From Friedmanniella luteola (lineage in GTDB: Bacteria > Actinomycetota > Actinomycetes > Propionibacteriales > Propionibacteriaceae): a stretch of DNA of 64,000 bases. Position 1 is the stretch's first letter, and every line of letters starts with the position of its first letter. The notes under the pieces were generated by a model. The model was not told where the DNA came from. It saw only the letters and a program-made list of their open reading frames with translations, and ran no database searches. Made by a program: the position numbers and the translations under genes. The stretch is from positions 3,162,001 to 3,226,000 of the forward strand of contig NZ_LT629749.1 in assembly GCF_900105065.1 (NCBI RefSeq), written 5' to 3'. Of the stretch, positions 1 through 64,000 are shown in pieces.

Positions 1-293
1 AAGATCACGACGGCGAAGACGGCGATCCCCCAGAGCGCGTTCGTGGTGCCGTAGGAGATGCCGATGTTGGCGCCGATGGCGAAGTCGGCGAGGTAGGCGA
101 TCCCGCCGAGCGCGGAGACCGCGACGACCCCGGTCGACCAGCGCCGGTAGTGGCGGGGGGCGAACCGGAGGGTGTAGTCCTCCAGCGTCTCCTTGGTGGC
201 CGCGCTCGCGTCGAGCGGCGTTGCGGCGCCGGGGGCGACCGGTGGCGCGGCCGCGGTCACCACCTCGCCCTCCGGCCGGGTGTCTGAGGTCAT
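1..293 (-). CDS. NCS1-type purine/cytosine permease family transporter, N-terminal part
   Basis: The gene runs off the left edge and only about 97 N-terminal residues are visible. Read from the ATG at 293, an Ala/Pro-rich cytoplasmic tail of about 40 residues leads into a conserved TLEDYTLRFAPRHYRRW stretch. A first membrane helix (GVVAVSALGGIAYLADF) and the start of a second follow, with NIGISYGTTNALWGI between and into it. This arrangement is typical of NCS1 symporters, which import nucleobases, allantoin, hydantoins or thiamine; the substrate cannot be told from this fragment. It diverges from the GAF regulator at 531. An APC-superfamily amino-acid permease is the main alternative. Confidence 0.7.
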   Translation of the reverse strand, partial: MTSDTRPEGEVVTAAAPPVAPGAATPLDASAATKETLEDYTLRFAPRHYRRWSTGVVAVSALGGIAYLADFAIGANIGISYGTTNALWGIAVFAVVI

Positions 294-517
294 GCGGTGC
301 TCCTGGGGGACGAGGGTGGACGTCGCCCCGGCAGGGCCAGGAGCAGAGGACTCGGCTGGCCGCCACCGGCCGCGTCGCAGGTCGTCCTCAGCATCGTGAC
401 CAGGGGTTACACAGCGGTTCCGGCGCGGTTAAGAGCGGCGTCCGGCCCGCCGGACGGGCCACCGCCACCGGGTCCGCACGGCTGCTCCGACCGGCCCCGC
501 CCCCGCCGGACCGCGGC

Positions 518-530
518 TACAGTGGCCGCC
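518..530 (+). promoter_or_regulatory. -10 element TACAGT abutting a start codon (leaderless promoter)
   Basis: TACAGT lies at 518-523 and is followed by 7 nt and the ATG at 531. This spacing puts the transcription start at or next to the A of the start codon. There is no Shine-Dalgarno sequence. The same geometry recurs at several other genes here. Confidence 0.55.
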
Positions 531-1832
531 ATGGAGCCCTCCAGCGGCCTGGCACTGCCGCCGGGCTCGGACCCGAGGTGGCGGTCGCGCTACCTGCGGA
601 CCGCCCACGACGACTTCCTGAGCACCGGGCACGTCGACCGCGGGCTGCGGCCCCTGGTGGTCGAGTCGTGGCGGCGCAGCGTGGGGCACGGCGTCGACCC
701 CGAGCTGAGCGCTCCGCCCATCCGGCTGGCCGACGACCGGCTCGCGGACCTGCGCGCCGGCCACCCGCTGGCCGCCGCCATGCCGGTGATCCGGCGGCTG
801 CTGCTGGAGTCCGCGGCCGACGCCGGGCTGCTGGTGGCGGTGAGCGACGCGGCCGGCCAGCTGCTCTGGGTGGAGGGCGCCCGCGCGGTGCTCGCCAAGG
901 CCGAGCGGGTGCACTTCATGGCCGGCGCCGACTGGAGCGAGACGGCGGCCGGCACCAACGCGCCCGGCACGGCGCTGGCCCTCGGCACGCCGGTGCAGAT
1001 CCTCGGCGCCGAGCACCTCACCCGCTCGGCGGCGGAATGGAGCTGCTCGGCCGCCCCGATCCACGAGCCCGACACCGGGGCCATCCTGGGGGTGCTCGAC
1101 CTGACGGGCGGTCCGGAGGTGGTGACGCCGCAGACCCTGACCCTGGTCCGGGCGACGGTCGCCGCGGTCGAGGCCGAGCTCGCCCTGGAGCGGCTGGCGC
1201 CGCGCCGCGCGGGGCGGGTGATGGAGCGGGGGTGGAGCCCGCCGCTGCGGCAGCCGCCGGTGCTGCGGGTGCTCGGCCAGCGGGGCGCGCGGCTGACGCA
1301 CGACGAGACCTCGACCACCCTCAGCCTGCGGCACAGCGAGATCCTCCTGCTGCTGGCCGAGCACCCGGCCGGGCTCAGCGCCGCCGAGCTGGCGGTCGCC
1401 CTCAGCGAGGAGGAGCTCTCGCTGGTGACCGTCCGGGCCGAGCTGTCGCGGCTGCGGACGCTGCTCGGGCCGCTGCGGCTGGCTTCGCGGCCCTACCGGG
1501 TGGACGACGGCCTCACCTCCGACCTGACCGTCCTGCGCGGGCACCTCGCGACGGGTCGGGTGCGGCAGGCGGTCGCGGCCTACCCCGGACCGCTGCTGCC
1601 CACCTCGACCGCGCCCGCCGTCGCCGAGCTCCGCGAGGAGCTGCACATGCTGCTCCGCTCGGCCCTGCTGGCGCAGGGCGACCCGGACGCCCTGCTCTCC
1701 TTCGCCGACACCGCCCACGGCCACGGCGACTACGAGATCTGGGCGGCCGCGCTCGCCGCCCTCCCACCCCGGTCCCCCCGCTACGCCCAGGTCGCCGCAC
1801 ACGTCGACCGCCTGGACGGGGTCTTGGCCTGA
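531..1832 (+). CDS. GAF-domain transcriptional regulator (AcoR-like, partner of aldehyde dehydrogenase)
   Basis: A 433-residue protein. The N-terminal half (residues ~35-220) has an AcoR/sigma-54-activator-type GAF sensor: VVESWRRSVGHGVDP, then LLVAVSDAAGQLLWVEG, then the GTNAPGTALALG and HEPDTGAILGVLDLTGG motifs. There is no AAA+ ATPase. The C-terminal ~150 residues contain a winged-helix-like segment (SLRHSEILLLLAEHPAGLSAAELAVAL). Actinobacterial proteins of this build commonly sit just upstream of an acetaldehyde dehydrogenase, as here with the gene at 2182, and are presumed to control it. The start is the ATG placed 7 nt after a -10 hexamer. Ligand and operator are unknown. Confidence 0.75.
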   Translation: MEPSSGLALPPGSDPRWRSRYLRTAHDDFLSTGHVDRGLRPLVVESWRRSVGHGVDPELSAPPIRLADDRLADLRAGHPLAAAMPVIRRLLLESAADAGLLVAVSDAAGQLLWVEGARAVLAKAERVHFMAGADWSETAAGTNAPGTALALGTPVQILGAEHLTRSAAEWSCSAAPIHEPDTGAILGVLDLTGGPEVVTPQTLTLVRATVAAVEAELALERLAPRRAGRVMERGWSPPLRQPPVLRVLGQRGARLTHDETSTTLSLRHSEILLLLAEHPAGLSAAELAVALSEEELSLVTVRAELSRLRTLLGPLRLASRPYRVDDGLTSDLTVLRGHLATGRVRQAVAAYPGPLLPTSTAPAVAELREELHMLLRSALLAQGDPDALLSFADTAHGHGDYEIWAAALAALPPRSPRYAQVAAHVDRLDGVLA

Positions 1833-1989
1833 GCCGCCGGTGATCCCGGCGCAGGTCGGGCTCAGCAACGGCAGGCAACGCCGCGGCCCCCGACCACCAC
1901 CGCTCCGCGCGCCGCCGGATGGAGGAGAAGAGCGTGAACACGCTCTTCGTTCACGCACGACGACGACACCGGCGGTCAGAGCGCGGAGC

Positions 1990-2010
1990 GCGTCCGAGCG
2001 GAGCGAGGAC
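1990..2010. repeat. Interspersed 21-nt repeat, copy A
   Basis: The 21 nt ending in GAGCGGAGCGAGGAC recur identically at 16343-16363, also between genes. The element is partly self-complementary (GTCC at one side, GGAC at the other). It runs into the tandem repeat that starts at 2001. Confidence 0.6.
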
Positions 2011-2056
2011 AGACGAGCACAGAGCGAGGACAGACGAGCACAGAGCGAGGACAGAC
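2001..2056. repeat. 21-bp tandem repeat, about 2.7 copies
   Basis: The unit begins GAGCGAGGACAGACGAG and ends CACA. Two perfect copies lie at 2001-2021 and 2022-2042, with a 14-nt third copy at 2043-2056. It lies in the 349-bp gap between the GAF regulator and the aldehyde dehydrogenase. No coding sequence is evident in that gap. Confidence 0.85.
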
Positions 2057-2061
2057 AACGC

Positions 2062-2094
2062 GCAACGTTGCTGCAACCTCGTCGGGCCTAGCGT
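2062..2094 (+). promoter_or_regulatory. Candidate operator/promoter of the aldehyde dehydrogenase operon
   Basis: A perfect 10-bp palindrome GCAACGTTGC (2062-2071) is followed by a further GCAAC half-site (2073-2077). A plausible -10 hexamer TAGCGT lies at 2089-2094, about 90 bp before the start codon. The palindrome overlaps where a -35 box (TTGCTG, 2068-2073) would lie. The GAF regulator at 531 is the obvious candidate binder. This is inferred from position only. Confidence 0.35.
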
Positions 2095-2181
2095 CGCGCT
2101 GAGACGCTCGAACCCGCGCACCGGCAGGTCCCGCGCGTCCTCGTCCACCGCCACCCCGCTGGCCCGACCAGGAAGTCAACG

Positions 2182-3704
<1,523 letters not shown>

Positions 3705-3705
<1 letters not shown>

Positions 3706-4151
3706 TGGACCAGCCCCCGCAGGCGGACACCTCGCGGGTGGCGGTCACCCCGGCGGCGGCGGAGATGATCCGCCGCCTCCGAGAGGAGAACGGTCCGCTC
3801 ATGTTCCACCAGTCCGGCGGCTGCTGCGACGGGTCGGCGCCGATGTGCTTCCCCCTGGGGGACTTCATCACCGGTGACGCCGACCAGTTCCTCGGCGAGA
3901 TCGACGCCGGCACCCCGGAGCCGGTGCCGGTGTGGATGTCGAAGGAGCAGTTCGCCTACTGGCGGCACACGCACCTGACCATCGACCTGGTACCCGGTCG
4001 GGGGGCGGGCTTCTCGCTCGAGGCTCCGACCGGCTTCCGGTTCCTCATCCGGTCCCGCCTGCTGAGCGAGGAGGAGATGGCCGACCTGGACCCCCAGGTC
4101 GGCGCCGCCGTGGGGGTGCAGCCGCAGCCGCTCCCCCGCCCCGCCGGCTGA
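3705..4151 (+). CDS. DUF779 domain protein
   Basis: A 148-residue protein whose start codon shares a base with the stop of the aldehyde dehydrogenase. The conserved core includes FHQSGGCCDGSAPMCFP (a Cys-rich loop near residues 34-50), GDFITGDADQFLGEI and VPVWMSKEQFAYWRHTHLTIDLV. The C-terminal tail is low-complexity Pro/Gln. DUF779 proteins are regularly encoded beside aldehyde dehydrogenases. Their biochemical role is unknown, although the paired cysteines could bind a metal or take part in redox chemistry. A maturation or accessory role for the dehydrogenase is inferred from context only. Confidence 0.85.
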
Positions 4152-4170
4152 CCGACCCCTCCCCCAGGGC

Positions 4171-4213
4171 CTGCCGGTGCTGGTGGCCGCACCACGGGCA
4201 CCAGCACCGGCAG
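4171..4213 (+). terminator. Strong hairpin after the adh-DUF779 operon
   Basis: Perfect 15-bp inverted repeat: CTGCCGGTGCTGGTG at 4171-4185 and its complement at 4199-4213, with a 13-nt loop, 19 nt after the DUF779 stop codon. No U-run follows, as is usual for actinobacterial terminators. Confidence 0.7.
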
Positions 4214-4251
4214 GAGCTCCCCCGCGGTCCCGGGCTGCCGGCGGTCCGGCG

Positions 4252-4275
4252 GCCGCCGCCCCCCCGGGCGGCGGC
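4252..4275. terminator. Second GC hairpin before the SRPBCC gene
   Basis: GCCGCCGCCC (4252-4261) pairs perfectly with GGGCGGCGGC (4266-4275) around a C4 loop. It lies between the operon terminator and the SRPBCC gene. It could be a back-up terminator or a 5' leader structure. Confidence 0.4.
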
Positions 4276-4317
4276 GGCCGGTCGGTCGGCGTGCAGCGGC
4301 CGGTGGGACACTGACGC

Positions 4318-4764
4318 ATGGCCACCACGACCGACACCGCGTCCTGCTCCCCCGAGGACGTCTTCGCCGTCCTCGCCGACGGCTGGCTGTACCCCAGCTG
4401 GGTGGTGGGCGCCTCGCGGATCCGCGACGTCGAGCCGGCCTGGCCCGCCGCGGGCGCCAAGATCCACCACTCGTTCGGGATCTGGCCCGTGCTGATCGAC
4501 GACTCCACCTCGGTGCTGGAGTACGACCCGCCGCGCCGGATGGTGCTCAAGGCCCGTGGTTGGCCGCTCGGTTCGGCCCGGGTGGTCCTCGAGGTGGAAC
4601 CGACCCCCGACGGCTGCCGGATGACCATCGACGAGGACGCGGTCGAGGGTCCCGGCCGGCTCGTGCCGTCCGCGGCGCGGCAGCCGCTGATCCACGTCCG
4701 CAACGTCGAGACCCTCCGCCGGCTGCGCTTCCTGGCCGAGGGCCGGATCGCCGCCCAGCACTGA
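4318..4764 (+). CDS. SRPBCC family protein
   Basis: A 148-residue START/Bet v 1-like (SRPBCC) protein. The pattern is typical: an N-terminal strand and SPEDVFAVLADGWLYPSWVVGASRIRDVEPAWPA helix region, antiparallel strands (IHHSFGIWPVLIDDSTSVLEYDPPRRMVLKARGWPLGSARVVLEV) and a long C-terminal helix. Such proteins bind hydrophobic ligands in a deep cavity. The ligand cannot be predicted. The gene stands alone between the adh operon terminators and an inverted-repeat element at 4783. Confidence 0.8.
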   Translation: MATTTDTASCSPEDVFAVLADGWLYPSWVVGASRIRDVEPAWPAAGAKIHHSFGIWPVLIDDSTSVLEYDPPRRMVLKARGWPLGSARVVLEVEPTPDGCRMTIDEDAVEGPGRLVPSAARQPLIHVRNVETLRRLRFLAEGRIAAQH

Positions 4765-4782
4765 CCGGCGCGGCCATCGCGC

Positions 4783-4817
4783 CCTGAGCCCGTCGAAGGG
4801 CCCTCGACGCGCTCAGG
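4783..4817. repeat. Imperfect palindromic element (copy 1) between convergent genes
   Basis: CCTGAGC-c-CGTCGA-(a)GGG at 4783-4800 pairs with CCC-TCGACG-c-GCTCAGG at 4801-4817, with one mismatch and one bulge. It is related to the perfect palindrome at 23540-23574. Both copies lie between convergent 3' ends and could act as bidirectional terminators or REP-like elements. Confidence 0.7.
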
Positions 4818-4885
4818 CCACGGACCGGCCGCGGGCCTCGGTCCTCGCGGGCCGCCTTGCCGCTGTCACCGTCGACGCGAGGGGG

Positions 4886-6466
4886 TCAGAGGCGCCCGGT
4901 GCGGGCCGCGGCGACGACGGCGCGGGCGGCGTTGGCGCCGGGAGCGCCGTGCACACCCCCGCCGGGGTGCGCCGAGGCCGAGCCCAGGAACAGACCGCGG
5001 ACGGGGGTGTCCGCGCGGCCGAGACCGGCGATGGGCCGGAAGATCACCTGCTGGTGGAAGTTCGCCGTGCCGCCGCCGAGCGCGCCCTGGACCAGGTTCT
5101 CGTCCCGGGCCTGCATCTCGTGCGGTCCCATCACCCGGCGCGCGATGATCCGCGAGGCGAGGTCGGGCGCGTACTTCTCGAGCCGGGCCTGCATCCGGTC
5201 GGCCATCCGCTCGCACTCGTCGCGGTCCCAGCGGCCGGTGATGTCGTCGGGTCCGGCGTCGCGGTGGGTCACCTGCGGCACGTGCGTGTAGGCCCACAGC
5301 GCCTCGGTGCCGGCCGGGGACCGCGTCGGGTCCGAGGTCGTCATCTGCCCGACCAGCAGGAACGGGTCCGACGGCACGCTGTGGCTGGTGATCTGGGTCT
5401 GGGTGCGGCTCAGCTGGTCCATGGAGTCGATCACGTGCACGGTGCCGGGGGCGACGGGCGGCGGGTTCTCCCACGGCACGGTCGAGGAGAGCGCCCAGTC
5501 GACCTTGATCGTGCCCGGGTCGTGCTCGTAGCGCTCCATGCCGCGCCGCACCCGGGAGGGCAGCTCCGACCAGTCCACCAGCTCGCCGTAGAGCGCGGTG
5601 GCGGCCACGTCGGCGACCACGGCCCGCGCCTCGATCCGCTCGCCGTCGGCGGTGACCACCCCGTGGACCCGGCGGCGGTCCACCAGCACCCGGGCGACGC
5701 GGGTGCTGGTCCGGATCTGACCGCCCTTCGACCGGAGCCGGGCGGCCATCGCCTGGGTCAGCCGGCCGGACCCGCCCTCGGGCACCGGGAAGCCCACGGT
5801 CTGGCCGCTCATCGCCAGCAGCAGGCCCAGCAGGCCCGAGCCGGAGGCGTCCATCGGGATGTCGGCGTGCAGGGCGTTGCCGGCGATCAGCAGCTGGCCG
5901 GCCTCGGCGGCGAAGCGCTTGCCGCCCATCGTCGACGCGGGCTCCAGCAGCGTCCGGACGTAGTCCAGCCCGCCGACCCGGGGCAGCCGGGCCAGGGTCG
6001 CGAGCCCGCCCTTGACGGGCGGGAACGGGGTGAGCAGCGCCTGCACCAGCGACGGCCCGATGGTCACCCAGTCGTCGTAGAGCTGGCGCCAGGCGTCACC
6101 GTCCCCGGCGGCGTGGGCGTCCAGGCCGGCGACGGTGTCCTCGACGTCGCGGTGCAGCATCGCCCAGGAGCCGTCGGGCAGCGGGTTCCCCAGGATCGCC
6201 GGGGCGTGCGCCCACCGCAGCCCGTGCTCCTCCAGGTGCAGCGAGGGGATGACCGGCGACGCGGCCGAGAGCGGGTAGAAGGCGCTGAAGGCGTCGTGCA
6301 CGAAGCCCTCGGCCACGTCGGTGTCGGTGCGCACGGCGCCGCCCACCTCGGGCTGGGTCTCCAGCACCAGCACGTCCCAGCCGGCGTCCACCAGCAGGTT
6401 CGCCGCCACCAGGCCGTTGGGCCCCGCCCCGATCACGACGGCGTCCTTGCTCCCCGGTCCCGCCAC
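4886..6466 (-). CDS. NAD(P)/FAD-dependent oxidoreductase (phytoene desaturase/PYROXD2-like)
   Basis: About 526 residues with an N-terminal FAD dinucleotide-binding motif (VVIGAGPNGLVAANLLVDAG) followed by VLVLETQPEVGGAVRTD, as in phytoene-desaturase-type flavoproteins. The C-terminus has a second FAD-contact motif (VRGLFLGSASAHPGGGVHGAPGANAA). The overall pattern matches PYROXD2/CrtI-related oxidoreductases. No carotenoid synthesis genes are nearby, so the substrate is open. The reading frame extends up to a GTG at 6496, but the GTG at 6466 is preceded by a strong GGAGGAGG ribosome site and places the Rossmann motif near the N-terminus. It lies 16 bp downstream of the SDR gene, probably co-transcribed. 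Confidence 0.85.
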   Translation of the reverse strand: MAGPGSKDAVVIGAGPNGLVAANLLVDAGWDVLVLETQPEVGGAVRTDTDVAEGFVHDAFSAFYPLSAASPVIPSLHLEEHGLRWAHAPAILGNPLPDGSWAMLHRDVEDTVAGLDAHAAGDGDAWRQLYDDWVTIGPSLVQALLTPFPPVKGGLATLARLPRVGGLDYVRTLLEPASTMGGKRFAAEAGQLLIAGNALHADIPMDASGSGLLGLLLAMSGQTVGFPVPEGGSGRLTQAMAARLRSKGGQIRTSTRVARVLVDRRRVHGVVTADGERIEARAVVADVAATALYGELVDWSELPSRVRRGMERYEHDPGTIKVDWALSSTVPWENPPPVAPGTVHVIDSMDQLSRTQTQITSHSVPSDPFLLVGQMTTSDPTRSPAGTEALWAYTHVPQVTHRDAGPDDITGRWDRDECERMADRMQARLEKYAPDLASRIIARRVMGPHEMQARDENLVQGALGGGTANFHQQVIFRPIAGLGRADTPVRGLFLGSASAHPGGGVHGAPGANAARAVVAAARTGRL

Positions 6467-6482
6467 AGCCGTCCTCCTCCGC

Positions 6483-7433
6483 TCAGCGCCGCCCACGGCG
6501 GCCCAGCCGGGCTCGGAGCCCTGCCGCGATCGACGCTACGGGACTGCCCTGGCCGCCGCGCAGCCTGTTCCCCTCCGGCACGGGCGCGGGGACGTTGCCC
6601 GGCACGTCGACGGCCGCCTGCCGGACATCGGTCGCCGCCACCTCGAACAGCGGCGTGACGATCCGGTCGAAGACCGCGGGGAAGAGGTTGAACCCCCAGA
6701 TGGTCGGCCAGTTCACCGGCCCGACCTGGATCCGCGGCCGCGGGTGGTCGAGCAGCCGCAGTGCGGCGCGGGCCACCCGCTCGGGCTTGACGACGGGGGG
6801 CGGCGGCCGGCCGACCCAGCCCAGGTAGTTCGCCGCCTGCAGGTAGATCGGGGTGTCGATGCCGCCCGGGGCCAGGTGGCAGATGTGCACGCCGTCGCGG
6901 TCCACGTTCTCCACCTGCAGCAGCCGGGCCAGCCCGCGCACCCCCCACTTGCTCACCGCGTAGGCCGACATGTACGGCGGGGCGATGTAGCCGATCAGCG
7001 ACCCGATCAGGACCAGCGTGCCCGCGTTGGCCTCGCGCATCCCCGGCAGCACGGCCCGCGCGACGTTCACCGAGCCGAGCAGGTTCGTCTGCACGACGCG
7101 GTCGAAGATGGCGGCGGGCACGTCCTCCAGCCGGCCGTAGGCGACCAGCCCTGCGGAGTGCACGACGGCGTCGACGCGGCCGTACCGGCTGGTCACCGCC
7201 GCGAACGCCCGCTGCACCGCCGCGTCGTCGGCCACGTCGGTGGGCAGGTCCAGCGCGGACGCGGCCCCGGCCACCCGGCACTGCTCGGCGGCGTCGGCCA
7301 GCGCCGCGGGGCCGCGGGCGAGCAGGACGACGTGGTCCCCCCGCCCCGCCGCGTCCAGGGCCGTCGCCAGCCCGATCCCGCTCGAGGCGCCGGTCACCAC
7401 CACCACACGTGCTGCCTGCTCGTCCACGGGCAC
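6483..7433 (-). CDS. Short-chain dehydrogenase/reductase
   Basis: A 316-residue classical SDR. TGASSGIG near the N-terminus binds NAD(P), and the catalytic Ser (LIGSLIGYIA) and YAVSK Tyr/Lys pair are present. The C-terminus extends about 70 residues beyond the core with hydrophobic segments (GPVNWPTIWGFNLFPAVFDRIVTPLF) seen in membrane-associated SDRs of lipid metabolism. GTG start at 7433 follows GGAGGGA. It precedes the flavin oxidoreductase by 16 bp, so the two probably act on related hydrophobic substrates. Confidence 0.85.
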   Translation of the reverse strand: MPVDEQAARVVVVTGASSGIGLATALDAAGRGDHVVLLARGPAALADAAEQCRVAGAASALDLPTDVADDAAVQRAFAAVTSRYGRVDAVVHSAGLVAYGRLEDVPAAIFDRVVQTNLLGSVNVARAVLPGMREANAGTLVLIGSLIGYIAPPYMSAYAVSKWGVRGLARLLQVENVDRDGVHICHLAPGGIDTPIYLQAANYLGWVGRPPPPVVKPERVARAALRLLDHPRPRIQVGPVNWPTIWGFNLFPAVFDRIVTPLFEVAATDVRQAAVDVPGNVPAPVPEGNRLRGGQGSPVASIAAGLRARLGRRGRR

Positions 7434-7514
7434 TCCCTCCGTCGGCCGCGGTGCCTCCGCCGCCGTGTCGTCCCCCGCACTTCGTCGCTGCGGAGCCCGC
7501 AGATGCGGAACGGC

Positions 7515-8618
7515 TCAGAAGGCGTACCGGACGGTGCACGCGGGCAGCGTCCGGGCCAGGGCCTCCTGGAGCTGGTCGAGATACCCGCGCTTGGCCCCGC
7601 TGCGGTAGCGGACGTTGACGGCGCCGTTCTCGGAGCGCTTGGTCTCCTGCAGCTCCGGGCGCCACAGCACCTCCTCGGCCCGGGGGTGCCAGCCGAGGTT
7701 GACCTCGTGCAGCTGCTCGTTGTGGGTGAGGAAGATGATCTCGGCGGCCAGCTGACGGCGCGCCGTCGGGCCCACGCCGTCCCTGATCTGCGCGAACAGC
7801 TCGGTCCACTGCTCCAGCCACCCGTCGGCGACGATCACCGGGGAGAAGTTGAGGTGCACCTCGTACCCGGCGGCCACGAAGTCGTCGACCGCGGCGATCC
7901 GCTCGGCCACCGGCGTGGTGCGGACGTCGACCAGCTTGGCCATCGTCGCCGGCATCAGCGAGAAGCGGACCCGTGTGCGACCCTGCGGGTCGAGCTCCAG
8001 CAGGTCGCGGTTGACGTACTTGGTCGCGAAGCTGGCCTTGGCGGTGGGCCGGCGACGGAACAGCGCGACGAGGTCGGCGACGTTGTCGCTGATGGTGGCG
8101 TCGACGGCGCAGTCGCTGTTCTCGCCGATGTCGTAGAGCCAGGCCGTCGGGTCGCACTGGTTGGGGGTGGTCTTGGTCCCCTGCCGGGTGATGTGACGGT
8201 CCAGGTAGCGGGTGATCTGCTCGATGTTGGCGAACGTCGTGATCGGGTTGCTGTAGCCCTTGCGCCGCGGCACGTAGCAGTAGGCGCACGCCATCGCGCA
8301 GCCGTTCGCGGTGGACGGGGCGATGAAGTCCGACGAGCGCCCGTTCGGCCGGGCCGCCAGCGACTTCTTGACCCCGAGCACGAGCGCCTCGGTCTTGATC
8401 CGCACCCAGCGGGCCACGTTGGCCTCGTCCCCGTGCAGCTCGGGGATCTGCCAGTGGCTGGCGACCTCGGTGATCTCGGCGCCGGGCCAGCGCTGCAGCA
8501 CCTGCTGGCCGCGCGGCAGCTCCAGCGCGGCCGGCTCGGCGTAGATGCGGCGGACGTCGAGCAGCGGCTGGGCGGGGCGCCGCGGGCGCCGCTCCTCCAG
8601 GGGCAGGGTGAGGCTCAC
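7515..8618 (-). CDS. splB: Spore photoproduct lyase family radical SAM protein
   Basis: A 367-residue radical SAM enzyme with the SPL-type cluster motif CAMACAYC (CxxxCxxC) within FIAPSTANGCAMACAYCYVPRRKGYSNPI. SPL-characteristic segments follow: DISDNVADLV-like, FATKYVNRDLL, and VHLNFSPVIVADGWLEQW. Spore photoproduct lyase reverses UV-induced thymine dimers in spores. Actinobacterial homologues occur in organisms that do not form endospores, where the substrate is uncertain. The start is taken as the GTG at 8618, since the open frame upstream (to 8852) overlaps the NlpC gene. No strong ribosome site is visible. Confidence 0.85.
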   Translation of the reverse strand: MSLTLPLEERRPRRPAQPLLDVRRIYAEPAALELPRGQQVLQRWPGAEITEVASHWQIPELHGDEANVARWVRIKTEALVLGVKKSLAARPNGRSSDFIAPSTANGCAMACAYCYVPRRKGYSNPITTFANIEQITRYLDRHITRQGTKTTPNQCDPTAWLYDIGENSDCAVDATISDNVADLVALFRRRPTAKASFATKYVNRDLLELDPQGRTRVRFSLMPATMAKLVDVRTTPVAERIAAVDDFVAAGYEVHLNFSPVIVADGWLEQWTELFAQIRDGVGPTARRQLAAEIIFLTHNEQLHEVNLGWHPRAEEVLWRPELQETKRSENGAVNVRYRSGAKRGYLDQLQEALARTLPACTVRYAF

Positions 8619-8670
8619 CGACCCAGTGAAGCAGCCGGCTCTGACAGTCCCGCCGCCGCGGGCCCGCGGC

Positions 8671-9549
8671 TCAGCCGGGCCGGCGGGCGCCGCTGTAGGG
8701 CATGAAGGCGACCTTGCTGTACTCGACGTCCCGCCCCGCGCGCGGGGCGTGGATGATCTGGCCGTCACCGACGTAGATCGCGACGTGGCTGGGCTTCGCG
8801 CCGTAGAAGAAGACGAGGTCACCCGGCCGGAGGTCGGCCTTGGCGACCTCACGGCCGGCCGCGAACTGCTGCTGGGAGGTGCGCGGGACGGCGACCCCGG
8901 CCGCCTTCCAGGCGCTCGACGTCAGGCCCGAGCAGTCGAAGCTCGTCGGTCCCGCCGCGCCGTACCGGTAGGGCTTGCCCAGCTGGGCCCGGGCGTAGGC
9001 GACGGCCTTCTGGGCCGCGTCGTCGGGCTTCGTCGTCGGGGCCTTCGCCGCCGTCGCCAGGTAGCGCACCGAGACCCAGCGCCGGTGGCCGGCGAAGGTC
9101 GTCTCGGCGTAGCCGCTGCGCACGGTGCCGGTCAGCCTGAGCGACGCGCCCTCGTCGATCCGGCCGACCAGGGTGCCCGAGCCCGCGGCCCGGGCGCGGA
9201 CGTTGAGCCGGGCGGTCGCGATCTTGGTCCCCGTGAGCCGCGTCGGCGCGGCGGGGAGCCCGGTGGTCCGCGTGGTGATGGCGGGAGCGGCGACGTAGGC
9301 CGTCCCGGCCCGGAACCGGACCTTCACCCAGCCGTGCACGGCCTTCTTCGTCGTGGGGATCCGCTGGCCCCGCTCCAACGTCCCCAGCACGACCCCCTTC
9401 GCCGACGCCGTGCTGCGGATGGCCGTCCTCGTCGTCGTGGTGCCCGTGAGCGTGCCGGCCTCGGCCGGGACGGCCCCGAGGAGGCCGCCGGCCAGCACCC
9501 CGGCGGCGGCCGTCCAGGCGGCCAGGCGTCGGACCAGTGGTCGGGTCAT
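8671..9549 (-). CDS. Secreted NlpC/P60 peptidoglycan endopeptidase with SH3-like repeats
   Basis: A 292-residue exported protein. A signal peptide (LVRRLAAWTAAAGVLAGGLLGAVPAEA, cleavage after AEA) precedes two bacterial SH3-like segments: TTTRTAIRSTAS...WVKVRF and ARLNVRARAAGSGTLVGRID...WVSVRY. The C-terminal NlpC/P60 domain carries the catalytic Cys in TSFDCSGLTSSAWKAAG and the His in KPSHVAIYVGDG. It should cleave peptide stems of peptidoglycan outside the membrane. The ATG at 9549 follows a GAGGAGCT ribosome site. A possible -10 (TAGCGT, 9608-9613 on the minus strand) lies about 60 bp upstream. No riboswitch was recognised in the 200-bp leader region. Confidence 0.9.
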   Translation of the reverse strand: MTRPLVRRLAAWTAAAGVLAGGLLGAVPAEAGTLTGTTTTRTAIRSTASAKGVVLGTLERGQRIPTTKKAVHGWVKVRFRAGTAYVAAPAITTRTTGLPAAPTRLTGTKIATARLNVRARAAGSGTLVGRIDEGASLRLTGTVRSGYAETTFAGHRRWVSVRYLATAAKAPTTKPDDAAQKAVAYARAQLGKPYRYGAAGPTSFDCSGLTSSAWKAAGVAVPRTSQQQFAAGREVAKADLRPGDLVFFYGAKPSHVAIYVGDGQIIHAPRAGRDVEYSKVAFMPYSGARRPG

Positions 9550-9753
9550 CGGGGAGCTCCTCGCTGTCGCACCGCCGCGCGGTGACCGGTCCCCGAACAC
9601 CGATCACGCTAGGCGCGGCCCCGCGCGCGTCGCCAGGGACGAAAGCCCCGAAGGGTCCCGACGCAACAGGACACGCCGTACCGGGTGCGAAACGTGTGCC
9701 GACCGTGATCCGGTCGACACCGTGCCCTGCGGCGAGGTCACGGGCAGGAGCGG

Positions 9754-10122
9754 TCAGCAGGAGGAGGCGGGCAGCGCGTCGGCGGCCCAGCTGCCCAGCT
9801 CGTGCAGGATCGGGGTGAGGGCCCGTCCGGAGGCGGAGAGCGCGTAGCTGACCCCGGGCGGACGGGTGTCGGTCACCGTGCGCTCCACCAGGCCCGCGCC
9901 GACGAGCTCGGCGAGCCGGTCGGAGAGGACCGAGTCGGTGATGGACCCGACGCCCCGGCGCAGGTCGGCGAAGCCCATCGGGCCGTCGACGAGGGTGCCC
10001 AGCAGGACGCCGTTCCAGCGCTTGCCCAGGAAGTCGAAGGCCCGCCGCAGGTCGGCGGTGCACGCGTGCGCGCGCTCCGCCCCGACGGAGGACGCGGTGG
10101 CGTCCTCGGCGAGCTGGCTCAT
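9754..10122 (-). CDS. HxlR-family transcriptional regulator
   Basis: A 122-residue winged-helix protein of the HxlR/MarR-like type (FDFLGKRWNGVLLGTLVDGPMGFADLRRGVGSITDSVLSDRLAELVGAGLVERT). It diverges from the azoreductase gene at 10217. Members of this family often repress a neighbouring reductase in response to quinones or aldehydes. Cys21 near the N-terminus and the C-terminal Cys122 could be redox-sensing. The ATG lies 6 nt after TAGCAT, so the mRNA is probably leaderless. The inverted repeat at 10158-10185 is its likely operator. Confidence 0.85.
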   Translation of the reverse strand: MSQLAEDATASSVGAERAHACTADLRRAFDFLGKRWNGVLLGTLVDGPMGFADLRRGVGSITDSVLSDRLAELVGAGLVERTVTDTRPPGVSYALSASGRALTPILHELGSWAADALPASSC

Positions 10123-10157
10123 GCCCCGATGCTACCGGCCGAGCCCGCTGGGAGGGC

Positions 10158-10185
10158 GTGCTAGGTTTTTCCTAGTTGGTAGCAC
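10158..10185. promoter_or_regulatory. Nested inverted repeat between hxlR and azoreductase (candidate operator)
   Basis: CTAGG (10161-10165) and CCTAG (10171-10175) flank a T5 tract. An outer pair GTGCTA (10158-10163) / TAGCAC (10180-10185) encloses them. The AT-rich centre is striking in this genome and sits midway in the divergent promoter region. HxlR binding is inferred. Confidence 0.5.
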
Positions 10186-10216
10186 ACGGCTACCTGCTCT
10201 CTCCCATGGAGTACAG

Positions 10217-10879
10217 ATGACCCTCTTCCGTCTCGACGCCAGCATCCGTGTCGAGGGCTCCCACAGCCGCGAGATCGCCGACCTGGTCGAGCACGAGTGG
10301 CTCGGCGCGCACCCCGACGACGCCGTGCTCCGCCGCCACGTCGGCAGCGAGCCCGTCCCCGCCACCGTCTGGGCCGACGCGGTCTCCGCCGCCTACGTGC
10401 CCGAGGACCAGCGCACGCCCGCCCAGCGCGACGCCGCCGCCCTGGCCGCGCAGGCCGTCGACGAGCTGGTGGCCGCCGACGCCCTGCTCTTCGCCGTCCC
10501 GCTCTACAACTTCGGCGTCTCCCAGCACTTCAAGACCTGGGCCGACCTGGTCATCGCCGACCCGCGGATGGCCGCCGGCACCGAGCCGGCGACGGCCGGC
10601 AAGCCCGCCGTCCTCGTCACCGTCCGCGGGGGCAGCTACGCCGCCGGCACCCCGCGCGAGGGCTGGGACCACGCCACCGGCTGGATGCGGCGAATCCTCG
10701 CCGACGTCTGGAAGCTCGACCTGCAGGTGGTGGAGAGCGAGTTCACCCTCGTCGGGGTCAACCCGGCGCTCGACCAGTTCGCCGACCTGGCGCGCGACCT
10801 GCGCCAGCAGGCCGAGCAGGACGCCCGCGCCCACGGCCGCAGCCTCGCCGCCGGTCGCAGCGCCCGCATCGCCGCCTGA
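10217..10879 (+). CDS. azoR: FMN-dependent NADH-azoreductase / NAD(P)H:quinone reductase
   Basis: A 220-residue flavodoxin-fold reductase. The N-terminal LDASIRVEGSHSREIADLV contacts FMN phosphate, and FAVPLYNFGVSQHFKTWADLV and LVTVRGGSYA are the conserved AzoR segments. The enzyme reduces quinones or azo compounds by two electrons with NADH. The divergent HxlR regulator supports an inducible detoxification role. The ATG at 10217 opens a frame starting MTLFRLDASIR; an upstream open frame from 9866 is antisense to the regulator and ignored. Confidence 0.88.
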   Translation: MTLFRLDASIRVEGSHSREIADLVEHEWLGAHPDDAVLRRHVGSEPVPATVWADAVSAAYVPEDQRTPAQRDAAALAAQAVDELVAADALLFAVPLYNFGVSQHFKTWADLVIADPRMAAGTEPATAGKPAVLVTVRGGSYAAGTPREGWDHATGWMRRILADVWKLDLQVVESEFTLVGVNPALDQFADLARDLRQQAEQDARAHGRSLAAGRSARIAA

Positions 10880-10897
10880 GGTCTGAGGGCTCCGCGG

Positions 10898-11767
10898 TCA
10901 GCGGAAGACGACGGTCCGGGTGTCGTTGAGCATCACCCGGTGCTCGGTGTGCCACCGGACGGCGCGGGAGAGGACCTGGGTCTCGACGTCGCGGCCCGCG
11001 GCCACGAAGTCCTCCGGCGCCATCTGGTGGTCCACCCGGACCACGTCCTGCTCGATGATCGGGCCCTCGTCGAGGTCGTCGTTGACGTAGTGGGCGGTCG
11101 CGCCGATCAGCTTCGTGCCGCGGTCGTGCGCCTGGTGGTACGGCTTCGCGCCCTTGAAGCTGGGCAGGAACGAGTGGTGGATGTTGATCGCCCGGCCGGC
11201 CAGCGCGTGGCTGGTCGGCGCGGTCAGCACCTGCATGTAGCGGGCCAGCACCACCAGCTCGACGTCGTGCTCGGCGACCAGCCGCAGCATCTCCGCCTCC
11301 GCGTCGGCCTTGGTGTCCGGGGTGACCGGCAGGTGCACGTAGGGGATGCCCGCCGACGCGACCAGGTCGGCGAAGTCGGGGTGGTTGGACACGACCAGCG
11401 GGATCGCGATGTTGAGGGTGCCCATCCGGTGCCGGTACAGCAGGTCGTTCAGGCAGTGGCCGAACTTGCTGACCAGGATGAGCGTCCGCATCGGCGTCGC
11501 CGCGTCGGCGAGCGTGAAGGTCATCCCCCGCTCCGCCGCCACCGCGGCGAACGCCGGCTCGAGCTCGGCCAGCGGCGGCACCGGACCGACGAAGTCGAAC
11601 TGCACCCGCATGAAGAAGCGGCCGGTCTCGCGGTCGCCGTACTGCTGGCTGGAGAGGATGTTCGCCCCCTGGCGCACCAGGAACCCGGCGACGGCGTGCA
11701 CCAGCCCGGGACCGTCCGCGCAGGAGAGCGTGAGCACGTACTGGGGGCCGGACGGGCGGGGTGGCAT
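10898..11767 (-). CDS. purU: Formyltetrahydrofolate deformylase
   Basis: A 289-residue PurU. An N-terminal ACT domain (residues ~8-85: YVLTLSCADGPGLVHAVAGFLVRQGANILSS) is followed by a formyltransferase-like hydrolase domain. The catalytic region is INIHHSFLPSFKGAKPYHQAHDRGTKLIGATAHYV (Asn/His/Asp triad). It hydrolyses 10-formyl-THF to formate and THF, balancing one-carbon pools. The ATG at 11767 follows GGAG at 7 nt. The 3' end converges on the azoreductase with only an 18-bp gap. Confidence 0.93.
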   Translation of the reverse strand: MPPRPSGPQYVLTLSCADGPGLVHAVAGFLVRQGANILSSQQYGDRETGRFFMRVQFDFVGPVPPLAELEPAFAAVAAERGMTFTLADAATPMRTLILVSKFGHCLNDLLYRHRMGTLNIAIPLVVSNHPDFADLVASAGIPYVHLPVTPDTKADAEAEMLRLVAEHDVELVVLARYMQVLTAPTSHALAGRAINIHHSFLPSFKGAKPYHQAHDRGTKLIGATAHYVNDDLDEGPIIEQDVVRVDHQMAPEDFVAAGRDVETQVLSRAVRWHTEHRVMLNDTRTVVFR

Positions 11768-11954
11768 GACGGAGCTCCAGGGTCGGGGGCCGCCCGCGGT
11801 CGACGGGGCGGCGAGCCGCAGCGTACAACGCAGCCCGCCCCCGGCCCGGGACCCCGGCGGGCCGCCGCCCGGGCGGCCCGGGTGATCACGGAGGGACGGC
11901 CCGGTCCAGGCCCGTCGACGGTCCACCGGGCGCGCGCGGACGTCCGCCGCTGCC

Positions 11955-11967
11955 TAGGATGAGGGGC
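11955..11967 (+). promoter_or_regulatory. -10 element TAGGAT 7 nt before the MarR start (leaderless)
   Basis: TAGGAT at 11955-11960 followed by 7 nt and ATG at 11968. The spacing matches a transcription start on the initiation codon and is the reason for choosing 11968 over the ATG at 11959, which overlaps the hexamer. Confidence 0.55.
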
Positions 11968-12480
11968 ATGGCTCCCCCCGACCAGAACGCCGCCGAGGCC
12001 ACCCGGTGGCTCGACCCGGAGGAGCGCGCCGCCTGGCTCAGCCTGTCCCGGACCATCGTCAAGCTGCCGTCGGCGCTGGACGCCCAGCTGGAGCGCGACG
12101 CGGACCTCAACTACTTCGAGTACCTCGTGATGGCCATGCTCAGCGAGCAGGAGACCCGGACCTTGCGGATGAGCCAGCTCGCCGCGCTGAGCAACGCCTC
12201 CCTCTCCCGGCTCTCCCACGTGGCCAAGCGGCTGGAGGCCCGCGGGTTCCTGCACCGTGAGCCCGACCCGGACGACGGCCGGTTCACCCGCGCCACCTTG
12301 ACCCAGTCCGGGTTCGACAAGGTGGCCGACTCCGCGCCGGGGCACGTGACGGCGGTGCGCGAGCTCGTGTTCGACGCGCTCACCGCCACCCAGCTGCGCC
12401 GGCTCCGCGAGGCCACCGACGCCATCTTGACCCGCGTCGACCCGGGCAACAGCAGCTGGCCCACCCCGCCGCCGGTCTGA
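11968..12480 (+). CDS. MarR-family transcriptional regulator
   Basis: A 170-residue winged-helix regulator. The helix-turn-helix is MSQLAALSNASLSRLSHVAKRLEARGFLHR and the wing DPDDGRFTRATLTQSG. The N-terminal helix (WLSLSRTIVKLPSALDAQLERD) and the C-terminal helix form the dimer interface expected for MarR. The glycosyltransferase at 12484 starts 3 nt after its stop, so the two are co-transcribed. Its target is unknown, possibly its own operon. Confidence 0.88.
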   Translation: MAPPDQNAAEATRWLDPEERAAWLSLSRTIVKLPSALDAQLERDADLNYFEYLVMAMLSEQETRTLRMSQLAALSNASLSRLSHVAKRLEARGFLHREPDPDDGRFTRATLTQSGFDKVADSAPGHVTAVRELVFDALTATQLRRLREATDAILTRVDPGNSSWPTPPPV

Positions 12481-12483
12481 CCC

Positions 12484-13332
12484 GTGACCCCTGCGGACCC
12501 CGTCCGCCTCACCGTCGTCGTCCCGGCGTTCGACGAGGAGGCCTACCTGCCGGCCACCCTCGCCTCGCTGGCCCGTCAGCAGGTCCCGGGCGGCTTCGAG
12601 GTGGTCGTCGTCGACAACGCCAGCACCGACGGCACGGCCGAGGTCGCGACCCGGCACGGCGCGCGCGTGGTCCGCGAGGAGGCTCCCGGGGTCTGCGCCG
12701 CCCGGCAGCGCGGGACGGAGGAGGCGCGCGGCGCCATCGTCGTCTCCACCGACGCCGACACCGTGCACCCGGACGGCTGGCTCGCCCGGCTGGCCGCGCG
12801 CTTCGACGACGAGGACGTGGTCGCCGTGGCCGGCCCGTGCCGCTACCTCGACCCGCCGTGGTGGGCGCGGGTCTTCCCCGTCGGCTGGTTCACGCTGATC
12901 GGCGCCGTGCACGCCCTGACCGGCCGGGTGCTCTACGTGACCGCGACCAACGTCGCCTTCCGGCGGGACGGCTTCCCGGGCTACGACACGCGGCTCACCC
13001 AGGGCGGTGACGAGGTCGACCTGCTGCGCCGGCTCCGGCGCGTCGGCCGGGTGGTCTGGGACGGCGGCAACCCGGTGCTGACCTCCTCCCGCCGGATGGA
13101 CCAGGGGCTGCTGCACACGCTCGTCGTCTCCTACGGCTACCACTACGCCCTCAACCTGGCGCTGAACCGGCTGGCCCCGGACCGCGTGATGCACGTCGCC
13201 CCCGCCGTCCGCGCGCAGCAGGCGGCCGGCAGCCGACGGCTGCGACGTCGCTGGCGGGTCGTCGCCGCGGTCCTGGTGACCGCGGGGCTGCTGCTCTCCC
13301 GCCGCCGCCGCGGCGCGGGCCGGAGGCGCTGA
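12484..13332 (+). CDS. GT2-family glycosyltransferase
   Basis: A 282-residue GT-A enzyme. LTVVVPAFDEEAYLPATLASLARQ opens the nucleotide-binding domain, VVVVDNASTDGTAEVA follows, and STDADTVHPDGW carries the metal-binding DxD. The C-terminus has one hydrophobic helix (VVAAVLVTAGLLLS) and a basic tail, suggesting membrane attachment. It likely transfers a sugar to a cell-envelope lipid or polysaccharide; donor and acceptor are not predictable. GTG start at 12484 lies directly after the MarR stop codon. Confidence 0.88.
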   Translation: MTPADPVRLTVVVPAFDEEAYLPATLASLARQQVPGGFEVVVVDNASTDGTAEVATRHGARVVREEAPGVCAARQRGTEEARGAIVVSTDADTVHPDGWLARLAARFDDEDVVAVAGPCRYLDPPWWARVFPVGWFTLIGAVHALTGRVLYVTATNVAFRRDGFPGYDTRLTQGGDEVDLLRRLRRVGRVVWDGGNPVLTSSRRMDQGLLHTLVVSYGYHYALNLALNRLAPDRVMHVAPAVRAQQAAGSRRLRRRWRVVAAVLVTAGLLLSRRRRGAGRRR

Positions 13333-13412
13333 AGCCCACCGGGACCGGCTCGACGAGCGGGCCCGGGCCCCCGCCCGCGTGCGGGGCCGTGCGCTAGATT
13401 GGCGACCTTCCC

Positions 13413-14852
13413 ATGTCCCACTTCCTGCTGCCGGCGACGCCCATCTACGGGCACGTGACACCGATGGTGGCCATCGGGCGCGGCCTCGTCGAGCGGGGCC
13501 ACCGGGTCACGGTGCTGACCGGCCGGAAGTACGCGGCCACGGTGCGCGGCGCCGGGCTGGGGTTCCGCCCCCTGCCCGCCGAGGCCGACTACGACGACGC
13601 CCAGCTGGACAGCTGGCTGCCCGGCCGGCAGCGGCTGCGCGGCGTCGCCGCGGGCCGCCACGACATCCTCGGGCTGTTCGTCGGCCCCCTGCCCGCCCAG
13701 CACCGTGCCCTCGAGAGCGCGCTGCGCGCGGACCGCTACGACGCCGTCGTCTGCGAGGCCGCCTTCCTCGGCGCCCTGCCCCTGCTCAGCGTCCCGGCCG
13801 AGCAGCGGCTGCCGGTGGTGGGGGTCTCGGTCACCCCGCTGGCCCTGAGCAGCGCCGACTGCGCCCCCTTCGGCGCCGGGCTCCAACCCGACACCACCGT
13901 GCACGGGCTGGGACGGAACTGGATCATCAGCACCGTGCTGCACCGGGGGCCGCTGCGCCCGGTCCAGGCGGGGCTCCGGGCGGCGCTGCGGGCCGTCGAC
14001 GCCCCGGAGCCCGAGGGCAACTACTTCGACCAGGCCACCCGCTACGACCTCACCTTCCAGCTCGCCACGCCGGGCATCGAGTACCCGCGCCGCTCCATGC
14101 CGTCGACGGTCCGCTTCGTCGGGCCCCTGCAGCTGCCCGTCGTCCCCGGCGCCGCGCAGGACCAGCCGCGTCCCGCGGGCCGGCGGACCGACGCCCCGGG
14201 CCAGCCGGACGTACCGGGGCGGACGCGCGGGCTGCCGTCGTGGTGGGGCGACCTCGACGGCCGGCGCGCGGTCGTGCACGTCACCCAGGGGACGATGGCC
14301 AACGGCGACCTGAGCCGGCTGATGGTGCCCACCCTGCGGGGGCTGGCCCGCGACGACGTGCTCGTCGTCGCCTCCACCGGCGGGCGACCCGTCGAGCAGC
14401 TGGTGGAGCAGCACGGCGGGCCCCTCCCGGACAACGTCCGGGTGGCCTCGTTCCTGCCCTATGACCAGCTGCTCCCCCGCACCTCGGTGATGGTGACCAA
14501 CGGTGGCTTCGGCGGGGTGCAGCAGGCGCTGGCCTACGGCGTCCCCCTGGTGGTCGCCGGCAGCACGGAGGACAAGCCCGAGGTCGCGGCCCGGGTCGCG
14601 TGGTCGGGGACCGGGTTGAACCTGCGGACGGGCTCCCCGGGCGCCCGCCGGGTCCGCCGGGCCGTCCGCCGCGTCCTGGGCTCCCCTGGTTACCGCCGCG
14701 AGGCGGCCCGGCTGCAGCGGGAGATCGCCGAGCTGGGCGACCCCGTGGCCACGGTCACCGACGTGCTCACCCGGCTGACCGAGGGGTCCGCGTCGGACCG
14801 CCTGGACCGCGTCGGCGCGGGCCGTGGACGCGACTCCTGCGCCGAGGAGTAG
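13413..14852 (+). CDS. GT1/MGT-type glycosyltransferase (UDP-glucuronosyltransferase fold)
   Basis: A 479-residue GT-B enzyme. The N-terminal acceptor domain starts HFLLPATPIYGHVTPMVAIGRGLVERGHRVTVLTG, the classic MGT/UGT opening. The C-terminal nucleotide-sugar domain has VVHVTQGTMAN, VASFLPYDQLLPRTSVMVTNGGFGGVQQALAYGVPLVV and a final Asp/Lys pair (EDKPEVAARV). Such enzymes glycosylate small lipophilic acceptors or glycolipids. TAGATT at 13395-13400 may be its -10 box, giving a very short leader. The C-terminal ~25 residues are variable. Confidence 0.88.
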   Translation: MSHFLLPATPIYGHVTPMVAIGRGLVERGHRVTVLTGRKYAATVRGAGLGFRPLPAEADYDDAQLDSWLPGRQRLRGVAAGRHDILGLFVGPLPAQHRALESALRADRYDAVVCEAAFLGALPLLSVPAEQRLPVVGVSVTPLALSSADCAPFGAGLQPDTTVHGLGRNWIISTVLHRGPLRPVQAGLRAALRAVDAPEPEGNYFDQATRYDLTFQLATPGIEYPRRSMPSTVRFVGPLQLPVVPGAAQDQPRPAGRRTDAPGQPDVPGRTRGLPSWWGDLDGRRAVVHVTQGTMANGDLSRLMVPTLRGLARDDVLVVASTGGRPVEQLVEQHGGPLPDNVRVASFLPYDQLLPRTSVMVTNGGFGGVQQALAYGVPLVVAGSTEDKPEVAARVAWSGTGLNLRTGSPGARRVRRAVRRVLGSPGYRREAARLQREIAELGDPVATVTDVLTRLTEGSASDRLDRVGAGRGRDSCAEE

Positions 14853-14915
14853 GTCCCGGTCCAGCGCAGCGCTCGACCGGGGGACCTCCTCCCCGCCCGG
14901 TGAGCGGCCGCCGCG

Positions 14916-16223
14916 TCAGACCGCGGTCTCGTTGGCCAGCGAGGCGTCCCCGTGGCGGCGCAGCGCGACGCGCTGCCGCTGCCGGTCGAGCAGCATCATG
15001 GCCGGGGTGGCGGTGACCCCGTGCAGCAGCACCGAGGCGGCCACCGTCAGCGCCACCACCGCCCACAGCCGCTCCGGCTGGGCGAACTCCCCGTGCTCCA
15101 GCGCCCAGGAGATGTAGAACAGGGAGCCGATGCCGCGGACGCCGAAGAAGGCGATCACGGCGCGCTCCCGCGGCCCGGTGCCCGTGCCGATCATCCCGAG
15201 CCAGCCGAGGCCGGGCCGGATGACCAGCAGGAACGCGACGACCAGCACGACGTCCCGCGGCTGCAGGGCGTCCAGCAGCCCCCGGGTCAGGGCGCCGCCC
15301 AGCAGCACCAGGATCAGCACGGTGAGCAGCCGCTCCAGCTGCTCCACCCAGGAGTGCAGCACCCGGTGGAAGCCGTGGCTGCGCTCGGCCGCGCGGATGG
15401 CGCACGCGCAGACGAACACGGCCACGAAGCCGTAGCCGTGCACCAGCTCGGCCAGGCCGTAGGTCAGGAAGGTCGCGGCCAGCGCGACGAAGCCCTCGGC
15501 GTGGTCGGCCAGCCGCAGCGGCTGCAGCGGGGCGTTGAAGAACAGCTTGCCCAGCAGCCAGCCGGCCGCCAGCCCGACGGCCAGGCCGGCCCCCAGCCGC
15601 CAGAGCAGGTCGACGCCGAACCAGTGCCCGAACCCCGCCCAGCCCAGCCCGGCCGTGCTCAGCGCGACGGCGGCGTAGGTGAAGGGGAAGGCGAGGCCGT
15701 CGTTGAGGCCGGCCTCCGACGTGAGGGCGAACCGGGCCTCGTCCTCGGCCGGCGCGTCGGGCTCGTCCGCCGGCTCGGCGACCTGCACCTCGCTGGCCAG
15801 CACCGGGTCGGTCGGGGCGAGGACGGCCGCCAGCAGCAGGGCCGCCGCGAGCCCGAGCCCCAGCCAGGTGCCGGCGACCAGGGTGACGACGGCGATGCAC
15901 GCCACCATGGTCAGCCCGATCAGCCGGCGCGGGCTCCGCCAGCCCTGCCAGCTGAGCGGGCGGTCCAGGGCCAGCCCGGCGCCCATCAGCGAGATCAGCA
16001 CGCAGACCTCGGTCAGGTGCGTCGTGACGGCGGGGTGGGCCAGCGGGTCGGGGGTCGGCAGCCCCGGTGCCAGCCAGAAGACGAGCGCCCCCAGCCCGAG
16101 GAACACCATCGGCATGGAGACGGGGACGCGGCCCAGCAGCCGCGGCAGCAGGGCGGCCGCGAACGCGGCCAGGCCGAGGGCGGCGAAGAGCAGGCCGGGG
16201 TTGTCGATGAGGTGCTCCTGCAC
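14916..16223 (-). CDS. Na+/H+ antiporter, CPA1 family
   Basis: A 435-residue membrane protein with about 12-13 predicted helices. The CPA1 signature residues are visible: LLAAVLAPTDPVLASEVQ (TDP unwound helix) and ALTSEAGLNDGLAFPFTY (Asn-Asp ion-binding pair). A conserved GVRGIGSLFYISWAL segment follows. A short acidic loop (ADEPDAPAEDEAR) lies before the ion-binding helix. It exchanges H+ for Na+ or K+ across the cytoplasmic membrane. The GTG at 16223 starts VQEHLIDNPGLLF; the open frame upstream is not conserved-looking. Confidence 0.9.
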   Translation of the reverse strand: MQEHLIDNPGLLFAALGLAAFAAALLPRLLGRVPVSMPMVFLGLGALVFWLAPGLPTPDPLAHPAVTTHLTEVCVLISLMGAGLALDRPLSWQGWRSPRRLIGLTMVACIAVVTLVAGTWLGLGLAAALLLAAVLAPTDPVLASEVQVAEPADEPDAPAEDEARFALTSEAGLNDGLAFPFTYAAVALSTAGLGWAGFGHWFGVDLLWRLGAGLAVGLAAGWLLGKLFFNAPLQPLRLADHAEGFVALAATFLTYGLAELVHGYGFVAVFVCACAIRAAERSHGFHRVLHSWVEQLERLLTVLILVLLGGALTRGLLDALQPRDVVLVVAFLLVIRPGLGWLGMIGTGTGPRERAVIAFFGVRGIGSLFYISWALEHGEFAQPERLWAVVALTVAASVLLHGVTATPAMMLLDRQRQRVALRRHGDASLANETAV

Positions 16224-16342
16224 GCGTGGGGGCCGCCACCCGGGACGGGTAGGGCGGCGGGCTGGCTGGTCCCGGGGGGTGGACCTCCCGGGGCGACGCA
16301 GAAGTCTAAGCGGCTTTCTGGAGCCGCTACCCGCGCCGAACC

Positions 16343-16363
16343 GCGTCCGAGCGGAGCGAGGAC
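16343..16363. repeat. Interspersed 21-nt repeat, copy B
   Basis: Identical to 1990-2010 over 21 nt (ending GAGCGGAGCGAGGAC) and also intergenic. Here it sits between the antiporter start and the terminator of the phytase/GDPD gene. Confidence 0.6.
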
Positions 16364-16377
16364 CATGTGACGACGAC

Positions 16378-16406
16378 GCGGGCGCCCTCCGACGGAGGAC
16401 GCCCGC
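16378..16406 (-). terminator. Terminator hairpin of the phytase/GDPD gene
   Basis: GCGGGCG-c-CCTCC (16378-16390) pairs with GGAGG-a-CGCCCGC (16394-16406) around GAC: 12 base pairs and one mismatch. It lies 26 nt beyond the stop codon on the minus strand. Confidence 0.7.
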
Positions 16407-16431
16407 GCCGCCTGGCTGACCGGGTCGGGGA

Positions 16432-18768
16432 TCAGCGCGCCGCCGTGACCGCCTGCACGCGCTCGACGCCGGAGCGCGGGGCCGGGGTGACGGCGGCGTG
16501 CCGGCGCCGCGCCAGGTCGCCGACGTCGGGGTTGTCGGTGAAGAAGGCGTCCATGCCGGCGGCGAGGTAGGCCTCGATCTCGCGCCGCAGGTCACCCGGG
16601 GCGTTCAGGTCGGCACCCAGCCGGTAGTCGGCGGGCAGGTACTGGTTCTCCAGCCGGAAGGTCCAGCCGGTGACGCTGAGACCGACCCGGTGGGCGTCCC
16701 GGATGACGTCGGTCGGCTCGGCGAGCCGGTTCTGGGCGTCCCGCGGGATCATCACGTCCTTGCAGAGCCCGACGGCGTCGGCGTAGCCGCTGATCTCGGC
16801 CAGTCCCTCGGGCGTCACCAGGTCGGCGTAGGTCCGCGGGTCCCCCGAGCTCTTCAGGTCGAAGGGCGCCCCGGAGCAGTCGACCAGCTGCACGAGCGGC
16901 AGGTCGGTGCGGCGGGAGAGCCGCTGCAGGTTGGCGGTCTCGAAGCTCTGGATGACCACCGGGTCGTCGGCGCCGGCGTAGCCGTTGTCCTCCAGCACGT
17001 CGACCAGCCGGTCCTCCAGCGCCAGCCCGAGGTCGGCGAAGTAGGTGGGGTGCTTGGTCTCGGGGTAGACCCCGATCCGCCGGCCGTCGGCGGTCCGGGA
17101 GTGCCGGGCCAGGTCGATGACCTCGTCGAGCGTCGGGACCTGGTAGAGCCCGTCGAAGCTGGTGTTGGAGCGGCGGACGAGCGGCAGCCGCTCGACGGCC
17201 CGCAGCGTGCGCAGCTCGGCCAGGGTGAAGTCCTCGGTGAACCAGCCCGTGATGCTGCGGCCGTCGATCACCTTGGTGGTGCGGCGGCCCGCGAACTCCG
17301 GGTGCACCGACACGTCGGTGGTGCCGCCGATCTCGTTCTCGTGCCGGGCGACCAGCTGGCCGTCCTTGGTGGCCACGACGTCGGGCTCGATGTAGTCGGC
17401 GCCCTGGGCGATGGCCAGCTCGTAGGAGGCCAGGGTGTGCTCGGGCCGGTAGCCGCTGGCCCCGCGGTGCGCGATCAGCATGGTGGACGGAGCGGTGACG
17501 CGCCCCTTCTTCAGCTGCAGCATGATCATCTCCGTGTCGTCGGGCGTGCCCGGGTAGCGGGCGTCGTTGCCGGGGAAGTTGTTGTCGTTGGCCAGCAGGT
17601 AGCGGCCCCGGCCCAGCGGGACGACGGTCTCGACCGACTGGAAGGGGAAGGAGAAGGTGCGCCCGACGCCGTAGGCGCCGGGTGAGCGGTCGACGCCGAT
17701 CTCCGCGGGGTTGGCGATCTCGAGCAGGTCGACGACCAGGTTCTTGACCAGGTAGCCGTCGCGGTCCTCCCGGCGCAGGTCCACCGCGTAGACCCGCTTG
17801 GTGACGGCGGCCGCGCCCTGGAAGTCGTCGCGCTCCAGGACGACCATCGTGTGCGCGCCGGTCATGTGCGCGTCGCCGACGACGTTCGCGTCGGTGTCGG
17901 TCTGGTAGGCCCACGTCGTGCCGGTGTAGCGCTTCTCCCGGGTGTCGAACTCCGAGATCACCCGGCGGCGCTTCTCCGGGTCGGTCGTGAGGGCGCCCTC
18001 GACGACGGGGTAGAGCCGGCGGCCGTCGGCGCTGCCGGCCATGGCCTCGAAGCCCCGGCTCCGCGGCACGGCGGCCGCCGCGCCGGCGAGGGTCGGGTTG
18101 TCGGGCGACTTCCCGCCCGCGAAGGGCACCGGCGCGTCGAGCACCCGACCGCGCCGGTCCACGTGCAGCAGGAAGGGGCCGAACTCCTCGCCGACCCAGA
18201 AGGTGCCGTCCGGCACCCGGACGACCGACTCGACGTCGAAGTCGGCCCCGGTCAGCAGCCGCGACCGGGTGCGGTCGTGGACGATCGGGAAGCCGATCTT
18301 GCGGTCGGGGTCGCGCAGGGAGATGAACCGCTGGACGCGGATGGCGCCCTTCCCGCCGCCCGCGGTCTCCCAGGCAGGCTTCACCAGGTACATCCGCAGC
18401 AGGAAGTCGGCGGAGTTCGCCTTGGCGCCGAACCCGTTGTCCGGCATCGCCCAGTAGGTGCCGTCGCCGTTGGCCACGACGCCGGAGAAGCCGGGGATGA
18501 CCTGGCCGTCGAACGGGCCCTGCCGGCCGTTCGCCGGGGTGGCCTGCGCCCCGGACGGCGGCCCGGCGGCCAGGTGGTCGGCGGCGAGGGTGGCGCGGGC
18601 GGTGAGGGTGGGGGTGGTCGTGGTCCGGGGCCGCTCGGCGGCCGCGGTGCTGGCCGGGCGCTGCTCGCGCTCGACCGGTCGGGGGGCCGCGGAGGCGGCC
18701 GCCGTCGGCCAGAGCAGGCCGAGGGAGAGGAGGGCGGCCGTCGTGGCGCCCAGCGGGGACAGTCGCAT
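16432..18768 (-). CDS. Secreted bifunctional phytase-like esterase / glycerophosphodiester phosphodiesterase
   Basis: A 778-residue exported fusion. A signal peptide (LSPLGATTAALLSLGLLWPTAAASAA) is followed by an esterase-like-activity-of-phytase domain (residues ~70-400: FSGVVANGDGTYWAMPDNGFGAK, RRVISEFDTREKRYTG). A GDPD TIM-barrel domain (residues ~435-760) follows, with LIAHRGASGYRPEHTLASYE, DYIEPDVVATKDGQLVARHE and a C-terminal WTFR...AFFTDNPD. It would release glycerol-3-phosphate from deacylated phospholipids, and possibly phosphate from other organophosphates, outside the cell. PHO-box-like sites upstream point to phosphate-starvation control. The ATG at 18768 precedes the signal sequence. 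Confidence 0.9.
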   Translation of the reverse strand: MRLSPLGATTAALLSLGLLWPTAAASAAPRPVEREQRPASTAAAERPRTTTTPTLTARATLAADHLAAGPPSGAQATPANGRQGPFDGQVIPGFSGVVANGDGTYWAMPDNGFGAKANSADFLLRMYLVKPAWETAGGGKGAIRVQRFISLRDPDRKIGFPIVHDRTRSRLLTGADFDVESVVRVPDGTFWVGEEFGPFLLHVDRRGRVLDAPVPFAGGKSPDNPTLAGAAAAVPRSRGFEAMAGSADGRRLYPVVEGALTTDPEKRRRVISEFDTREKRYTGTTWAYQTDTDANVVGDAHMTGAHTMVVLERDDFQGAAAVTKRVYAVDLRREDRDGYLVKNLVVDLLEIANPAEIGVDRSPGAYGVGRTFSFPFQSVETVVPLGRGRYLLANDNNFPGNDARYPGTPDDTEMIMLQLKKGRVTAPSTMLIAHRGASGYRPEHTLASYELAIAQGADYIEPDVVATKDGQLVARHENEIGGTTDVSVHPEFAGRRTTKVIDGRSITGWFTEDFTLAELRTLRAVERLPLVRRSNTSFDGLYQVPTLDEVIDLARHSRTADGRRIGVYPETKHPTYFADLGLALEDRLVDVLEDNGYAGADDPVVIQSFETANLQRLSRRTDLPLVQLVDCSGAPFDLKSSGDPRTYADLVTPEGLAEISGYADAVGLCKDVMIPRDAQNRLAEPTDVIRDAHRVGLSVTGWTFRLENQYLPADYRLGADLNAPGDLRREIEAYLAAGMDAFFTDNPDVGDLARRRHAAVTPAPRSGVERVQAVTAAR

Positions 18769-18877
18769 CGGTGCTCCTGGTCGGAGTCTGCGGGGGGCGC
18801 AGAGAGGCTCGTGCCTCGACTGAACCCAGCGCGGACGGCGCCGGCGTGGCCGCAGGGGCACGGCCAGGCGAGCAGCA

Positions 18878-18884
18878 GGTGAAC
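18878..18884 (-). promoter_or_regulatory. PHO-box-like half site facing the phytase/GDPD gene
   Basis: On the minus strand the sequence reads GTTCACCTGCT, matching the GTTCACC core of the 11-nt PhoP direct-repeat unit known from Streptomyces. It lies about 110 bp upstream of the start codon. Further units are degenerate, so this is a single good half site. Confidence 0.4.
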
Positions 18885-18932
18885 TCTGGCCGCCGGCCGC
18901 CCCGACCGGCGGCGCCGACGCCATCGCCTCCC

Positions 18933-18965
18933 GCTCACCTGGGCGTCGAGGACCGTTCACCTGGA
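18933..18965 (+). promoter_or_regulatory. PHO-box-like repeats in the divergent promoter
   Basis: GCTCACCTGGG (18933-18943) and GTTCACCTGGA (18955-18965) are two near-identical 11-nt units whose starts are 22 nt apart, exactly two unit lengths. The core matches the GTTCACC repeat bound by PhoP in Streptomyces. The second unit overlaps the ribosome site of the 18975 gene. Confidence 0.45.
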
Positions 18966-18974
18966 GGTGCGAGC

Positions 18975-19391
18975 GTGCACGGCATGCAGGCAGAGCGACG
19001 GGTGCTGGGACCGGCCGAGGTCCGCTGGAACGACTACGTGGGCACGGCCGCGGCCGACGACGCCGACGCCGTCCTGGACCGGCCGAGCCTCTACGAGCTG
19101 GCCGGCGTGGACCGCGGCCGCTACACCATCGTGGGGGTCGACCTGACCATCTGGGAGGACACCACCACCGCCAGCGTCTACGCGGTCGACCGGGTCACGG
19201 AGCAGGTCGAGACCCAGGGCGACATCGACGCGCTGGGCCGGGAGGGAGGCGAGATCCCGGTCGTCGAGTTCCGCCTCCCCAGCCAGGCCGTCGAGGACTT
19301 CCTCGACGACGCGTTCAAGCGGATCTCGGTGCGCCTGGTGGCCCGGGGGGTCCGGGAGCACCGGCTCGTCGTCGTGCCGCAGACGAGCTGA
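18975..19391 (+). CDS. Uncharacterised 138-residue protein beside the phytase/GDPD gene
   Basis: Not recognised as a named family. The protein is acidic and soluble, with no signal peptide or membrane helix. It contains RPSLYELAGVDRGRYTIVGVDL, a predicted strand-rich middle and a C-terminal QAVEDFLDDAFKRISVRLVARGVREHRLVVV segment. The GTG at 18975 follows GGAGG by 7 nt; the ATG at 18984 is the alternative. It is transcribed away from the phytase/GDPD gene from a shared intergenic region that carries PHO-box-like repeats, so it may belong to the phosphate response. Confidence 0.7.
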   Translation: MHGMQAERRVLGPAEVRWNDYVGTAAADDADAVLDRPSLYELAGVDRGRYTIVGVDLTIWEDTTTASVYAVDRVTEQVETQGDIDALGREGGEIPVVEFRLPSQAVEDFLDDAFKRISVRLVARGVREHRLVVVPQTS

Positions 19392-19419
19392 GCGACCCGC
19401 CAGGAGCCGGGCAGGCCGC

Positions 19420-20208
19420 TCAGGCCGGCGTGGCGACGACGACGGTCGCCTCCCGCTCCTCGTCCCGCACCACCCGGGGGGTCAGGCCCTGTCCGGCGGC
19501 GAACGCCGTCAGCGGTCCGGTCTGCTGCTCGCTGCACTCGACCAGCAGCCGGCCGCCGGGCGCCAGCCAGGGGCGGGCGCCCGCGACGACCCGCCGCAGC
19601 ACCGCCAGCCCGTCGCTCCCCCCGTCCAGGGCCATCGGGGCCTCGTGCTCCCGCGCCTCCGGCGGCATCAGGGCGATCGCCGCCGTCGGGACGTAGGGGG
19701 CGTTGGCCACCAGCACGTCCACGCGGCCGGCGAGGTCGGCGGGCAGGGCGTCGTACAGGTCGCCGGCGTGCACGACGGCGCGGCCGGCCAGGTTGGCCCG
19801 GGCGCACGCGACAGCCACCGGGTCCAGGTCCGCCGCGTGCAGCTCGACGCCGGGTCGCGCGGCCAGCACCACCAGGCCGACCGCCGCCACCCCGCAGCAG
19901 AGCTCGACCACGACGCCGGACCCCGGGGTGACCAGGACCGCCTGCTCGGCCAGCAGCTCGGTGCGGCGGCGCGGGACGAACACCCCCGGCCGCACGGGCA
20001 CCCGCAGGCGTGCGAACGCGACCCAGCCCAGCACCTGCTCCAGCGGCTCCCCCGCCACCCGGCGCGTCACCAGCGCCTCCCGGAGCGGCCCGGCCGGCGC
20101 CGCGCCGGCCAGCAGCGCCGCCTCCTCCTCGGCGAACACGCAGCCCGCCGCCCGCAGCCGGGCGACGACGTCGGGGTCCACCGTCTCCCGCCCCAGCTCG
20201 TCCGCCAC
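19420..20208 (-). CDS. Putative protein N5-glutamine methyltransferase (PrmC-related)
   Basis: A 262-residue class I SAM methyltransferase related to HemK/PrmC. An N-terminal helical segment (VADELGRETVDPDVVARLRAAGCVFAEEEAALL) precedes PGVFVPRRRTELLAEQAV and the SAM site VVVELCCGVAAVGLVV. The motif at the usual NPPY position is NAPYVPT. That NAPY form marks the PrmC-related actinobacterial subgroup whose substrate is not established, distinct from release-factor PrmC. The GTG at 20208 lies 6 nt after TACCCT, suggesting leaderless transcription. It diverges from kdpD. Confidence 0.85.
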   Translation of the reverse strand: MADELGRETVDPDVVARLRAAGCVFAEEEAALLAGAAPAGPLREALVTRRVAGEPLEQVLGWVAFARLRVPVRPGVFVPRRRTELLAEQAVLVTPGSGVVVELCCGVAAVGLVVLAARPGVELHAADLDPVAVACARANLAGRAVVHAGDLYDALPADLAGRVDVLVANAPYVPTAAIALMPPEAREHEAPMALDGGSDGLAVLRRVVAGARPWLAPGGRLLVECSEQQTGPLTAFAAGQGLTPRVVRDEEREATVVVATPA

Positions 20209-20274
20209 CGCGTCAGGGTACGGGTGGCCGAGCGGGTGCGCGGCTCGTGCCGCCCGGCGAGGCAGACTGGGCGC

Positions 20275-22808
20275 ATGGCGGTCGGTCAGCTCCGGGTGCA
20301 CCTGGGCGCCGCACCCGGGGTCGGGAAGACCTGCGCCATGCTCGACGAGGGCCGCCGCCGGCAGGAGCGCGGGACCGACGTCGTGGTCGCCGTCCTCGAG
20401 ACGCACGGACGGGCCCGCACGGCCGCGGCCGCGGAGGGCCTGGAGGTCGTCCCCCGCCGCACGCTGCGCCACTGCGGCGTCGAGGTGACCGAGCTCGACG
20501 TCGACGCGGTGCTGGCCCGCCGCCCGCGGGTGGCCCTGGTCGACGAGCTGGCTCACACCGTCCCGGTGGACGAGGCCTGGCGCGCGGCCCACCCGGACGC
20601 GCACACCCGGCGCTGGCAGGACGTGCAGGCGCTGCTGGCCGCGGGCATCGACGTCGTCACCACCCTCGACGTGCAGCAGCTGGAGTCCCTCAACGACGTC
20701 GTCGAGGCGATCACCGGGGTCCGGCAGACCGAGACCGTGCCCGACCAGGTGGTGCGGGGCGCGGCCACCGTCGAGCTCGTCGACCTGAGCCCGCAGTCGC
20801 TGCGGAAGCGGATGGAGCACGGCAACATCTACCCCCCGGACCGGGTCGAGCACGCCCTGACCCACGACTTCCGGGAGGGGAACCTGGCCGCGCTGCGCGA
20901 GCTGGCCCTGCTCTGGCTGGCCGACCGGGTCGACGAGGGCCTGGACCGCTACCGCTCCGCGCACGGCATCGACGCCACCTGGGCCACCCGCGAGCGCGTC
21001 GTCGTGGCGGTGTCCGGGGCGGCCGAGTCAGCCTCCCTGCTGCGCCGGGCGGCCCGCATCGCCTCCCGCACCGCGGGCGGTGAGTGGATGGCGGTCTACG
21101 TCACCCGGCGGGACGGGCTGAGCGGCGTGTCGACGGCGGAGCTGGAGCGGCTGCGGGCCAGGACGGCCGAGCTGGGCGGCACCTTCCACGCCGTCGTCGC
21201 CGCCGACGCGGCCGAGGGGCTGCTCGACTTCGCGCGCGGCGTCAACGCCACCCAGGTGCTGGTCGGCGCCAGCCGCCGGAGCCGGCTGGCCACGCTGCTG
21301 CGGCCCGGCGTCGGCGAGCGGGTGATCGCCGAGTCCGGGGACATCGACGTGCACGTCGTCACCCACCCCTACGCCCGGGATCGGGGCGGGGCCGGTCGGC
21401 AGCGGGCCCGGGTCAGCCGTCGCCGGCTGCTCGGCGGCTACCTGATGGCGCTGCCCGCCACCGTCCTGCTGGCCGGGCTGCTGCGGCTGACCCCCGACCT
21501 GCACGGCCTGCCCAGCGAGTCGATGCTGTTCATGGCCCTGGTGGTGGGCACGGCCCTGGTCGGCGGCCTGTGGCCCGCCGTCGTCGGCGCCCTGGTCAGC
21601 GGGCTGCTGCTCAACTTCTTCTTCGTCGCGCCCACCGGCACCTTCACCATCGCCGACCCCGAGAACGCCTTCGCGGTCGCGGTCTTCCTGCTGACCGGGG
21701 TGGCCGTCGCCTCCGTCGTCGACCGGGCCGCGCGGCGGACCGAGCAGGCGACCCGCGCCCGGGCCGAGGCGAACGCGCTCGCCGTCCTCTCCCACGCGCT
21801 GCTGCACACCGGCGACGACCAGGAGCAGCTGCTCGGCCGGGTGGCGGAGGTGTTCGGCATGAGCGGGGCGGCCGTCCTGCGCCGCACGGCCGACGGCTGC
21901 GTCGTCGAGGCCTCGTCCGGTGACGCCCCGACCGGGCCGGACGGCGCCGACGCCGACATCGTCGTCACGCCCGAGGTCTCCGTCGTCTTCCGGGGGCACC
22001 CGCTGGACGCGGCCGACCGCCGGCTGCTCTCGGCGTTCGCCGCCCACTTCGCCGTCGTGCGCGAGCGGCGGGAGGCCCTGGCCGCGGCGCGGCGCGCCGC
22101 CGAGCTCGCCGAGGGCAACCGGACCCGGACGGCGCTGCTCGCCGCCGTGTCGCACGACCTCCGCACCCCGCTGGCGGTGATCAAGGCCGCGGCCAGCAGC
22201 CTGCGGGACCCGAGCATCCGCTGGTCGGCGGCCGACGAGGCCGAGCTGCTGGCCACCGTCGAGGACGGCGCCGACCGGCTGGAGAACCTGGTCGGCAACC
22301 TGCTGGACCTCAGCCGGCTGCAGACGGGCTCGGTCAACCCGTTGCTCGCCGAGGTCGACCTGGCCAGCGCCGTCGCCTGGGCCCTCGACCCGCTGCCCGA
22401 CGCCGACCGTGTCGAGGTCCGGCTCGCCGGCCTCGACCGCCCGGCCCTCGCCGACGCGGGGCTGCTGGACCGGGTGATCGCCAACCTCGTCGAGAACGCG
22501 CTGCGGCACACCCCGGAGGGCACCCCGGTCGAGGTCACGGCCGGGCTGGTGCCCGACCCGGACCGGCCGGGCGTCGAGCTGCGGGTGGTCGACCACGGAC
22601 CCGGCGTCCCGCCGGGATCGCGGGAGGCGCTCTTCGCCCCGTTCCAGCGGCTCGGTGACGTCCCCGCCGGCGACGGGCTGGGGCTCGGCCTCGCCGTCGC
22701 CCGCGGCCTCACCGAGGCGATGCACGGCCGGCTGACCGCCGTCGACACCCCCGGCGGCGGGCTGACGCTGGTGGTCGAGCTCCCGCTGGCCCCGGCGGTG
22801 GTGACCGC

Positions 22809-22812
<4 letters not shown>
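20275..22812 (+). CDS. kdpD: KdpD-type sensor histidine kinase
   Basis: An 845-residue KdpD. Order: KdpD N-terminal domain with Walker A GAAPGVGKT (residues 10-18), universal-stress-protein domain (~240-370), four membrane helices of the DUF4118 type (~385-490) and a linker. The HisKA domain follows with His627 in VSHDLRTPL, then HATPase (NLVENALRHTPEGTP, DHGPGVP, GLGLGLAVARGL). KdpD senses low K+ or osmotic stress and phosphorylates KdpE. The downstream kdpE overlaps by 4 bp (GTGA). No kdpFABC genes lie in this window, so the transporter must be elsewhere or the pair has other targets. Confidence 0.95.
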
Positions 22813-23489
<677 letters not shown>

Positions 23490-23539
23490 GCCCCTCGCCT
23501 CCCGCGGCCCGACCCTCGCGCGGCCCGACCCTCGCGCGG

Positions 23540-23574
23540 CCTGAGCCTGTCGAAGGCCCTTCGACAGGCTCAGG
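23540..23574. repeat. Perfect 17-bp palindrome (copy 2) between convergent genes
   Basis: CCTGAGCCTGTCGAAGG (23540-23556) and its exact complement (23558-23574) are separated by a single C. It sits between the 3' ends of kdpE and the methyltransferase gene at 23602. Short direct repeats of CGCGGCCCGACCCTCG (23505-23539 region) precede it. A related, degenerate copy occurs at 4783-4817. It could act as a bidirectional terminator. Confidence 0.9.
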
Positions 23575-23601
23575 AGCGGGGCCCTCAGGGGGCGCCGCTC
23601 C

Positions 23602-24258
23602 TCAGGGAGAGGGGACCCGGCGGGCGACGACGGCGTAGAGGGGGTCGCCGCGGTAGCCGCGGGTGGAGGGCGTCCGGAGGCTGACCTCCGGCTCGCCGAA
23701 GCCACCGGCGCGGCGGAGGTAGTCGGCGACGAGGGCGCACCTCCCGGCGTCGTCGGTCGCGAGCCAGCCGTGCACCGCCTTGGTGGGGAAGCAGCGGTTG
23801 GAGAACGTCAGCACCACCGGTGCGCCGGGCCGCAGCACCCGGGCGGCCTCGGCCAGCACCTCGACCGGGCGCACCAGGTAGTCGACCGACACGCAGCACA
23901 GCACGGCGTCGAAGGACGCGTCGTCGAAGGGCAGCTCCGGCTCGACGTTGAGGTCCTGCACCACCCGTTCCGTCGCGGCCCGGTTCGCGGCCAGCTCCGC
24001 GGCGTTCATCCCGAGCACCACCAGCTCCGCGGGCGGGGTGGTCAGGTGCGAGACCCAGGACGACATGAGGTCCAGCACCCGCCGCGGCTCCCCCGCCGAG
24101 CCGTCCACCCCCAGCTCGGCGTAGAGGTCCCCGACGGCGGCCACCGCCCCGTCGTCGATGTGGGTGACCAGCCGCGTCGGCCGGTAGAACCGGTCGTCGG
24201 GGCTCGGGTCGTCCCGGTCGAAGAACCAGGCCGGGAAGGGTGCGCCGGGGGTGGTCAC
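23602..24258 (-). CDS. Class I SAM-dependent methyltransferase
   Basis: A 218-residue protein with a methyltransferase fold. It shows VLDLMSSWVSHL (motif I, weak), VLGMNAAELAANRAATERVVQDLNVEPELPFDDASFDAVLCCVSVDYLVRP (motifs II-III) and VLRPGAPVVLTFSNRCFPTKAVHGW. The last segment, with FSNRCFPTKA, resembles small Methyltransf_11-type enzymes found in bacteria and algae. GTG start overlaps the epimerase stop (GTGA). It is the last gene of a three-gene operon with the epimerase and DUF6498 protein. Substrate unknown. Confidence 0.82.
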   Translation of the reverse strand: MTTPGAPFPAWFFDRDDPSPDDRFYRPTRLVTHIDDGAVAAVGDLYAELGVDGSAGEPRRVLDLMSSWVSHLTTPPAELVVLGMNAAELAANRAATERVVQDLNVEPELPFDDASFDAVLCCVSVDYLVRPVEVLAEAARVLRPGAPVVLTFSNRCFPTKAVHGWLATDDAGRCALVADYLRRAGGFGEPEVSLRTPSTRGYRGDPLYAVVARRVPSP

Positions 24259-25253
24259 GCCCGGGCGACCCGGAAGCGCTCGACCAGGGCGTCCATCGTG
24301 GCGTCCATCGCCGCGTCGACCTGCTGGCGGGCCGGGTCGGCGTCCAACCACGCCATGATCTCGCGGGCGCCCTGGACGAAGGGCACCTTCGCGACGTAGT
24401 CGGGGACCAGCCCCTTCACCTTGGTGTTGTCGAAGATCATCGTGTGCGCCTTGTCGCCGATCAGGCCGTCTCCCCACTCCGGGTCGGCCTCGTTGATGAC
24501 GTCGGAGGGCACGTGCACCAGCTCCGGGTCCAGCCCGGCGACCCGGGCCACGGTCAGGAAGATCTCGTTCCACGACAGCCACTCGTCGGAGGTGATGTGG
24601 AAGCTGTCGCCGATCGCCGCCGGGTGGCCCAGGAGGCCGACGAAGGCGTGGGCGAAGTCGGTGTGGTGGGTGAGCGTCCACAGCGAGGTGCCGTCGCCGG
24701 GGACGACGACGGGGACGCCGCGGCGCATCCGGTCGACGACCGTCCAGCCGCCGTCGAAGGGCAGCAGCGTGTGGTCGTAGGTGTGCGACGGGCGCACGAT
24801 CGTCATCGGCAGCCCCCGCTCCCGGTAGGCCGCGGTGAGCAGCTCCTCGCAGGCGATCTTGTCGCGGGAGTACTGCCAGAACGGGTTGTGCAGCGGCGTC
24901 GACTCCCGGACCGGCATCCGGCCGGGCGGGGTCTGGTAGGCCGAGGCCGAGCTGATGAAGACGTACTGCCCCGTCCGGCCCTCGAGCACGTCGAGCCGGC
25001 TCTGCACGTCGGCCGTGGTGAAGGCCCGGAAGTCGGCGACGACGTCGAACTCCCGGTCACCCACCCCGGCGCGGAACGAGTCGGGGTCGCCCAGGTCGCC
25101 GACCAGCGTCTGCACGCCCTCGGGGACGGGCCGCGTCGTCGACGTGCCGCGGTTGAGCACGAACACCTCGAAGCCCTGGGCGAGGGCGCGGGCGGTGCAG
25201 GCCGAGCTGATGATGCCCGTGCCGCCGAGGAACAGGACCGAGGGAGACGTCAT
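24255..25253 (-). CDS. NAD-dependent epimerase/dehydratase (extended SDR)
   Basis: A 332-residue extended SDR. VLFLGGTGIISSACTARALAQGFEVFVLNRG binds NAD(P). Downstream lie FISSASAYQ and the EFDVVADFRAF loop. The catalytic Tyr/Lys appears as WQYSRDKIACEELL rather than classic YxxxK (Y-S-R-D-K fits the spacing). The overall pattern resembles plant CSP41/isoflavone-reductase-like epimerases. The ATG at 25253 overlaps the upstream stop (ATGA) and also lies 7 nt after TAGGAT, so an internal leaderless promoter is possible. Substrate unknown. Confidence 0.83.
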   Translation of the reverse strand: MTSPSVLFLGGTGIISSACTARALAQGFEVFVLNRGTSTTRPVPEGVQTLVGDLGDPDSFRAGVGDREFDVVADFRAFTTADVQSRLDVLEGRTGQYVFISSASAYQTPPGRMPVRESTPLHNPFWQYSRDKIACEELLTAAYRERGLPMTIVRPSHTYDHTLLPFDGGWTVVDRMRRGVPVVVPGDGTSLWTLTHHTDFAHAFVGLLGHPAAIGDSFHITSDEWLSWNEIFLTVARVAGLDPELVHVPSDVINEADPEWGDGLIGDKAHTMIFDNTKVKGLVPDYVAKVPFVQGAREIMAWLDADPARQQVDAAMDATMDALVERFRVARA

Positions 25254-25960
25254 GACCGCGATCCTAGGGACCGGCCGTCCCGGTCGCCCCGGGGGCGTCC
25301 GGGTCGACGACGCCGGAGGGTCCAGCGGGTGGTGATCACGTCGACGACCGTCTTCACGACGAGCAGCAGGGCCACCGCGGCGACGCCCTCGGTGCGCCAG
25401 CCGAGCGGGAGCAGGTCGGCCGGCGCCTCGACCCACGACGGCGGCCCCGCCGGGTCGACGCCGCGGACCACCAGGGCGAAGGCCCCCAGCACGGCCAGGT
25501 GCAGGACCACGACGCGCGGGTACGGCTGCACCATCGCGCGGGCCGAGGAGAGCGTCCGGCGCTGGCCGCCCGTGCCGAACCAGCTGGTGGCGGTCTCGAC
25601 GGCGTAGCGGAGCACGAGCAGCACGACGGGCAGGCCCAGCAGCCAGAAGCTGGGCTCCAGGCCGACCCGCCAGGCGACGACGCCGGTGAAGCCCAGGTGC
25701 ACCAGGCAGAACAGGCCGTAGTGGAAGCAGAAGAACAGCGCGAACAGGCCCGGCGTGCCCTCGCGGGGCCGGCCGTTGATGGTGATCTCGGCGTCCGAGA
25801 CGCCCTGCGCGGTGAGCACCTTCACCAGCGTCACCACCCCCAGCACGGCGTTCTCCACCCAGAACAGCACCAGCACGTTGCCGGCCGGCCAGCCGAACCG
25901 CAGCACCCCGAGCAGGGCCACAAGGTTCCAGCCGACGGTGAGCGCGAGCGCCAGGACCAC
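25250..25960 (-). CDS. DUF6498-type integral membrane protein
   Basis: A 236-residue polytopic membrane protein with about six hydrophobic segments. The conserved-looking parts are NVLVLFWVENAVLGVVTLVKVL and LFALFFCFHYGLFCLVHLGF, which are typical of the DUF6498 family. The C-terminus is basic (RRRRPGRPRGDRDGRS). Function unknown. It starts the operon with the epimerase and methyltransferase, each pair overlapping by 4 bp. GTG at 25960 is the furthest plausible start, and no clear ribosome site is seen. The 247 bp upstream, to 26208, contain no gene that I can support. Confidence 0.7.
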   Translation of the reverse strand: MVLALALTVGWNLVALLGVLRFGWPAGNVLVLFWVENAVLGVVTLVKVLTAQGVSDAEITINGRPREGTPGLFALFFCFHYGLFCLVHLGFTGVVAWRVGLEPSFWLLGLPVVLLVLRYAVETATSWFGTGGQRRTLSSARAMVQPYPRVVVLHLAVLGAFALVVRGVDPAGPPSWVEAPADLLPLGWRTEGVAAVALLLVVKTVVDVITTRWTLRRRRPGRPRGDRDGRSLGSRS

Positions 25961-26207
25961 ACCCGAGGGACGGACGTCGGGCTCCGGCTCCGATGGCCGG
26001 TCCCCAGGGACCCGACCAGCGGGTGGCCGGGCCGGGGCGCCCTCGCCGTAGGCCGGGACGGCCGGCTACGCGGGCCGGGGTGGCGTCGGCCCGGTCGGTG
26101 GGGGTCCGCTCACGGGAGGCCTCGCTCTCGTCGGTGGGCGCGGGTCTCCCCCCGCGCTCCGCCGGCTGGGACGGCGGGCGCTCCGACCAGGTTCCGGACG
26201 AGCCGGG

Positions 26208-27050
26208 TCAGACCCACGCGACCTCGAGGCCGGCGAGGCCCTCGGCCATCGTGTAGCCCAGCCGGAGGGCGCGGGAGCCGGCGGGCCGCACGGGCAGCGG
26301 CAGCACCTTCGGCCCGTTGAGCGACGCGAACTCCCCGCACACCCGGCCGTCGGGCATCTCCAGCTCGCCGGTCACCCGCAGGCCGTTGACCCGGGGGTCC
26401 GGGTCGTCCACGGCGACGACGACGTCGACGCGCGGCTCGACGGGTTCGCCGGCGAAGGCCCCCGTCCAGACGGGGGTGACCGGACCGGCGGGCGACCACG
26501 GCCAGTGGCCCCAGACCTCCGGCTGGCCCTCGTAGAAGGACCAGTCGTGACGCAGGGCGACGACCTCGAAGCCGTCGTAGGCGTTCTCGGTGACGACGGG
26601 CTGCACCGCCGTCGTGTAGCCGGCGGGCAGCGAGCGCGTGGCGGGCCCGACGGTGCCCAGCCCGAGCAGCGCGTTGTAGGCCGAGACCAGCGCCTCGTCG
26701 ACCAACGCCGTCTCGACCAGCTCCATCAGCGCGACGTCCACGGTGGGCGCGGTGAAGGTGTGGACGTCGGCCTCGACCACCTCGATGACGCCGGCGTAGC
26801 CGTTGCGCTCGACGGTGCTGCGCAGGTGGCGGCACAGCACCGGGTCGTTCTCCACCGCGAACACCCGGCTCGCCCCCGCGCGGGCGGCGTAGAGGGCGAG
26901 GATCCCGGTCCCGGCGCCGGCGTCGAGGACGACGTCGCCCGGCCGGACGGTCGCGGTGACCACCTCGGCCAGCGTCGCGGTGCGGTGGCGGTCGCGCAGG
27001 CAGGTGTAGGGGAAGTCCGTCGAGGACCAGAACCCGGGCTCGTCGGACAC
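26208..27050 (-). CDS. Protein arginine methyltransferase-like SAM methyltransferase
   Basis: A 280-residue enzyme. Motif I is VVLDAGAGTGILALYAARAGASRVFAVENDP, and the post-I and acidic loops (VEVVEADVHTF, VDVALMELVETALVDEAL) resemble PRMT-type folds, including the double-Glu-like MELVE segment. The C-terminal half is a beta barrel-like region (PEVWGHWPWSPAGPVTPVWTG, RVTGELEMPDGRVCGEF). Bacterial relatives have no established substrate. GTG at 27050 has CATGAT 6 nt upstream, suggesting leaderless initiation. It diverges from the membrane protein gene at 27162. Confidence 0.8.
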   Translation of the reverse strand: MSDEPGFWSSTDFPYTCLRDRHRTATLAEVVTATVRPGDVVLDAGAGTGILALYAARAGASRVFAVENDPVLCRHLRSTVERNGYAGVIEVVEADVHTFTAPTVDVALMELVETALVDEALVSAYNALLGLGTVGPATRSLPAGYTTAVQPVVTENAYDGFEVVALRHDWSFYEGQPEVWGHWPWSPAGPVTPVWTGAFAGEPVEPRVDVVVAVDDPDPRVNGLRVTGELEMPDGRVCGEFASLNGPKVLPLPVRPAGSRALRLGYTMAEGLAGLEVAWV

Positions 27051-27149
27051 CCGTCGATCATGGCACCCCGGGGCCGTCCGGGCCGGGAACCGGGCCGCAG
27101 GTGCGGCGGGGAGCTCGGCCGAGCACCGCCCGGCCCGGTGCGGGCTCCC

Positions 27150-27161
27150 TAGACTGGGCCC
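27150..27161 (+). promoter_or_regulatory. -10 element TAGACT 6 nt before a GTG start (leaderless)
   Basis: TAGACT at 27150-27155, GGGCCC spacer, GTG at 27162. Same geometry as the other leaderless promoters in the window. Confidence 0.55.
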
Positions 27162-27815
27162 GTGACCCGCCCCGCCGACCCGCACCACGCGGGTCGGCCG
27201 ACCACGACGGGAGCAGCGCCCCGGCACCCCGCGCACGGGGTCCGGCGGCTCGTCCGGGTCGCCGCGCTCGGCGGGTCGTCGCTGGTCCTGGCGGGCACCG
27301 CGCACCTCCTCGGCGGCGGGCGGCTGCCGTCGCCGGGCGTGCTCGTCGTGCTCACCCTGCTCGTCGGCCTGGTCGCCGTGACCGCGACCGCCCGGCGGGT
27401 GCGGCTCCCCCTGCTGGTCGCCCTGCTCGGGGCGGAGCAGCTGGCTCTGCACGTGGTCCTCGGCGCCACCGCCGTGCCGGCCACCGCGGCCGGCTGCCTG
27501 GCCGGTCCGCACGCCCACCACGCGGCGGTGACGGGCTGCCTCCCGCCGGGCGCCGTGCCGTCCCCGGGCGCGCCCGCCGCCGACACCGCGATGTGGGCCG
27601 GGCACGCCGTCGCCGTGCTCGCCACCGCCTGGCTGCTGGCGCGGGGCGAGGCCACGTTGTGGCGCGCCGTCGACCGGGTCGCCCGCGCGGTACCGGTCCT
27701 GACGGTCCGCGCCGGGACCCGGCGGGTCCCGCTGCCGGCCCCCGCCCCCGCGACCGCGGCGCTGCGCCGCCCGCACACCCCGGCCGCTCCGCGCGGCCCG
27801 CCGCTGCTGGCCTGA
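27162..27815 (+). CDS. Uncharacterised small membrane protein upstream of dsbA
   Basis: A 217-residue protein with four probable membrane helices (VAALGGSSLVLAGTAHLLGG; LVVLTLLVGLVAVTA; LLVALLGAEQLALHVVLGA; AVAVLATAWLLARG). A His-containing loop (GPHAHHAAVTGCLPPG) lies between helices 3 and 4, and a basic, Pro-rich tail follows. The family is not recognised. Similar four-helix His-loop proteins occur near copper and disulfide genes in actinobacteria, which suggests metal or redox involvement, but this is inference. It is followed after 121 bp by the DsbA/VKOR pair on the same strand. Confidence 0.7.
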   Translation: MTRPADPHHAGRPTTTGAAPRHPAHGVRRLVRVAALGGSSLVLAGTAHLLGGGRLPSPGVLVVLTLLVGLVAVTATARRVRLPLLVALLGAEQLALHVVLGATAVPATAAGCLAGPHAHHAAVTGCLPPGAVPSPGAPAADTAMWAGHAVAVLATAWLLARGEATLWRAVDRVARAVPVLTVRAGTRRVPLPAPAPATAALRRPHTPAAPRGPPLLA

Positions 27816-27936
27816 CCGCCCCCCCGACCTCGCCGCCCCTGCTCCTCGAGCCGGGCCGGTCGCCGTCGTCCCCCACCCGTCCGGCCACGCCCTGCTGCGC
27901 TGCGCCCGGCGGGCCCACCGTCATCCCAGGAGACCC

Positions 27937-28722
27937 ATGTCCAGCAGCTCCCGCCGTGCCCCCGGGGCCGGCTCCGCCACCCGTCGCCAGCAGGCCCGTG
28001 ACCGGGCCCGGCTGGCGGCCGCCGCCGCCCGCCGGCGCCGCGTCCTCGTCCAGGTCGGGGTGGTCACCGCCGTCGCCGTCCTCGTCCTCGTCATCGTCGC
28101 CACCGCCGTGGTGGTCGGCCGGCGGTCCGCGCCCGACGCCGCGGCCGGCGCGCCCGTCGTCGACACCACCGTCACCGTCGGCGGCGCCCGGGTGCCGCTG
28201 GCCGTCGACGGCTCCGCCGTCCGGCTGGGCCGCGCCGACGCCCCGGCCCAGGTCGACCTGTGGGTCGACTACTCCTGCCCGCACTGCCAGGAGTACGAGG
28301 CCGCCAACGCGGCCGTGCTGGACCAGCTGGTCGCCGGCGGCGACGTCGCCGTCCGCTACCACAACATCCAGATCGTCACGGGCTACGGCTCGGCCGCCGG
28401 CAGCGCCGCGGCCTGCGTCGCCGCCGAGGACCCGCAGCGCTGGCCGGCCGTCAACGCCGCCCTCTACGCCCAGCACAGCGCCACCACCGACGGCTGGTCC
28501 GCCGACCAGTTCCGCCGCTTCGCGGCGAGCCGGGGCGTCACCGGGACGGCCCTGGACTGCATCGGGGAGGCGCGCTACACCGGCTGGATCACGGCGAACA
28601 CCGCCGACGCGGCCGCCCGCGGCGTCCGGTCCACGCCGACCCTGCAGCTGAACGGCCAGACGGTGCCCACGCTCGGTGGCCAGCAGCTGCTCGACCGGGT
28701 CGGCGAGCTGGCCCGTGGCTGA
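27937..28722 (+). CDS. Membrane-anchored DsbA-family thiol oxidoreductase
   Basis: A 261-residue protein with an Arg-rich cytoplasmic N-terminus, one anchor helix (VLVQVGVVTAVAVLVLVIVATAVVV, ~38-62) and an extracytoplasmic DsbA/thioredoxin domain. The active site is Cys114-Pro-His-Cys117 (YSCPHCQEYE), and the cis-Pro loop is RSTPTLQLNG. It introduces disulfides into exported proteins and is presumably reoxidised by the VKOR protein encoded immediately downstream, whose start overlaps its end by 8 bp. The ATG at 27937 follows AGGAG by 4-5 nt. Confidence 0.92.
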   Translation: MSSSSRRAPGAGSATRRQQARDRARLAAAAARRRRVLVQVGVVTAVAVLVLVIVATAVVVGRRSAPDAAAGAPVVDTTVTVGGARVPLAVDGSAVRLGRADAPAQVDLWVDYSCPHCQEYEAANAAVLDQLVAGGDVAVRYHNIQIVTGYGSAAGSAAACVAAEDPQRWPAVNAALYAQHSATTDGWSADQFRRFAASRGVTGTALDCIGEARYTGWITANTADAAARGVRSTPTLQLNGQTVPTLGGQQLLDRVGELARG

Positions 28723-29392
28723 CCCGCTCGGCGAGGGCGCCGGGCCGGACGTCGACGACCGCGACGCGGCGACCGCCGCCGACGGGGGCGGCCGACCGCC
28801 CGGCGCCCCCTGGCTCGGGGTGGTGCTGGGCGTGGCCGGGGCGCTCGGCCTGCTGGCGGCGCTGGCGCTGACCGTCGACCGCTTCCGGCTGCTGGCCGAC
28901 CCCGACGCCACGCTGGCCTGCGACCTCAGCCCCTTCGTCGCCTGCGGGCCCGTGATGACGTCGCGGGCCGGCGCCCTGCTCGGCTTCCCCAACCCGCTGC
29001 TGGGGCTCGCCGGCTTCCCGGTGCTCCTGGTCACCGGGGCGCTGCTGCTGGGGCGGACGGCGCTGCCGCGCTGGTACTGGCGCGGCCTGCAGGCCGGGGT
29101 GCTGCTCGCGGCGGCCCTGATCACCTGGCTGCAGACGCAGAGCCTCTACGTCATCGGCGCCCTGTGCCTGTGGTGCCTCCTGGTCTGGACGGTCACGATC
29201 CCTGCCGTCGTCGGCGTGACGCTGCACAACGCGGCCGCCGGCCACCTGGGGGTCCGGCTCACCGGGCCGGGACGGCGGCTGCAGGCGTACGCGGTCACCG
29301 TCGTCGCCGTCTGGTACCTCGTGGTGCTCGGCGCGATCGCGCTGCGCTTCCACCGCGACCTCGCCCTCGTCTGGTTCGGCGTCGCCCTCTAG
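28715..29392 (+). CDS. Vitamin K epoxide reductase (VKOR) family protein
   Basis: A 225-residue four- to five-helix membrane protein with the VKOR cysteine set: loop cysteines Cys69 and Cys77 (LACDLSPFVACGPV) and the quinone-site pair Cys151-Leu-Trp-Cys154 (GALCLWCLLVW). It should pass electrons from the DsbA-like partner to menaquinone, replacing DsbB as in mycobacteria. The GTG at 28715 lies within the end of the DsbA gene, giving tight coupling. An ATG at 28676 exists in frame but would overlap much more. Confidence 0.92.
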   Translation: MADPLGEGAGPDVDDRDAATAADGGGRPPGAPWLGVVLGVAGALGLLAALALTVDRFRLLADPDATLACDLSPFVACGPVMTSRAGALLGFPNPLLGLAGFPVLLVTGALLLGRTALPRWYWRGLQAGVLLAAALITWLQTQSLYVIGALCLWCLLVWTVTIPAVVGVTLHNAAAGHLGVRLTGPGRRLQAYAVTVVAVWYLVVLGAIALRFHRDLALVWFGVAL

Positions 29393-29636
29393 CGCCGGCT
29401 CCCCGGCCTCTCCTCGTCCGAGCGGCGTCAGCAGGGGCCGCGGCGACGGGGAGGCGCCGCGGAGTGGGCGGCGACGGGCCGGCCGAGGTCCCGGTCCGGC
29501 CCGGGGTGCATCCCGGGCGACCCCGACCCCGGAATGCTCCACAGGCCGCCGGAGCCGGCCGCCGAGGTGGGGTCCAGGCCCCGCCGACCGCTCGTCGGCG
29601 CGCTGCTGCGCGCCGGCCCGTCCCCGGGAGGTAGCC

Positions 29637-30080
29637 GTGCACGCTGATCTGTCGACCAGCCCGATGACCGCGCCCCTCACGGCCGAGCAGTCCGAGGTCT
29701 ACGCCCGGTTGGCCCGGCACCGCGCCGCGGCCGAGGAGCTGGAGCAGCAGACCCGCCGGTCCGTGGGCGCCGCGCTCGAGGCCGGGCTCAGCTGGCCCGT
29801 CATCGCCGCCGGGCTGGGCGTCGAGGTGCGCACGCTGATGGCGCGCTACGGCGCCCGCCCCGCCGTCCGCGGCGGGAGCGCCCCCGCGTTGACCGGGGAG
29901 GAGCAGAAGATCCTGACCCTCGTCCTCGAGGGCTGGACGAACCAGGCGATCGCGGCGTCGCTGTACGTGTCGAAGCGGTCGTTGGAGGCCCAGCTGACGG
30001 CGCTGTACAAGACACTGGGCGTGGCCAGCAAGGCCGAGCTCCGGAGCCTGCGGGACGACCGCCCCCGCTGGACGCCCTGA
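29637..30080 (+). CDS. LuxR/GerE-type helix-turn-helix regulator
   Basis: A 147-residue DNA-binding protein. The N-terminal half contains a helical segment with an atypical helix-turn-helix (SVGAALEAGLSWPVIAAGLGVEVRTLMARYG). The C-terminal half is a GerE domain (LTGEEQKILTLVLEGWTNQAIAASLYVSKRSLEAQLTALYKTLGVASKAELRSL). There is no receiver or sensor domain. GTG start follows GGGAGG. The GNAT gene follows 22 bp later, so the two are likely co-transcribed. The preceding 244 bp (29393-29636) hold no supportable gene. Confidence 0.82.
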   Translation: MHADLSTSPMTAPLTAEQSEVYARLARHRAAAEELEQQTRRSVGAALEAGLSWPVIAAGLGVEVRTLMARYGARPAVRGGSAPALTGEEQKILTLVLEGWTNQAIAASLYVSKRSLEAQLTALYKTLGVASKAELRSLRDDRPRWTP

Positions 30081-30102
30081 GCGCCGCTCCACAGGGAGGA
30101 CG

Positions 30103-30606
30103 GTGACCACCGTGACGACGCCCACCCCGGAGGTGACCTTCGTCCGGCTGACGGAGGTCCCGCTCGACGACCTCGTCGCCCTCCTCGACGAACCGCGCAA
30201 CGCCCGGCACCTGCCGCTGGCGGGCGGCCCGACGACCCGGGAGTCGACCGCGGCCTGGGTGCGGTCGAAGGACCAGCAGTGGGAGACGGCCGGCTACGGC
30301 CCCTGGGCGGTGCTGCTCGACGGCGTCTTCGCCGGCTGGGGCGGGTTCCAGCGCGAGGAGCACGGCCCCGACCTCGCCCTGGTGCTGCGGCCGGCCTGCT
30401 GGGGCGCCGGCGAGCTCGTCACCCGGGCCGCCCTGCAGCGCGGCTTCGACGAGCTGGGCTTCGACGCCGTCACCATCGCCCTCCCCCGCAGCCGCAACCC
30501 CGAGCGGGTCGTGGGCCGGCTCGGCTTCGTCCCGGCCGGTGAGGTGGTGCACGACGGGGTGCCGTTCCGCCTCTTCCGGCTCACCCGCGAGGTCTGGCGG
30601 CGCTGA
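30103..30606 (+). CDS. GNAT-family N-acetyltransferase (RimJ/RimL-like)
   Basis: A 167-residue acetyltransferase. Strand beta-1 and helix alpha-1 (VTFVRLTEVPLDDLVALLDEPRNARHLPL), the central sheet (YGPWAVLLDGVFAGWGGFQ) and an acetyl-CoA loop variant (LRPACWGAGELVTRAALQRGFDELGFDAVTIALPRSRNPERVVGRLGFVPAG) follow the RimJ/RimL layout. The usual Q/RxxGxG/A loop is altered to CWGAGEL. GTG start after GGGAGG. It shares an operon with the LuxR-type regulator. Substrate unknown. Confidence 0.82.
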   Translation: MTTVTTPTPEVTFVRLTEVPLDDLVALLDEPRNARHLPLAGGPTTRESTAAWVRSKDQQWETAGYGPWAVLLDGVFAGWGGFQREEHGPDLALVLRPACWGAGELVTRAALQRGFDELGFDAVTIALPRSRNPERVVGRLGFVPAGEVVHDGVPFRLFRLTREVWRR

Positions 30607-30659
30607 CCGCCGCGGGTCCGGGCGCCCCCGACCCGCGCCGACCGGGCAAGATGACCTGC

Positions 30660-32264
30660 GTGAGCGACATGACGACGGATGCACGGGCGGCCATCGAGGA
30701 CGGGCGGACGGCCCTGGGGATCGAGCTGGGGTCGACCCGGATCAAGGCCGTGCTGATCGGGCCGGACCACGCCCCGCTGGCCGCGGGCGGCTCGGACTGG
30801 GAGAACCAGTTCGTCGACCGGCGCTGGACCTACTCGATGGAGTCGGTGTGGGCGAGCCTGCAGGCGGCCTACGCCGAGCTGGCCGCGGACGTGCAGCGCC
30901 AGCACGGCGTCGCGCTGACCACGGTCGGCGCCCTCGGCGTCTCGGCGATGATGCACGGCTACCTCGCGCTGGACGCCGACGGTGAGCTCCTGACGCCCTT
31001 CCGGACCTGGCGCAACACCAACACCGGCCCGGCCGCGGAGCAGCTGAGCGCGCTGCTGGGGTACAACATCCCGCACCGCTGGAGCGTCGCCCACCTCGTC
31101 CAGGCCGTCCTCGACGGCGAGGAGCACGTGGCGGCGGTCGCCCACCTGACGACGCTGGCCGGTTACGTGCACGGGCGGCTGAGCGGCGAGCAGGTGCTGG
31201 GCGTCGGGGACGCCAGCGGGATGTTCCCGATCGACGTCGCCACGGGCGGCTACGACGCCGCGATGATCGCGCAGGTCGAGGAGCTGCTCGCCGGGCACGG
31301 CCACGAGCTGCGGCTCACCGAGCTGCTGCCCACGGTGCGCGCGGCCGGGGACCCGGCCGGCGAGCTGACCCCCGACGGCGCCCGCCTGCTCGACCCGTCG
31401 GGCGCCCTGGTGGCCGGGGCGCCGATGTGCCCGCCCGAGGGTGACGCGGGCACCGGCATGGTGGCCACCAACTCGGTCGCCCCGCGCACCGGCAACGTCA
31501 GCGCGGGGACGAGCATCTTCGCCATGGTGGTGCTGGAGCAGCCGCTGAGCCGGGTGCACCGCGAGCTGGACCTGGTGACGACGCCGGCGGGCGACCTGGT
31601 GGCGATGGTGCACTGCAACAACGGGGCCAGTGAGCTGGACTCCTGGGTCCGGCTATTCGGGGAGTTCGCCGGCGCCCTGGGCGTCGAGGTCGACTCGTCC
31701 CGGCTGTTCGGGACCCTGCTGACCTCGGCGCTCCGGGGAGCGCCGGACGGTGGCGGTCTGATGGCCTTCAACTACCTGTCCGGCGAGCCGATCACCGAGC
31801 TCGAGGAGGGCCGGCCGCTGTTCCTGCGCTCCCCCGACAGCACGTTCACCCTGGCCAACTTCATGCGGGTGCAGCTCTACTCGGCCCTGGCGACGCTGCG
31901 GATCGGGATGGACGTGCTGCAGCGTGACGAGGGGGCCCGGCTGGAGCGGATGTTCGCCCACGGCGGCCTGTTCAAGACCAAGGGCGTCGGCCAGGCGCTG
32001 CTCGCCGCCGCCATCGACACCCCGGTCACCGTGGGTGCGGCGGCCGCCGAGGGGGGTGCCTGGGGGATGGCCACGCTGGCCGCCTTCCGCGCGTCCCGGA
32101 CCGACGGGCAGGACCTGACGGGCTACCTGGCCGAGCGGGTCTTCGCCGACGCCGCGCTGGAGACGGTCGACCCGGACCCGGCCGACGTCGCCGGCTTCGA
32201 GCAGTTCATCGAGCGCTACGTGGCGGCGCTGCCGGTGGAGCGGGCGGCCGCGGCCCTGGGCTGA
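30660..32264 (+). CDS. FGGY-family carbohydrate kinase
   Basis: About 534 residues in the actin-like FGGY sugar kinase fold. The N-terminus has the phosphate-1 motif GIELGSTRIKAVLIG, and the acceptor region includes SAMMHGYLALDADGELLTPFRTWRNTNT. The C-terminal domain has TGNVSAGTSIFAMVVL and FAHGGLFKTKGVGQALLAAAIDTPVTVGAAAAEGGAWGMA, which forms the adenosine pocket. The length and RTWRNTNT segment resemble a xylulokinase/L-ribulokinase-like subgroup. The sugar is uncertain. The GTG at 30660 lies 7 nt after CAAGAT; the ATG at 30651 overlaps that box. No isomerase or transporter is adjacent. Confidence 0.82.
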   Translation: MSDMTTDARAAIEDGRTALGIELGSTRIKAVLIGPDHAPLAAGGSDWENQFVDRRWTYSMESVWASLQAAYAELAADVQRQHGVALTTVGALGVSAMMHGYLALDADGELLTPFRTWRNTNTGPAAEQLSALLGYNIPHRWSVAHLVQAVLDGEEHVAAVAHLTTLAGYVHGRLSGEQVLGVGDASGMFPIDVATGGYDAAMIAQVEELLAGHGHELRLTELLPTVRAAGDPAGELTPDGARLLDPSGALVAGAPMCPPEGDAGTGMVATNSVAPRTGNVSAGTSIFAMVVLEQPLSRVHRELDLVTTPAGDLVAMVHCNNGASELDSWVRLFGEFAGALGVEVDSSRLFGTLLTSALRGAPDGGGLMAFNYLSGEPITELEEGRPLFLRSPDSTFTLANFMRVQLYSALATLRIGMDVLQRDEGARLERMFAHGGLFKTKGVGQALLAAAIDTPVTVGAAAAEGGAWGMATLAAFRASRTDGQDLTGYLAERVFADAALETVDPDPADVAGFEQFIERYVAALPVERAAAALG

Positions 32265-32292
32265 GGCCCGGCGGCCGGGGCCGGCGGGCGGG

Positions 32293-33864
32293 TCAGCCCG
32301 GGACGGCCAGCTCCTCCCGGGCGGCCGCCGCCTCGCGCAGCAGCACCGCGCTCGCCTGCTGGTAGAGGGCCATCGCCTCCTCCGCGCTGTCGGCCACGGC
32401 CGTCATCCCCAGCCGGCCGTGCTCGGTCAGCGCGCTGATCATGTGGAAGACGATCCCGGTCTGCCGGCCCAGGTCGAAGTGCAGGTGGTGCCGGGCGACG
32501 ACGTCGAAGAGGTCCCGCACCGCGAGGGCGCGCAGGTCGTCGCCCTCCAGGTGGTCGGTGGCCACCAGGTGCTTGGGGACGCCCGTCTCGGACAGGAAGC
32601 GTCCGGAGGCGGCGTCGTAGCTCCCGCCGGTGAGGTACTGCAGGGTGAGGAACGGGTGCGTCGTGCCGCCCTTGCGCAGGTTCAGCTCGATGGCGTAGCT
32701 GTGCCAGGCCCCGTCCGCGTCCTGGGTGACCACGAAGTCCACGGCGAACCGGCCCAGCACGCCCTCGCGGGCCAGCCGCTCGGCCAGCACGGTGGCGGGG
32801 CCGCTGATCAGGGCGGCGTAGGCCGGGTCGGCCGGGAAGACGCACCCCAGGTAGCTCTGCCCGCTCGGCCCGCCGAGCAGCTGGTCGTGGGTGGACAGCA
32901 GCTCGACGGAGCCGTCGGGCATGACCCGCAGCTGCACGCTCGGGCTCTCCAGCCGCTCGCCGACGATGCGCTCCTCGACGATGCCCCCGCCGGCCGCGAA
33001 CGCGTCCAGGTAGGTCCGGGCCGCGAGCCCGGCCTCCGGGCACAAGCCCTCGACCCGCCGACGGACCTCCCGACGGCGGGCCTCCGCCGGCAGCGTGCCG
33101 ACCCCCCGGAGGTCGATCAGCGCGTTGCCGATGCCGGACACGCCCTCGTCGGTCTTGATCACGGCCTCCTCGAAGCCCCGCTGGTCCAGCAGCTCCAGCA
33201 GTGCCTCGACCACCTCGTCGACCGTGTGCAGGCCCTCCCGCCCGAGCGGGTGCACGATGCCCTCCTCGCCGAACAGCCGGCGGCAGCCCGACTTGGTGCC
33301 GAGCGGGGCGAAACCCGGGTCGGCTCCGTAGACGGGAATGTCGAGGAGGAGGGCGACGTCGCGCTCCAGGGCCGAGGTGTTGTAGGGGATGAGGTGGCAC
33401 CGCTCCCGGTTCGGGATGGCGGCCCGGACCCGCTCCAGCAGCCGCGGCCGGTCCAGCAGCTTCGCGCTCAGCGGCCGGGCCGACCCGTCGTCCGCCGAGA
33501 TCTGGGTGAGCCGGGCCAGCGCGTGGCTGGGGATCACCCCCGGCAGCAGGGCCAGGTAGTACTCGATCACGGCGGGCGCGATCGGCAGCGAGCTGATGTA
33601 GACCATCCGCAGGTCGGGCTGGCGCAGGAGCAGCAGCAGGAACAGCAGCCGCTCCTCGAACGCCTGGGCGAGGCTGCCGCTCCGCCCGCTCGCCTGGTCG
33701 GTCGAGGTCGACGGCAGCACGACGACCGACTCGTCGCGGTGGCCCTGCCGCACGGAGCTCCAGACGGTCGGCATGCGTTCCTGCAGCACCCGGAAGCGCC
33801 GCTCCCGCTCGGCCTCGTCCAGCATCGACAGCCGCACCACGTCGGCCCCTGGTCCCGTCAGCAT
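32293..33864 (-). CDS. PGM1-related ATP-grasp peptide ligase-like protein
   Basis: A 523-residue protein resembling the pheganomycin peptide ligase PGM1 family: an N-terminal domain of about 170 residues (VYISSLPIAPAVIEYYLALLPGVIPSHALARL), an ATP-grasp domain (GTKSGCRRLFGEEGIVHPLG, EEAVIKTDEGVSGIGNALIDL, RFAVDFVV...AIELNLRKGGTTHPFL) and a C-terminal PGM1-type tail (LVATDHLEGDDLRALAVRDLFD). ATP-grasp ligases join a carboxylate to an amine with ATP. No ribosomal precursor peptide or biosynthetic cluster is adjacent. Instead it is the last gene of a signalling operon, 13 bp after the cyclase gene. Start ATG follows GAGGAGG. The substrate is unknown. Confidence 0.8.
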   Translation of the reverse strand: MLTGPGADVVRLSMLDEAERERRFRVLQERMPTVWSSVRQGHRDESVVVLPSTSTDQASGRSGSLAQAFEERLLFLLLLLRQPDLRMVYISSLPIAPAVIEYYLALLPGVIPSHALARLTQISADDGSARPLSAKLLDRPRLLERVRAAIPNRERCHLIPYNTSALERDVALLLDIPVYGADPGFAPLGTKSGCRRLFGEEGIVHPLGREGLHTVDEVVEALLELLDQRGFEEAVIKTDEGVSGIGNALIDLRGVGTLPAEARRREVRRRVEGLCPEAGLAARTYLDAFAAGGGIVEERIVGERLESPSVQLRVMPDGSVELLSTHDQLLGGPSGQSYLGCVFPADPAYAALISGPATVLAERLAREGVLGRFAVDFVVTQDADGAWHSYAIELNLRKGGTTHPFLTLQYLTGGSYDAASGRFLSETGVPKHLVATDHLEGDDLRALAVRDLFDVVARHHLHFDLGRQTGIVFHMISALTEHGRLGMTAVADSAEEAMALYQQASAVLLREAAAAREELAVPG

Positions 33865-33876
33865 CTGCCAGCCTCC

Positions 33877-35019
33877 TCAGGTCTGCGCGTCCCGCAGCTC
33901 GGCTCCCCGGCCGTCCTCCAGGTCCTCGACCGCGGTCGCCGCCACCGGCCGGCTGAACCCGCGCAGCGTCAGCGGCCCCACCGGCTCGCCGACGACGTCG
34001 TACCCGAGGTCGGCGAGCACGCGGGGGGCCACCAGCACCTGCCACGGTCCGGCCACCGAGCACAGCCGGGCGGACAGGTTCGTGACGCTGCCGATCGCGG
34101 CGTAGTCGGAGCGACCCTCGAACCCGATCCGCCCGAGGGTGGCGTAGCCCGACGCGACCCCGATGCCCAGCGCCAGGTCGTGGCCCCGGCGGCTCCACCG
34201 CTCCGACAGCGCCCGGACCCGGGCGCGGATCTCCAGCGCCATCCGCAGGGCCCGGCCGCCCGGGTCCTCGCACGGCACCGGGTCGTTGAAGAAGATCATC
34301 ACCCCGTCGCCGGTGAAGCGCTCGAGCGTGCCCTCGAAGGCGAAGACCAGCTCGCCGAGGACGGCGTGGTAGCTCGCGAGGACCTCCATCACCTCCTCCG
34401 GCTCGGTCGCCTCGGCGAAGCTGGTGAAGCCGCGGAGGTCGCAGAACACGACGACGACGTCACGGCGGTGGCTGTCCAGGACGGCGCCGCCGGAGTCGAC
34501 GACGAGGTCGGCGACCTGCGGCGCGAGGAACCTCCGGAGCCGGCTGATCCGCTCCAGCTCGTCGACCTGGGCCTGCACCCGCTGCTCGAGCTCCGCGTTC
34601 CACGCCGCCAGCTCGGCCGCCTGCCGGGCGATGGTGTCGTGGTACCGCTTCACCCGGGCGAGCGAGCGCACCCGGGTGATCAGCTCGGTCTGGTTGAAGG
34701 GCTTGGTCACGAAGTCGTCGGCGCCCGCCTGCAGCGCGGGGAGCTTCTGCTGCTGCCCGCTGGCGGTGATCATCACCACCGGCAGGAAGGCGGTGGCGGG
34801 GTCGGAGCGGATCCGGCGGCAGACCTCGTAGCCGTCGAGCCCCGGCAGCACCAGGTCGAGCAGCACCAGGTCGACGTCCGCGGTGCGCAGCAGCTCCAGC
34901 GCCTCCTCACCGCTCCGCGCCGTCAGGACCCGCTCGCCCTGCGGGCTGAGGACGGCGTCGATCAGCCGGAGGTTCACCGGCTCGTCGTCCACGGCCAGCA
35001 CCGTCACCGGCTCAGCCAC
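33877..35019 (-). CDS. Response regulator with class III adenylate/guanylate cyclase output
   Basis: A 380-residue protein. An N-terminal receiver (residues 1-125, Asp55 in LVLLDLVLPGLDG, Lys in FVTKPFNQTEL) is joined by a coiled coil (AAELAAWNAELEQRVQAQVDELERI) to a class III cyclase domain (~185-360). Metal-binding Asp residues are present (VVVFCDLRGFTSF, RFTGDGVMIFF), as are the transition-state Asn and Arg (VTNLSARL). At the two base-recognition positions, however, Arg replaces Lys (LERFTGDG) and Ser replaces Asp (IGSVTN), so nucleotide specificity is unclear. GTG start overlaps the preceding receiver gene by 8 bp. Confidence 0.88.
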   Translation of the reverse strand: MAEPVTVLAVDDEPVNLRLIDAVLSPQGERVLTARSGEEALELLRTADVDLVLLDLVLPGLDGYEVCRRIRSDPATAFLPVVMITASGQQQKLPALQAGADDFVTKPFNQTELITRVRSLARVKRYHDTIARQAAELAAWNAELEQRVQAQVDELERISRLRRFLAPQVADLVVDSGGAVLDSHRRDVVVVFCDLRGFTSFAEATEPEEVMEVLASYHAVLGELVFAFEGTLERFTGDGVMIFFNDPVPCEDPGGRALRMALEIRARVRALSERWSRRGHDLALGIGVASGYATLGRIGFEGRSDYAAIGSVTNLSARLCSVAGPWQVLVAPRVLADLGYDVVGEPVGPLTLRGFSRPVAATAVEDLEDGRGAELRDAQT

Positions 35020-35398
35020 CGGACGCCCGCCCGCCGAGGAAGCCCGCCAGCTGCCCGGGGAGGGCGCGGATGCTCAGCGGCTTGCCGATGAACCCGTCGA
35101 AACCGGCCTCCTGCACCCGGCTGCGGTCACCCTGCATCGCCGACGCGGAGACCGCGACCACCGGCACCGCGCCGAGCCCGCCCGCCGCCCGCAGCCGCCG
35201 CAGCGTCTCGGTCCCGTCGATGCCCGGCAGCTGGAGATCCATCAGGACCAGGTCCGGCGGCTGCCGGCGGGCCGCCACCAGCGCCTCCTCCCCCGTCCGC
35301 GCCTCGACGACCTCGTAGCCGGCGACCGCCAGCACGTCCCGCACCAGCTTCATGTTGAGCGGGTGGTCCTCCACCACCAGGATCCGGGCGCCGCTCAT
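35012..35398 (-). CDS. Stand-alone receiver (CheY-like response regulator)
   Basis: A 128-residue single receiver domain: acidic pocket ILVVEDHPLN, phosphoacceptor Asp54 in LVLMDLQLPGIDG, Thr/Ser position VAVSASAM and Lys in GFIGKPLSIRAL. There is no output domain, so it likely shuttles phosphate or acts by protein binding. The ATG overlaps the stop of the hybrid kinase gene (ATGA), and its own 3' end overlaps the cyclase gene by 8 bp. The order kinase-receiver-receiver/cyclase suggests a multistep phosphorelay. Confidence 0.92.
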   Translation of the reverse strand: MSGARILVVEDHPLNMKLVRDVLAVAGYEVVEARTGEEALVAARRQPPDLVLMDLQLPGIDGTETLRRLRAAGGLGAVPVVAVSASAMQGDRSRVQEAGFDGFIGKPLSIRALPGQLAGFLGGRASGG

Positions 35399-37656
35399 CC
35401 CGCTGCCCCTGCCCGCAGCCGGGCCGCCGGGCGCGGCACGTCAGCCGCGCTCCGCGGCAGGGCCCCGATCCGGACGAGCGTCCCGACCAGCTCGTCCCGG
35501 CGCACCGGTTTCACCAGGTAGTCCGCGGCGCCCAGCGCCAGCCCCCGGGCCCGCTCGTCCAGGATGGACACCACGACCACGGGCACCCCGGCCGTCGCCG
35601 GGTCGGACCGGAGCTGCTCCAGGACCTCCCAGCCGTCCACCCCCGGCAGCTGGATGTCCAGGACGACGGCGCTGGGGACGAGCCGGCGGACCAGGTCGAG
35701 CGCCTCGCGGCCGTCGCGGGCCCGGACCAGCCGCACGCCTGGCCGGTCGAGGTAGACGGCCAGCAGGTCGAGCGAGGCCCGGTCGTCCTCGACCAGCAGC
35801 AGGGCCGACTCGCCGTCGCCGGCCGCCCCCGGAGCCGGGTCGCCCCCCACCGGGAGCGTGAAGCCGAAGATGCTGCCGACGCCGAGCTCGGAGTCCAGCC
35901 ACATCCGGCCGCCGAGCAGGGCGACGATGCGCCGGCAGAGCGTGAGCCCCAGACCGGTGCCCTCCTCGCGGACGCCGCGGTGGCCCTGCTGGAACGACTC
36001 GAAGATCCGCTCCCGGTCCTCGGCGCGGATGCCGGGACCGCTGTCGGTGACCCGCACCTCGAGGTCGTCGCCGACGTGCTCCACGTCCACCCGGACCCGC
36101 CCGCCGTCGCCGGTGAACTTCACCGCGTTGCTGAGCAGGTTCAGCAGGACCTGCTTGAACCGCAGCACGTCGGCCACCACCAGGTCGACGTCGTCGCCGA
36201 CGACCAGCTCCAGGGTGATGCCGTGCTGCCCGGCGCGCTCACGGACCATCGACAGCCCGTCCTCCAGCACGGTCCGGACGGCGAACGTCGACGGCTCCAG
36301 CTCCATCCGGCCGGCCTCGACCTTGGACAGGTCGAGGATCTCGTTGAGCAGCTCGAGCAGGTGCCGCCCCGAGGAGAGGATGTCGCGCAGGTACTCGTCC
36401 TGCCGCTCGTTCAGCTCCCCGAACAGCCGGTCCAGCAGGACCTCGGAGAAGCCGATCACCGCGTTCAGCGGGGTCCGCAGCTCGTGGGACATGCTGGCCA
36501 GGAAGTCCGACTTGTGCTGGCTGGCGACCTGCAGCTCGGCGGTCCGGCGCTCCAGCTCCCGGAACAGCTTCGCGTTGTAGACGGCGAGCGCCGACTGGCC
36601 CGCGAAGGTCTCGACGAACTCCAGCATCTCGGGGGTGAAGTCGCCGGGGATCCGGCGGCGCACCACCAGGGCGCCGAGGATCGCCCCGCCCCGCAGCATG
36701 GGCACGGCCACCATCGAGCGCCAGCCACCGTCGCGCAGCACCTCCAGGTGGGGGTCGGCCTCGACCGCCGCGAGGTCGGGGACCGCGATCGGCCGGCCCT
36801 CCCGGGCGGCGCGCCCGACGAGGGTGGAGTGCAGGCCGATGGAGGCCGAGCGCAGCCGTTCGAGCAGGGCGGGGTCGGTCGCGTGCGCGGCCCGGACGAC
36901 GAACTTCCCCTCCTCCTCGAGGTACTCCATGATCGAGCCGCCGTCGCAGCCCGAGAGCCGGACGGCGTTCGCGATCACCGTCGCCAGCACCTCGTCCAGG
37001 ACCAGGCTGGAGCTGACGGTCTGGCTCACCTCGCTGAGCGACTCCAGCTGCTGCACCCGCCGGCTCAGCTCGGCCTGTCGGCCCTCCAGGGCGCGCACGA
37101 GGTCGACGGTGCGCACCACCACGGCGGCCTGGGCGGCGAGCGCCTCCAGCAGCGCGATGGCCCGCTCGTCGAACGGGTCCACCTGGGTGCGGAAGAGGGA
37201 CAGGGTCCCCACCACCACGCCCTCCACCAGCATGGGTGCCGAGATGGAGGTCCGCAGCCCGCTGAGCTGCTGGACGTCGGGCCGGCCGTACTTCGGGTCG
37301 GACAGCACGTCGGGCACCTGCACGACCGTCCGGTCGAGCGTGGCCCGGCCCACCAGGTTGGCCCGGTCCCGGCGCAGCGGGTGCCGGGTGAGGTGCTCGA
37401 TGAACTCCGGTGTCAGCCCGACGGAGGCGGCCAGCACGAAGTGGTCGCCGTCGGCGAGGTAGACCTGGGCCGCGTCGGCCCGGCACAGCCGGCGGCCGCT
37501 GCTGACGATGGTGTCCAGGACGGCGTCGGGGTCGGCGGAGCGGCCCAGCGCGGTGAGGATCTCGTTGGTGGCGGTCAGCTGCTCGGCGGCGTCGGCGCGC
37601 TCGCGCAGCAGACGTCGAAGATCGTCGACGCCCGCGCCCGCGTCCGGGTCGGCCAT
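35395..37656 (-). CDS. Hybrid histidine kinase with two GAF domains and a C-terminal receiver
   Basis: A 753-residue cytoplasmic hybrid kinase. A short coiled coil leads into GAF1 (~40-190) and GAF2 (~215-365). HisKA follows with His391 (SDFLASMSHELRTPLNAVIGFSEVLL), then HATPase (NLLSNAVKFTGDGG, DSGPGI, GTGLGLTLCRRIVALLGG) and a receiver (~632-748) with Asp667 (AVVLDIQLPGVDG) and YLVKPVRRDEL. No membrane helix or signal peptide is present, so it senses cytoplasmic ligands, light or redox via GAF. No chromophore Cys is obvious. It is the first gene of a four-gene overlapping operon. ATG at 37656 follows GGGGGG. Confidence 0.93.
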   Translation of the reverse strand: MADPDAGAGVDDLRRLLRERADAAEQLTATNEILTALGRSADPDAVLDTIVSSGRRLCRADAAQVYLADGDHFVLAASVGLTPEFIEHLTRHPLRRDRANLVGRATLDRTVVQVPDVLSDPKYGRPDVQQLSGLRTSISAPMLVEGVVVGTLSLFRTQVDPFDERAIALLEALAAQAAVVVRTVDLVRALEGRQAELSRRVQQLESLSEVSQTVSSSLVLDEVLATVIANAVRLSGCDGGSIMEYLEEEGKFVVRAAHATDPALLERLRSASIGLHSTLVGRAAREGRPIAVPDLAAVEADPHLEVLRDGGWRSMVAVPMLRGGAILGALVVRRRIPGDFTPEMLEFVETFAGQSALAVYNAKLFRELERRTAELQVASQHKSDFLASMSHELRTPLNAVIGFSEVLLDRLFGELNERQDEYLRDILSSGRHLLELLNEILDLSKVEAGRMELEPSTFAVRTVLEDGLSMVRERAGQHGITLELVVGDDVDLVVADVLRFKQVLLNLLSNAVKFTGDGGRVRVDVEHVGDDLEVRVTDSGPGIRAEDRERIFESFQQGHRGVREEGTGLGLTLCRRIVALLGGRMWLDSELGVGSIFGFTLPVGGDPAPGAAGDGESALLLVEDDRASLDLLAVYLDRPGVRLVRARDGREALDLVRRLVPSAVVLDIQLPGVDGWEVLEQLRSDPATAGVPVVVVSILDERARGLALGAADYLVKPVRRDELVGTLVRIGALPRSAADVPRPAARLRAGAAG

Positions 37657-37848
37657 GGCGGCACCCCCCGAGGTCACCGTTGCCCTGCTGGCTGCCAGTC
37701 TCGACCCGTGCGCGGTCGGGCGCAACGGTCAGGACGGCCCGTGCGGCGGGGCCCGCGGACGCCGCAGGGCCGCCGGCACCGGTGGTGTCGACGGCCCTGC
37801 GGTGGGTGCCTCCCGGTCTCCCCCGACGGGACCCGGACCGGCACCGGG

Positions 37849-38469
37849 TCAGCTGTTCTGGGCCTCCCAGGTGAGTCCGGCGGCGGCGGTGCCGCCCTGC
37901 GTGGTGTCCGGCGCACCAGCCTTGACCGTGTAGGTGATCTGGTAGGTGCGGGACTCCTCGGCCTTGCCGCCGGCCGTCGCCCACTCGCCGACCCCGGTGG
38001 CGTAGCCCGTCGCGGTCCGCCCGAAGGTGTCGAGCGTGCCGGTGTAGACGTCGGCGCCGGAGGCGAGCGGGGTGTAGCCGGTGCAGGAGCCGAAGCTGCC
38101 GCCGGTGCCCTGGCTGACCTTCAGGTCGATGTTCGCGGCCAGGTCCTTGGTCGTGGTGGCGTTCGTGGCGTACAGCCTCACCTTCGAGGCCAGGCTGCCC
38201 TTCGAGGTGACGACGACGCACTGGGTGCCGGTCGACCCGGGCTTGAGGTTGGTGGCGGTGAAGGCGGCGGTGTTGTTGTCGTCGTCAGCGAGGACGACGG
38301 TGCCGGTGGCCCAGTTGCTGGTCGGGTTCACCGTGGTGGCGGAGTAGGCGGAGTAGGAGGCCTGCGAGACGACCAGGCCCGAGACCGCGATCGCGGCGGG
38401 CACGGCCAGCAGGGTGGCGATCCTGGCGGCCCGGTGCGACGGGCGGGCGGTCTTGGCGGTGGCGGTCAT
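37849..38469 (-). CDS. Secreted TasA/SipW-type signal peptide protein
   Basis: A 206-residue exported protein. The N-terminus (RIATLLAVPAAIAVSGLVVSQASYSAYSATTVNPTSNWATGTV) has the SipW-dependent style of TasA/CalY proteins, in which the mature chain begins with a Ser/Ala-rich strand followed by a GTV...L pattern. The rest is a predicted beta-sandwich rich in Thr, Gly and Asn (NLKPGSTGTQCVVVTSKGSLASKVRLYA). It has two widely spaced cysteines (CVVV, GSCTGY) that could form a disulfide. No SipW signal peptidase is adjacent. A surface-fibre or matrix role is inferred. ATG follows GAGGAGC. Confidence 0.75.
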   Translation of the reverse strand: MTATAKTARPSHRAARIATLLAVPAAIAVSGLVVSQASYSAYSATTVNPTSNWATGTVVLADDDNNTAAFTATNLKPGSTGTQCVVVTSKGSLASKVRLYATNATTTKDLAANIDLKVSQGTGGSFGSCTGYTPLASGADVYTGTLDTFGRTATGYATGVGEWATAGGKAEESRTYQITYTVKAGAPDTTQGGTAAAGLTWEAQNS

Positions 38470-38763
38470 GGCGGGCTCCTCGGGGCGGGTCGGGCGGGTG
38501 TCGAGCTGCCCCCCGGCCGGCTCCCCGGCCCGTGTCCCGGGCCGGTGAGAAGAACTCTGGCCCGCCGACCTCCACCCGGGCTCAGGCTCCGAGGGCACCT
38601 CCGCTCAGCACTTCCCCAGCACGGGAGCACGCTCCGCACCGCCTCAGGAGAACCTCAGCGGCGGCCGCAGATCGCCCTCGCGGTGGAGGTCGGCCCGGGT
38701 CCGCTCCCGGTCGTCTCGTGGTGAGCTCGGTGTCGTGCTCGACCCCGAGGCCACCAGGAGCGC
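38470..38763. other. Intergenic leader with a GC hairpin upstream of the TasA-like gene
   Basis: No gene is supported in these 294 bp. A perfect 7-bp hairpin, CCGGCCC (38525-38531) with GGGCCGG (38539-38545), lies about 55 bp upstream of the TasA-like start and could be part of its 5' leader. I recognise no riboswitch class. Separately, a CTCAGGCTC-like segment near 38581 resembles half of the palindromic element at 23540. Confidence 0.4.
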
Positions 38764-39114
38764 TCAACCGGCGGGCCGGGACCGACCGTGGTCGAGGTGG
38801 TCGAGGCCGACCTGGACCCAGAAGGCGAGCTGCGCGTCGTCGGCGAGGCCGTCGCGGCCGACCCTGACCCAGCCCGGTCCCATCGGCCGGTCGGCTCCCA
38901 TCACCGCGGGCTCGGCCCCGACGACGTCGAGCAGCTCGGCGTGGCGCGCGGGGTCGGTGCGGACGAGGAGGTCGCCGTCGCGGCCGGCCGCGACGACCAT
39001 GCTGCCGGCCACCATGAACGACAGGCCGCCGAACATCGACACCTCCCGCACCGGGCGGTCGGCAGGCAGGGCGGCCCGCACCCGGTCGGCCAGGGCTTCG
39101 CGTGCTGCGGTCAT
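38764..39114 (-). CDS. TfoX N-terminal domain protein
   Basis: A 116-residue protein consisting of a single TfoX_N domain: VREVSMFGGLSFMVAGSMVVAAGRDGDLLVRTDP is the characteristic FGG/strand region. The C-terminal half (MGPGWVRVGRDGLADDAQLAFWVQVGLDHLD) completes the fold. Stand-alone TfoX_N proteins are common in actinobacteria and are not linked to competence. Their function is unknown. ATG at 39114 follows GGAGGAG. Confidence 0.88.
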   Translation of the reverse strand: MTAAREALADRVRAALPADRPVREVSMFGGLSFMVAGSMVVAAGRDGDLLVRTDPARHAELLDVVGAEPAVMGADRPMGPGWVRVGRDGLADDAQLAFWVQVGLDHLDHGRSRPAG

Positions 39115-39274
39115 CTCGGGCTCCTCCGCCGGGCTGTCGGGGTCGCGGCCCGCCCGCGCCGCGGGGACGCGGCGGGCCGGGCCCCAGTACACCGCAGCAC
39201 GCGGGGGCGGGACCAGGCCGGCGACGACCGGCGCACCCCTGGCCGGCCGGGCCCCGGACCGCGATGCTGGTGCC

Positions 39275-40135
39275 GTGACCGACCTCGACGCCGCCCGCAC
39301 CTTCGTCCACAGCCACGCCCGGCTGGTCGACCGCCGTCGCTTCCAGCACCTGGTGGACGGCGCGCCCGCCGAGCTGGTGCTGACCGCGCTGGCCGCCTAC
39401 CGCAACCCCGACGGCGGGATCGGCGGCCTCGACCCGGACACCCGCTCCCCCACCAGCCAGCCGATCCCCGTCCGCTACGCCCTCGAGGTGCTGGCCCTGC
39501 TCCCGGACTCGGCGCCGCGCCGGGAGCTGGCGCTCGGCACGCTGGACTGGCTGGCCACGGTGACCGGCGACGACGGCGGCGTGCCGTTCCTGCTGACCAC
39601 CGCGGCGGGCCAGCCGGCCGCGGCGTGGATGCAGCCCTCGTCGGAGTCCTCGCTGCTGGCCACCGTCCAGGTCGCGGCCGCCGCGCTGCGCCTCCGGCTG
39701 GAGCACCCCTGGCTCGACGGCGCCCAGGAGTTCTGCTGGGCCCGCGTCCGCGGGGCGACCCCCGACCGGGACGCCTACGCGTTCAAGTACGCCGTCGACT
39801 TCCTCGACGCGACCCCCGACCGCGGGCGCGCCGAGGAGGTGCTCGACGCCTTCCGCGCGCTGGTGCCCGCCGACGGTCGGGTCGTCGTCGGCGGCGGCGT
39901 CGAGGGTGAGGACCTCGAGCCCCTGACGGTGGCGCCGTGGCCGGACCACGCGGGCGCCCGGCTCTACGACACCAAGACCCTCGACGCCGCCCTCGACGCC
40001 CTGGAGTCCGGGCAGGCCGCCGACGGCGGGTGGGACTTCAGCTGGGACCACTGGAACCCCGCCGTCGTCTGGGAGACCCGGGGGGCGGTGACCCTCGAGG
40101 CGCTGCAGACCCTGCGCGCCTACGGACGGCTCTGA
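39275..40135 (+). CDS. Alpha/alpha-toroid (prenyltransferase/terpene-cyclase-like) protein
   Basis: A 286-residue soluble protein with repeats typical of alpha/alpha toroids: PDGGIGGLDPDTRSPTSQP, GDDGGVPFLL, and the C-terminal AADGGWDFSWDHWNPAVVWETRGAVTLEALQTL. These QW-like Gly-Gly-Trp/Phe turns resemble squalene cyclase and protein prenyltransferase beta subunits. No DxDD or DCTAE catalytic motif is visible, so enzymatic activity is uncertain and the usual label would be hypothetical protein. GTG at 39275 gives the domain a natural start. It diverges from the TfoX gene. Confidence 0.78.
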   Translation: MTDLDAARTFVHSHARLVDRRRFQHLVDGAPAELVLTALAAYRNPDGGIGGLDPDTRSPTSQPIPVRYALEVLALLPDSAPRRELALGTLDWLATVTGDDGGVPFLLTTAAGQPAAAWMQPSSESSLLATVQVAAAALRLRLEHPWLDGAQEFCWARVRGATPDRDAYAFKYAVDFLDATPDRGRAEEVLDAFRALVPADGRVVVGGGVEGEDLEPLTVAPWPDHAGARLYDTKTLDAALDALESGQAADGGWDFSWDHWNPAVVWETRGAVTLEALQTLRAYGRL

Positions 40136-40225
40136 CAAGCGACTCGGCCGACGGCGAGGACCCCGGCACCGGGAGAGGCCCCTGCCCCGGCGCGTGACGC
40201 GCGGGCAGGCCGGCGGGGCCGGTCG

Positions 40226-41176
40226 TCAGCCCAGCGTGAGCGCGAGCAGGTCCTCCAGCCCGCGCCGGACGGCCTCGGGGGTGAGGTCGGGGCGGCGGTC
40301 GGCCATCCCGGCCAGGATGTGGGCGGGGTCGGGCAGGAACCCGAGGATGTCGCTGACCACCCAGAACCGGGCCGCGTCCGGGTCGGGGTCGAGGCGGCCG
40401 CCGTGCCGCCGGTACGCCGCCCGGAAGAGCTCGGCGTCGGCGGCCGTGTGCAGCATGGCGACGTCGCAGCACGCGTGGGCGACGTCGAGGTCGGCCGGCC
40501 CCCAGGAGGTCTCGGCCCAGTCGACCAGGCCACTGACGGCGTCGCCCTGCCACAGGGTGTTGCCGAGGTGGAAGTCCCGGTGCAGCAGCCCGGCCGGCGT
40601 CGCCGGGGCGCCGGCCGCCCAGACGTCGACGGCGCGCCGCCAGAGGGCGGGCCGCCGGGTCCAGCCAGGCACGGGCGGCACGAGCGGCGCGGGCGGCACG
40701 CGGGAGGAGGCGGGTGGTGGCCGGCGCTCCGGCGGCACGGCCTGCCGGTGGACGGCGGCGGCCAGACCGGCCCAGGCGTCGATCGCCGCCGGCCCGAGAC
40801 GGTCGAGCCGCACGTGGCCCGGGCGCCAGCTGAGGAGGTTCGCCGGCCCGCCGGCGTGCACCCCGGCCGGGTCGCTGCCGAGGAGCCGCGGCGCCGGGAG
40901 CCCCGTGCCGGCCAGCAGCCGGCAGCCGAGCGCCTCCCGCCGGACGTGCTCGCGCCCGACCGCGCCCCAGACCCGGGGGTCGGACCAGCGCAGGACCACG
41001 GGGTCGCCGACGGCGAGGTGCAGGACCCACTTGGTGGCCGTGATGCCCCCGGCGACGGCGTCGACGCGAACGACCCGGGACGGGGCCAGCGCCGCCGCCC
41101 AGGTCAGCGCGGACCCCGGCAGGCCGTGCGGACCCCGGTGCGGGGCAGGCCGGGTCAGAGCGGACCCGCCCACCAC
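40226..41176 (-). CDS. Aminoglycoside phosphotransferase (APH)-family kinase
   Basis: A 316-residue APH/choline-kinase-fold protein. The N-lobe includes ATKWVLHLAVGDPVVLRWSD (Arg rather than Lys at the nucleotide strand). The catalytic loop is LLHRDFHLGNTLW (HxDxxxxN) and the metal-binding segment GLVDWAETSWGPADLDVAHA. It transfers phosphate from ATP to a small molecule; this branch is usually not a resistance determinant. GTG at 41176 lies inside the end of the preceding short GNAT frame (22-bp overlap). Confidence 0.85.
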   Translation of the reverse strand: MVGGSALTRPAPHRGPHGLPGSALTWAAALAPSRVVRVDAVAGGITATKWVLHLAVGDPVVLRWSDPRVWGAVGREHVRREALGCRLLAGTGLPAPRLLGSDPAGVHAGGPANLLSWRPGHVRLDRLGPAAIDAWAGLAAAVHRQAVPPERRPPPASSRVPPAPLVPPVPGWTRRPALWRRAVDVWAAGAPATPAGLLHRDFHLGNTLWQGDAVSGLVDWAETSWGPADLDVAHACCDVAMLHTAADAELFRAAYRRHGGRLDPDPDAARFWVVSDILGFLPDPAHILAGMADRRPDLTPEAVRRGLEDLLALTLG

Positions 41177-41349
41177 TCGGACGCGACCGTCAGGCCACTG
41201 CTGCGCAGGGCAGCACGCTCCGGCTCGTCGAGGTGCGCGGTCACCACCACCAGCTGGGCGGCGCCGCGGTCGGCGGCCCAGGCCCGCACGGCGTCGAGCA
41301 GCAGCAGCTGCTCGACGTCCGCGGCGGTGGCTCGTCGGGCGCTCAGCAC
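41155..41349 (-). CDS. Very short GNAT-like protein, probably internally deleted
   Basis: Only 64 residues. The first part (LSARRATAADVEQL) matches strand beta-1/helix alpha-1 of a GNAT acetyltransferase. Without an acetyl-CoA loop it continues directly into LLDAVRAWAADRGAAQLVVV and SGLTVASEWW, which look like the final helix and strands of the same fold. The central sheet and QxxGxG loop are missing, so it cannot acetylate as drawn. It is either an in-frame deletion remnant or an unrelated small protein. It overlaps the APH kinase start, so it may serve mainly for translational coupling. Confidence 0.5.
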   Translation of the reverse strand: MLSARRATAADVEQLLLLDAVRAWAADRGAAQLVVVTAHLDEPERAALRSSGLTVASEWWAGPL

Positions 41350-41426
41350 GCCGTCAGCCTCTCACCGTGCTCCGGCCGGATCCACGAGGCGGGTGGTGGC
41401 CGGGTCGCCGCCGTCGCGGCGGTGGT

Positions 41427-42245
41427 TCAGCCGGCGGCCGGCGGACCCGCCTGCTGGTCGACGACGACCCGGGCCACGTCGTGGACCCGGACGCCCTGCT
41501 GCTCGGCCAGCTCGGTCAACCGGGTGAAGGCCTGGTCGAGGGAGCAGCGCAGCTGCTCGGCCAGCGCGCCCTGGGCCTGCTTCACCAGGGCCCGCGACGT
41601 CAGGGCCTGCTGCAGCCGGGCGGCGCTGACGGCCGCCTCGGTGGGCCGGCGGGCGGCGAGCGCGTAGCCCGTGAAGGCGGCCAGCGTCTCCGCCGTCCGC
41701 ACGGTGTCGGGGCCGAAGGGGCCGTGGCCCTCGCTGTACACGTTGAGGGCGGCGCCCGTGAAGCGGCCTCCGGCGGGGATGCTGACCGACAGGGAGTGGG
41801 TCACGCCGGCCCCGGCGGCGGCGCGCCGGAAGCCCGGGTAGGGGCCGTCCGGCTCGTCCATCGTCAGCTGGACGGTGCTCCCGGACGCGGCGGCGTCCAG
41901 GCAGGGGCCGCTGCTGTCCGCGTACTGCCGGAGGTCGAGCTCGAGCGCCAGCGGACCGCTGGAGGCGGCCGTGCGGGCGCGGTCCTCGACCAGCAGCGTC
42001 ACCGACACCTGGGTGGCCTCGGGGAGCACGCGCCGGGCCACGCCCGTCATCTCCTCGAAGATCTGGTCCGCAGGCCGGTCCGCCAGGGCGACGTGGCTGA
42101 GCTCGGCGTAGGCCGTCGTCAGGTCCGGCGTGGTGGGGTCGTCGTCGTTCAGTGGTGGCTGCCTTCGCTGGCGCGCGAGCCCGAGGTCCTGACCGGGTCG
42201 CGCTGGTGGCCCCGCACCGGCGCTGACCACGCCAGGCACGAGCAC
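41427..42245 (-). CDS. GAF-ANTAR domain protein (putative RNA-binding antiterminator)
   Basis: Up to 272 residues. A GAF domain (~45-190: AYAELSHVALADRPADQIFEEMTGVARRVLPEATQVSVTLLVED, then SSGPCLDAA) is followed by a C-terminal ANTAR domain (RLQQALTSRALVKQAQGALAEQLRCSLDQAFTRLTELAEQQGVRVHDVARVVV). ANTAR proteins bind tandem hairpins in nascent RNA and prevent termination; GAF would sense a small ligand. The start is uncertain: GTG at 42245 gives a long poorly conserved N-terminus, and a non-ATG codon near residue 30 is possible. It diverges from the small LGG protein gene at 42589. Confidence 0.85.
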   Translation of the reverse strand: MLVPGVVSAGAGPPARPGQDLGLARQRRQPPLNDDDPTTPDLTTAYAELSHVALADRPADQIFEEMTGVARRVLPEATQVSVTLLVEDRARTAASSGPLALELDLRQYADSSGPCLDAAASGSTVQLTMDEPDGPYPGFRRAAAGAGVTHSLSVSIPAGGRFTGAALNVYSEGHGPFGPDTVRTAETLAAFTGYALAARRPTEAAVSAARLQQALTSRALVKQAQGALAEQLRCSLDQAFTRLTELAEQQGVRVHDVARVVVDQQAGPPAAG

Positions 42246-42588
42246 TGCAGAAGGTTCTCGCGAGCCAACCCCATGCCGAGGAACAGGTCCGTCGGTTGTT
42301 CTGCCATCCGGGAGGGCAGCAACAGTCCGCCCAGTCTAGCCGACGGCCCTGCCGCCGGTCCGGTCCGGAGCGTCCGCGCCACCCCGGCCCGGACCGGCCC
42401 GCCCGGGCGGGCCGCCGAGCACCGGTGTGCTGCTCCGGACGGTCGCGGGCTACCGTGGGGCGCGCACCAGGGGACTGTTCGTCGTGCCTTCCTCGAACGC
42501 AGCGTGCTCCGGACGAACCGCTCGACCGGTCCATGACGGCGCAGGTCACGATCGGGTCGTGCGCCGAGGTGAAGGGCAGGCAGGAACT
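42246..42588. other. Divergent intergenic region between GAF-ANTAR and small LGG gene
   Basis: No gene is supported in these 343 bp. A TACCGT hexamer near 42449-42454 could be the -10 of the rightward gene, which would give a leader of about 125 nt. Such a leader would be long enough to hold an ANTAR-type double hairpin, but I could not identify one with confidence. Confidence 0.35.
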
Positions 42589-42834
42589 GTGGCGGAGCGC
42601 TCCCAGGAGGAGGACCGAGCCGCGCTCGCCGCGGTCTACTCCCGCGCCGACCTGCGGCTCTCCGAGCTCTGGTTGGCCTACTTCGCGCTCGGCGGCAACG
42701 CCGGTCAGTACGAGGTCGAGGCCTACCTCACCGGGATGACGGAGCTGGGCGACCACGAGCACAACGTGCTGGCGCACGCGCTGAACGAGGAGCTGGACGA
42801 CCGCGGGTCGGCCGAGCGGGCGCCCTACCGCTAG
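42589..42834 (+). CDS. Small LGG-motif protein (ANTAR-associated, uncharacterised)
   Basis: An 81-residue protein with the core LSELWLAYFALGGNAGQYEVEAYL and NVLAHALNEELDD. The same core occurs in the 120-residue protein at 56013-56375 (LSQLWVEYLGLGG...LDAFL...DVLANAINEQLDD). Both are neighbours of GAF-ANTAR genes. I know no function for it. GTG at 42589 follows AGGA; the open frame extends further up but without an obvious start site. Its stop codon TAG overlaps the TAG of the convergent TetR gene on a shared CTAG. Confidence 0.72.
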   Translation: MAERSQEEDRAALAAVYSRADLRLSELWLAYFALGGNAGQYEVEAYLTGMTELGDHEHNVLAHALNEELDDRGSAERAPYR

Positions 42835-43571
42835 CCCGCCTCCGCCGGACCGGGGTCCCGCAGCCCGGCCAGGGCGCGGCCGAGCCACTCGCCCAGCACG
42901 GCCCGCTCGGCATCGCTCAGCCCGGGGAGGTCGGGCAGCACCGTCGCGAAGGCGACCGTGACGGCGCTCGTCGTCGCCTCCGGTACCGCGGGCGTGCCCA
43001 CCAGGAGGCGGCCGAGCACGGCGTCGAGCATGGCCCCGGGCAGCCCCGGGTCCCGGTCGGCCTCGGGGACCGCCAGCAGCGCGAGGACGGTGCCGTGCCC
43101 CGCGGCGTGGATCATCATCAGCGCCCGCTGCTCGTCGACGCGCAGCAGGCCGGCGCTCGCGAGCCGACGGACCCGGGCGCGGAGCACCTCGATGCCCGCG
43201 AGCGTCGCCGGCGACCGGGCCCCCCGTCCGCCCGCGCCGATGAGGGCGTACAGCTCGGGGTTCGCCAGACCGAACTCGACGTGGGTGCGCCACCCCGCGC
43301 GGAGGTCGGCCACCGGGTCCCCGCTGCCCGCCTCGGACGCCGCGGTCTTGGTGCTGACGTAGGCGGCCATCACGTGCTCGGCCACGGCGTCGACGAGCCC
43401 GTCCTTGTCGCCGAAGAGCCGGTAGATCGTCGGCGCCTGCACCCCCGCCGCCTGGGCGACGGCCCGCGTGGTCACCGCGTCCGCGCCGTCCTCGTCCAGC
43501 AGCTGCGCCGCCGCGGCGACGATCCGCGTCCGGACGTCCTCCCGGGGCCGGGCCCCCTCCACGTCCACCAC
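42831..43571 (-). CDS. TetR-family transcriptional regulator
   Basis: A 246-residue regulator. The helix-turn-helix (RTRIVAAAAQLLDEDGADAVTTRAVAQAAGVQAPTIYRLFGDKDGLVDAVAEHV) is typical of TetR. The ligand-binding helices follow (AGWRTHVEFGLANPELYALIGAGG), as in TetR_C proteins. It diverges from the NAD(P)-binding protein at 43672, with AGCGCT-centred repeats between them, so it very likely represses that gene and itself. GTG codons at 43571 and 43568 are both possible starts. Confidence 0.88.
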   Translation of the reverse strand: MVDVEGARPREDVRTRIVAAAAQLLDEDGADAVTTRAVAQAAGVQAPTIYRLFGDKDGLVDAVAEHVMAAYVSTKTAASEAGSGDPVADLRAGWRTHVEFGLANPELYALIGAGGRGARSPATLAGIEVLRARVRRLASAGLLRVDEQRALMMIHAAGHGTVLALLAVPEADRDPGLPGAMLDAVLGRLLVGTPAVPEATTSAVTVAFATVLPDLPGLSDAERAVLGEWLGRALAGLRDPGPAEAG

Positions 43572-43590
43572 GGACCAACGGTAACAGTTC

Positions 43591-43656
43591 GGTGTTAGCG
43601 CTTGCCGTTCCGGTGGTAGCGTCTTCTGCATATCGGCGCTAAATACCAGCGCTACC
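43591..43656. promoter_or_regulatory. Repeated operator-like sites between tetR and the NmrA-like gene
   Basis: GGTGTTAGCG (43591-43600) and GGTGGTAGCG (43612-43621) are near-direct repeats. In inverse orientation CGCTAAATACC (43637-43647) and CGCTACC (43650-43656) recur. AGCGCT palindromes lie at 43598-43603 and 43648-43653. Such clustered half-sites in a divergent promoter fit TetR binding. Confidence 0.55.
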
Positions 43657-43671
43657 GGACAGGAGGACGGC

Positions 43672-44532
43672 ATGGACGTCATCACCGGTGCCACGGGGCA
43701 CCTCGGGAACCTGATCGTCGAGCAGCTGCTCGAGCGCCGGCCGGCCGCGGAGGTGGGCGTCAGCGTCCGCGACGTCACGAAGGCCGGGGCCCTCGCCGCA
43801 CGCGGGGTGCGCGTCCGGGCCGGTGACTTCACCGACCCGGCCTCGCTCGAGCACGCCTTCGAGGGAGCGCGACGCGTCCTGGTGGTCTCCGCCGCCATCC
43901 GCGGGGAGGGCGCGGTCGCCGCGAACCTCGCCGCCCTCGACGCCGCCCGGGCCGCCGGAGCGGAGCGCATCCTCTACACCAGCCACCAGGCCGCGTCCCG
44001 GGACTCCCTCTTCGCCGCCCAGCCGACGCACGCCGCGACCGAGGACCACCTGGCCGGCCTCGGCGTCCCCTTCACCGCCCTGCGGAACGGGTTCTACGCC
44101 AGCACGCTCGAGTTCCTCACCGCCGGAGCGGTGCAGACGGGGCAGCTGGCGGCACCGGCCGACGGGCCCGTGTCGTGGACCGCGCACGCCGACCTGGCCG
44201 AGGCCGCAGCCGTCGCGCTCACCGAGGACGGCGTCCTGGACGGCGTCACCCCTCCCCTGACCGCGCCCGAGATGCTCGACCTCGAGCAGGTGGCCGCCGT
44301 GCTGTCCGAGCTCACCGGGCGCACCGTCACGCGGGTCGTCGTGCCCGACGACCCGTGGCGGCAGAGCGCCGTCGAGCGGGGCATGCCGCCGGCGGCCGCC
44401 GACTTCACGCTGGGGCTGTACCGGGCGGCCCGCCGCGGGGAGTTCGCCGTCACCGACCCCACGCTGGAGGCGGTCATCGGTCACCGCCCCACCTCGGCGC
44501 GCTCCGTGCTCGCGGCCCTCGTCCGCGGGTGA
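43672..44532 (+). CDS. NmrA-like NAD(P)-binding protein (quinone oxidoreductase 2 type)
   Basis: A 286-residue atypical SDR. MDVITGATGHLGNLIVEQLLERRP binds NAD(P), followed by ARGVRVRAGDFTDPASLEHAFEGARRVLVVS. No YxxxK pair is conserved, as in NmrA/QOR2 proteins that sense or reduce quinones with NADPH. ATG follows AGGAGGACGG. Control by the divergent TetR regulator is strongly suggested by the operator-like repeats in the 100-bp gap. Confidence 0.87.
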   Translation: MDVITGATGHLGNLIVEQLLERRPAAEVGVSVRDVTKAGALAARGVRVRAGDFTDPASLEHAFEGARRVLVVSAAIRGEGAVAANLAALDAARAAGAERILYTSHQAASRDSLFAAQPTHAATEDHLAGLGVPFTALRNGFYASTLEFLTAGAVQTGQLAAPADGPVSWTAHADLAEAAAVALTEDGVLDGVTPPLTAPEMLDLEQVAAVLSELTGRTVTRVVVPDDPWRQSAVERGMPPAAADFTLGLYRAARRGEFAVTDPTLEAVIGHRPTSARSVLAALVRG

Positions 44533-44591
44533 GGTGACGCTCGGGCCGGCCCGCCCACCCCCTCCGCCGGCCCCTCGCTAGCATCGCGCTG

Positions 44592-44633
44592 ATGCGACGG
44601 CGGACGGTCAGGGAGCCCCGTGCCCGGGGATGA
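44592..44633 (+). other. Possible leaderless 13-codon upstream ORF overlapping DUF2332
   Basis: TAGCAT (44579-44584) is followed by 7 nt and an ATG at 44592, the leaderless-promoter geometry seen elsewhere. The frame encodes MRRRTVREPRARG and stops at 44633, 14 nt inside the DUF2332 gene in another frame. Coupling of translation is possible. It may simply be chance. Confidence 0.3.
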
Positions 44634-45687
44634 CGCGGCGCTCGCCCGAGCCTACCGGCGGTTCGGCGCGGTCCCCGCCGCGGGCCGGTCGCCGCTGCAC
44701 CAGCACGTCGCCCTCGCCCTGAGCACCTCGCCGGCGGTGCTGCGGGCCCTCGCTGCGGCGCCGGCCCGGCAGCGGGGCCCCGCCCGGGTCCTCGCCGCCG
44801 TCCAGGACCTCGCCCTCGCCGGGCGCGCCCCGGCGTTCGCCGCGGCCTGCGCCGCCCTCGACGCCGACGCCGCCGCCGAGGCCGCCGCCGAGGTCGTGCT
44901 GCGGAGGACCGACGCCGTGCTGGCCGTGGCCGGGCGCCGGCCGGTCCGGACCGACGAGACGGGGCGCGGCGCCGTGCTGCACCCGGCCATCGCCGAAGCG
45001 GCCCACCGGCTGGGCGCCGGGGCCGTCGGACTGGTCGACGTGGGTTGCTCGGCCGGGTTCGACCTGGACGTGGGCCGGGTCGGCGTCACCGCCAGCAACG
45101 GCCAGCGGTTCGGCGACCCGGCCTCCCCGGTCCAGCTGACCGTGTCCGTCGTCGGCGACCGGCCCCTCCCCGCACGGGACCTCCCGGAGGTCGTCGCCCG
45201 GGTCGGCGTCGACCGCGACCCGCTGGACGTCACCGACGCCGACGACGTCCGGTGGCTGCGCGCCTGCCTGGGACCGGACCAGCCCGGGCGGCGCGCCCGG
45301 CTCGACGCGGAGATGGCGCTGCTGGCCAGCGCTCCGCCGGTGCTGCTGCGCGGCGACGTCGTCGACCTGCTGCCCGCCGCGCTGGCCCGCGTCCCGGCCG
45401 GGGCCCTGCCGGTGGTGACCACCACGTGGGCCCTGTCGGCGGTCACGCCCGCCGGACGCCGCCGCTTCCTGCAGCACCTCGAGGAGGCGTCGGCGGGCCG
45501 GCCGGTGGCCTGGGTGTCGGCGGAAGGCGTCGGGGTGGCGCCCACCGTGCCGACCCTCGGCGACCGCCCCGCCTCCGGGCACAGCATCCTCGGCCTGGTG
45601 GTGCTCGACGGCTCGGCCCCGCAGGCGGAGGCGCTGGGCCGCTGCTGGTCGCGCGGCCGGCTGCTGGCCTGGCTGGGCGACGCCTGA
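44620..45687 (+). CDS. DUF2332 domain protein
   Basis: A 355-residue cytoplasmic protein of the DUF2332 family: FGAVPAAGRSPLHQHVALALSTSPAVLRALAAAP at the N-terminus, VGLVDVGCSAGFDLDVGRVGV in the middle and ALPVVTTTWALSAVTPAGRRRFLQHLEE towards the C-terminus. The VDVGCSAG segment resembles a SAM-type glycine loop, suggesting a methyltransferase-like fold, but no activity is known. GTG at 44620 follows AGGGAG. It converges with the GNAT gene with a 2-bp gap. Confidence 0.85.
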   Translation: MPGDDAALARAYRRFGAVPAAGRSPLHQHVALALSTSPAVLRALAAAPARQRGPARVLAAVQDLALAGRAPAFAAACAALDADAAAEAAAEVVLRRTDAVLAVAGRRPVRTDETGRGAVLHPAIAEAAHRLGAGAVGLVDVGCSAGFDLDVGRVGVTASNGQRFGDPASPVQLTVSVVGDRPLPARDLPEVVARVGVDRDPLDVTDADDVRWLRACLGPDQPGRRARLDAEMALLASAPPVLLRGDVVDLLPAALARVPAGALPVVTTTWALSAVTPAGRRRFLQHLEEASAGRPVAWVSAEGVGVAPTVPTLGDRPASGHSILGLVVLDGSAPQAEALGRCWSRGRLLAWLGDA

Positions 45688-45689
45688 CC

Positions 45690-46277
45690 TCAGTGCTTGC
45701 CGAGGGCGGCGCGGGCGGGCGAGGTGGCCCACTCCTCGACGAGCATGGCGAAGACGAGCTCGTCGGACCACACGCCCTTGAACAGCTCGTTGCGCACGAA
45801 GTGGGCCTCCCGGCGCATCCCCAGCCGGGCGGCCAGCCGGGCGGAGGCGTGGTTGCGGCTGTCGAGCCGGGCGACGACCCGGTGCAGCCCGAAGTCGTCG
45901 AAGGCGAGCGCCAGCAGGGCCGCGCACGCCTCCGTCGCGTAGCCGCGGCCGCGGGCGTCGGGGTGGAAGACGTAGCCGATCTCCCCGCCGGCGTGCTCGC
46001 GGCTGCGGAAGAACAGCACCACGTCCCCCACGAGCCGGCCCGTGCCCCGGTCCTCGACGCCCAGCGTCACGGCCTGCCCCTCGTCGGTGATCCGGGTCCG
46101 CCCGAGGTCACCGGCCAGCCGGCTCAGCAGGACCTCGCGGGTCATCGGCTCGAACGGGAGGTAGCGGCAGACGTCGGCGTCGCCGCGGTAGGTCAGCAGC
46201 GCGTCGACGTCGCGAGGCGTCAGCGGACGCAGCCGCAGGCGCGCGGTGGTCACCGGGTCCGGGGGCGTCAGCTGCAC
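45690..46277 (-). CDS. GNAT-family N-acetyltransferase (RimJ/RimL type)
   Basis: A 195-residue acetyltransferase. TARLRLRPLTPRDVDALLTYRGDADVCRYLPF opens the RimJ/RimL fold, EIGYVFHPDARGRGYATEACAALLALAFDDFGLHRVVARLDSRNHASARLAARLGMRREAHF contains the acetyl-CoA loop RGRGYA. It may acetylate an N-terminus, an antibiotic or a small amine. GTG at 46277 lies 6 nt after CAGGAT, consistent with leaderless transcription from a weak -10. Confidence 0.88.
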   Translation of the reverse strand: MQLTPPDPVTTARLRLRPLTPRDVDALLTYRGDADVCRYLPFEPMTREVLLSRLAGDLGRTRITDEGQAVTLGVEDRGTGRLVGDVVLFFRSREHAGGEIGYVFHPDARGRGYATEACAALLALAFDDFGLHRVVARLDSRNHASARLAARLGMRREAHFVRNELFKGVWSDELVFAMLVEEWATSPARAALGKH

Positions 46278-46373
46278 GGCTGGATCCTGCCAGCACCGAC
46301 GTCCCCGGAGCTCCTGCCCCAGCCACGCGAGCGGTCGGCGGTTCGGGCCGCCCCTACCCGCCGGTGCCGGCTC

Positions 46374-47378
46374 TCACCAGGCGTGCGCCGCCGGTGAGCG
46401 GCCCCGGCCGATCCGTCGACCCCGGTTGATGTCGAAGAGGTCGTCGAGCCGGCCCATCGCGGCGGCGTCGAGCTCGAGCGACGCCGCCCGGTCGAGGCCG
46501 TCCAGCTGGGCGACCGTGCGGACCCCGACGATCGCCGAGGTGACCGCGGGGTGCTGCAGGACCCACGCCGTCGCCACCACGTGCTCGGGCTCCCCCAGCT
46601 CCCGGCACAGCGCGGTGAAGTCGGCGAACTGCCGGTTCTCGGGTCCGAGGGAGATGCCGTACTCCGCCTCCACCTGCTGCGTGCGCGAGCCGTCGAAGGA
46701 CGCCGTCTTGCCGGTGAGCAGCCCGCCGGCCAGCGGCATGTAGACGATGACCCCGATCCCGAACGCCTCGGCCGCCGGCAGCACCTCCATCTCGGGCACC
46801 CGGCTCAGCAGGTTGTACTGGGTCTGCTCGGAGACGAAGCCGACGAAGCCCCGCTGCCACGCCTGCATCTGGGCCCGGGCCAGCCCCCACCCGGAGTAGT
46901 TGCTCGAGCCCGCGTAGAGCACGCTGCCGTCGGCCACGACGCGCTCGTAGGTGCCCCACAGCTCCTCGGCCGAGACGCGCTCGTCGATGTGGTGGACCTG
47001 GTAGAGGTCGACGCGGTCGGTCTGCAGCCGGCGCAGCGAGTCGGCCAGGTGCTTGCGCACCTTGTACGCCGAGAACCCGGCCTCCTCCCGCGCGATCCCG
47101 AGGTCCCCCATCGCGTGGTAGACCTTCGTGGCCAGGACGACCTCGTCGCGCGCCCCCGGCCGGCTGGCGAACCACCGGCCGATGATCTCCTCCGACCGGC
47201 CCCGACCGGCCTCGCCGCCGTACACGTTGGCGGTGTCGACGAAGGTGATGCCCAGCTCGAGCGCCCGGTCGAGGATGGCGTGCGACTCCTCCTCGGTGGC
47301 CTTGGGTCCGAAGTGCATGGTGCCGAGACAGATCTTGCTGACGGTCATGTTCGAGCGACCGAGCTTCGCGTACTCCAC
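46374..47378 (-). CDS. Aldo/keto reductase
   Basis: A 334-residue AKR TIM barrel. LGRSNMTVSKICLGTMHFG and FVDTANVYGGEAGRGRSEEIIG carry the catalytic Asp and Tyr, LATKVYH the Lys, and VDLYQVHHID the His. It reduces aldehydes or ketones with NADPH. It is divergent from the fucoside operon, so a role in sugar metabolism (fucose oxidation or aldehyde reduction) is possible. GTG at 47378 follows AGAGGAC. The C-terminus has a basic extension (INRGRRIGRGRS). Confidence 0.9.
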   Translation of the reverse strand: MEYAKLGRSNMTVSKICLGTMHFGPKATEEESHAILDRALELGITFVDTANVYGGEAGRGRSEEIIGRWFASRPGARDEVVLATKVYHAMGDLGIAREEAGFSAYKVRKHLADSLRRLQTDRVDLYQVHHIDERVSAEELWGTYERVVADGSVLYAGSSNYSGWGLARAQMQAWQRGFVGFVSEQTQYNLLSRVPEMEVLPAAEAFGIGVIVYMPLAGGLLTGKTASFDGSRTQQVEAEYGISLGPENRQFADFTALCRELGEPEHVVATAWVLQHPAVTSAIVGVRTVAQLDGLDRAASLELDAAAMGRLDDLFDINRGRRIGRGRSPAAHAW

Positions 47379-47622
47379 CGCTGTCCTCTCCGGGCCGGCC
47401 CGACGGGCGCCCTGGTGGCCGGCGGAGCCCCCCCGCCGGTGCTGCGCCGCCGGCGACGACGGCGCTCTCGGACCGGAGTCCTCCGATCTCTGGCGTCAGT
47501 GTGGGCCCGGAGCGCCTGCCACCGCAAGGGGCTGCCGTCGCGCCCGCCCGGCCGCCGCGAGGCTGCCGCGAGGGGCTCGGTCCGGTCGCGCCGGGCGTCG
47601 ACCACGACGTCCCGCCCGACCC

Positions 47623-47668
47623 TTGACAGCACGCGGCCACCGCCCGACGATCAGACCTACGAGGTCTG
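47623..47668 (+). promoter_or_regulatory. Promoter with perfect palindromic operator upstream of the fucoside operon
   Basis: A consensus -35 TTGACA (47623-47628) is spaced 17 nt from GACGAT (47646-47651), a plausible -10. A perfect 17-bp palindrome CAGACCT-ACG-AGGTCTG (47652-47668) immediately follows, covering the expected start site. Binding there would block transcription. The GntR/FCD regulator encoded in the operon is the likely repressor. Confidence 0.65.
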
Positions 47669-47741
47669 AGGTGTGACCCACCTCACTCCCCACCACCGGC
47701 GTGGCCGGCGGGACGACGACGTCTCTGCTCGAAGGAGTGCT

Positions 47742-49001
47742 GTGCGGAAATCTCGGTTCCTCAAGATCGCGACCGCGGCCACGGCCGCGGTGATGCTCGC
47801 CGGGTGCAGCGGAGGTGGTGAGCCCAGCTCCTCGGGCTCCGGCTCCGGCGACCAGCCGGTCGAGCTGACCTGGTTCATGTGGTCGGGCTCGGACGTCGAG
47901 AAGGACGCCTGGATCAAGGTCGGCGACATGGTCACGGCGAAGTACCCGAACATCACGATCAAGTTCGAGACGACGCCCTTCAACGACTTCTGGACCAAGC
48001 TCACCACAGAGGCGGCCAGCGGCCAGGCGGCCTGCATCGTCGGCCTGCAGGGCCAACGCGCACCCCAGTTCGGCAGCTTCCTGCTGCCGCTCGACGACTA
48101 CATGGCCGAGAGCGGCGTCAAGGCCGCCGACTACGTGCCCAGCATCATGGACGGGCTGAAGTACGAGGGGCAGCAGGTCGCCATCCCCTACGACGTCGGC
48201 CCCTACGTGATGTTCTACAACAAGGACGCGTTCAAGGCGGCCGGGCTGGCGGAGCCGAAGATCGGCTGGACCACTGAGGACTTCACGACCGCGGCGAAGA
48301 CCCTGACCAAGGCCCCGAAGTATGGCTACTTCGCGCGCAGCGACATCGGGGACCTGATGCCGTGGGTGCTCAGCCAGTCCGGCAAGGCGGCGGTGGACGA
48401 CCAGGGCCAGCTCGCCGTCGACAACGCCGAGTGGAAGGCCACCGCCGAGTGGTACACCCGGTTGATCACCGAGGAGAAGGTGGCCGCCCAGGTGCCGAGC
48501 GCCAACTCCTCGTCCGCCGCCGCCAACCAGTTCCTGTCCGGCAACGCCTACATGGCCCCCGACGGGCCGTGGTCGCTGATCAACACCCGGGCGCTGGCCA
48601 AGTTCGACGTCGGCATCGCGCCCATGCCGGCGGGGGCGGCCGGCTCCAAGACCTGGTCCGACGGCTCGGGCTTCGGCATCACGCAGAGCTGCAAGAACCC
48701 GGACGAGGCCTTCAAGGCGATCAGCGTCATCACCGGAGCCGAGGCGGAGACCTACCTGGCCGAGCAGGGCCGGGCCTACCCGGCCCTGATCTCCACCCAG
48801 CAGGCCTGGTACGAGGGCAACAAGACCGAGGACGTCAAGCCGGTGATGGACTACGCCCTGCAGAACTCCGTGCCGTTCAAGACCACCCCGACCTGGCAGC
48901 AGGTGACGACGGTCTACTCCAAGCAGGCCGTGGCCACCTACAACGGCCAGGGGTCCGTGGACGAGCTGCTGAGCCAGACGCAGGCGGCGGGCGCCTCCTG
49001 A
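47742..49001 (+). CDS. Carbohydrate ABC transporter substrate-binding lipoprotein
   Basis: A 419-residue family 1 solute-binding protein. The N-terminus (VRKSRFLKIATAATAAVMLAGCSGG) has a lipobox LAGC, so it is anchored to the outer face of the membrane. The mature part shows VELTWFMWSGSDVEKDAWIKVGDMVTAKYPNITIKF and the MSKE-like core of CUT1 sugar-binding proteins. With two permeases and two fucosidases it probably captures fucosylated oligosaccharides. GTG at 47742 follows AAGGAG. The ATPase is not encoded here and is presumably a shared MsmK-type subunit. Confidence 0.9.
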   Translation: MRKSRFLKIATAATAAVMLAGCSGGGEPSSSGSGSGDQPVELTWFMWSGSDVEKDAWIKVGDMVTAKYPNITIKFETTPFNDFWTKLTTEAASGQAACIVGLQGQRAPQFGSFLLPLDDYMAESGVKAADYVPSIMDGLKYEGQQVAIPYDVGPYVMFYNKDAFKAAGLAEPKIGWTTEDFTTAAKTLTKAPKYGYFARSDIGDLMPWVLSQSGKAAVDDQGQLAVDNAEWKATAEWYTRLITEEKVAAQVPSANSSSAAANQFLSGNAYMAPDGPWSLINTRALAKFDVGIAPMPAGAAGSKTWSDGSGFGITQSCKNPDEAFKAISVITGAEAETYLAEQGRAYPALISTQQAWYEGNKTEDVKPVMDYALQNSVPFKTTPTWQQVTTVYSKQAVATYNGQGSVDELLSQTQAAGAS

Positions 49002-49008
49002 GCCTGGT

Positions 49009-49056
49009 GGGCCGGTCCCGCCGACGGCGCTGCCGCGGCGCCGACGGGACCGGCCC
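49009..49056 (+). terminator. Long hairpin between binding-protein and permease genes
   Basis: GGGCCGGTCCCG (49009-49020) pairs perfectly with CGGGACCGGCCC (49045-49056), with further internal pairing of GGCGC/GCGCC. It follows the binding-protein stop by 8 nt. Such structures commonly attenuate transcription into, or protect mRNA upstream of, the permease genes. Confidence 0.65.
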
Positions 49057-49110
49057 CCGCAGGTTCCCCGGCCGCACCCCGCGGCCCGCCCACCGACCCG
49101 GAGGACGTCC

Positions 49111-50046
49111 ATGGCACTGCCCGTCAGCACGATCACCAGCACGGCCACCGTCAGCGCGGCCGAGCTCCGGCGTGGCCGACGAGGCGACGGGGCCGCGGCC
49201 ACCGGGTTCCTCGCCCCCAGCCTGCTGGGCCTGCTCGCCTTCACCGCGTTCCCGATCGTGGCGTCGGTGGCGCTCAGCTTCTACAACTGGCCCGTCTTCG
49301 GCCGGCACACCTTCACCGGCCTCAAGAACTACGAGACGCTGCTGGCCAGCGAGGCCTTCCACACCGCGGTGCTCAACACGCTGCTGTTCGTCGTGCTCTA
49401 CGTCCCGCTCAACATCGTGGTCTCGCTGGGGCTGGCGGTCTGGATCAGCCCCCGGATCAAGGGCCGGGGCGCCTACCGGACGATCTTCTTCATCCCGGCG
49501 GTCACCCCGGTGGTGGCGAACGCCGCCATCTTCTCCCTGATCCTGTCGCCCAACGGGCTGGTCGACTCCCTGTCGCAGACCTGGTTCGGGAAGCAGGCGC
49601 CGAACTTCCTCGGCTCCACCACCTGGGCCATGGCCGCCGTCGTCCTGCTCTCCATCTGGCAGGGCTTCGGGTACAACATGCTGGTCTTCTCGGCCGCGCT
49701 CGACGCGGTGCCGGCCACCCTCACCGAGCAGGCGGCGATCGACGGGGCCGGCACCTTCGCCCGCTTCTTCAAGATCGTCCTGCCGCTGCTCACCCCGTCG
49801 ATCTTCTTCGCGGTGGTGCTGACCCTGATCTCGTCCTTCCAGGTGTTCACCCAGGCCTACGTGCTCACCGGCGGTGGCCCGGGCAACACGACGACGACGA
49901 TGGTGCTCTACCTCTACGAGCAGGGTTTCCGCTTCTTCAAGCTCGGGCTGGCCTCGGCCGTCGCCTGGGTGCTGTTCCTGATCATCCTCGCGATCACCGT
50001 GTTCCAGTTCGTCGGCCAGAAGAAGTGGGTCAACTATGACCAGTGA
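49111..50046 (+). CDS. Sugar ABC transporter permease, MalF/UgpA-like (CUT1)
   Basis: A 311-residue inner-membrane permease with six or more helices. GFLAPSLLGLLAFTAFPIVASVALSFYNW is helix 1 and the EAA loop is EQAAIDGAGTFARFFKIVLPLLTPSIFF (EAA---G---I-LP), which docks the ATPase. The N-terminus (~25 residues) is cytoplasmic. It pairs with the next permease, which overlaps by 11 bp. ATG follows GGAGG. Confidence 0.93.
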   Translation: MALPVSTITSTATVSAAELRRGRRGDGAAATGFLAPSLLGLLAFTAFPIVASVALSFYNWPVFGRHTFTGLKNYETLLASEAFHTAVLNTLLFVVLYVPLNIVVSLGLAVWISPRIKGRGAYRTIFFIPAVTPVVANAAIFSLILSPNGLVDSLSQTWFGKQAPNFLGSTTWAMAAVVLLSIWQGFGYNMLVFSAALDAVPATLTEQAAIDGAGTFARFFKIVLPLLTPSIFFAVVLTLISSFQVFTQAYVLTGGGPGNTTTTMVLYLYEQGFRFFKLGLASAVAWVLFLIILAITVFQFVGQKKWVNYDQ

Positions 50047-50950
50047 CCTCCGCGCGGCTCCCGCGTCCGCCGCCGGACCGGCCCACCCGGCCGGCTCCCC
50101 CGCCCCCACCCGACGACCGCGCCGGCGCGGCTCCCGGGTGACGGCGGTCGTCTCGCAGACCCTGCTGAGCGTCGTGGCCCTGGTCTTCCTGCTGCCGATC
50201 ATCTGGATGGTGCTGTCGGCCCTGAAGAGCGGCGGGGAGGTGTTCACGGTGCCCCCGCGCCCGTTCGGGGAGCACCTGGTGTTCAGCAACTTCGTGGAGG
50301 CGTGGAACTTCCTGCCGTTCGGGCGCTTCATCCTCAACACGCTGCTGGTCGCCGGCCTCGGCACCGTGATCACGCTGGTCGCCTCGGCCATGTCGGCCTA
50401 CGCCTTCGCCCGGCTGCACTTCCGGATGCGGGAGCAGCTGTTCGTGCTCTACCTCAGCACCCTCATCGTGCCGCAGGAGGTGATCGTGATACCGATGTTC
50501 CTGATCATGCAGCGGCTGGGGTGGGTGAACACCTTCCAGGGACTGATCCTGCCGTGGGCGTTCACGGCGTTCGGCACCTTCCTGCTGCGGCAGTTCTTCC
50601 TGACCATCCCGATCGAGCTGGAGGAGGCGGTCAAGATCGACGGCGCCGGCCACGTGCGGATCCTCACCCAGATCATCGCGCCGATCGCCGCGCCGGCGTT
50701 CGCCGTGCTGGCGGTCTTCACCTTCATCAGCTTCTGGAACAGCTTCCTGTGGCCGCTGATCATCGTCAACGACACGAGCATGATGACCGTCCCCCTCGGG
50801 CTCCAGCTCTTCCTCGGCCAGCAGGCGCAGCGCTGGGAGCTGCTGATGGCCGCCGCGACCATCTCCATGGTGCCGACCGTGCTGCTCGTGCTCGTGCTGC
50901 AGAAGTACCTGGTGCGCGGCATCGCGCTGTCCGGGCTGGGTGGCCGGTGA
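50036..50950 (+). CDS. Sugar ABC transporter permease, MalG/UgpE-like (CUT1)
   Basis: A 304-residue permease. A Pro/Arg-rich cytoplasmic N-terminus precedes helix 1 (SQTLLSVVALVFLLPIIWMVLSALK). The EAA motif is ELEEAVKIDGAGHVRILTQIIAPIAAPAFAVLAVFTF, and a typical VRGIALSGLGGR C-terminus follows. It overlaps the upstream permease by 11 bp and the GntR gene by 4 bp (GTGA), so all are one transcription unit. Confidence 0.93.
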   Translation: MTSDLRAAPASAAGPAHPAGSPAPTRRPRRRGSRVTAVVSQTLLSVVALVFLLPIIWMVLSALKSGGEVFTVPPRPFGEHLVFSNFVEAWNFLPFGRFILNTLLVAGLGTVITLVASAMSAYAFARLHFRMREQLFVLYLSTLIVPQEVIVIPMFLIMQRLGWVNTFQGLILPWAFTAFGTFLLRQFFLTIPIELEEAVKIDGAGHVRILTQIIAPIAAPAFAVLAVFTFISFWNSFLWPLIIVNDTSMMTVPLGLQLFLGQQAQRWELLMAAATISMVPTVLLVLVLQKYLVRGIALSGLGGR

Positions 50951-51792
50951 GCCTCGACCGACCGCCCACCCGCCGCGTGCCGCGGGGGACGCTCCTACCG
51001 GGACGGGAGAAGCGGACCCGCACCAGCGTCACCGACGACGCCATCACCCGGATCCGGCACATGATCCTCACCGGCGAGCTGGCCCCCGGCGACAAGCTGC
51101 CGCCGGAGTCCGAGCTGGCCGCCGAGCTGGGGCTCTCCCGGACCTCGCTCCGGGAGGCGGTGCGCGCGCTGACGCTGCTGGGGGTGATCGACACCCGGCA
51201 GGGCGACGCGAGCTACATCACCAGCCTGGGGCCCGAGCTGCTGCTCAACGCCCTGGGCCTCGCCATGGACCTGCAGCGCGAGGACACGATGGCCGACCTG
51301 GTGGGCGTCCGGCGGGTGCTGGAGCCCGCGGCCACCGCGCTGGCGGCCGCCCGCGTGACCGCCGACGACATCGCGCACCTGCGGGGCCTGATCCGACCCG
51401 GTCTCACCGAGGACCGCGCCCGTGAGGCCGTGGAGCTCGACTGGGAGTTCCACCACGAGATCGCGCTCTCCTCGGGCAACGAGCTGCTGGTCGCCCTGCT
51501 CGACGGGCTCACCGCCCCGACCGTGCGGATGCGCACCTGGCGGGGGCTGACCGTCCCCGGCGCGCTCGACCGGACGCTGGCCGAGCACGAGGCCATCGTC
51601 GACGCGCTGGAGGCGGGCGACCCCGAGCTGGCCCGGGCGGCCGCGACCGTCCACGTGGCCGGCGTCGAGGCCTGGGTCCGCGCCCTGCCGCCCGGTTGGA
51701 GCGCCCGTGCCGCCGAGGAGGTACGCCTCCAGTCCAGCCCCGTCCACCGCACCCCACCCGAACCCGGTCCCCCCACCCTGGAGCCCCGATGA
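50947..51792 (+). CDS. GntR-family regulator, FadR/FCD subfamily
   Basis: A 281-residue regulator. The N-terminal winged helix is DDAITRIRHMILTGELAPGDKLPPESELAAELGLSRTSLREAVRALTLLGVI; the all-helical FCD effector domain (residues ~95-240) includes ELDWEFHHEIALSSGNELLVALLD with metal-ligand His residues. A Pro-rich tail ends the protein. Encoded between the permeases and fucosidases (overlaps GTGA and ATGA), it most likely represses this operon via the palindrome at 47652. A fucose-derived sugar would be the inducer by inference. Confidence 0.92.
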   Translation: MSLDRPPTRRVPRGTLLPGREKRTRTSVTDDAITRIRHMILTGELAPGDKLPPESELAAELGLSRTSLREAVRALTLLGVIDTRQGDASYITSLGPELLLNALGLAMDLQREDTMADLVGVRRVLEPAATALAAARVTADDIAHLRGLIRPGLTEDRAREAVELDWEFHHEIALSSGNELLVALLDGLTAPTVRMRTWRGLTVPGALDRTLAEHEAIVDALEAGDPELARAAATVHVAGVEAWVRALPPGWSARAAEEVRLQSSPVHRTPPEPGPPTLEPR

Positions 51793-53162
51793 CGACCGAG
51801 ACCCGGCCCACCGCCGACCGCACCGCCGACCCCGCCGGCACCAGCTCGATCTGGTCCGACCTCGCCCGTCCACTGCCGGCCTGGCTGCCCCGGGCCAAGC
51901 TCGGCATCTTCATCCACTGGGGCGCCTACTCCGTCCCCGCCTGGGCCGAGCCCAGCGGCGCCCTCGGGGCCGTGCCGGACGAGGAGTGGTTCACCCACAA
52001 CGCCTACGCCGAGTGGTACGCCAACACCATCCGCATCCCCGGCAGCCCCGCCGCCGAGCACCACCACCAGACCTACGGCGACGCGCCCTACGACGACTTC
52101 CTCGACGCCTGGACCGCCGACCGCTTCGACCCGGCGGCCTGGGCGGCCCTGTTCGCCGAGGCCGGCGCCCAGTACGTCGTCCCCACCACCAAGCACCACG
52201 ACGGGATCGCGCTGTGGGACGCGCCCGGCACCGGCACCCGCAACACGGTCCACCGGGGACCGCGCCGCGACCTGGTCGGCGACCTCGCCGCCGCCGTCCG
52301 GGCGGCCGGGATGCGGTTCGGCGTCTACTACTCCGGTGGGCTGGACTGGAGCACCACCAGCTTCCCGCCGCACACCTCCGGCGCCGAGGTCTCCAGCCTG
52401 CGGCCGAACGACGCCGCCTACAACTGCTACGCGCTGCTGCACGTCCGCGACCTGGTGCAGCGCTACGCCCCCGACGTGCTCTGGAACGACATCAACTGGC
52501 CGGACGCCGGCAAGCGGACCGGCGCCTGGTCGCTGCACGAGCTGTTCCGCGACTTCTACGCGGGCAACCCCGACGGGGTGGTCAACGACCGCTGGGGGGA
52601 CACCCACTGGGACTACCGCACCAGCGAGTACGAGCACGGCACCGCGGTCGAGGTGGACACCGACTGGGAGCAGTGCCGCGGCCTCGGGTTCTCCTTCGGC
52701 TACAACCAGGTCGAGGACGAGTCGGTGGTCCTCTCGGGCCACCAGCTGGCCACCCTGCTCGCCGACGTGGTCTCCCGCGGCGGGCGGCTGCTGCTGAACG
52801 TCGGCCCGACCGCCGCCGGCGAGATCCCGGCCCTCCAGCAGCAGTCGCTGCGCGACCTCGGCCGCTGGACGGCCGACGTCGGGGAGACCCTCCGCTCCGC
52901 GACCCGGGTGGATCCGGCCGTCGCCCGCAACGGCGACGACCCGTGGACCCGCTGGCTGGACACCCCCGACGGGCTCGTCGCCCTGGTGGACCGGACCGGG
53001 ACGACCCCCCTGGCCTTCGACCCCACGGCCGCGGACGGCGCCGCCGGTGCGGTGCTGACCGGCCGGGCCACGGTGAGCGCCACCGACGACGGCGCCGAGG
53101 TCGACGTCGCGGAGCCGGGGGCCGGCCCGGTGGCCGTCCGCTTCCCCTGGCGCCGGCGCTGA
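51789..53162 (+). CDS. Alpha-L-fucosidase (GH29), first copy
   Basis: A 457-residue GH29 glycosidase without signal peptide, so cytoplasmic. The barrel begins AKLGIFIHWGAYSVPAWAEPSGALG and includes GAQYVVPTTKHHDGIALWD. The nucleophile is Asp234 in DVLWNDINWPDAG. It releases L-fucose from oligosaccharides with retention. The small C-terminal sandwich (~375-455) is short. ATG overlaps the GntR stop (ATGA). It acts on imported fucosides delivered by the upstream transporter. Confidence 0.93.
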   Translation: MTTETRPTADRTADPAGTSSIWSDLARPLPAWLPRAKLGIFIHWGAYSVPAWAEPSGALGAVPDEEWFTHNAYAEWYANTIRIPGSPAAEHHHQTYGDAPYDDFLDAWTADRFDPAAWAALFAEAGAQYVVPTTKHHDGIALWDAPGTGTRNTVHRGPRRDLVGDLAAAVRAAGMRFGVYYSGGLDWSTTSFPPHTSGAEVSSLRPNDAAYNCYALLHVRDLVQRYAPDVLWNDINWPDAGKRTGAWSLHELFRDFYAGNPDGVVNDRWGDTHWDYRTSEYEHGTAVEVDTDWEQCRGLGFSFGYNQVEDESVVLSGHQLATLLADVVSRGGRLLLNVGPTAAGEIPALQQQSLRDLGRWTADVGETLRSATRVDPAVARNGDDPWTRWLDTPDGLVALVDRTGTTPLAFDPTAADGAAGAVLTGRATVSATDDGAEVDVAEPGAGPVAVRFPWRRR

Positions 53163-53197
53163 CCAGCACGCCGCCACCGGGCCGACGAGGAGCAGCC

Positions 53198-54685
53198 ATG
53201 GACGACCAGCAGGAGCTGGAGCGGGTCGCCGCGGTCATCGCCGCGGGACCCTTCGACGACACCTGGGAGTCGCTCGCCGGCTACGAACCACCCCGCTGGT
53301 TCGTCGACGGCAAGTTCGGGATCTTCATCCACTGGGGCGTCTACGCGGTCCCGGCCTTCGGCAACGAGTGGTACGCCCGCAACATGTACCGCCAGGGCAC
53401 CCCCGAGTTCGAGCACCACCGGACCACCTACGGACCGCACGACGAGTTCGGCTACAAGGACTTCGTCGACGACCTCACCGCCGCCGACTTCGACCCCGCC
53501 GCGTGGGCGCAGCTGTTCCGCCAGGCCGGCGCCCAGTTCGTCGTCCCCGTCGCCGAGCACCACGACGGGTTCCAGATGTACGCGTCGGACCGCAGCCGCT
53601 GGACCGCCGTGCAGCGGGGGCCGAAGCGCGACGTCCTCGGCGAGCTGGCGGAGGCGACGCGGCGGCAGTCCCTGGTCTTCGGCGCCTCCAGCCACCGGGC
53701 GGAGCACTGGTGGTTCATGAACGGCGGGACCCACGTCCCGTCCGACGTGCTCGACCCCGAGACGGCCGACTTCTACGGGCCGGCCCAGCCGCAGACCATG
53801 CAGCCCAACGACCAGTTCCTGCTGGACTGGTTCCTGCGCACCATCGAGCTGGTCGACCGCTACCAGCCCCAGGTGCTCTGGTTCGACTGGTGGATCGAGC
53901 AGCCGTCCTTCGAACCGTGGCTGCGCAAGGTCGCCGCGTACTACTACAACAGCGCCGCCCGCTGGGGCCGCGGCGTGGTGATCCAGTACAAGTACGCGGC
54001 GTTCCGTCCGGGGACGGCGGTGTTCGACATCGAGCGCGGGGCCCTCGACGGGATCCACCCCCGGGTCTGGCAGAACGACACCTCCGTGTCGCGGAACTCC
54101 TGGTCCTGGATCGAGGACCACGACTACAAGGGCGCCCCCGAGCTGATCACGGAGCTGGTGGACGTCGTCGCCAAGAACGGCGTGCTGCTGCTGAACATCG
54201 GCCCGAAGCCGGACGGCACCATCGCCGAGACCGAGCAGGAGCTGCTGCGCAGCATCGGCGTCTGGCTCGGCGTGCACGGGGAGGCCGTCTACGGCACCCG
54301 GCCGTGGACGATCGCCGCCGAAGGGCCGAGCGAGCAGCGCAGCGGCTACTTCACCGACTCCTCCTCCCCCTCCTACACCGCCGCCGACCTCCGCTTCACC
54401 TCCCGCGACGGGGTCGAGGGTGAGTTCGTCTACGCGACCGCGCTGGCCTGGCCGGACGACGACCGGCTGCTGGTCCGCAGCTGGGGCCGGGACGCCGGGC
54501 TCCTCACCTGCGAGGTGGCCGCGGTCACGGTGCTCGGGCACGACGGCGACGTGGTGTGGTCCCGCGACCCGGACGGCCTCCGCGTGCGGCTGCCCGACCG
54601 CCGGCCGAGCGCCGTCGGGGCGACGGTCCGGGCCGAGCTGGCCCCGCGCGTCCCGACCCCGCGGCAGACCGGTTTCCACCTCTGA
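53198..54685 (+). CDS. Alpha-L-fucosidase (GH29), second copy
   Basis: A 495-residue GH29 enzyme, divergent from the first. GKFGIFIHWGVYAVPAFGNEWYARNMYRQGTPEFEHHRTTYG and FVVPVAEHHDGFQMY are conserved, and the nucleophile is Asp230 in QVLWFDWWIEQPSFEPWL. The C-terminal domain (~370-495) is beta-rich. No signal peptide. The two enzymes may differ in linkage specificity (for example alpha-1,2/1,6 versus alpha-1,3/1,4), but that cannot be read from sequence. ATG at 53198 follows GAGGAGC. It ends the operon. Confidence 0.93.
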   Translation: MDDQQELERVAAVIAAGPFDDTWESLAGYEPPRWFVDGKFGIFIHWGVYAVPAFGNEWYARNMYRQGTPEFEHHRTTYGPHDEFGYKDFVDDLTAADFDPAAWAQLFRQAGAQFVVPVAEHHDGFQMYASDRSRWTAVQRGPKRDVLGELAEATRRQSLVFGASSHRAEHWWFMNGGTHVPSDVLDPETADFYGPAQPQTMQPNDQFLLDWFLRTIELVDRYQPQVLWFDWWIEQPSFEPWLRKVAAYYYNSAARWGRGVVIQYKYAAFRPGTAVFDIERGALDGIHPRVWQNDTSVSRNSWSWIEDHDYKGAPELITELVDVVAKNGVLLLNIGPKPDGTIAETEQELLRSIGVWLGVHGEAVYGTRPWTIAAEGPSEQRSGYFTDSSSPSYTAADLRFTSRDGVEGEFVYATALAWPDDDRLLVRSWGRDAGLLTCEVAAVTVLGHDGDVVWSRDPDGLRVRLPDRRPSAVGATVRAELAPRVPTPRQTGFHL

Positions 54686-54751
54686 CCGCGGGTCGCCATG
54701 CGGCACCTCGCCCTGGACTCCCAGGCCGGCGACCCCCGGGTCCCGGCCGGC

Positions 54752-55933
54752 TCAGAGGCCGCGGACGTGGAGCAGCCGGTTCGGCGAGCCGTGCAGGTTG
54801 CCGCGCAGCGCCCCGCGGGTGGCGTGGCCGACCAGCCAGCGCTCCACCTGGGCGGGCGAGGCCTCCGGGTGGGCGGACAGGTAGAGGGCCGCCGCACCGC
54901 TCACGTACGGCGCCGCCCAGGAGGTGGCGGCCCCCTCGCTGGTCACGACCCGGTCGGGGTCCAGGCCCTCGTTCACGACCGAGTCGACATCCTCGCCGGG
55001 GGCGAACAGGTCGACGCAGCGGCCGTGGTTCAGCCCGGCGTCGCGGTCCTGCCGGGTGGAGGCGGCCACGGTCACGACCGAGGGCAGACCGGCCGGCGGG
55101 AAGCGGCAGGCGTCCTCGCCGCGGTTGCCCGCCGAGGCGACGACCGTGAGCCCGGCGTCGACCACCGCCTGCACGGCGGCGGCAACGGTCGGGGCCGGCG
55201 CGTCCACGTTCAGGGAGAGGTTGACGACGCCGGGACGGCGCCCGTTCTTCGCGACCCAGGTGAGCGCCCGCACGACGCGGGCCCGCTGTTGGGCCTCGGT
55301 CTCGTCGCCGGAGCCGCCCTCGCAACCGTTGAGCGCCCCGACCGCCACGAGGCGCGCGCGCTGGGCGACGCCGGTCCGGCGGCCGCCGATGATGCCGGCG
55401 ACGAACAGCCCGTGGTCGGTGCCGTCCTCCAGCGCGCAGCCGCGCCCGCTCTTCAGCCCGACCGACGCCCGGCCGCCCAGCTCGGGGTTCTTCACGTCGA
55501 AGAGGCCGTCCACCACGTACACCGTCACACCCTGGCCCTGGTGGGTGACGGTGTAGCGGGCGTCGAGGGTCCGCGTGCGCTGGTCGATGCGGTCCAGCGC
55601 CCACCCGGGCTTGCGCCGGGTCACCGGGGCCGGGGCGGGGGACGCGCTCCCGGCGGCGGTGGGCGTCGGGGTGGCGGTGGGCGTCGGGGTGGCGGTGGGC
55701 GTCGGCGTGACGGTCGGCGCCGGGCGGGGTGACGCCGACTGCTCCCCGTCCGCCGGCGTGGGGACTGCCGTCGGCGCCGTGGGGCTGCTCGCGGCGGGCG
55801 GCGCCGAGGTGCCGGACGAGGGCGCCGGGGACGAGGCGGGGGTGGTCCCGCAGGCGGCGAGCGCGAGCAGGACCGCGGACGTCGCCCCCGCCCGGAGCGC
55901 CCGGGGTCGGTGGGCGGGCGAGCGGAGCGGCAT
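54752..55933 (-). CDS. Lipoprotein S8 serine peptidase (subtilisin-like)
   Basis: A 393-residue exported protease. A lipobox (LALAACG, Cys28) is followed by a Pro/Thr/Ser-rich linker (~30-105) with T-P-T-A repeats, then the peptidase domain. Catalytic Asp is in VTVYVVDGLFD, His in GTDHGLFVAGIIGG and Ser in GAATSWAAPYVSGAAALYL; the usual GTSMA is ATSWA. Oxyanion Asn is in VASAGNRGEDA. No I9 propeptide is apparent; the domain begins about RKPGWALDRIDQR. ATG at 55933 lies 6 nt after TACGAT, implying leaderless mRNA. Confidence 0.9.
   Translation of the reverse strand: MPLRSPAHRPRALRAGATSAVLLALAACGTTPASSPAPSSGTSAPPAASSPTAPTAVPTPADGEQSASPRPAPTVTPTPTATPTPTATPTPTAAGSASPAPAPVTRRKPGWALDRIDQRTRTLDARYTVTHQGQGVTVYVVDGLFDVKNPELGGRASVGLKSGRGCALEDGTDHGLFVAGIIGGRRTGVAQRARLVAVGALNGCEGGSGDETEAQQRARVVRALTWVAKNGRRPGVVNLSLNVDAPAPTVAAAVQAVVDAGLTVVASAGNRGEDACRFPPAGLPSVVTVAASTRQDRDAGLNHGRCVDLFAPGEDVDSVVNEGLDPDRVVTSEGAATSWAAPYVSGAAALYLSAHPEASPAQVERWLVGHATRGALRGNLHGSPNRLLHVRGL
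55661..55714. repeat. 18-bp tandem repeat inside the peptidase linker
   Basis: Three tandem copies of GGGCGTCGGGGTGGCGGT (55661-55678, 55679-55696 perfect; 55697-55714 with two changes), encoding the Thr-Pro-Ala linker repeats of the subtilisin-like lipoprotein. Copy number could vary by slippage. Confidence 0.9.
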
Positions 55934-56012
55934 GCCGGGATCGTAGGCTTCCGGACCCTCGTCGTGACCGACCCGAGCGCGGCCGGGCGCGCCTCGTCCG
56001 CGGGTGCGGCGG

Positions 56013-56375
56013 TCAGGCCGGGTCGGCGCTGCCGTGCGACCAGCGGTCGAAGAGCTCGTCGAGCACCGTCAGCGGGTCACGACCGACCGGGGAGGCGTGG
56101 AGGGTGTGCAGGTAGGGCACCTTCGCCGCCCGGTAGAGGTCGTCGAGCTGCTCGTTGATGGCGTTCGCGAGGACGTCCTGCTGGACCGGGGCCAGCGGCA
56201 TCACCCCGTGCAGGAAGGCGTCGAGGCTGAACAGGTCGACGGTGCCGCCGAGGCCCAGGTACTCGACCCACAGCTGGCTCAACGGGCACGCAGTGCGCTG
56301 CCACGCCGCCTCGAACAGGGTGTACCGCTCGGGCGACGGCGCGGGCGCGCCGGCGGGCTCAGCCATCCGGGACAC
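56013..56375 (-). CDS. LGG-motif protein paralogue next to a GAF-ANTAR gene
   Basis: A 120-residue protein with the core CPLSQLWVEYLGLGGTVDLFSLDAFLHG and DVLANAINEQLDDLYRAAKVPYLH, matching the 81-residue protein at 42589. Unlike that copy it has an extended N-terminus with FEAAWQRTACP (one Cys) and a C-terminal extension. It starts 17 bp inside the end of the GAF-ANTAR gene (GTG 56375, or ATG 56366), so the two are coupled. Function unknown; a regulatory partner of the ANTAR protein is plausible. Confidence 0.78.
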   Translation of the reverse strand: MSRMAEPAGAPAPSPERYTLFEAAWQRTACPLSQLWVEYLGLGGTVDLFSLDAFLHGVMPLAPVQQDVLANAINEQLDDLYRAAKVPYLHTLHASPVGRDPLTVLDELFDRWSHGSADPA

Positions 56376-57141
56376 CCCCGTCGGACGGGGACGGCGGGGG
56401 CGGGGCGTCGAGGCGGGGAGCGGCGGCCGAGGCCACCAGCTGGGCGGCGACCTCGTGCACCTTCAGGTCGGAACGCTGCGACGCCTCCACGAGCAGGGCG
56501 AACGCCGTCTCGCGGTCGCCGGCCCCGCGGCCGATCAGGACGCCCGTGGCCTGGCCGATGAGGTCACGGCGCTGGAGCGCACCGCTGAGCTGCGCGCTGA
56601 GCTGCCGGGCGTCCGACAGGGTCAACATGTTGGTGAGCAGCACCGCGGCCTGCTCGGCGAACAGCCCGAGCACGGCCTCGGCCCGTGCGTCATAGGCCCC
56701 GGCCTCGCGGGAGTAGACCTTGATCGCCCCGACGGAGACGTCGTCGGCCACCAGCGGCAGGCTGACCATCGACCTGATGCCCAGCTCGGCGGCGGCTGCG
56801 GTCCACCGGGGCCACCGCTCCTCGCTGTCCAGGCGGTCGATGCGGACCGTGACCCGCTCGCTCCACGCCGTCAGGCACGGGCCGGAGTCGAACGCGTACT
56901 GGAGGGCGTCGGCCTCCCCGACCAGCGGGTCCGAGGCCGCGGTGGTCCGGCGACCCCGGCTGTCGACCAGGGTGACCCCGGCCCCGGCGGTGCCGGGGAT
57001 CGTCACCGCGGCCAGCCTGGTCACCAGCGCGACCGCCGTCTCCAGGGTCTCGGCCGACAGCACCACGCCGCCGAGCTGCAGCAGCAGGCCTGCCAAGCCC
57101 TCCACCGCAGGGGTGGTCGTCGGCTGTCCGGGGTCGCTCAC
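56359..57141 (-). CDS. GAF-ANTAR domain protein
   Basis: A 260-residue protein. The GAF domain (~25-175) shows LVDSRGRRTTAASDPLVGEADALQYAFDSGPCLTAWSERVTVRIDRLDSEERWPRW and SMVSLPLVADDVSVGAIKVYSREAGAYD. The ANTAR domain (~190-245) is LSGALQRRDLIGQATGVLIGRGAGDRETAFALLVEASQRSDLKVHEVAAQLV. The GAF Cys in SGPCLTAW is shared with paralogues and could be a sensing residue. It probably antiterminates unidentified transcripts. GTG at 57141 follows GGAGGGG. The LGG gene follows with overlap. Confidence 0.9.
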   Translation of the reverse strand: MSDPGQPTTTPAVEGLAGLLLQLGGVVLSAETLETAVALVTRLAAVTIPGTAGAGVTLVDSRGRRTTAASDPLVGEADALQYAFDSGPCLTAWSERVTVRIDRLDSEERWPRWTAAAAELGIRSMVSLPLVADDVSVGAIKVYSREAGAYDARAEAVLGLFAEQAAVLLTNMLTLSDARQLSAQLSGALQRRDLIGQATGVLIGRGAGDRETAFALLVEASQRSDLKVHEVAAQLVASAAAPRLDAPPPPSPSDGGVPDG

Positions 57142-57617
57142 GGTCGTCCCCTCCGGTGCTGGGCAGGACCGTCGAGCGGCGCCGGCCGACGACCGGGCCC
57201 GGGTGGTTCCGGGGGAGGGCAGAGCTGCGGAGGGGACGTGGGCACGGTCACGGCGTCTTTCGGGGCGGGCACGCCTGGTGGAGTCCGGACGGCGGCAACA
57301 AGTGCGTGACCTGGAGGCGGCGGAGCGGCTTCCAGGCTTCCCGGGCCGGCTGTGCGGCTACAACACCTCCACTGTAGGGGACCGGACCCAGGCCGCCGCG
57401 GCGCCCGCGAGTCGGACCCCGATCGTGTCCGTCACGGGGGTGCGCGGATCCGCCGACAGGCGGAGGATGGGGTGCGGGGGTCGGCACGAGCACGAGCGCT
57501 GCGCAGCGGGGGCCGTCCCCGCCCTGCGGCCGGTGCCGAGCCCCGGATGGCGTACCGGGTCCACGCGTCGGGCACACTCAGCGTCCTGGTGGTTCCGCGG
57601 AAGGTGGGTGGTGGTGC
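57142..57617. other. Divergent intergenic region between two GAF-ANTAR genes
   Basis: No gene is supported in these 476 bp. CTACA (57358-57362) and TGTAG (57373-57377) form an inverted repeat 10 bp apart, the most AT-rich patch of the region. It could be an operator or a -10 region. I did not find a convincing tandem-hairpin ANTAR target. Confidence 0.35.
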
Positions 57618-58391
57618 ATGACGACCGAGGGCAGCGGCGCGGAGCAGGAGCGTGCCGTCGAGGAACGCGGGGCTGAGGAGGAGGACCTGCGCGAGAGCCT
57701 GGCCGGGCTCTCGGGTCTGGCGTCGAACCGGTTGCCGCTCGTGGAGCTGTTGACCCGGGTGGCCGGCTTGGCGGTGCAGGCCATCCCGGGCGCGGACGGC
57801 GCAGGTCTGACGCTGCTCGAAGAAGGGCGCAGCGACACGATCGTGACCACCGCGGACTTCGTGGCCGAGATCGACGCGATCCAGTACGGGATCGGGCAGG
57901 GGCCGTGCATCATGGCCGCCGCCGAGGCGCGGACGGTGATCTCCGGGTCCCTGGGCGCGGACGTCCGGTGGCGGCGGTTCGGTGGCGGGGTCGCCCGGCT
58001 GGGCGTGCACAGCGTGGTGTCGCTGCCGCTGCTCACCCCGGACGGGGTGGTGGGGGCGATGAACGTCTACGCCCGCTCCAAGGACGTGTTCGACGAGCGA
58101 GCGGCGGCCCTGGGTGAGATGTTCGCCGCCCCGGCGGCCATCGCGGTGCAGAACGCCCAGGTCCTCGAGCAGACCCGTCGGCTGGCCGCTCAGCTGCAGG
58201 CCACCCTCGACACGCGGATGGTGATCGAGCGGGCCGTCGGCATCGTGATGAGCCGCAGCGGCGTGAGCGAGGACGAGGCGCTGAACCGGCTGCGGTCCCT
58301 CAGCCAGCACGAGCACGCCAAGCTGCTGACGATCGCGGAGAACCTCATCGACGGGGCGGTCCGCCGGGCCCGGTCCCAGCGCCGGCCCTGA
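57618..58391 (+). CDS. GAF-ANTAR domain protein
   Basis: A 257-residue paralogue of the 56359 protein, divergently transcribed. GAF (~30-180): LVELLTRVAGLAVQAIPGADGAGLTLLEEGRSDTIVTTADFVAEIDAIQYGIGQGPCIMAA and VVSLPLLTPDGVVGAMNVYARSKDVFDE. ANTAR (~195-252): LQATLDTRMVIERAVGIVMSRSGVSEDEALNRLRSLSQHEHAKLLTIAENLI. The GQGPC Cys position matches the paralogue. It begins a rightward run of ANTAR and WhiB genes. Confidence 0.9.
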   Translation: MTTEGSGAEQERAVEERGAEEEDLRESLAGLSGLASNRLPLVELLTRVAGLAVQAIPGADGAGLTLLEEGRSDTIVTTADFVAEIDAIQYGIGQGPCIMAAAEARTVISGSLGADVRWRRFGGGVARLGVHSVVSLPLLTPDGVVGAMNVYARSKDVFDERAAALGEMFAAPAAIAVQNAQVLEQTRRLAAQLQATLDTRMVIERAVGIVMSRSGVSEDEALNRLRSLSQHEHAKLLTIAENLIDGAVRRARSQRRP

Positions 58392-58526
58392 GCGACGGTG
58401 GCGACCGCGTCCTGTCCAGGTGGTGGTCGCGCGCAGCCAGGTCCGTCGTGCCGACCCACGCTGGCCAGCACCGGGCTCACGCAGGCCTGATCCGGCGGCC
58501 GGATCCGCTCCCTCGGAGATAGCCCC

Positions 58527-58640
58527 TTGGACCACCGCGACCTCCTCAGCCAGCTCCACGAGCTGATCAGCTGCCTGGGCAGCGACCCCGGCCACCTCGT
58601 CCGAACCTCGCCGACCTCTCCGCCGCCCTCGACGGTGCGG
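58527..58640 (+). pseudogene. Out-of-frame N-terminal part of the ANTAR-like gene
   Basis: A TTG at 58527, 8 nt after GGAG, opens a frame giving LDHRDLLSQLHELISCLGSDPGHLV. From about 58600 the sense continues one frame over as NLADLSAALDGAVPGHAG, directly into the 58640 gene. Restoring one base near 58600 would fuse both parts into one protein. This is either a real frameshift or a sequencing error. Confidence 0.5.
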
Positions 58641-59230
58641 TGCCGGGCCACGCGGGTCTGCGGCTCACGGTCGTCCACTCCGGTCATCCCGTCACGCTGA
58701 CCGCGGTCACGGCCGAGCGGGCCGAGGCGACCCGGACGTCGCTCGGCCTCCCGCTCCCCCTGCTGTCCCCGGCCTACGAGCCGGGAGGGAAGGCCGCCTT
58801 CTACAGCACCGTGCCGGGGGCCTTCGTCGACCTCGCCGCCGACCTGACCTACGTCCTCGACCGCAGCCGGACCCGGGCCGTCACCATCGAGCTGGACGGC
58901 GACCTGCCGCTGGTGACCAGCGGGGTGCTCGTCACCGGGCTCGAGGACCTCGCGGCGCTGAACCGTGCGGCCGGCATCCTGATCGCCCGGGGCCAGGACC
59001 CCGGCACCGCCCCCCAGGCCCTCCGCACCCGAGCCGGCGTCGCCGGCCTGACGCCCCTGGCCTACGCCCACCGGCTCCTCGGCCGCGAGGACCGTATCGC
59101 CGGCCGGAGGCCCGCCCCCTTGCTCTCCCGGGCGTCATGGGCCATGATGAAGGAGCTGAGACCCAGCCAATCGGAACTTGTGAGACCGCCTGCGCCGCCT
59201 CCACAAGCCGCCCGCCCCTACCGCGAGTGA
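58640..59230 (+). CDS. ANTAR-like protein, probably N-terminally frameshifted
   Basis: As drawn, 196 residues from GTG 58640. The first part is a small GAF-like or beta-rich sensor (LTVVHSGHPVTLTAVTAERAEATRTSLGLPLPL, then FYSTVPGAFVDLAADL). The middle is a degenerate ANTAR domain (LEDLAALNRAAGILIARGQDPGTAPQALRTRAGVAGLTPLAYAHRLL). A low-complexity Pro tail ends it. The true N-terminus appears to lie out of frame at 58527. It lies between two GAF-ANTAR genes. The domain lacks several conserved ANTAR Ala/Arg positions, so RNA binding is doubtful. Confidence 0.65.
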   Translation: MPGHAGLRLTVVHSGHPVTLTAVTAERAEATRTSLGLPLPLLSPAYEPGGKAAFYSTVPGAFVDLAADLTYVLDRSRTRAVTIELDGDLPLVTSGVLVTGLEDLAALNRAAGILIARGQDPGTAPQALRTRAGVAGLTPLAYAHRLLGREDRIAGRRPAPLLSRASWAMMKELRPSQSELVRPPAPPPQAARPYRE

Positions 59231-59249
59231 CGGCCGAGAGGCCCGGCAG

Positions 59250-60047
59250 ATGGATCTGTCGCAGATCGATCCCTCACCACCAGCGCAGCAGGCCGTGACC
59301 TCGGCGGGCCGGAGGTCCACCAGCCCCGAGGTCAGCAGCACCAGCCACCACGCGCCGAGCAGCACGTCCGAGCTGCGGGTGGCCGCGGCCCTCCTCGACG
59401 CCGCCACCCGCATGCACGACAGCACCGACCCCGGGGCCGTCCTCGACGTCATCGCCTGCGAGGCCCTGCGTCTCCTCACCGCCGACGGGGTGCTGGTCCT
59501 CGTCCACGCCCAGCGCGGACCGACGCCCGTCCTCCACCGGCTGCAGTCCGGCGCCGACGCCGACCCGGCCGTCACCGACCTGCTGTGCAAGCAGCTGGCC
59601 GACGAACACCTCGTGGAACGGTCACCGGTCACCGACCTCGAGCGACGCCGGATGCGGCGCCTGGAGACCTCCGGTGGCGACGGAACCCGGACCACCCCCT
59701 GGCCTTCCCTCCTGGTCGCCGACCTCGACAGCCCGCGCTCCAGCCGACCCACCCGGCTGGTCTGGTACGCCGCGGACGACAACGCCTTCACCAGCTCCCG
59801 CGAGCTGGCCGTGCTCTTCGCCCGGCACGCCGGGCTCGCCCTGCGGGCGGTCAGCGAACGGCACCACCTGCTGCGCGCCGTCGAGAGCCGCACCAGCACC
59901 GGTCAGGCGACCGGCATCTTGATGAACCGCTACCACCTGACCGCCGCGCGGGCGTTCGAGCTCCTGCGCACCTTCTCCCAGGACCGCAACATCAAGCTCC
60001 GTGACGTGGCGGAGGCCCTCAACCACACCGGCGAGCTCCCCAGCTGA
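59250..60047 (+). CDS. GAF-ANTAR domain protein
   Basis: A 265-residue protein. After a ~40-residue Ser/Pro-rich lead, a GAF-like domain (~45-200: AALLDAATRMHDSTDPGAVLDVIACEALRLLTADGVLVLVHAQ; PSLLVADLDSPRSSRPTRLVWYAADDNAFTSSRELAVLFARHAGLAL) is followed by ANTAR (LLRAVESRTSTGQATGILMNRYHLTAARAFELLRTFSQDRNIKLRDVAEALNHT). This is the best-conserved ANTAR of the cluster. It starts 19 bp after the frameshifted gene, and WhiB follows by 36 bp, so a joint transcript is likely. Confidence 0.9.
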   Translation: MDLSQIDPSPPAQQAVTSAGRRSTSPEVSSTSHHAPSSTSELRVAAALLDAATRMHDSTDPGAVLDVIACEALRLLTADGVLVLVHAQRGPTPVLHRLQSGADADPAVTDLLCKQLADEHLVERSPVTDLERRRMRRLETSGGDGTRTTPWPSLLVADLDSPRSSRPTRLVWYAADDNAFTSSRELAVLFARHAGLALRAVSERHHLLRAVESRTSTGQATGILMNRYHLTAARAFELLRTFSQDRNIKLRDVAEALNHTGELPS

Positions 60048-60083
60048 GCGCTCACCCACCCCAGCCCCCCGAGAGGACAACCC

Positions 60084-60356
60084 ATGCGTCCCCTGCTCAC
60101 CCACCGCGACGAGCTCGCCGGCGACTGGCGCACCGGCGCCTCCTGTCAGAACGTGAACCCCGACCTGTTCTTCCCGCCCGGGACCGCCGGCGCACGCTGG
60201 GCGGCGCTGGAGGAGGTCCGACGCATCTGCCAGAGCTGCCCGGTCCAGCAGGAGTGCCTGCACTGGGCCCTCCGCGCCGGCGTGACCGACGGCGTGTGGG
60301 GCGGGCTCACCCCCGAGGAGCGCCGCGGGCCCGCCCGCGCCAGCCGACGACGCTGA
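60084..60356 (+). CDS. WhiB-family iron-sulfur transcription factor
   Basis: A 90-residue WhiB-like protein. Four cluster cysteines are present: Cys21 (GASCQN), then Cys49, Cys52 and Cys58 (RICQSCPVQQEC), which bind a [4Fe-4S] cluster. The sigma-factor contact motif GVWGGLTPEERR and a basic tail (RGPARASRRR) follow. WhiB proteins sense redox or NO and work with sigma-A. It is the last gene of the ANTAR cluster. ATG at 60084 follows GAGAGGA. Confidence 0.94.
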   Translation: MRPLLTHRDELAGDWRTGASCQNVNPDLFFPPGTAGARWAALEEVRRICQSCPVQQECLHWALRAGVTDGVWGGLTPEERRGPARASRRR

Positions 60357-61097
60357 CCCCGAGACCGTTCCGGTCCGTCCCCTCGTCCCCTCGACGACTG
60401 GGTCGACGAGACCCTGCGCGCCCCGCCCCGGACTTCGAGGGCGGGGCACCAGCGTCCGGGCCGGTCGGGGGCCCGGCTGACCCCGCGCTCGACCGTGGGC
60501 GGGACCGCGTCTGCCCGGCGTCGGCTCGTCCGTCCGAGGGCGTCGCGGGACCCCTCGGTGGCCACCGACTCCGTTTCGCCGCCGGCCCCCTGGGTACCAG
60601 ATGAGGTGGAGATCACGCCGCGGACACCGCGCGGCACCGACTGAGATGACCCCGTCCTCGCGGCGACCGCTCCCTTCGCCAGGGTGGTGACGGGTCACCC
60701 ACCTGAAGCGGTGACACGGCACCGGCGGCCGGGCTGACGAGCGTCGGCTCAGCTCCGGGACCCGTAGCCGCTCCGCAGCCGACGGCTGCCATCCCGAGGG
60801 AGATGCACAGCAGTGTCGAGGACCGATCAGTGAACACGAGCCGAGTTCCCGGCGTCACCCGCAACAGCGGCTGGCGCTCCGTCAGCGAGACCATCGTCGA
60901 GGCCCGCGCCGTGCGCGACCCGCGCCACCAGCCGACCTTCGTCGGGTCTGGTCGCCCACGGTCCCGGGTCGTCACCGCCGGGTGGGACGCCGGCGCCGCC
61001 TGACGTCCCACCTGCGGCCGCGTCGCACCACCGGTCGACGCGGGGTCGTTGACCCTGACCCGTTCGTCCGGACGCACCGGCAGCGCTCGCGTCGACG
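60357..61097. other. 741-bp gap without a well-supported gene
   Basis: I see nothing convincing here. A 57- to 66-codon plus-strand frame (ATG 60803 or GTG 60830, to 61003) has a nearby GGGAG but no recognisable motif and Arg/Pro-rich content. The minus-strand open frames are likewise atypical. The segment 60660-60730 has GGTCACCC and GGTGACAC words that could be regulatory. It separates the WhiB gene from the MFS transporter. Confidence 0.5.
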
Positions 61098-62384
61098 TCA
61101 GGGGAGGCCCCGGAAGGCCGTCTCCGGCCAGCGCCGGACCGCCCCGAGGGCGACGACGCCGATGACGGCGACGTAGAGGCCGGGTGCCGTCTCGCCGGCG
61201 GTCGTCCGGACGAGGACCTGCGCGAGCCACGGCGCGGTCCCGCCGACCAGGGCGGTCGCGACGCCGGCGGTGACGGCGACGCCCGTGGATCGGACGGGGG
61301 CTGGGAAGGCCTCGCCCAGCATCGCGACCGCGAGGATCCCGACGACGGGCAGGCCGACCAGCAGCTGGGCCGCCATCACGCCCGGCAGCGAACCCCGGGT
61401 GGCGATGACGATGGCCGGGACGGCCAGCACCACCAGGGCGGCACAGCAGCCGAGGACGACGGGGCGGCGGCCCACCCGGTCGGACAGACCGCCGAGCGCC
61501 AGGGCGGCACCGGCCGCCACGGCCAGGGTCGCGGCGGTCCCGAGCAACGTCCGGGTGAGCGCGGCCCCGTGCTCGACGACCAGGTGGTTCGGCACGAAGA
61601 TGAAGAAGGTGTTGAAGGCCGCTGATCCGGCGGCGACCAGGCAGAAGCCGCGCCGCATCGCGGGTCGGTGACGCCGCCAGAGCTCGCGAATCGGGTGGTC
61701 GAGCCGCCGTGACGTCGCCTGCAGCCGTGCGAAGGGGTCGGTCTCGGGCACCCGGCGGCGCAGGTAGAGACCGGTGAGCCCGAGGGGCAGCGCCAGCAGG
61801 AAGGCGATGCGCCACCAGGAGGGCCAGCTCCCGGCGTCACCGACGAGGCCCGAGAGCAGACCGGCCGCTCCCATCCCCGTCCCGATCCCCAGCGCCATGG
61901 TCGCGGTGTGCCACGACGCGGTCCGCCCCCGCCGGGAGCTGGGCGCGCTCTCGAGGATGAAGACGACGGCGGCCCCGACCTCGCCGCCGACCGCCACCCC
62001 CTGGGCGGCCCGGAGCAGCACGAGCAGGACCGGCGCCGCCAGACCGATGCTGGCGTACCCCGGCAGGAGGCCGACCCCTGCGGTCGCGCCGGTCATCAGC
62101 AGGATGACGACGACCAGCACGGAGCGCCGGCCGCGCGTGTCGCCCAGCCTGCCGAAGACCACCGCCCCGACCGGCCGGAGGACCAGAGCGGTCCCGTAGA
62201 CGGCGAACGCGGCCGAGAGAGCGGTCGCCGCGTCCGCCGCCGGGAAGAACACCGCGCCGATGACGGTCGCCAACGCCCCGTAGACGGCGTAGTCGTACCA
62301 CTCGGCCGCGTTGCCGATGCACGCAGCCGCGACGGCCCGGCGCACCGTGCTCCGCGCCTCGACGGGCTCCCGGACGATCGCCAT
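61098..62384 (-). CDS. MFS transporter, metabolite:H+ symporter (MHS/ProP-like)
   Basis: A 428-residue 12-helix transporter. The MHS hallmarks are ACIGNAAEWYDYAVYGALATVIGAVFFP in helix 1, GRLGDTRGRRSVLVV in the 2-3 loop and GVAVGGEVGAAVVFILESAPSSRRGRTASW in helices 4-5. Members import osmolytes, alpha-ketoglutarate, citrate or shikimate with H+. The substrate is not determinable. ATG at 62384 follows AGGAGCAGGTGG. The gene stands alone. Confidence 0.9.
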   Translation of the reverse strand: MAIVREPVEARSTVRRAVAAACIGNAAEWYDYAVYGALATVIGAVFFPAADAATALSAAFAVYGTALVLRPVGAVVFGRLGDTRGRRSVLVVVILLMTGATAGVGLLPGYASIGLAAPVLLVLLRAAQGVAVGGEVGAAVVFILESAPSSRRGRTASWHTATMALGIGTGMGAAGLLSGLVGDAGSWPSWWRIAFLLALPLGLTGLYLRRRVPETDPFARLQATSRRLDHPIRELWRRHRPAMRRGFCLVAAGSAAFNTFFIFVPNHLVVEHGAALTRTLLGTAATLAVAAGAALALGGLSDRVGRRPVVLGCCAALVVLAVPAIVIATRGSLPGVMAAQLLVGLPVVGILAVAMLGEAFPAPVRSTGVAVTAGVATALVGGTAPWLAQVLVRTTAGETAPGLYVAVIGVVALGAVRRWPETAFRGLP

Positions 62385-62602
62385 CCACCTGCTCCTGATC
62401 GGTGCACCAGAGGATCGGCCCCTGCCGCCCAGGAGCCGGGCACCATGGCGCCCCGGCGTCGAGTCCGGGCGGCGAACGCGGTGTCGGTCCAGGAGCCGTG
62501 GAACCGTGACCCGTGAGCCACCCTAGGGGGGCGACGTCGGCTCGGCAGCCGGTACGCGAGACGGCGTCGCGGGAGCGGCCGCTCCTGGTCCTCCCCCCGG
62601 GG

Positions 62603-63358
62603 TCAGCCCTCGGCCGCGAGCTCGTCGAGGTCGCGCACGGCGTAGCGGTGGTGCTCGGCCTCCTCCTTGAGCACCACCCGCAGGCAGCGGCGCACCACGT
62701 ACTCCTGGTCCGGGTACGGGTCCGCCGGCTTGCGACCGCAGACCCGGTCGAGCTCGGCCTCGGTGAGGCCGGTGACGACCCGCCTCATCACCGCCATCCG
62801 GGCGAGCCGCGGCCCGAGGACCTCCTCCAGCGTCGGTGCAGCGGCGAGGTCCAGCCCCAGGGCCGCGCTCGCGTCGGCGGGCATGCCGCCCGCGGGCAGG
62901 CCCCACGGGTGGTAGGGCCCCTCCTCCTCCAGCACCGCGTTGCCGAGCCAGGCGTCACCGGCGAACAGCAGGTGCCGTTGCGTCTCGACGAACGACCACT
63001 CCCCGTCCACCTGCTCGTGCAGCCGGGGCTCGGGGAGGCGCCTGGCGCGGTCGAGGGTCGTCCGCCACGTCGTCTCGACCGCCTCCCACGCCGCCCGGTA
63101 CCCGGCGACGGTCGTGGCCTCACGCGCCAGCACCCGCGCCGGGTGGCGCCGGTCCAGCTCGGCCTCGACGTACGCCGTGACCTCGACGTCGTTGACCACG
63201 ACGCGCCCGAAGTCGCCCCCCAGCTGCACGTCGCTCCCGTAGCAGTCGACGATCCTCAGACCGCCGACCTCGCAGTCGCGGATCTCGAGGCCGGTGAGAT
63301 CGCTCAGGTGGATGCGGGCGCCACGGAACCGGTCGCTCTGCTCGTGCTCAGCAGCCAT
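62603..63358 (-). CDS. DinB-family protein with an N-terminal pentapeptide-like segment
   Basis: A 251-residue protein. The first ~60 residues form a short beta-helix-like segment (FRGARIHLSDLTGLEIRDCEVGGLRIVDCYGSDVQLGGDFGRVVVNDVEV). A DinB four-helix bundle follows (~80-245: WRTTLDRARRLPEPRLHEQVDGEWSFVETQRHLLFAGDAWLGNAV; LKEEAEHHRYAVRDLDEL). The His residues in RHLLF and EHHRYA are the usual metal ligands. DinB/YfiT proteins include thiol-dependent transferases; this one has no assigned activity. ATG at 63358. Confidence 0.88.
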   Translation of the reverse strand: MAAEHEQSDRFRGARIHLSDLTGLEIRDCEVGGLRIVDCYGSDVQLGGDFGRVVVNDVEVTAYVEAELDRRHPARVLAREATTVAGYRAAWEAVETTWRTTLDRARRLPEPRLHEQVDGEWSFVETQRHLLFAGDAWLGNAVLEEEGPYHPWGLPAGGMPADASAALGLDLAAAPTLEEVLGPRLARMAVMRRVVTGLTEAELDRVCGRKPADPYPDQEYVVRRCLRVVLKEEAEHHRYAVRDLDELAAEG

Positions 63359-63474
63359 GCGCCCAGTCTCCTGCACCGGCGTGGGCCCCGGCTGGTGCGG
63401 CGCACCGGGCCGGTCGACCCGGACTTCCCTCGACAAGGTGGCCAGCAGCCCACATCATGCATCTGAGGCCCTTG

Positions 63475-64000
63475 ATGCACAAGTCCGACGACGAGCAAGG
63501 CGGAGCCGGTCAGGACAACCCGACCATCGGCGCGGTCAGCCGCGCCCTGGGTGTGCCGGCGCCCACCATCCGCGCGTGGGAGTGGCGCTACCAGCTCCCG
63601 ACCGGACGGCACCGCCCCGGCGGGCAGCGCCGCTACAGCGCGGTGGACGTCGCGGCCCTGACGCGGATGCGGGACGAGATCGCCGCCGGGCGTGGAGCGG
63701 CTGAGGCCGCGGCCCTCGTGACGGCCGCTCTCGCCGCTCCGCCGGCCACGGTCGTCGACCGGCTGGTGGCCGCGACGCACCGGCTCCACACCCAGGGGGT
63801 CGTCGACGCACTGGAGGAGTCCTGCCACCACCACGGCCTGCCGGTGACTCTGGAGCAGGTGGTCCTCCCGGCGTTGCAGGAGATCGGGCGGCGGTGGGCC
63901 GACGGCCGCAGCGACGTGGCTCACGAGCACCTCCTGGCCGGCGCCCTGCAGGGCTGGCTGGCGGCTCAGCAGCTGAAGGCCGGCCCGCCCCGCCGCGCCA
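63475..64000 (+). CDS. CarH/LitR-like MerR regulator with B12-binding cap domain, cut by window edge
   Basis: 175 residues are visible and the C-terminus is lost at the edge. A MerR helix-turn-helix (residues ~15-85: TIGAVSRALGVPAPTIRAWEWRYQLPTGRHRPGGQRRYSAVDVAALTRM) is followed by the helical cap of a cobalamin-binding domain. The cap holds Trp141, then nine residues, then Glu151-His152 (WADGRSDVAHEH). That W-x9-EH spacing is the signature of B12-dependent photoreceptors such as CarH. A cobalamin-binding Rossmann domain should follow. It would repress genes in the dark and release them in light. ATG at 63475 follows GAGG; ATG 63457 is in frame. Confidence 0.85.
   Translation, partial: MHKSDDEQGGAGQDNPTIGAVSRALGVPAPTIRAWEWRYQLPTGRHRPGGQRRYSAVDVAALTRMRDEIAAGRGAAEAAALVTAALAAPPATVVDRLVAATHRLHTQGVVDALEESCHHHGLPVTLEQVVLPALQEIGRRWADGRSDVAHEHLLAGALQGWLAAQQLKAGPPRRA

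Follow-up and report, generated by a model that had tools for sequence, protein, structure and literature searches.

A compact unit of four genes on the minus strand of the Friedmanniella luteola genome, encoding a hybrid histidine kinase, a lone receiver, a receiver-cyclase and an ATP-grasp ligase, is conserved across several actinobacterial families with its catalytic-type residues kept. The best explanation, which we hold tentatively, is a co-inherited signalling-and-synthesis cassette that would answer a sensed cue with both a second messenger and a small gamma-glutamyl molecule. The window analysed here is a stretch of 64,000 nucleotides (contig NZ_LT629749.1, positions 3,162,001 to 3,226,000) in a genome that consists of a single contig of 4.7 Mb. 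The four ORFs are packed end to end behind a presumed promoter region.

37657..37848, minus strand: intergenic stretch where the operon promoter would be expected; the upstream same-strand gene ends at 37849
35395..37656, minus strand: GAF-GAF-HisKA-HATPase_c-REC hybrid histidine kinase, 753 aa (ORF and Pfam)
35012..35398, minus strand: stand-alone receiver, 128 aa, 4-nt overlap with the kinase gene (ORF and Pfam)
33877..35019, minus strand: receiver-class III nucleotide cyclase, 380 aa, 8-nt overlap with the receiver gene (ORF and Pfam)
32293..33864, minus strand: BesA-type ATP-grasp amide ligase, 523 aa, starting 12 nt past the cyclase gene (ORF, Pfam and structure comparison)

The original prediction had read the order GAF-GAF kinase, receiver, receiver-cyclase and ATP-grasp protein from this stretch, and the same four minus-strand ORFs were found, with Pfam domains that agree. 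Its spacing holds for the two overlaps of 4 nt (ATGA) and 8 nt, but the gap between the cyclase and ligase genes is 12 nt (33865-33876) and not 13. It had also called the kinase cytoplasmic, which is in line with Pfam domains, the basis used here, that include neither HAMP nor a membrane sensor domain. On this strand, the closest gene called upstream lies 192 nt from the kinase start and the gene beyond the ligase has the opposite orientation, so the unit comprises four genes. The upstream gene (37849-38469, minus strand) encodes a secreted-type protein with a signal-like N-terminus and no Pfam match, which presumably resembles the TasA/camelysin-type proteins.

The whole order of kinase, receiver, cyclase and ligase genes recurs in 12 other loci (L034, L035, L037, L038, L040, L041, L045, L049, L050, L051, L054, and L128 in genome G707). 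In another three (L036, L052, and L053), contig ends cut the operon, and the cyclase gene still directly precedes the ligase gene. The lone receiver is missing from the locus of Mycobacterium manitobense (L039), where an FHA-domain gene (2072-2488) overlaps the start of the kinase gene. The operon of L048 (G012) is intact except for its kinase gene (5191-7456), which is split among three reading frames by either decay or a sequencing error. With starts chosen by our script, the overlap of the cyclase and ligase genes is 4 nt in 14 of the 16 relatives and 1 nt in L050, while a gap of 4 nt separates them in L051 and one of 5 nt in L128. The genes of the fetched loci were called with our own script, which took the wrong strand over the cyclase matches of L083 and L084 and missed the ligase of L044. 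We left L044 out of the tree and the alignments; the ligase tree also omits L128 and L066, the ligase of which is split into two pieces. Neighbours may also be cut off on the short contigs L036, L043, L052, L053, L056, and L059.

In the phylogeny inferred from 34 ligases, the 18 nearest sequences form a clade (100/99), and 17 of them, that of the window included, have a receiver-cyclase gene directly upstream. The ligase is thus kept beside the signalling genes in other actinobacterial genomes, as the functional link put forward in the original prediction required. Because it recurs in so many other genomes, the arrangement is more than chance, and a link between the signalling genes and the ligase is well supported. 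The remaining clade member, from Nocardioides astragali (L046), consists of the ligase and a fifth gene described below, with no relay at that site. However, a kinase-receiver-cyclase trio is present on another contig of this genome, with a kinase 57% and a cyclase 63% identical to those of the window. This trio groups with the ligase-linked L039, L050, and L051 in the kinase tree (99/98) and, together with L048, in the cyclase tree (95/89), on a long branch, while the ligase is placed next to that of L051 (90/80). The two parts therefore need not share one recent history, and may have reached N. astragali separately.

A similar association was seen in scans of 394 genomes of the class, in which the top few candidates per genome were scored. 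A ligase relative at E ≤1e-40 was present in 24 genomes, with 28 matches in all. Seven genomes, G000 among them, have a ligase of at least 57% identity, and a receiver-cyclase match better than 1e-130 occurs in exactly these seven. The ligase-side cyclase piece of G315 is cut by a contig end and scores 7.7e-80. A second receiver-cyclase piece, at the end of another contig of this genome (L084, G315:C284, 2-967), is the better match. Among the distant ligase copies, the neighbourhoods were called for 14 of 21 (L055-L067) and none has an adjoining relay gene; wider neighbourhoods were left out for the other seven (G517, G327, G251, G501, G454, G563, and G533). In three genomes with linked ligases (G332, G204, and G315), there is in addition a second ligase copy, distant and with no relay (L065 7412-8638, L066 6869-8301, and L055 8678-10150), which in L066 was called as two pieces.

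An alternative that we consider unlikely, albeit the most serious of those weighed here, is that the genes are only co-expressed from a shared promoter under other control, and that neither the ligase nor its product is ever a target of the relay. Overlapping genes would suffice for this, and each part also occurs alone. As far as their contigs reach (L043 begins at the end of one), no relay adjoins the sister-clade ligases of L042, L043, and L047, and no receiver-cyclase was detected in those genomes at 1e-60. Conversely, three further genomes of the class contain a cyclase at 53-56% identity, none with a close ligase. The trios of kinase, receiver and receiver-cyclase in G249 and G250 have the same gene order and no adjoining ligase, and similar genes are present in G209, the cyclases being 56, 54, and 53% identical to that of the window, respectively. 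The kinases of G249 and G250 differ in having HAMP and an N-terminus of the four-helix-bundle type instead of GAF-GAF, with the bundle over the cut-off only in G249, and the kinase of G250 has no receiver domain. Neither the relay nor the ligase is thus strictly dependent on the other. However, shared transcription alone does not account for a pairing that is kept across families and, in N. astragali, even where the genes are unlinked.

The unit is scattered unevenly among genomes, and its genes appear to travel jointly. Full-length ligases of this close type were found in four of 20 genomes of the same genus, in four of 197 sampled genomes of the family, where a fifth match is a weak fragment, and in three of 119 genomes of Microbacterium, the genus of L035. 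The ligase tree mixes genera: Microbacterium sequences cluster with those of the window and other Friedmanniella types (100/99), while G012, a member of the same genus as the window, groups with M. manitobense and Nocardioides (100/100). Across 13 operons, pairwise distances are correlated between cyclase and ligase (r 0.938) and between kinase and ligase (r 0.871), with none of 2000 permutations reaching as high, although joint inheritance would also produce such correlations in the absence of functional contact. On the basis of gene trees and distances, repeated joint transfer is the simplest interpretation. Since the GC fraction of the operon (0.739) is close to that of the window (0.749), its arrival is not visible in the composition. 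Spread by plasmids was considered and rejected, as the two plasmid matches had 44.6% and 37.7% identity and neither belonged to the close clade.

The kinase contains two GAF stretches followed by HisKA, HATPase_c and REC domains, and the stand-alone receiver consists of a REC domain. The phospho-acceptor His391 of the kinase and Asp667 of its receiver domain are conserved in all 13 aligned sequences, as are Asp54 and Lys106 of the lone receiver (13/13), and the phospho-acceptor residue of the receiver-cyclase is intact in 15 of 15. No Hpt domain was identified by Pfam in the operon, which holds three receivers, and branching or a phosphate sink is for this reason as likely as a phosphorelay, a term that is unproven here. 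Two Hpt matches elsewhere in the genome could serve as the second His component. GAF domains bind small molecules, and a comparison of the GAF pair with solved structures gave six weak matches (best E 4.6e-6) that point to no clear cue.

The receiver-cyclase consists of REC and Guanylate_cyc domains and has the residues of a class III nucleotide cyclase: the metal-binding Asp194 and Asp238 and the transition-state Asn314 and Arg318 are conserved in 15 of 15 sequences, where the roles are those we take these sites to have. The sites that select the base are different. The first is Arg in 12 sequences, His in two and Gln in one, and the second is Ala in all 15, whereas CyaB has Lys and Thr, and the canonical adenylate cyclase pair (Lys with Asp or Thr) is absent. 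Because both of the usual base-selecting residues are missing, cAMP cannot be assumed, and judging from these residues the product may not be cAMP; the choice of base in this cyclase family is not readable from the usual sites. Seven cNMP-binding matches in the genome, all outside the window, are possible receivers of the cyclic nucleotide. Such genes were neighbours in only four of the loci searched, and a profile built from the four proteins first noticed recovered no further ones among the called genes. A small cNMP-binding-domain protein is encoded directly before the unlinked trio of N. astragali (L126, 5155-5580), L083 has a second one adjoining its trio-like genes, and in L054 and L043 there are Crp-type genes on the far side of the ligase.

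The ligase was recognised by its fold and by Pfam as an ATP-grasp protein with a PGM1_C domain (PGM1_C, 38.8 bits, cut-off 22.5; ATP-grasp_IQCH, 65.6 bits, cut-off 27). The catalytic-type residues Lys237, Glu297, Glu298, Asp327, Glu393, Asn395, and Arg397 are present in 15 of 15 sequences, their roles presumably being those of the corresponding ATP-grasp sites. The superfamily reaches the cyanobacteria, with a PGM1_C match over the cut-off in the control genome of Synechococcus elongatus. The original prediction of a PGM1-like protein agrees with these domains, but among solved structures its nearest relative is the propargylglycine-glutamate ligase BesA, with PGM1 well behind. The enzyme probably joins glutamate to another small molecule. 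A peptide, a protein or a piece of the cell wall, as first proposed by comparison with PGM1, which acts with a peptide in pheganomycin synthesis, is an improbable substrate in our judgement. The same prediction had remarked on the lack of a precursor peptide and biosynthetic genes, and indeed no precursor peptide or pheganomycin-type gene was found among the four operon genes and their two neighbours, an FGGY kinase gene and the secreted-type gene (peptides of at least 60 aa).

A neighbouring gene in some relatives hints at a gamma-glutamyl small molecule. In five of the 18 clade loci, belonging to two lineages, the ligase is followed by a fifth gene, the protein of which has a gamma-glutamyl cyclotransferase (GGCT) fold in its predicted structure. 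Three such proteins gave no Pfam match and no significant PDB sequence match, and the fold is therefore a predicted one. Its closest known counterparts are the GGCT structures 2rbh, which we take to be the human enzyme, 3cry and 2i5t, at 15% identity, and activity on gamma-glutamyl substrates is putative; GGCT has a catalytic Glu. The family was discarded as a marker of the ligase, since its profile matched 58 of 394 genomes of the class (E ≤1e-20), 55 of which have no close ligase, and only the adjacency to the ligase in two lineages counts as evidence. In the 28 of 32 loci where the cyclotransferase-type gene was recognised, a ligase piece lies beside it in three (L085-L087), and the most shared other neighbour is a gene of about 133 aa, in six loci. 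It is quite unlikely that the unit is a closed loop in which the ligase makes the molecule sensed by the GAF domains, so that the cassette would be maker, receiver and amplifier of a signal and the cyclotransferase its destroyer: everything needed sits in one unit, the GAF domains could bind such a molecule and the adjoining fifth gene would supply the removal step, but binding of the product is putative, the unit has no exporter gene, and the genome of the window gave no match to the cyclotransferase-fold family. The version in which a transferable cassette produces and senses a gamma-glutamyl signal of its own, removes it in some lineages and amplifies it into a cyclic nucleotide whose base is chosen in a non-standard way has an equally low probability.

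In the co-inherited cassette that we favour, the four genes would pass from genome to genome as a block. Autophosphorylation of the kinase would be set by a cytosolic cue that its two GAF domains read, and the phosphate would pass to the kinase's own receiver, to the lone receiver, acting as a sink or adaptor, and to the receiver-cyclase. The latter would then make a cyclic nucleotide that acts through cNMP-binding proteins encoded elsewhere, while the ligase from the same transcript would couple an amino acid or amine to glutamate, probably through the gamma-carboxyl of glutamate. A cell that senses the cue would thus respond with a second messenger as well as a small gamma-glutamyl compound, and in some lineages the adjoining cyclotransferase-fold enzyme would degrade the latter. 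Weighing against this reading are the lack of a cyclotransferase-fold match in the window's genome and the frequency of that family where there is no close ligase, the low identity to BesA and the non-canonical base-selecting residues of the cyclase. The ligase-less trios, the relay-less ligases of the sister clade, the mismatch of branches in N. astragali, the weaker match of the ligase-side cyclase piece in G315 and the scarcity of cNMP-binding neighbours (four loci) also count against it.

Among known systems, the ligase is closest to the L-propargylglycine--L-glutamate ligase BesA (PDB 8yi6; NCBIfam NF042917), which reportedly ligates through the gamma-carboxyl of glutamate. The identity is 27-29%, and the score of 110.3 bits against the NF042917 equivalog, compared with a curated cut-off of 750, marks it as a relative and not as BesA itself. 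It also differs from BesA in its GGTTHP stretch, and the operon contains no other biosynthetic gene. The structures 3wvq and 3wvr, deposited as "ATP grasp protein" and presumably those of PGM1, are more distant, and none of the four operon genes encodes a precursor peptide or is of the pheganomycin type. Consistent with the original prediction that there is no described precedent, the literature searched gave no description of a relay trio arranged with an amide ligase. The parts themselves belong to known types. What appears to be new is their real and co-inherited combination, a kinase-receiver-cyclase trio kept with an amide ligase in several actinobacterial families and apparently transferred as a single piece, which offers a concrete route to a metabolite of the gamma-glutamyl or a similar kind and to the cue behind it.
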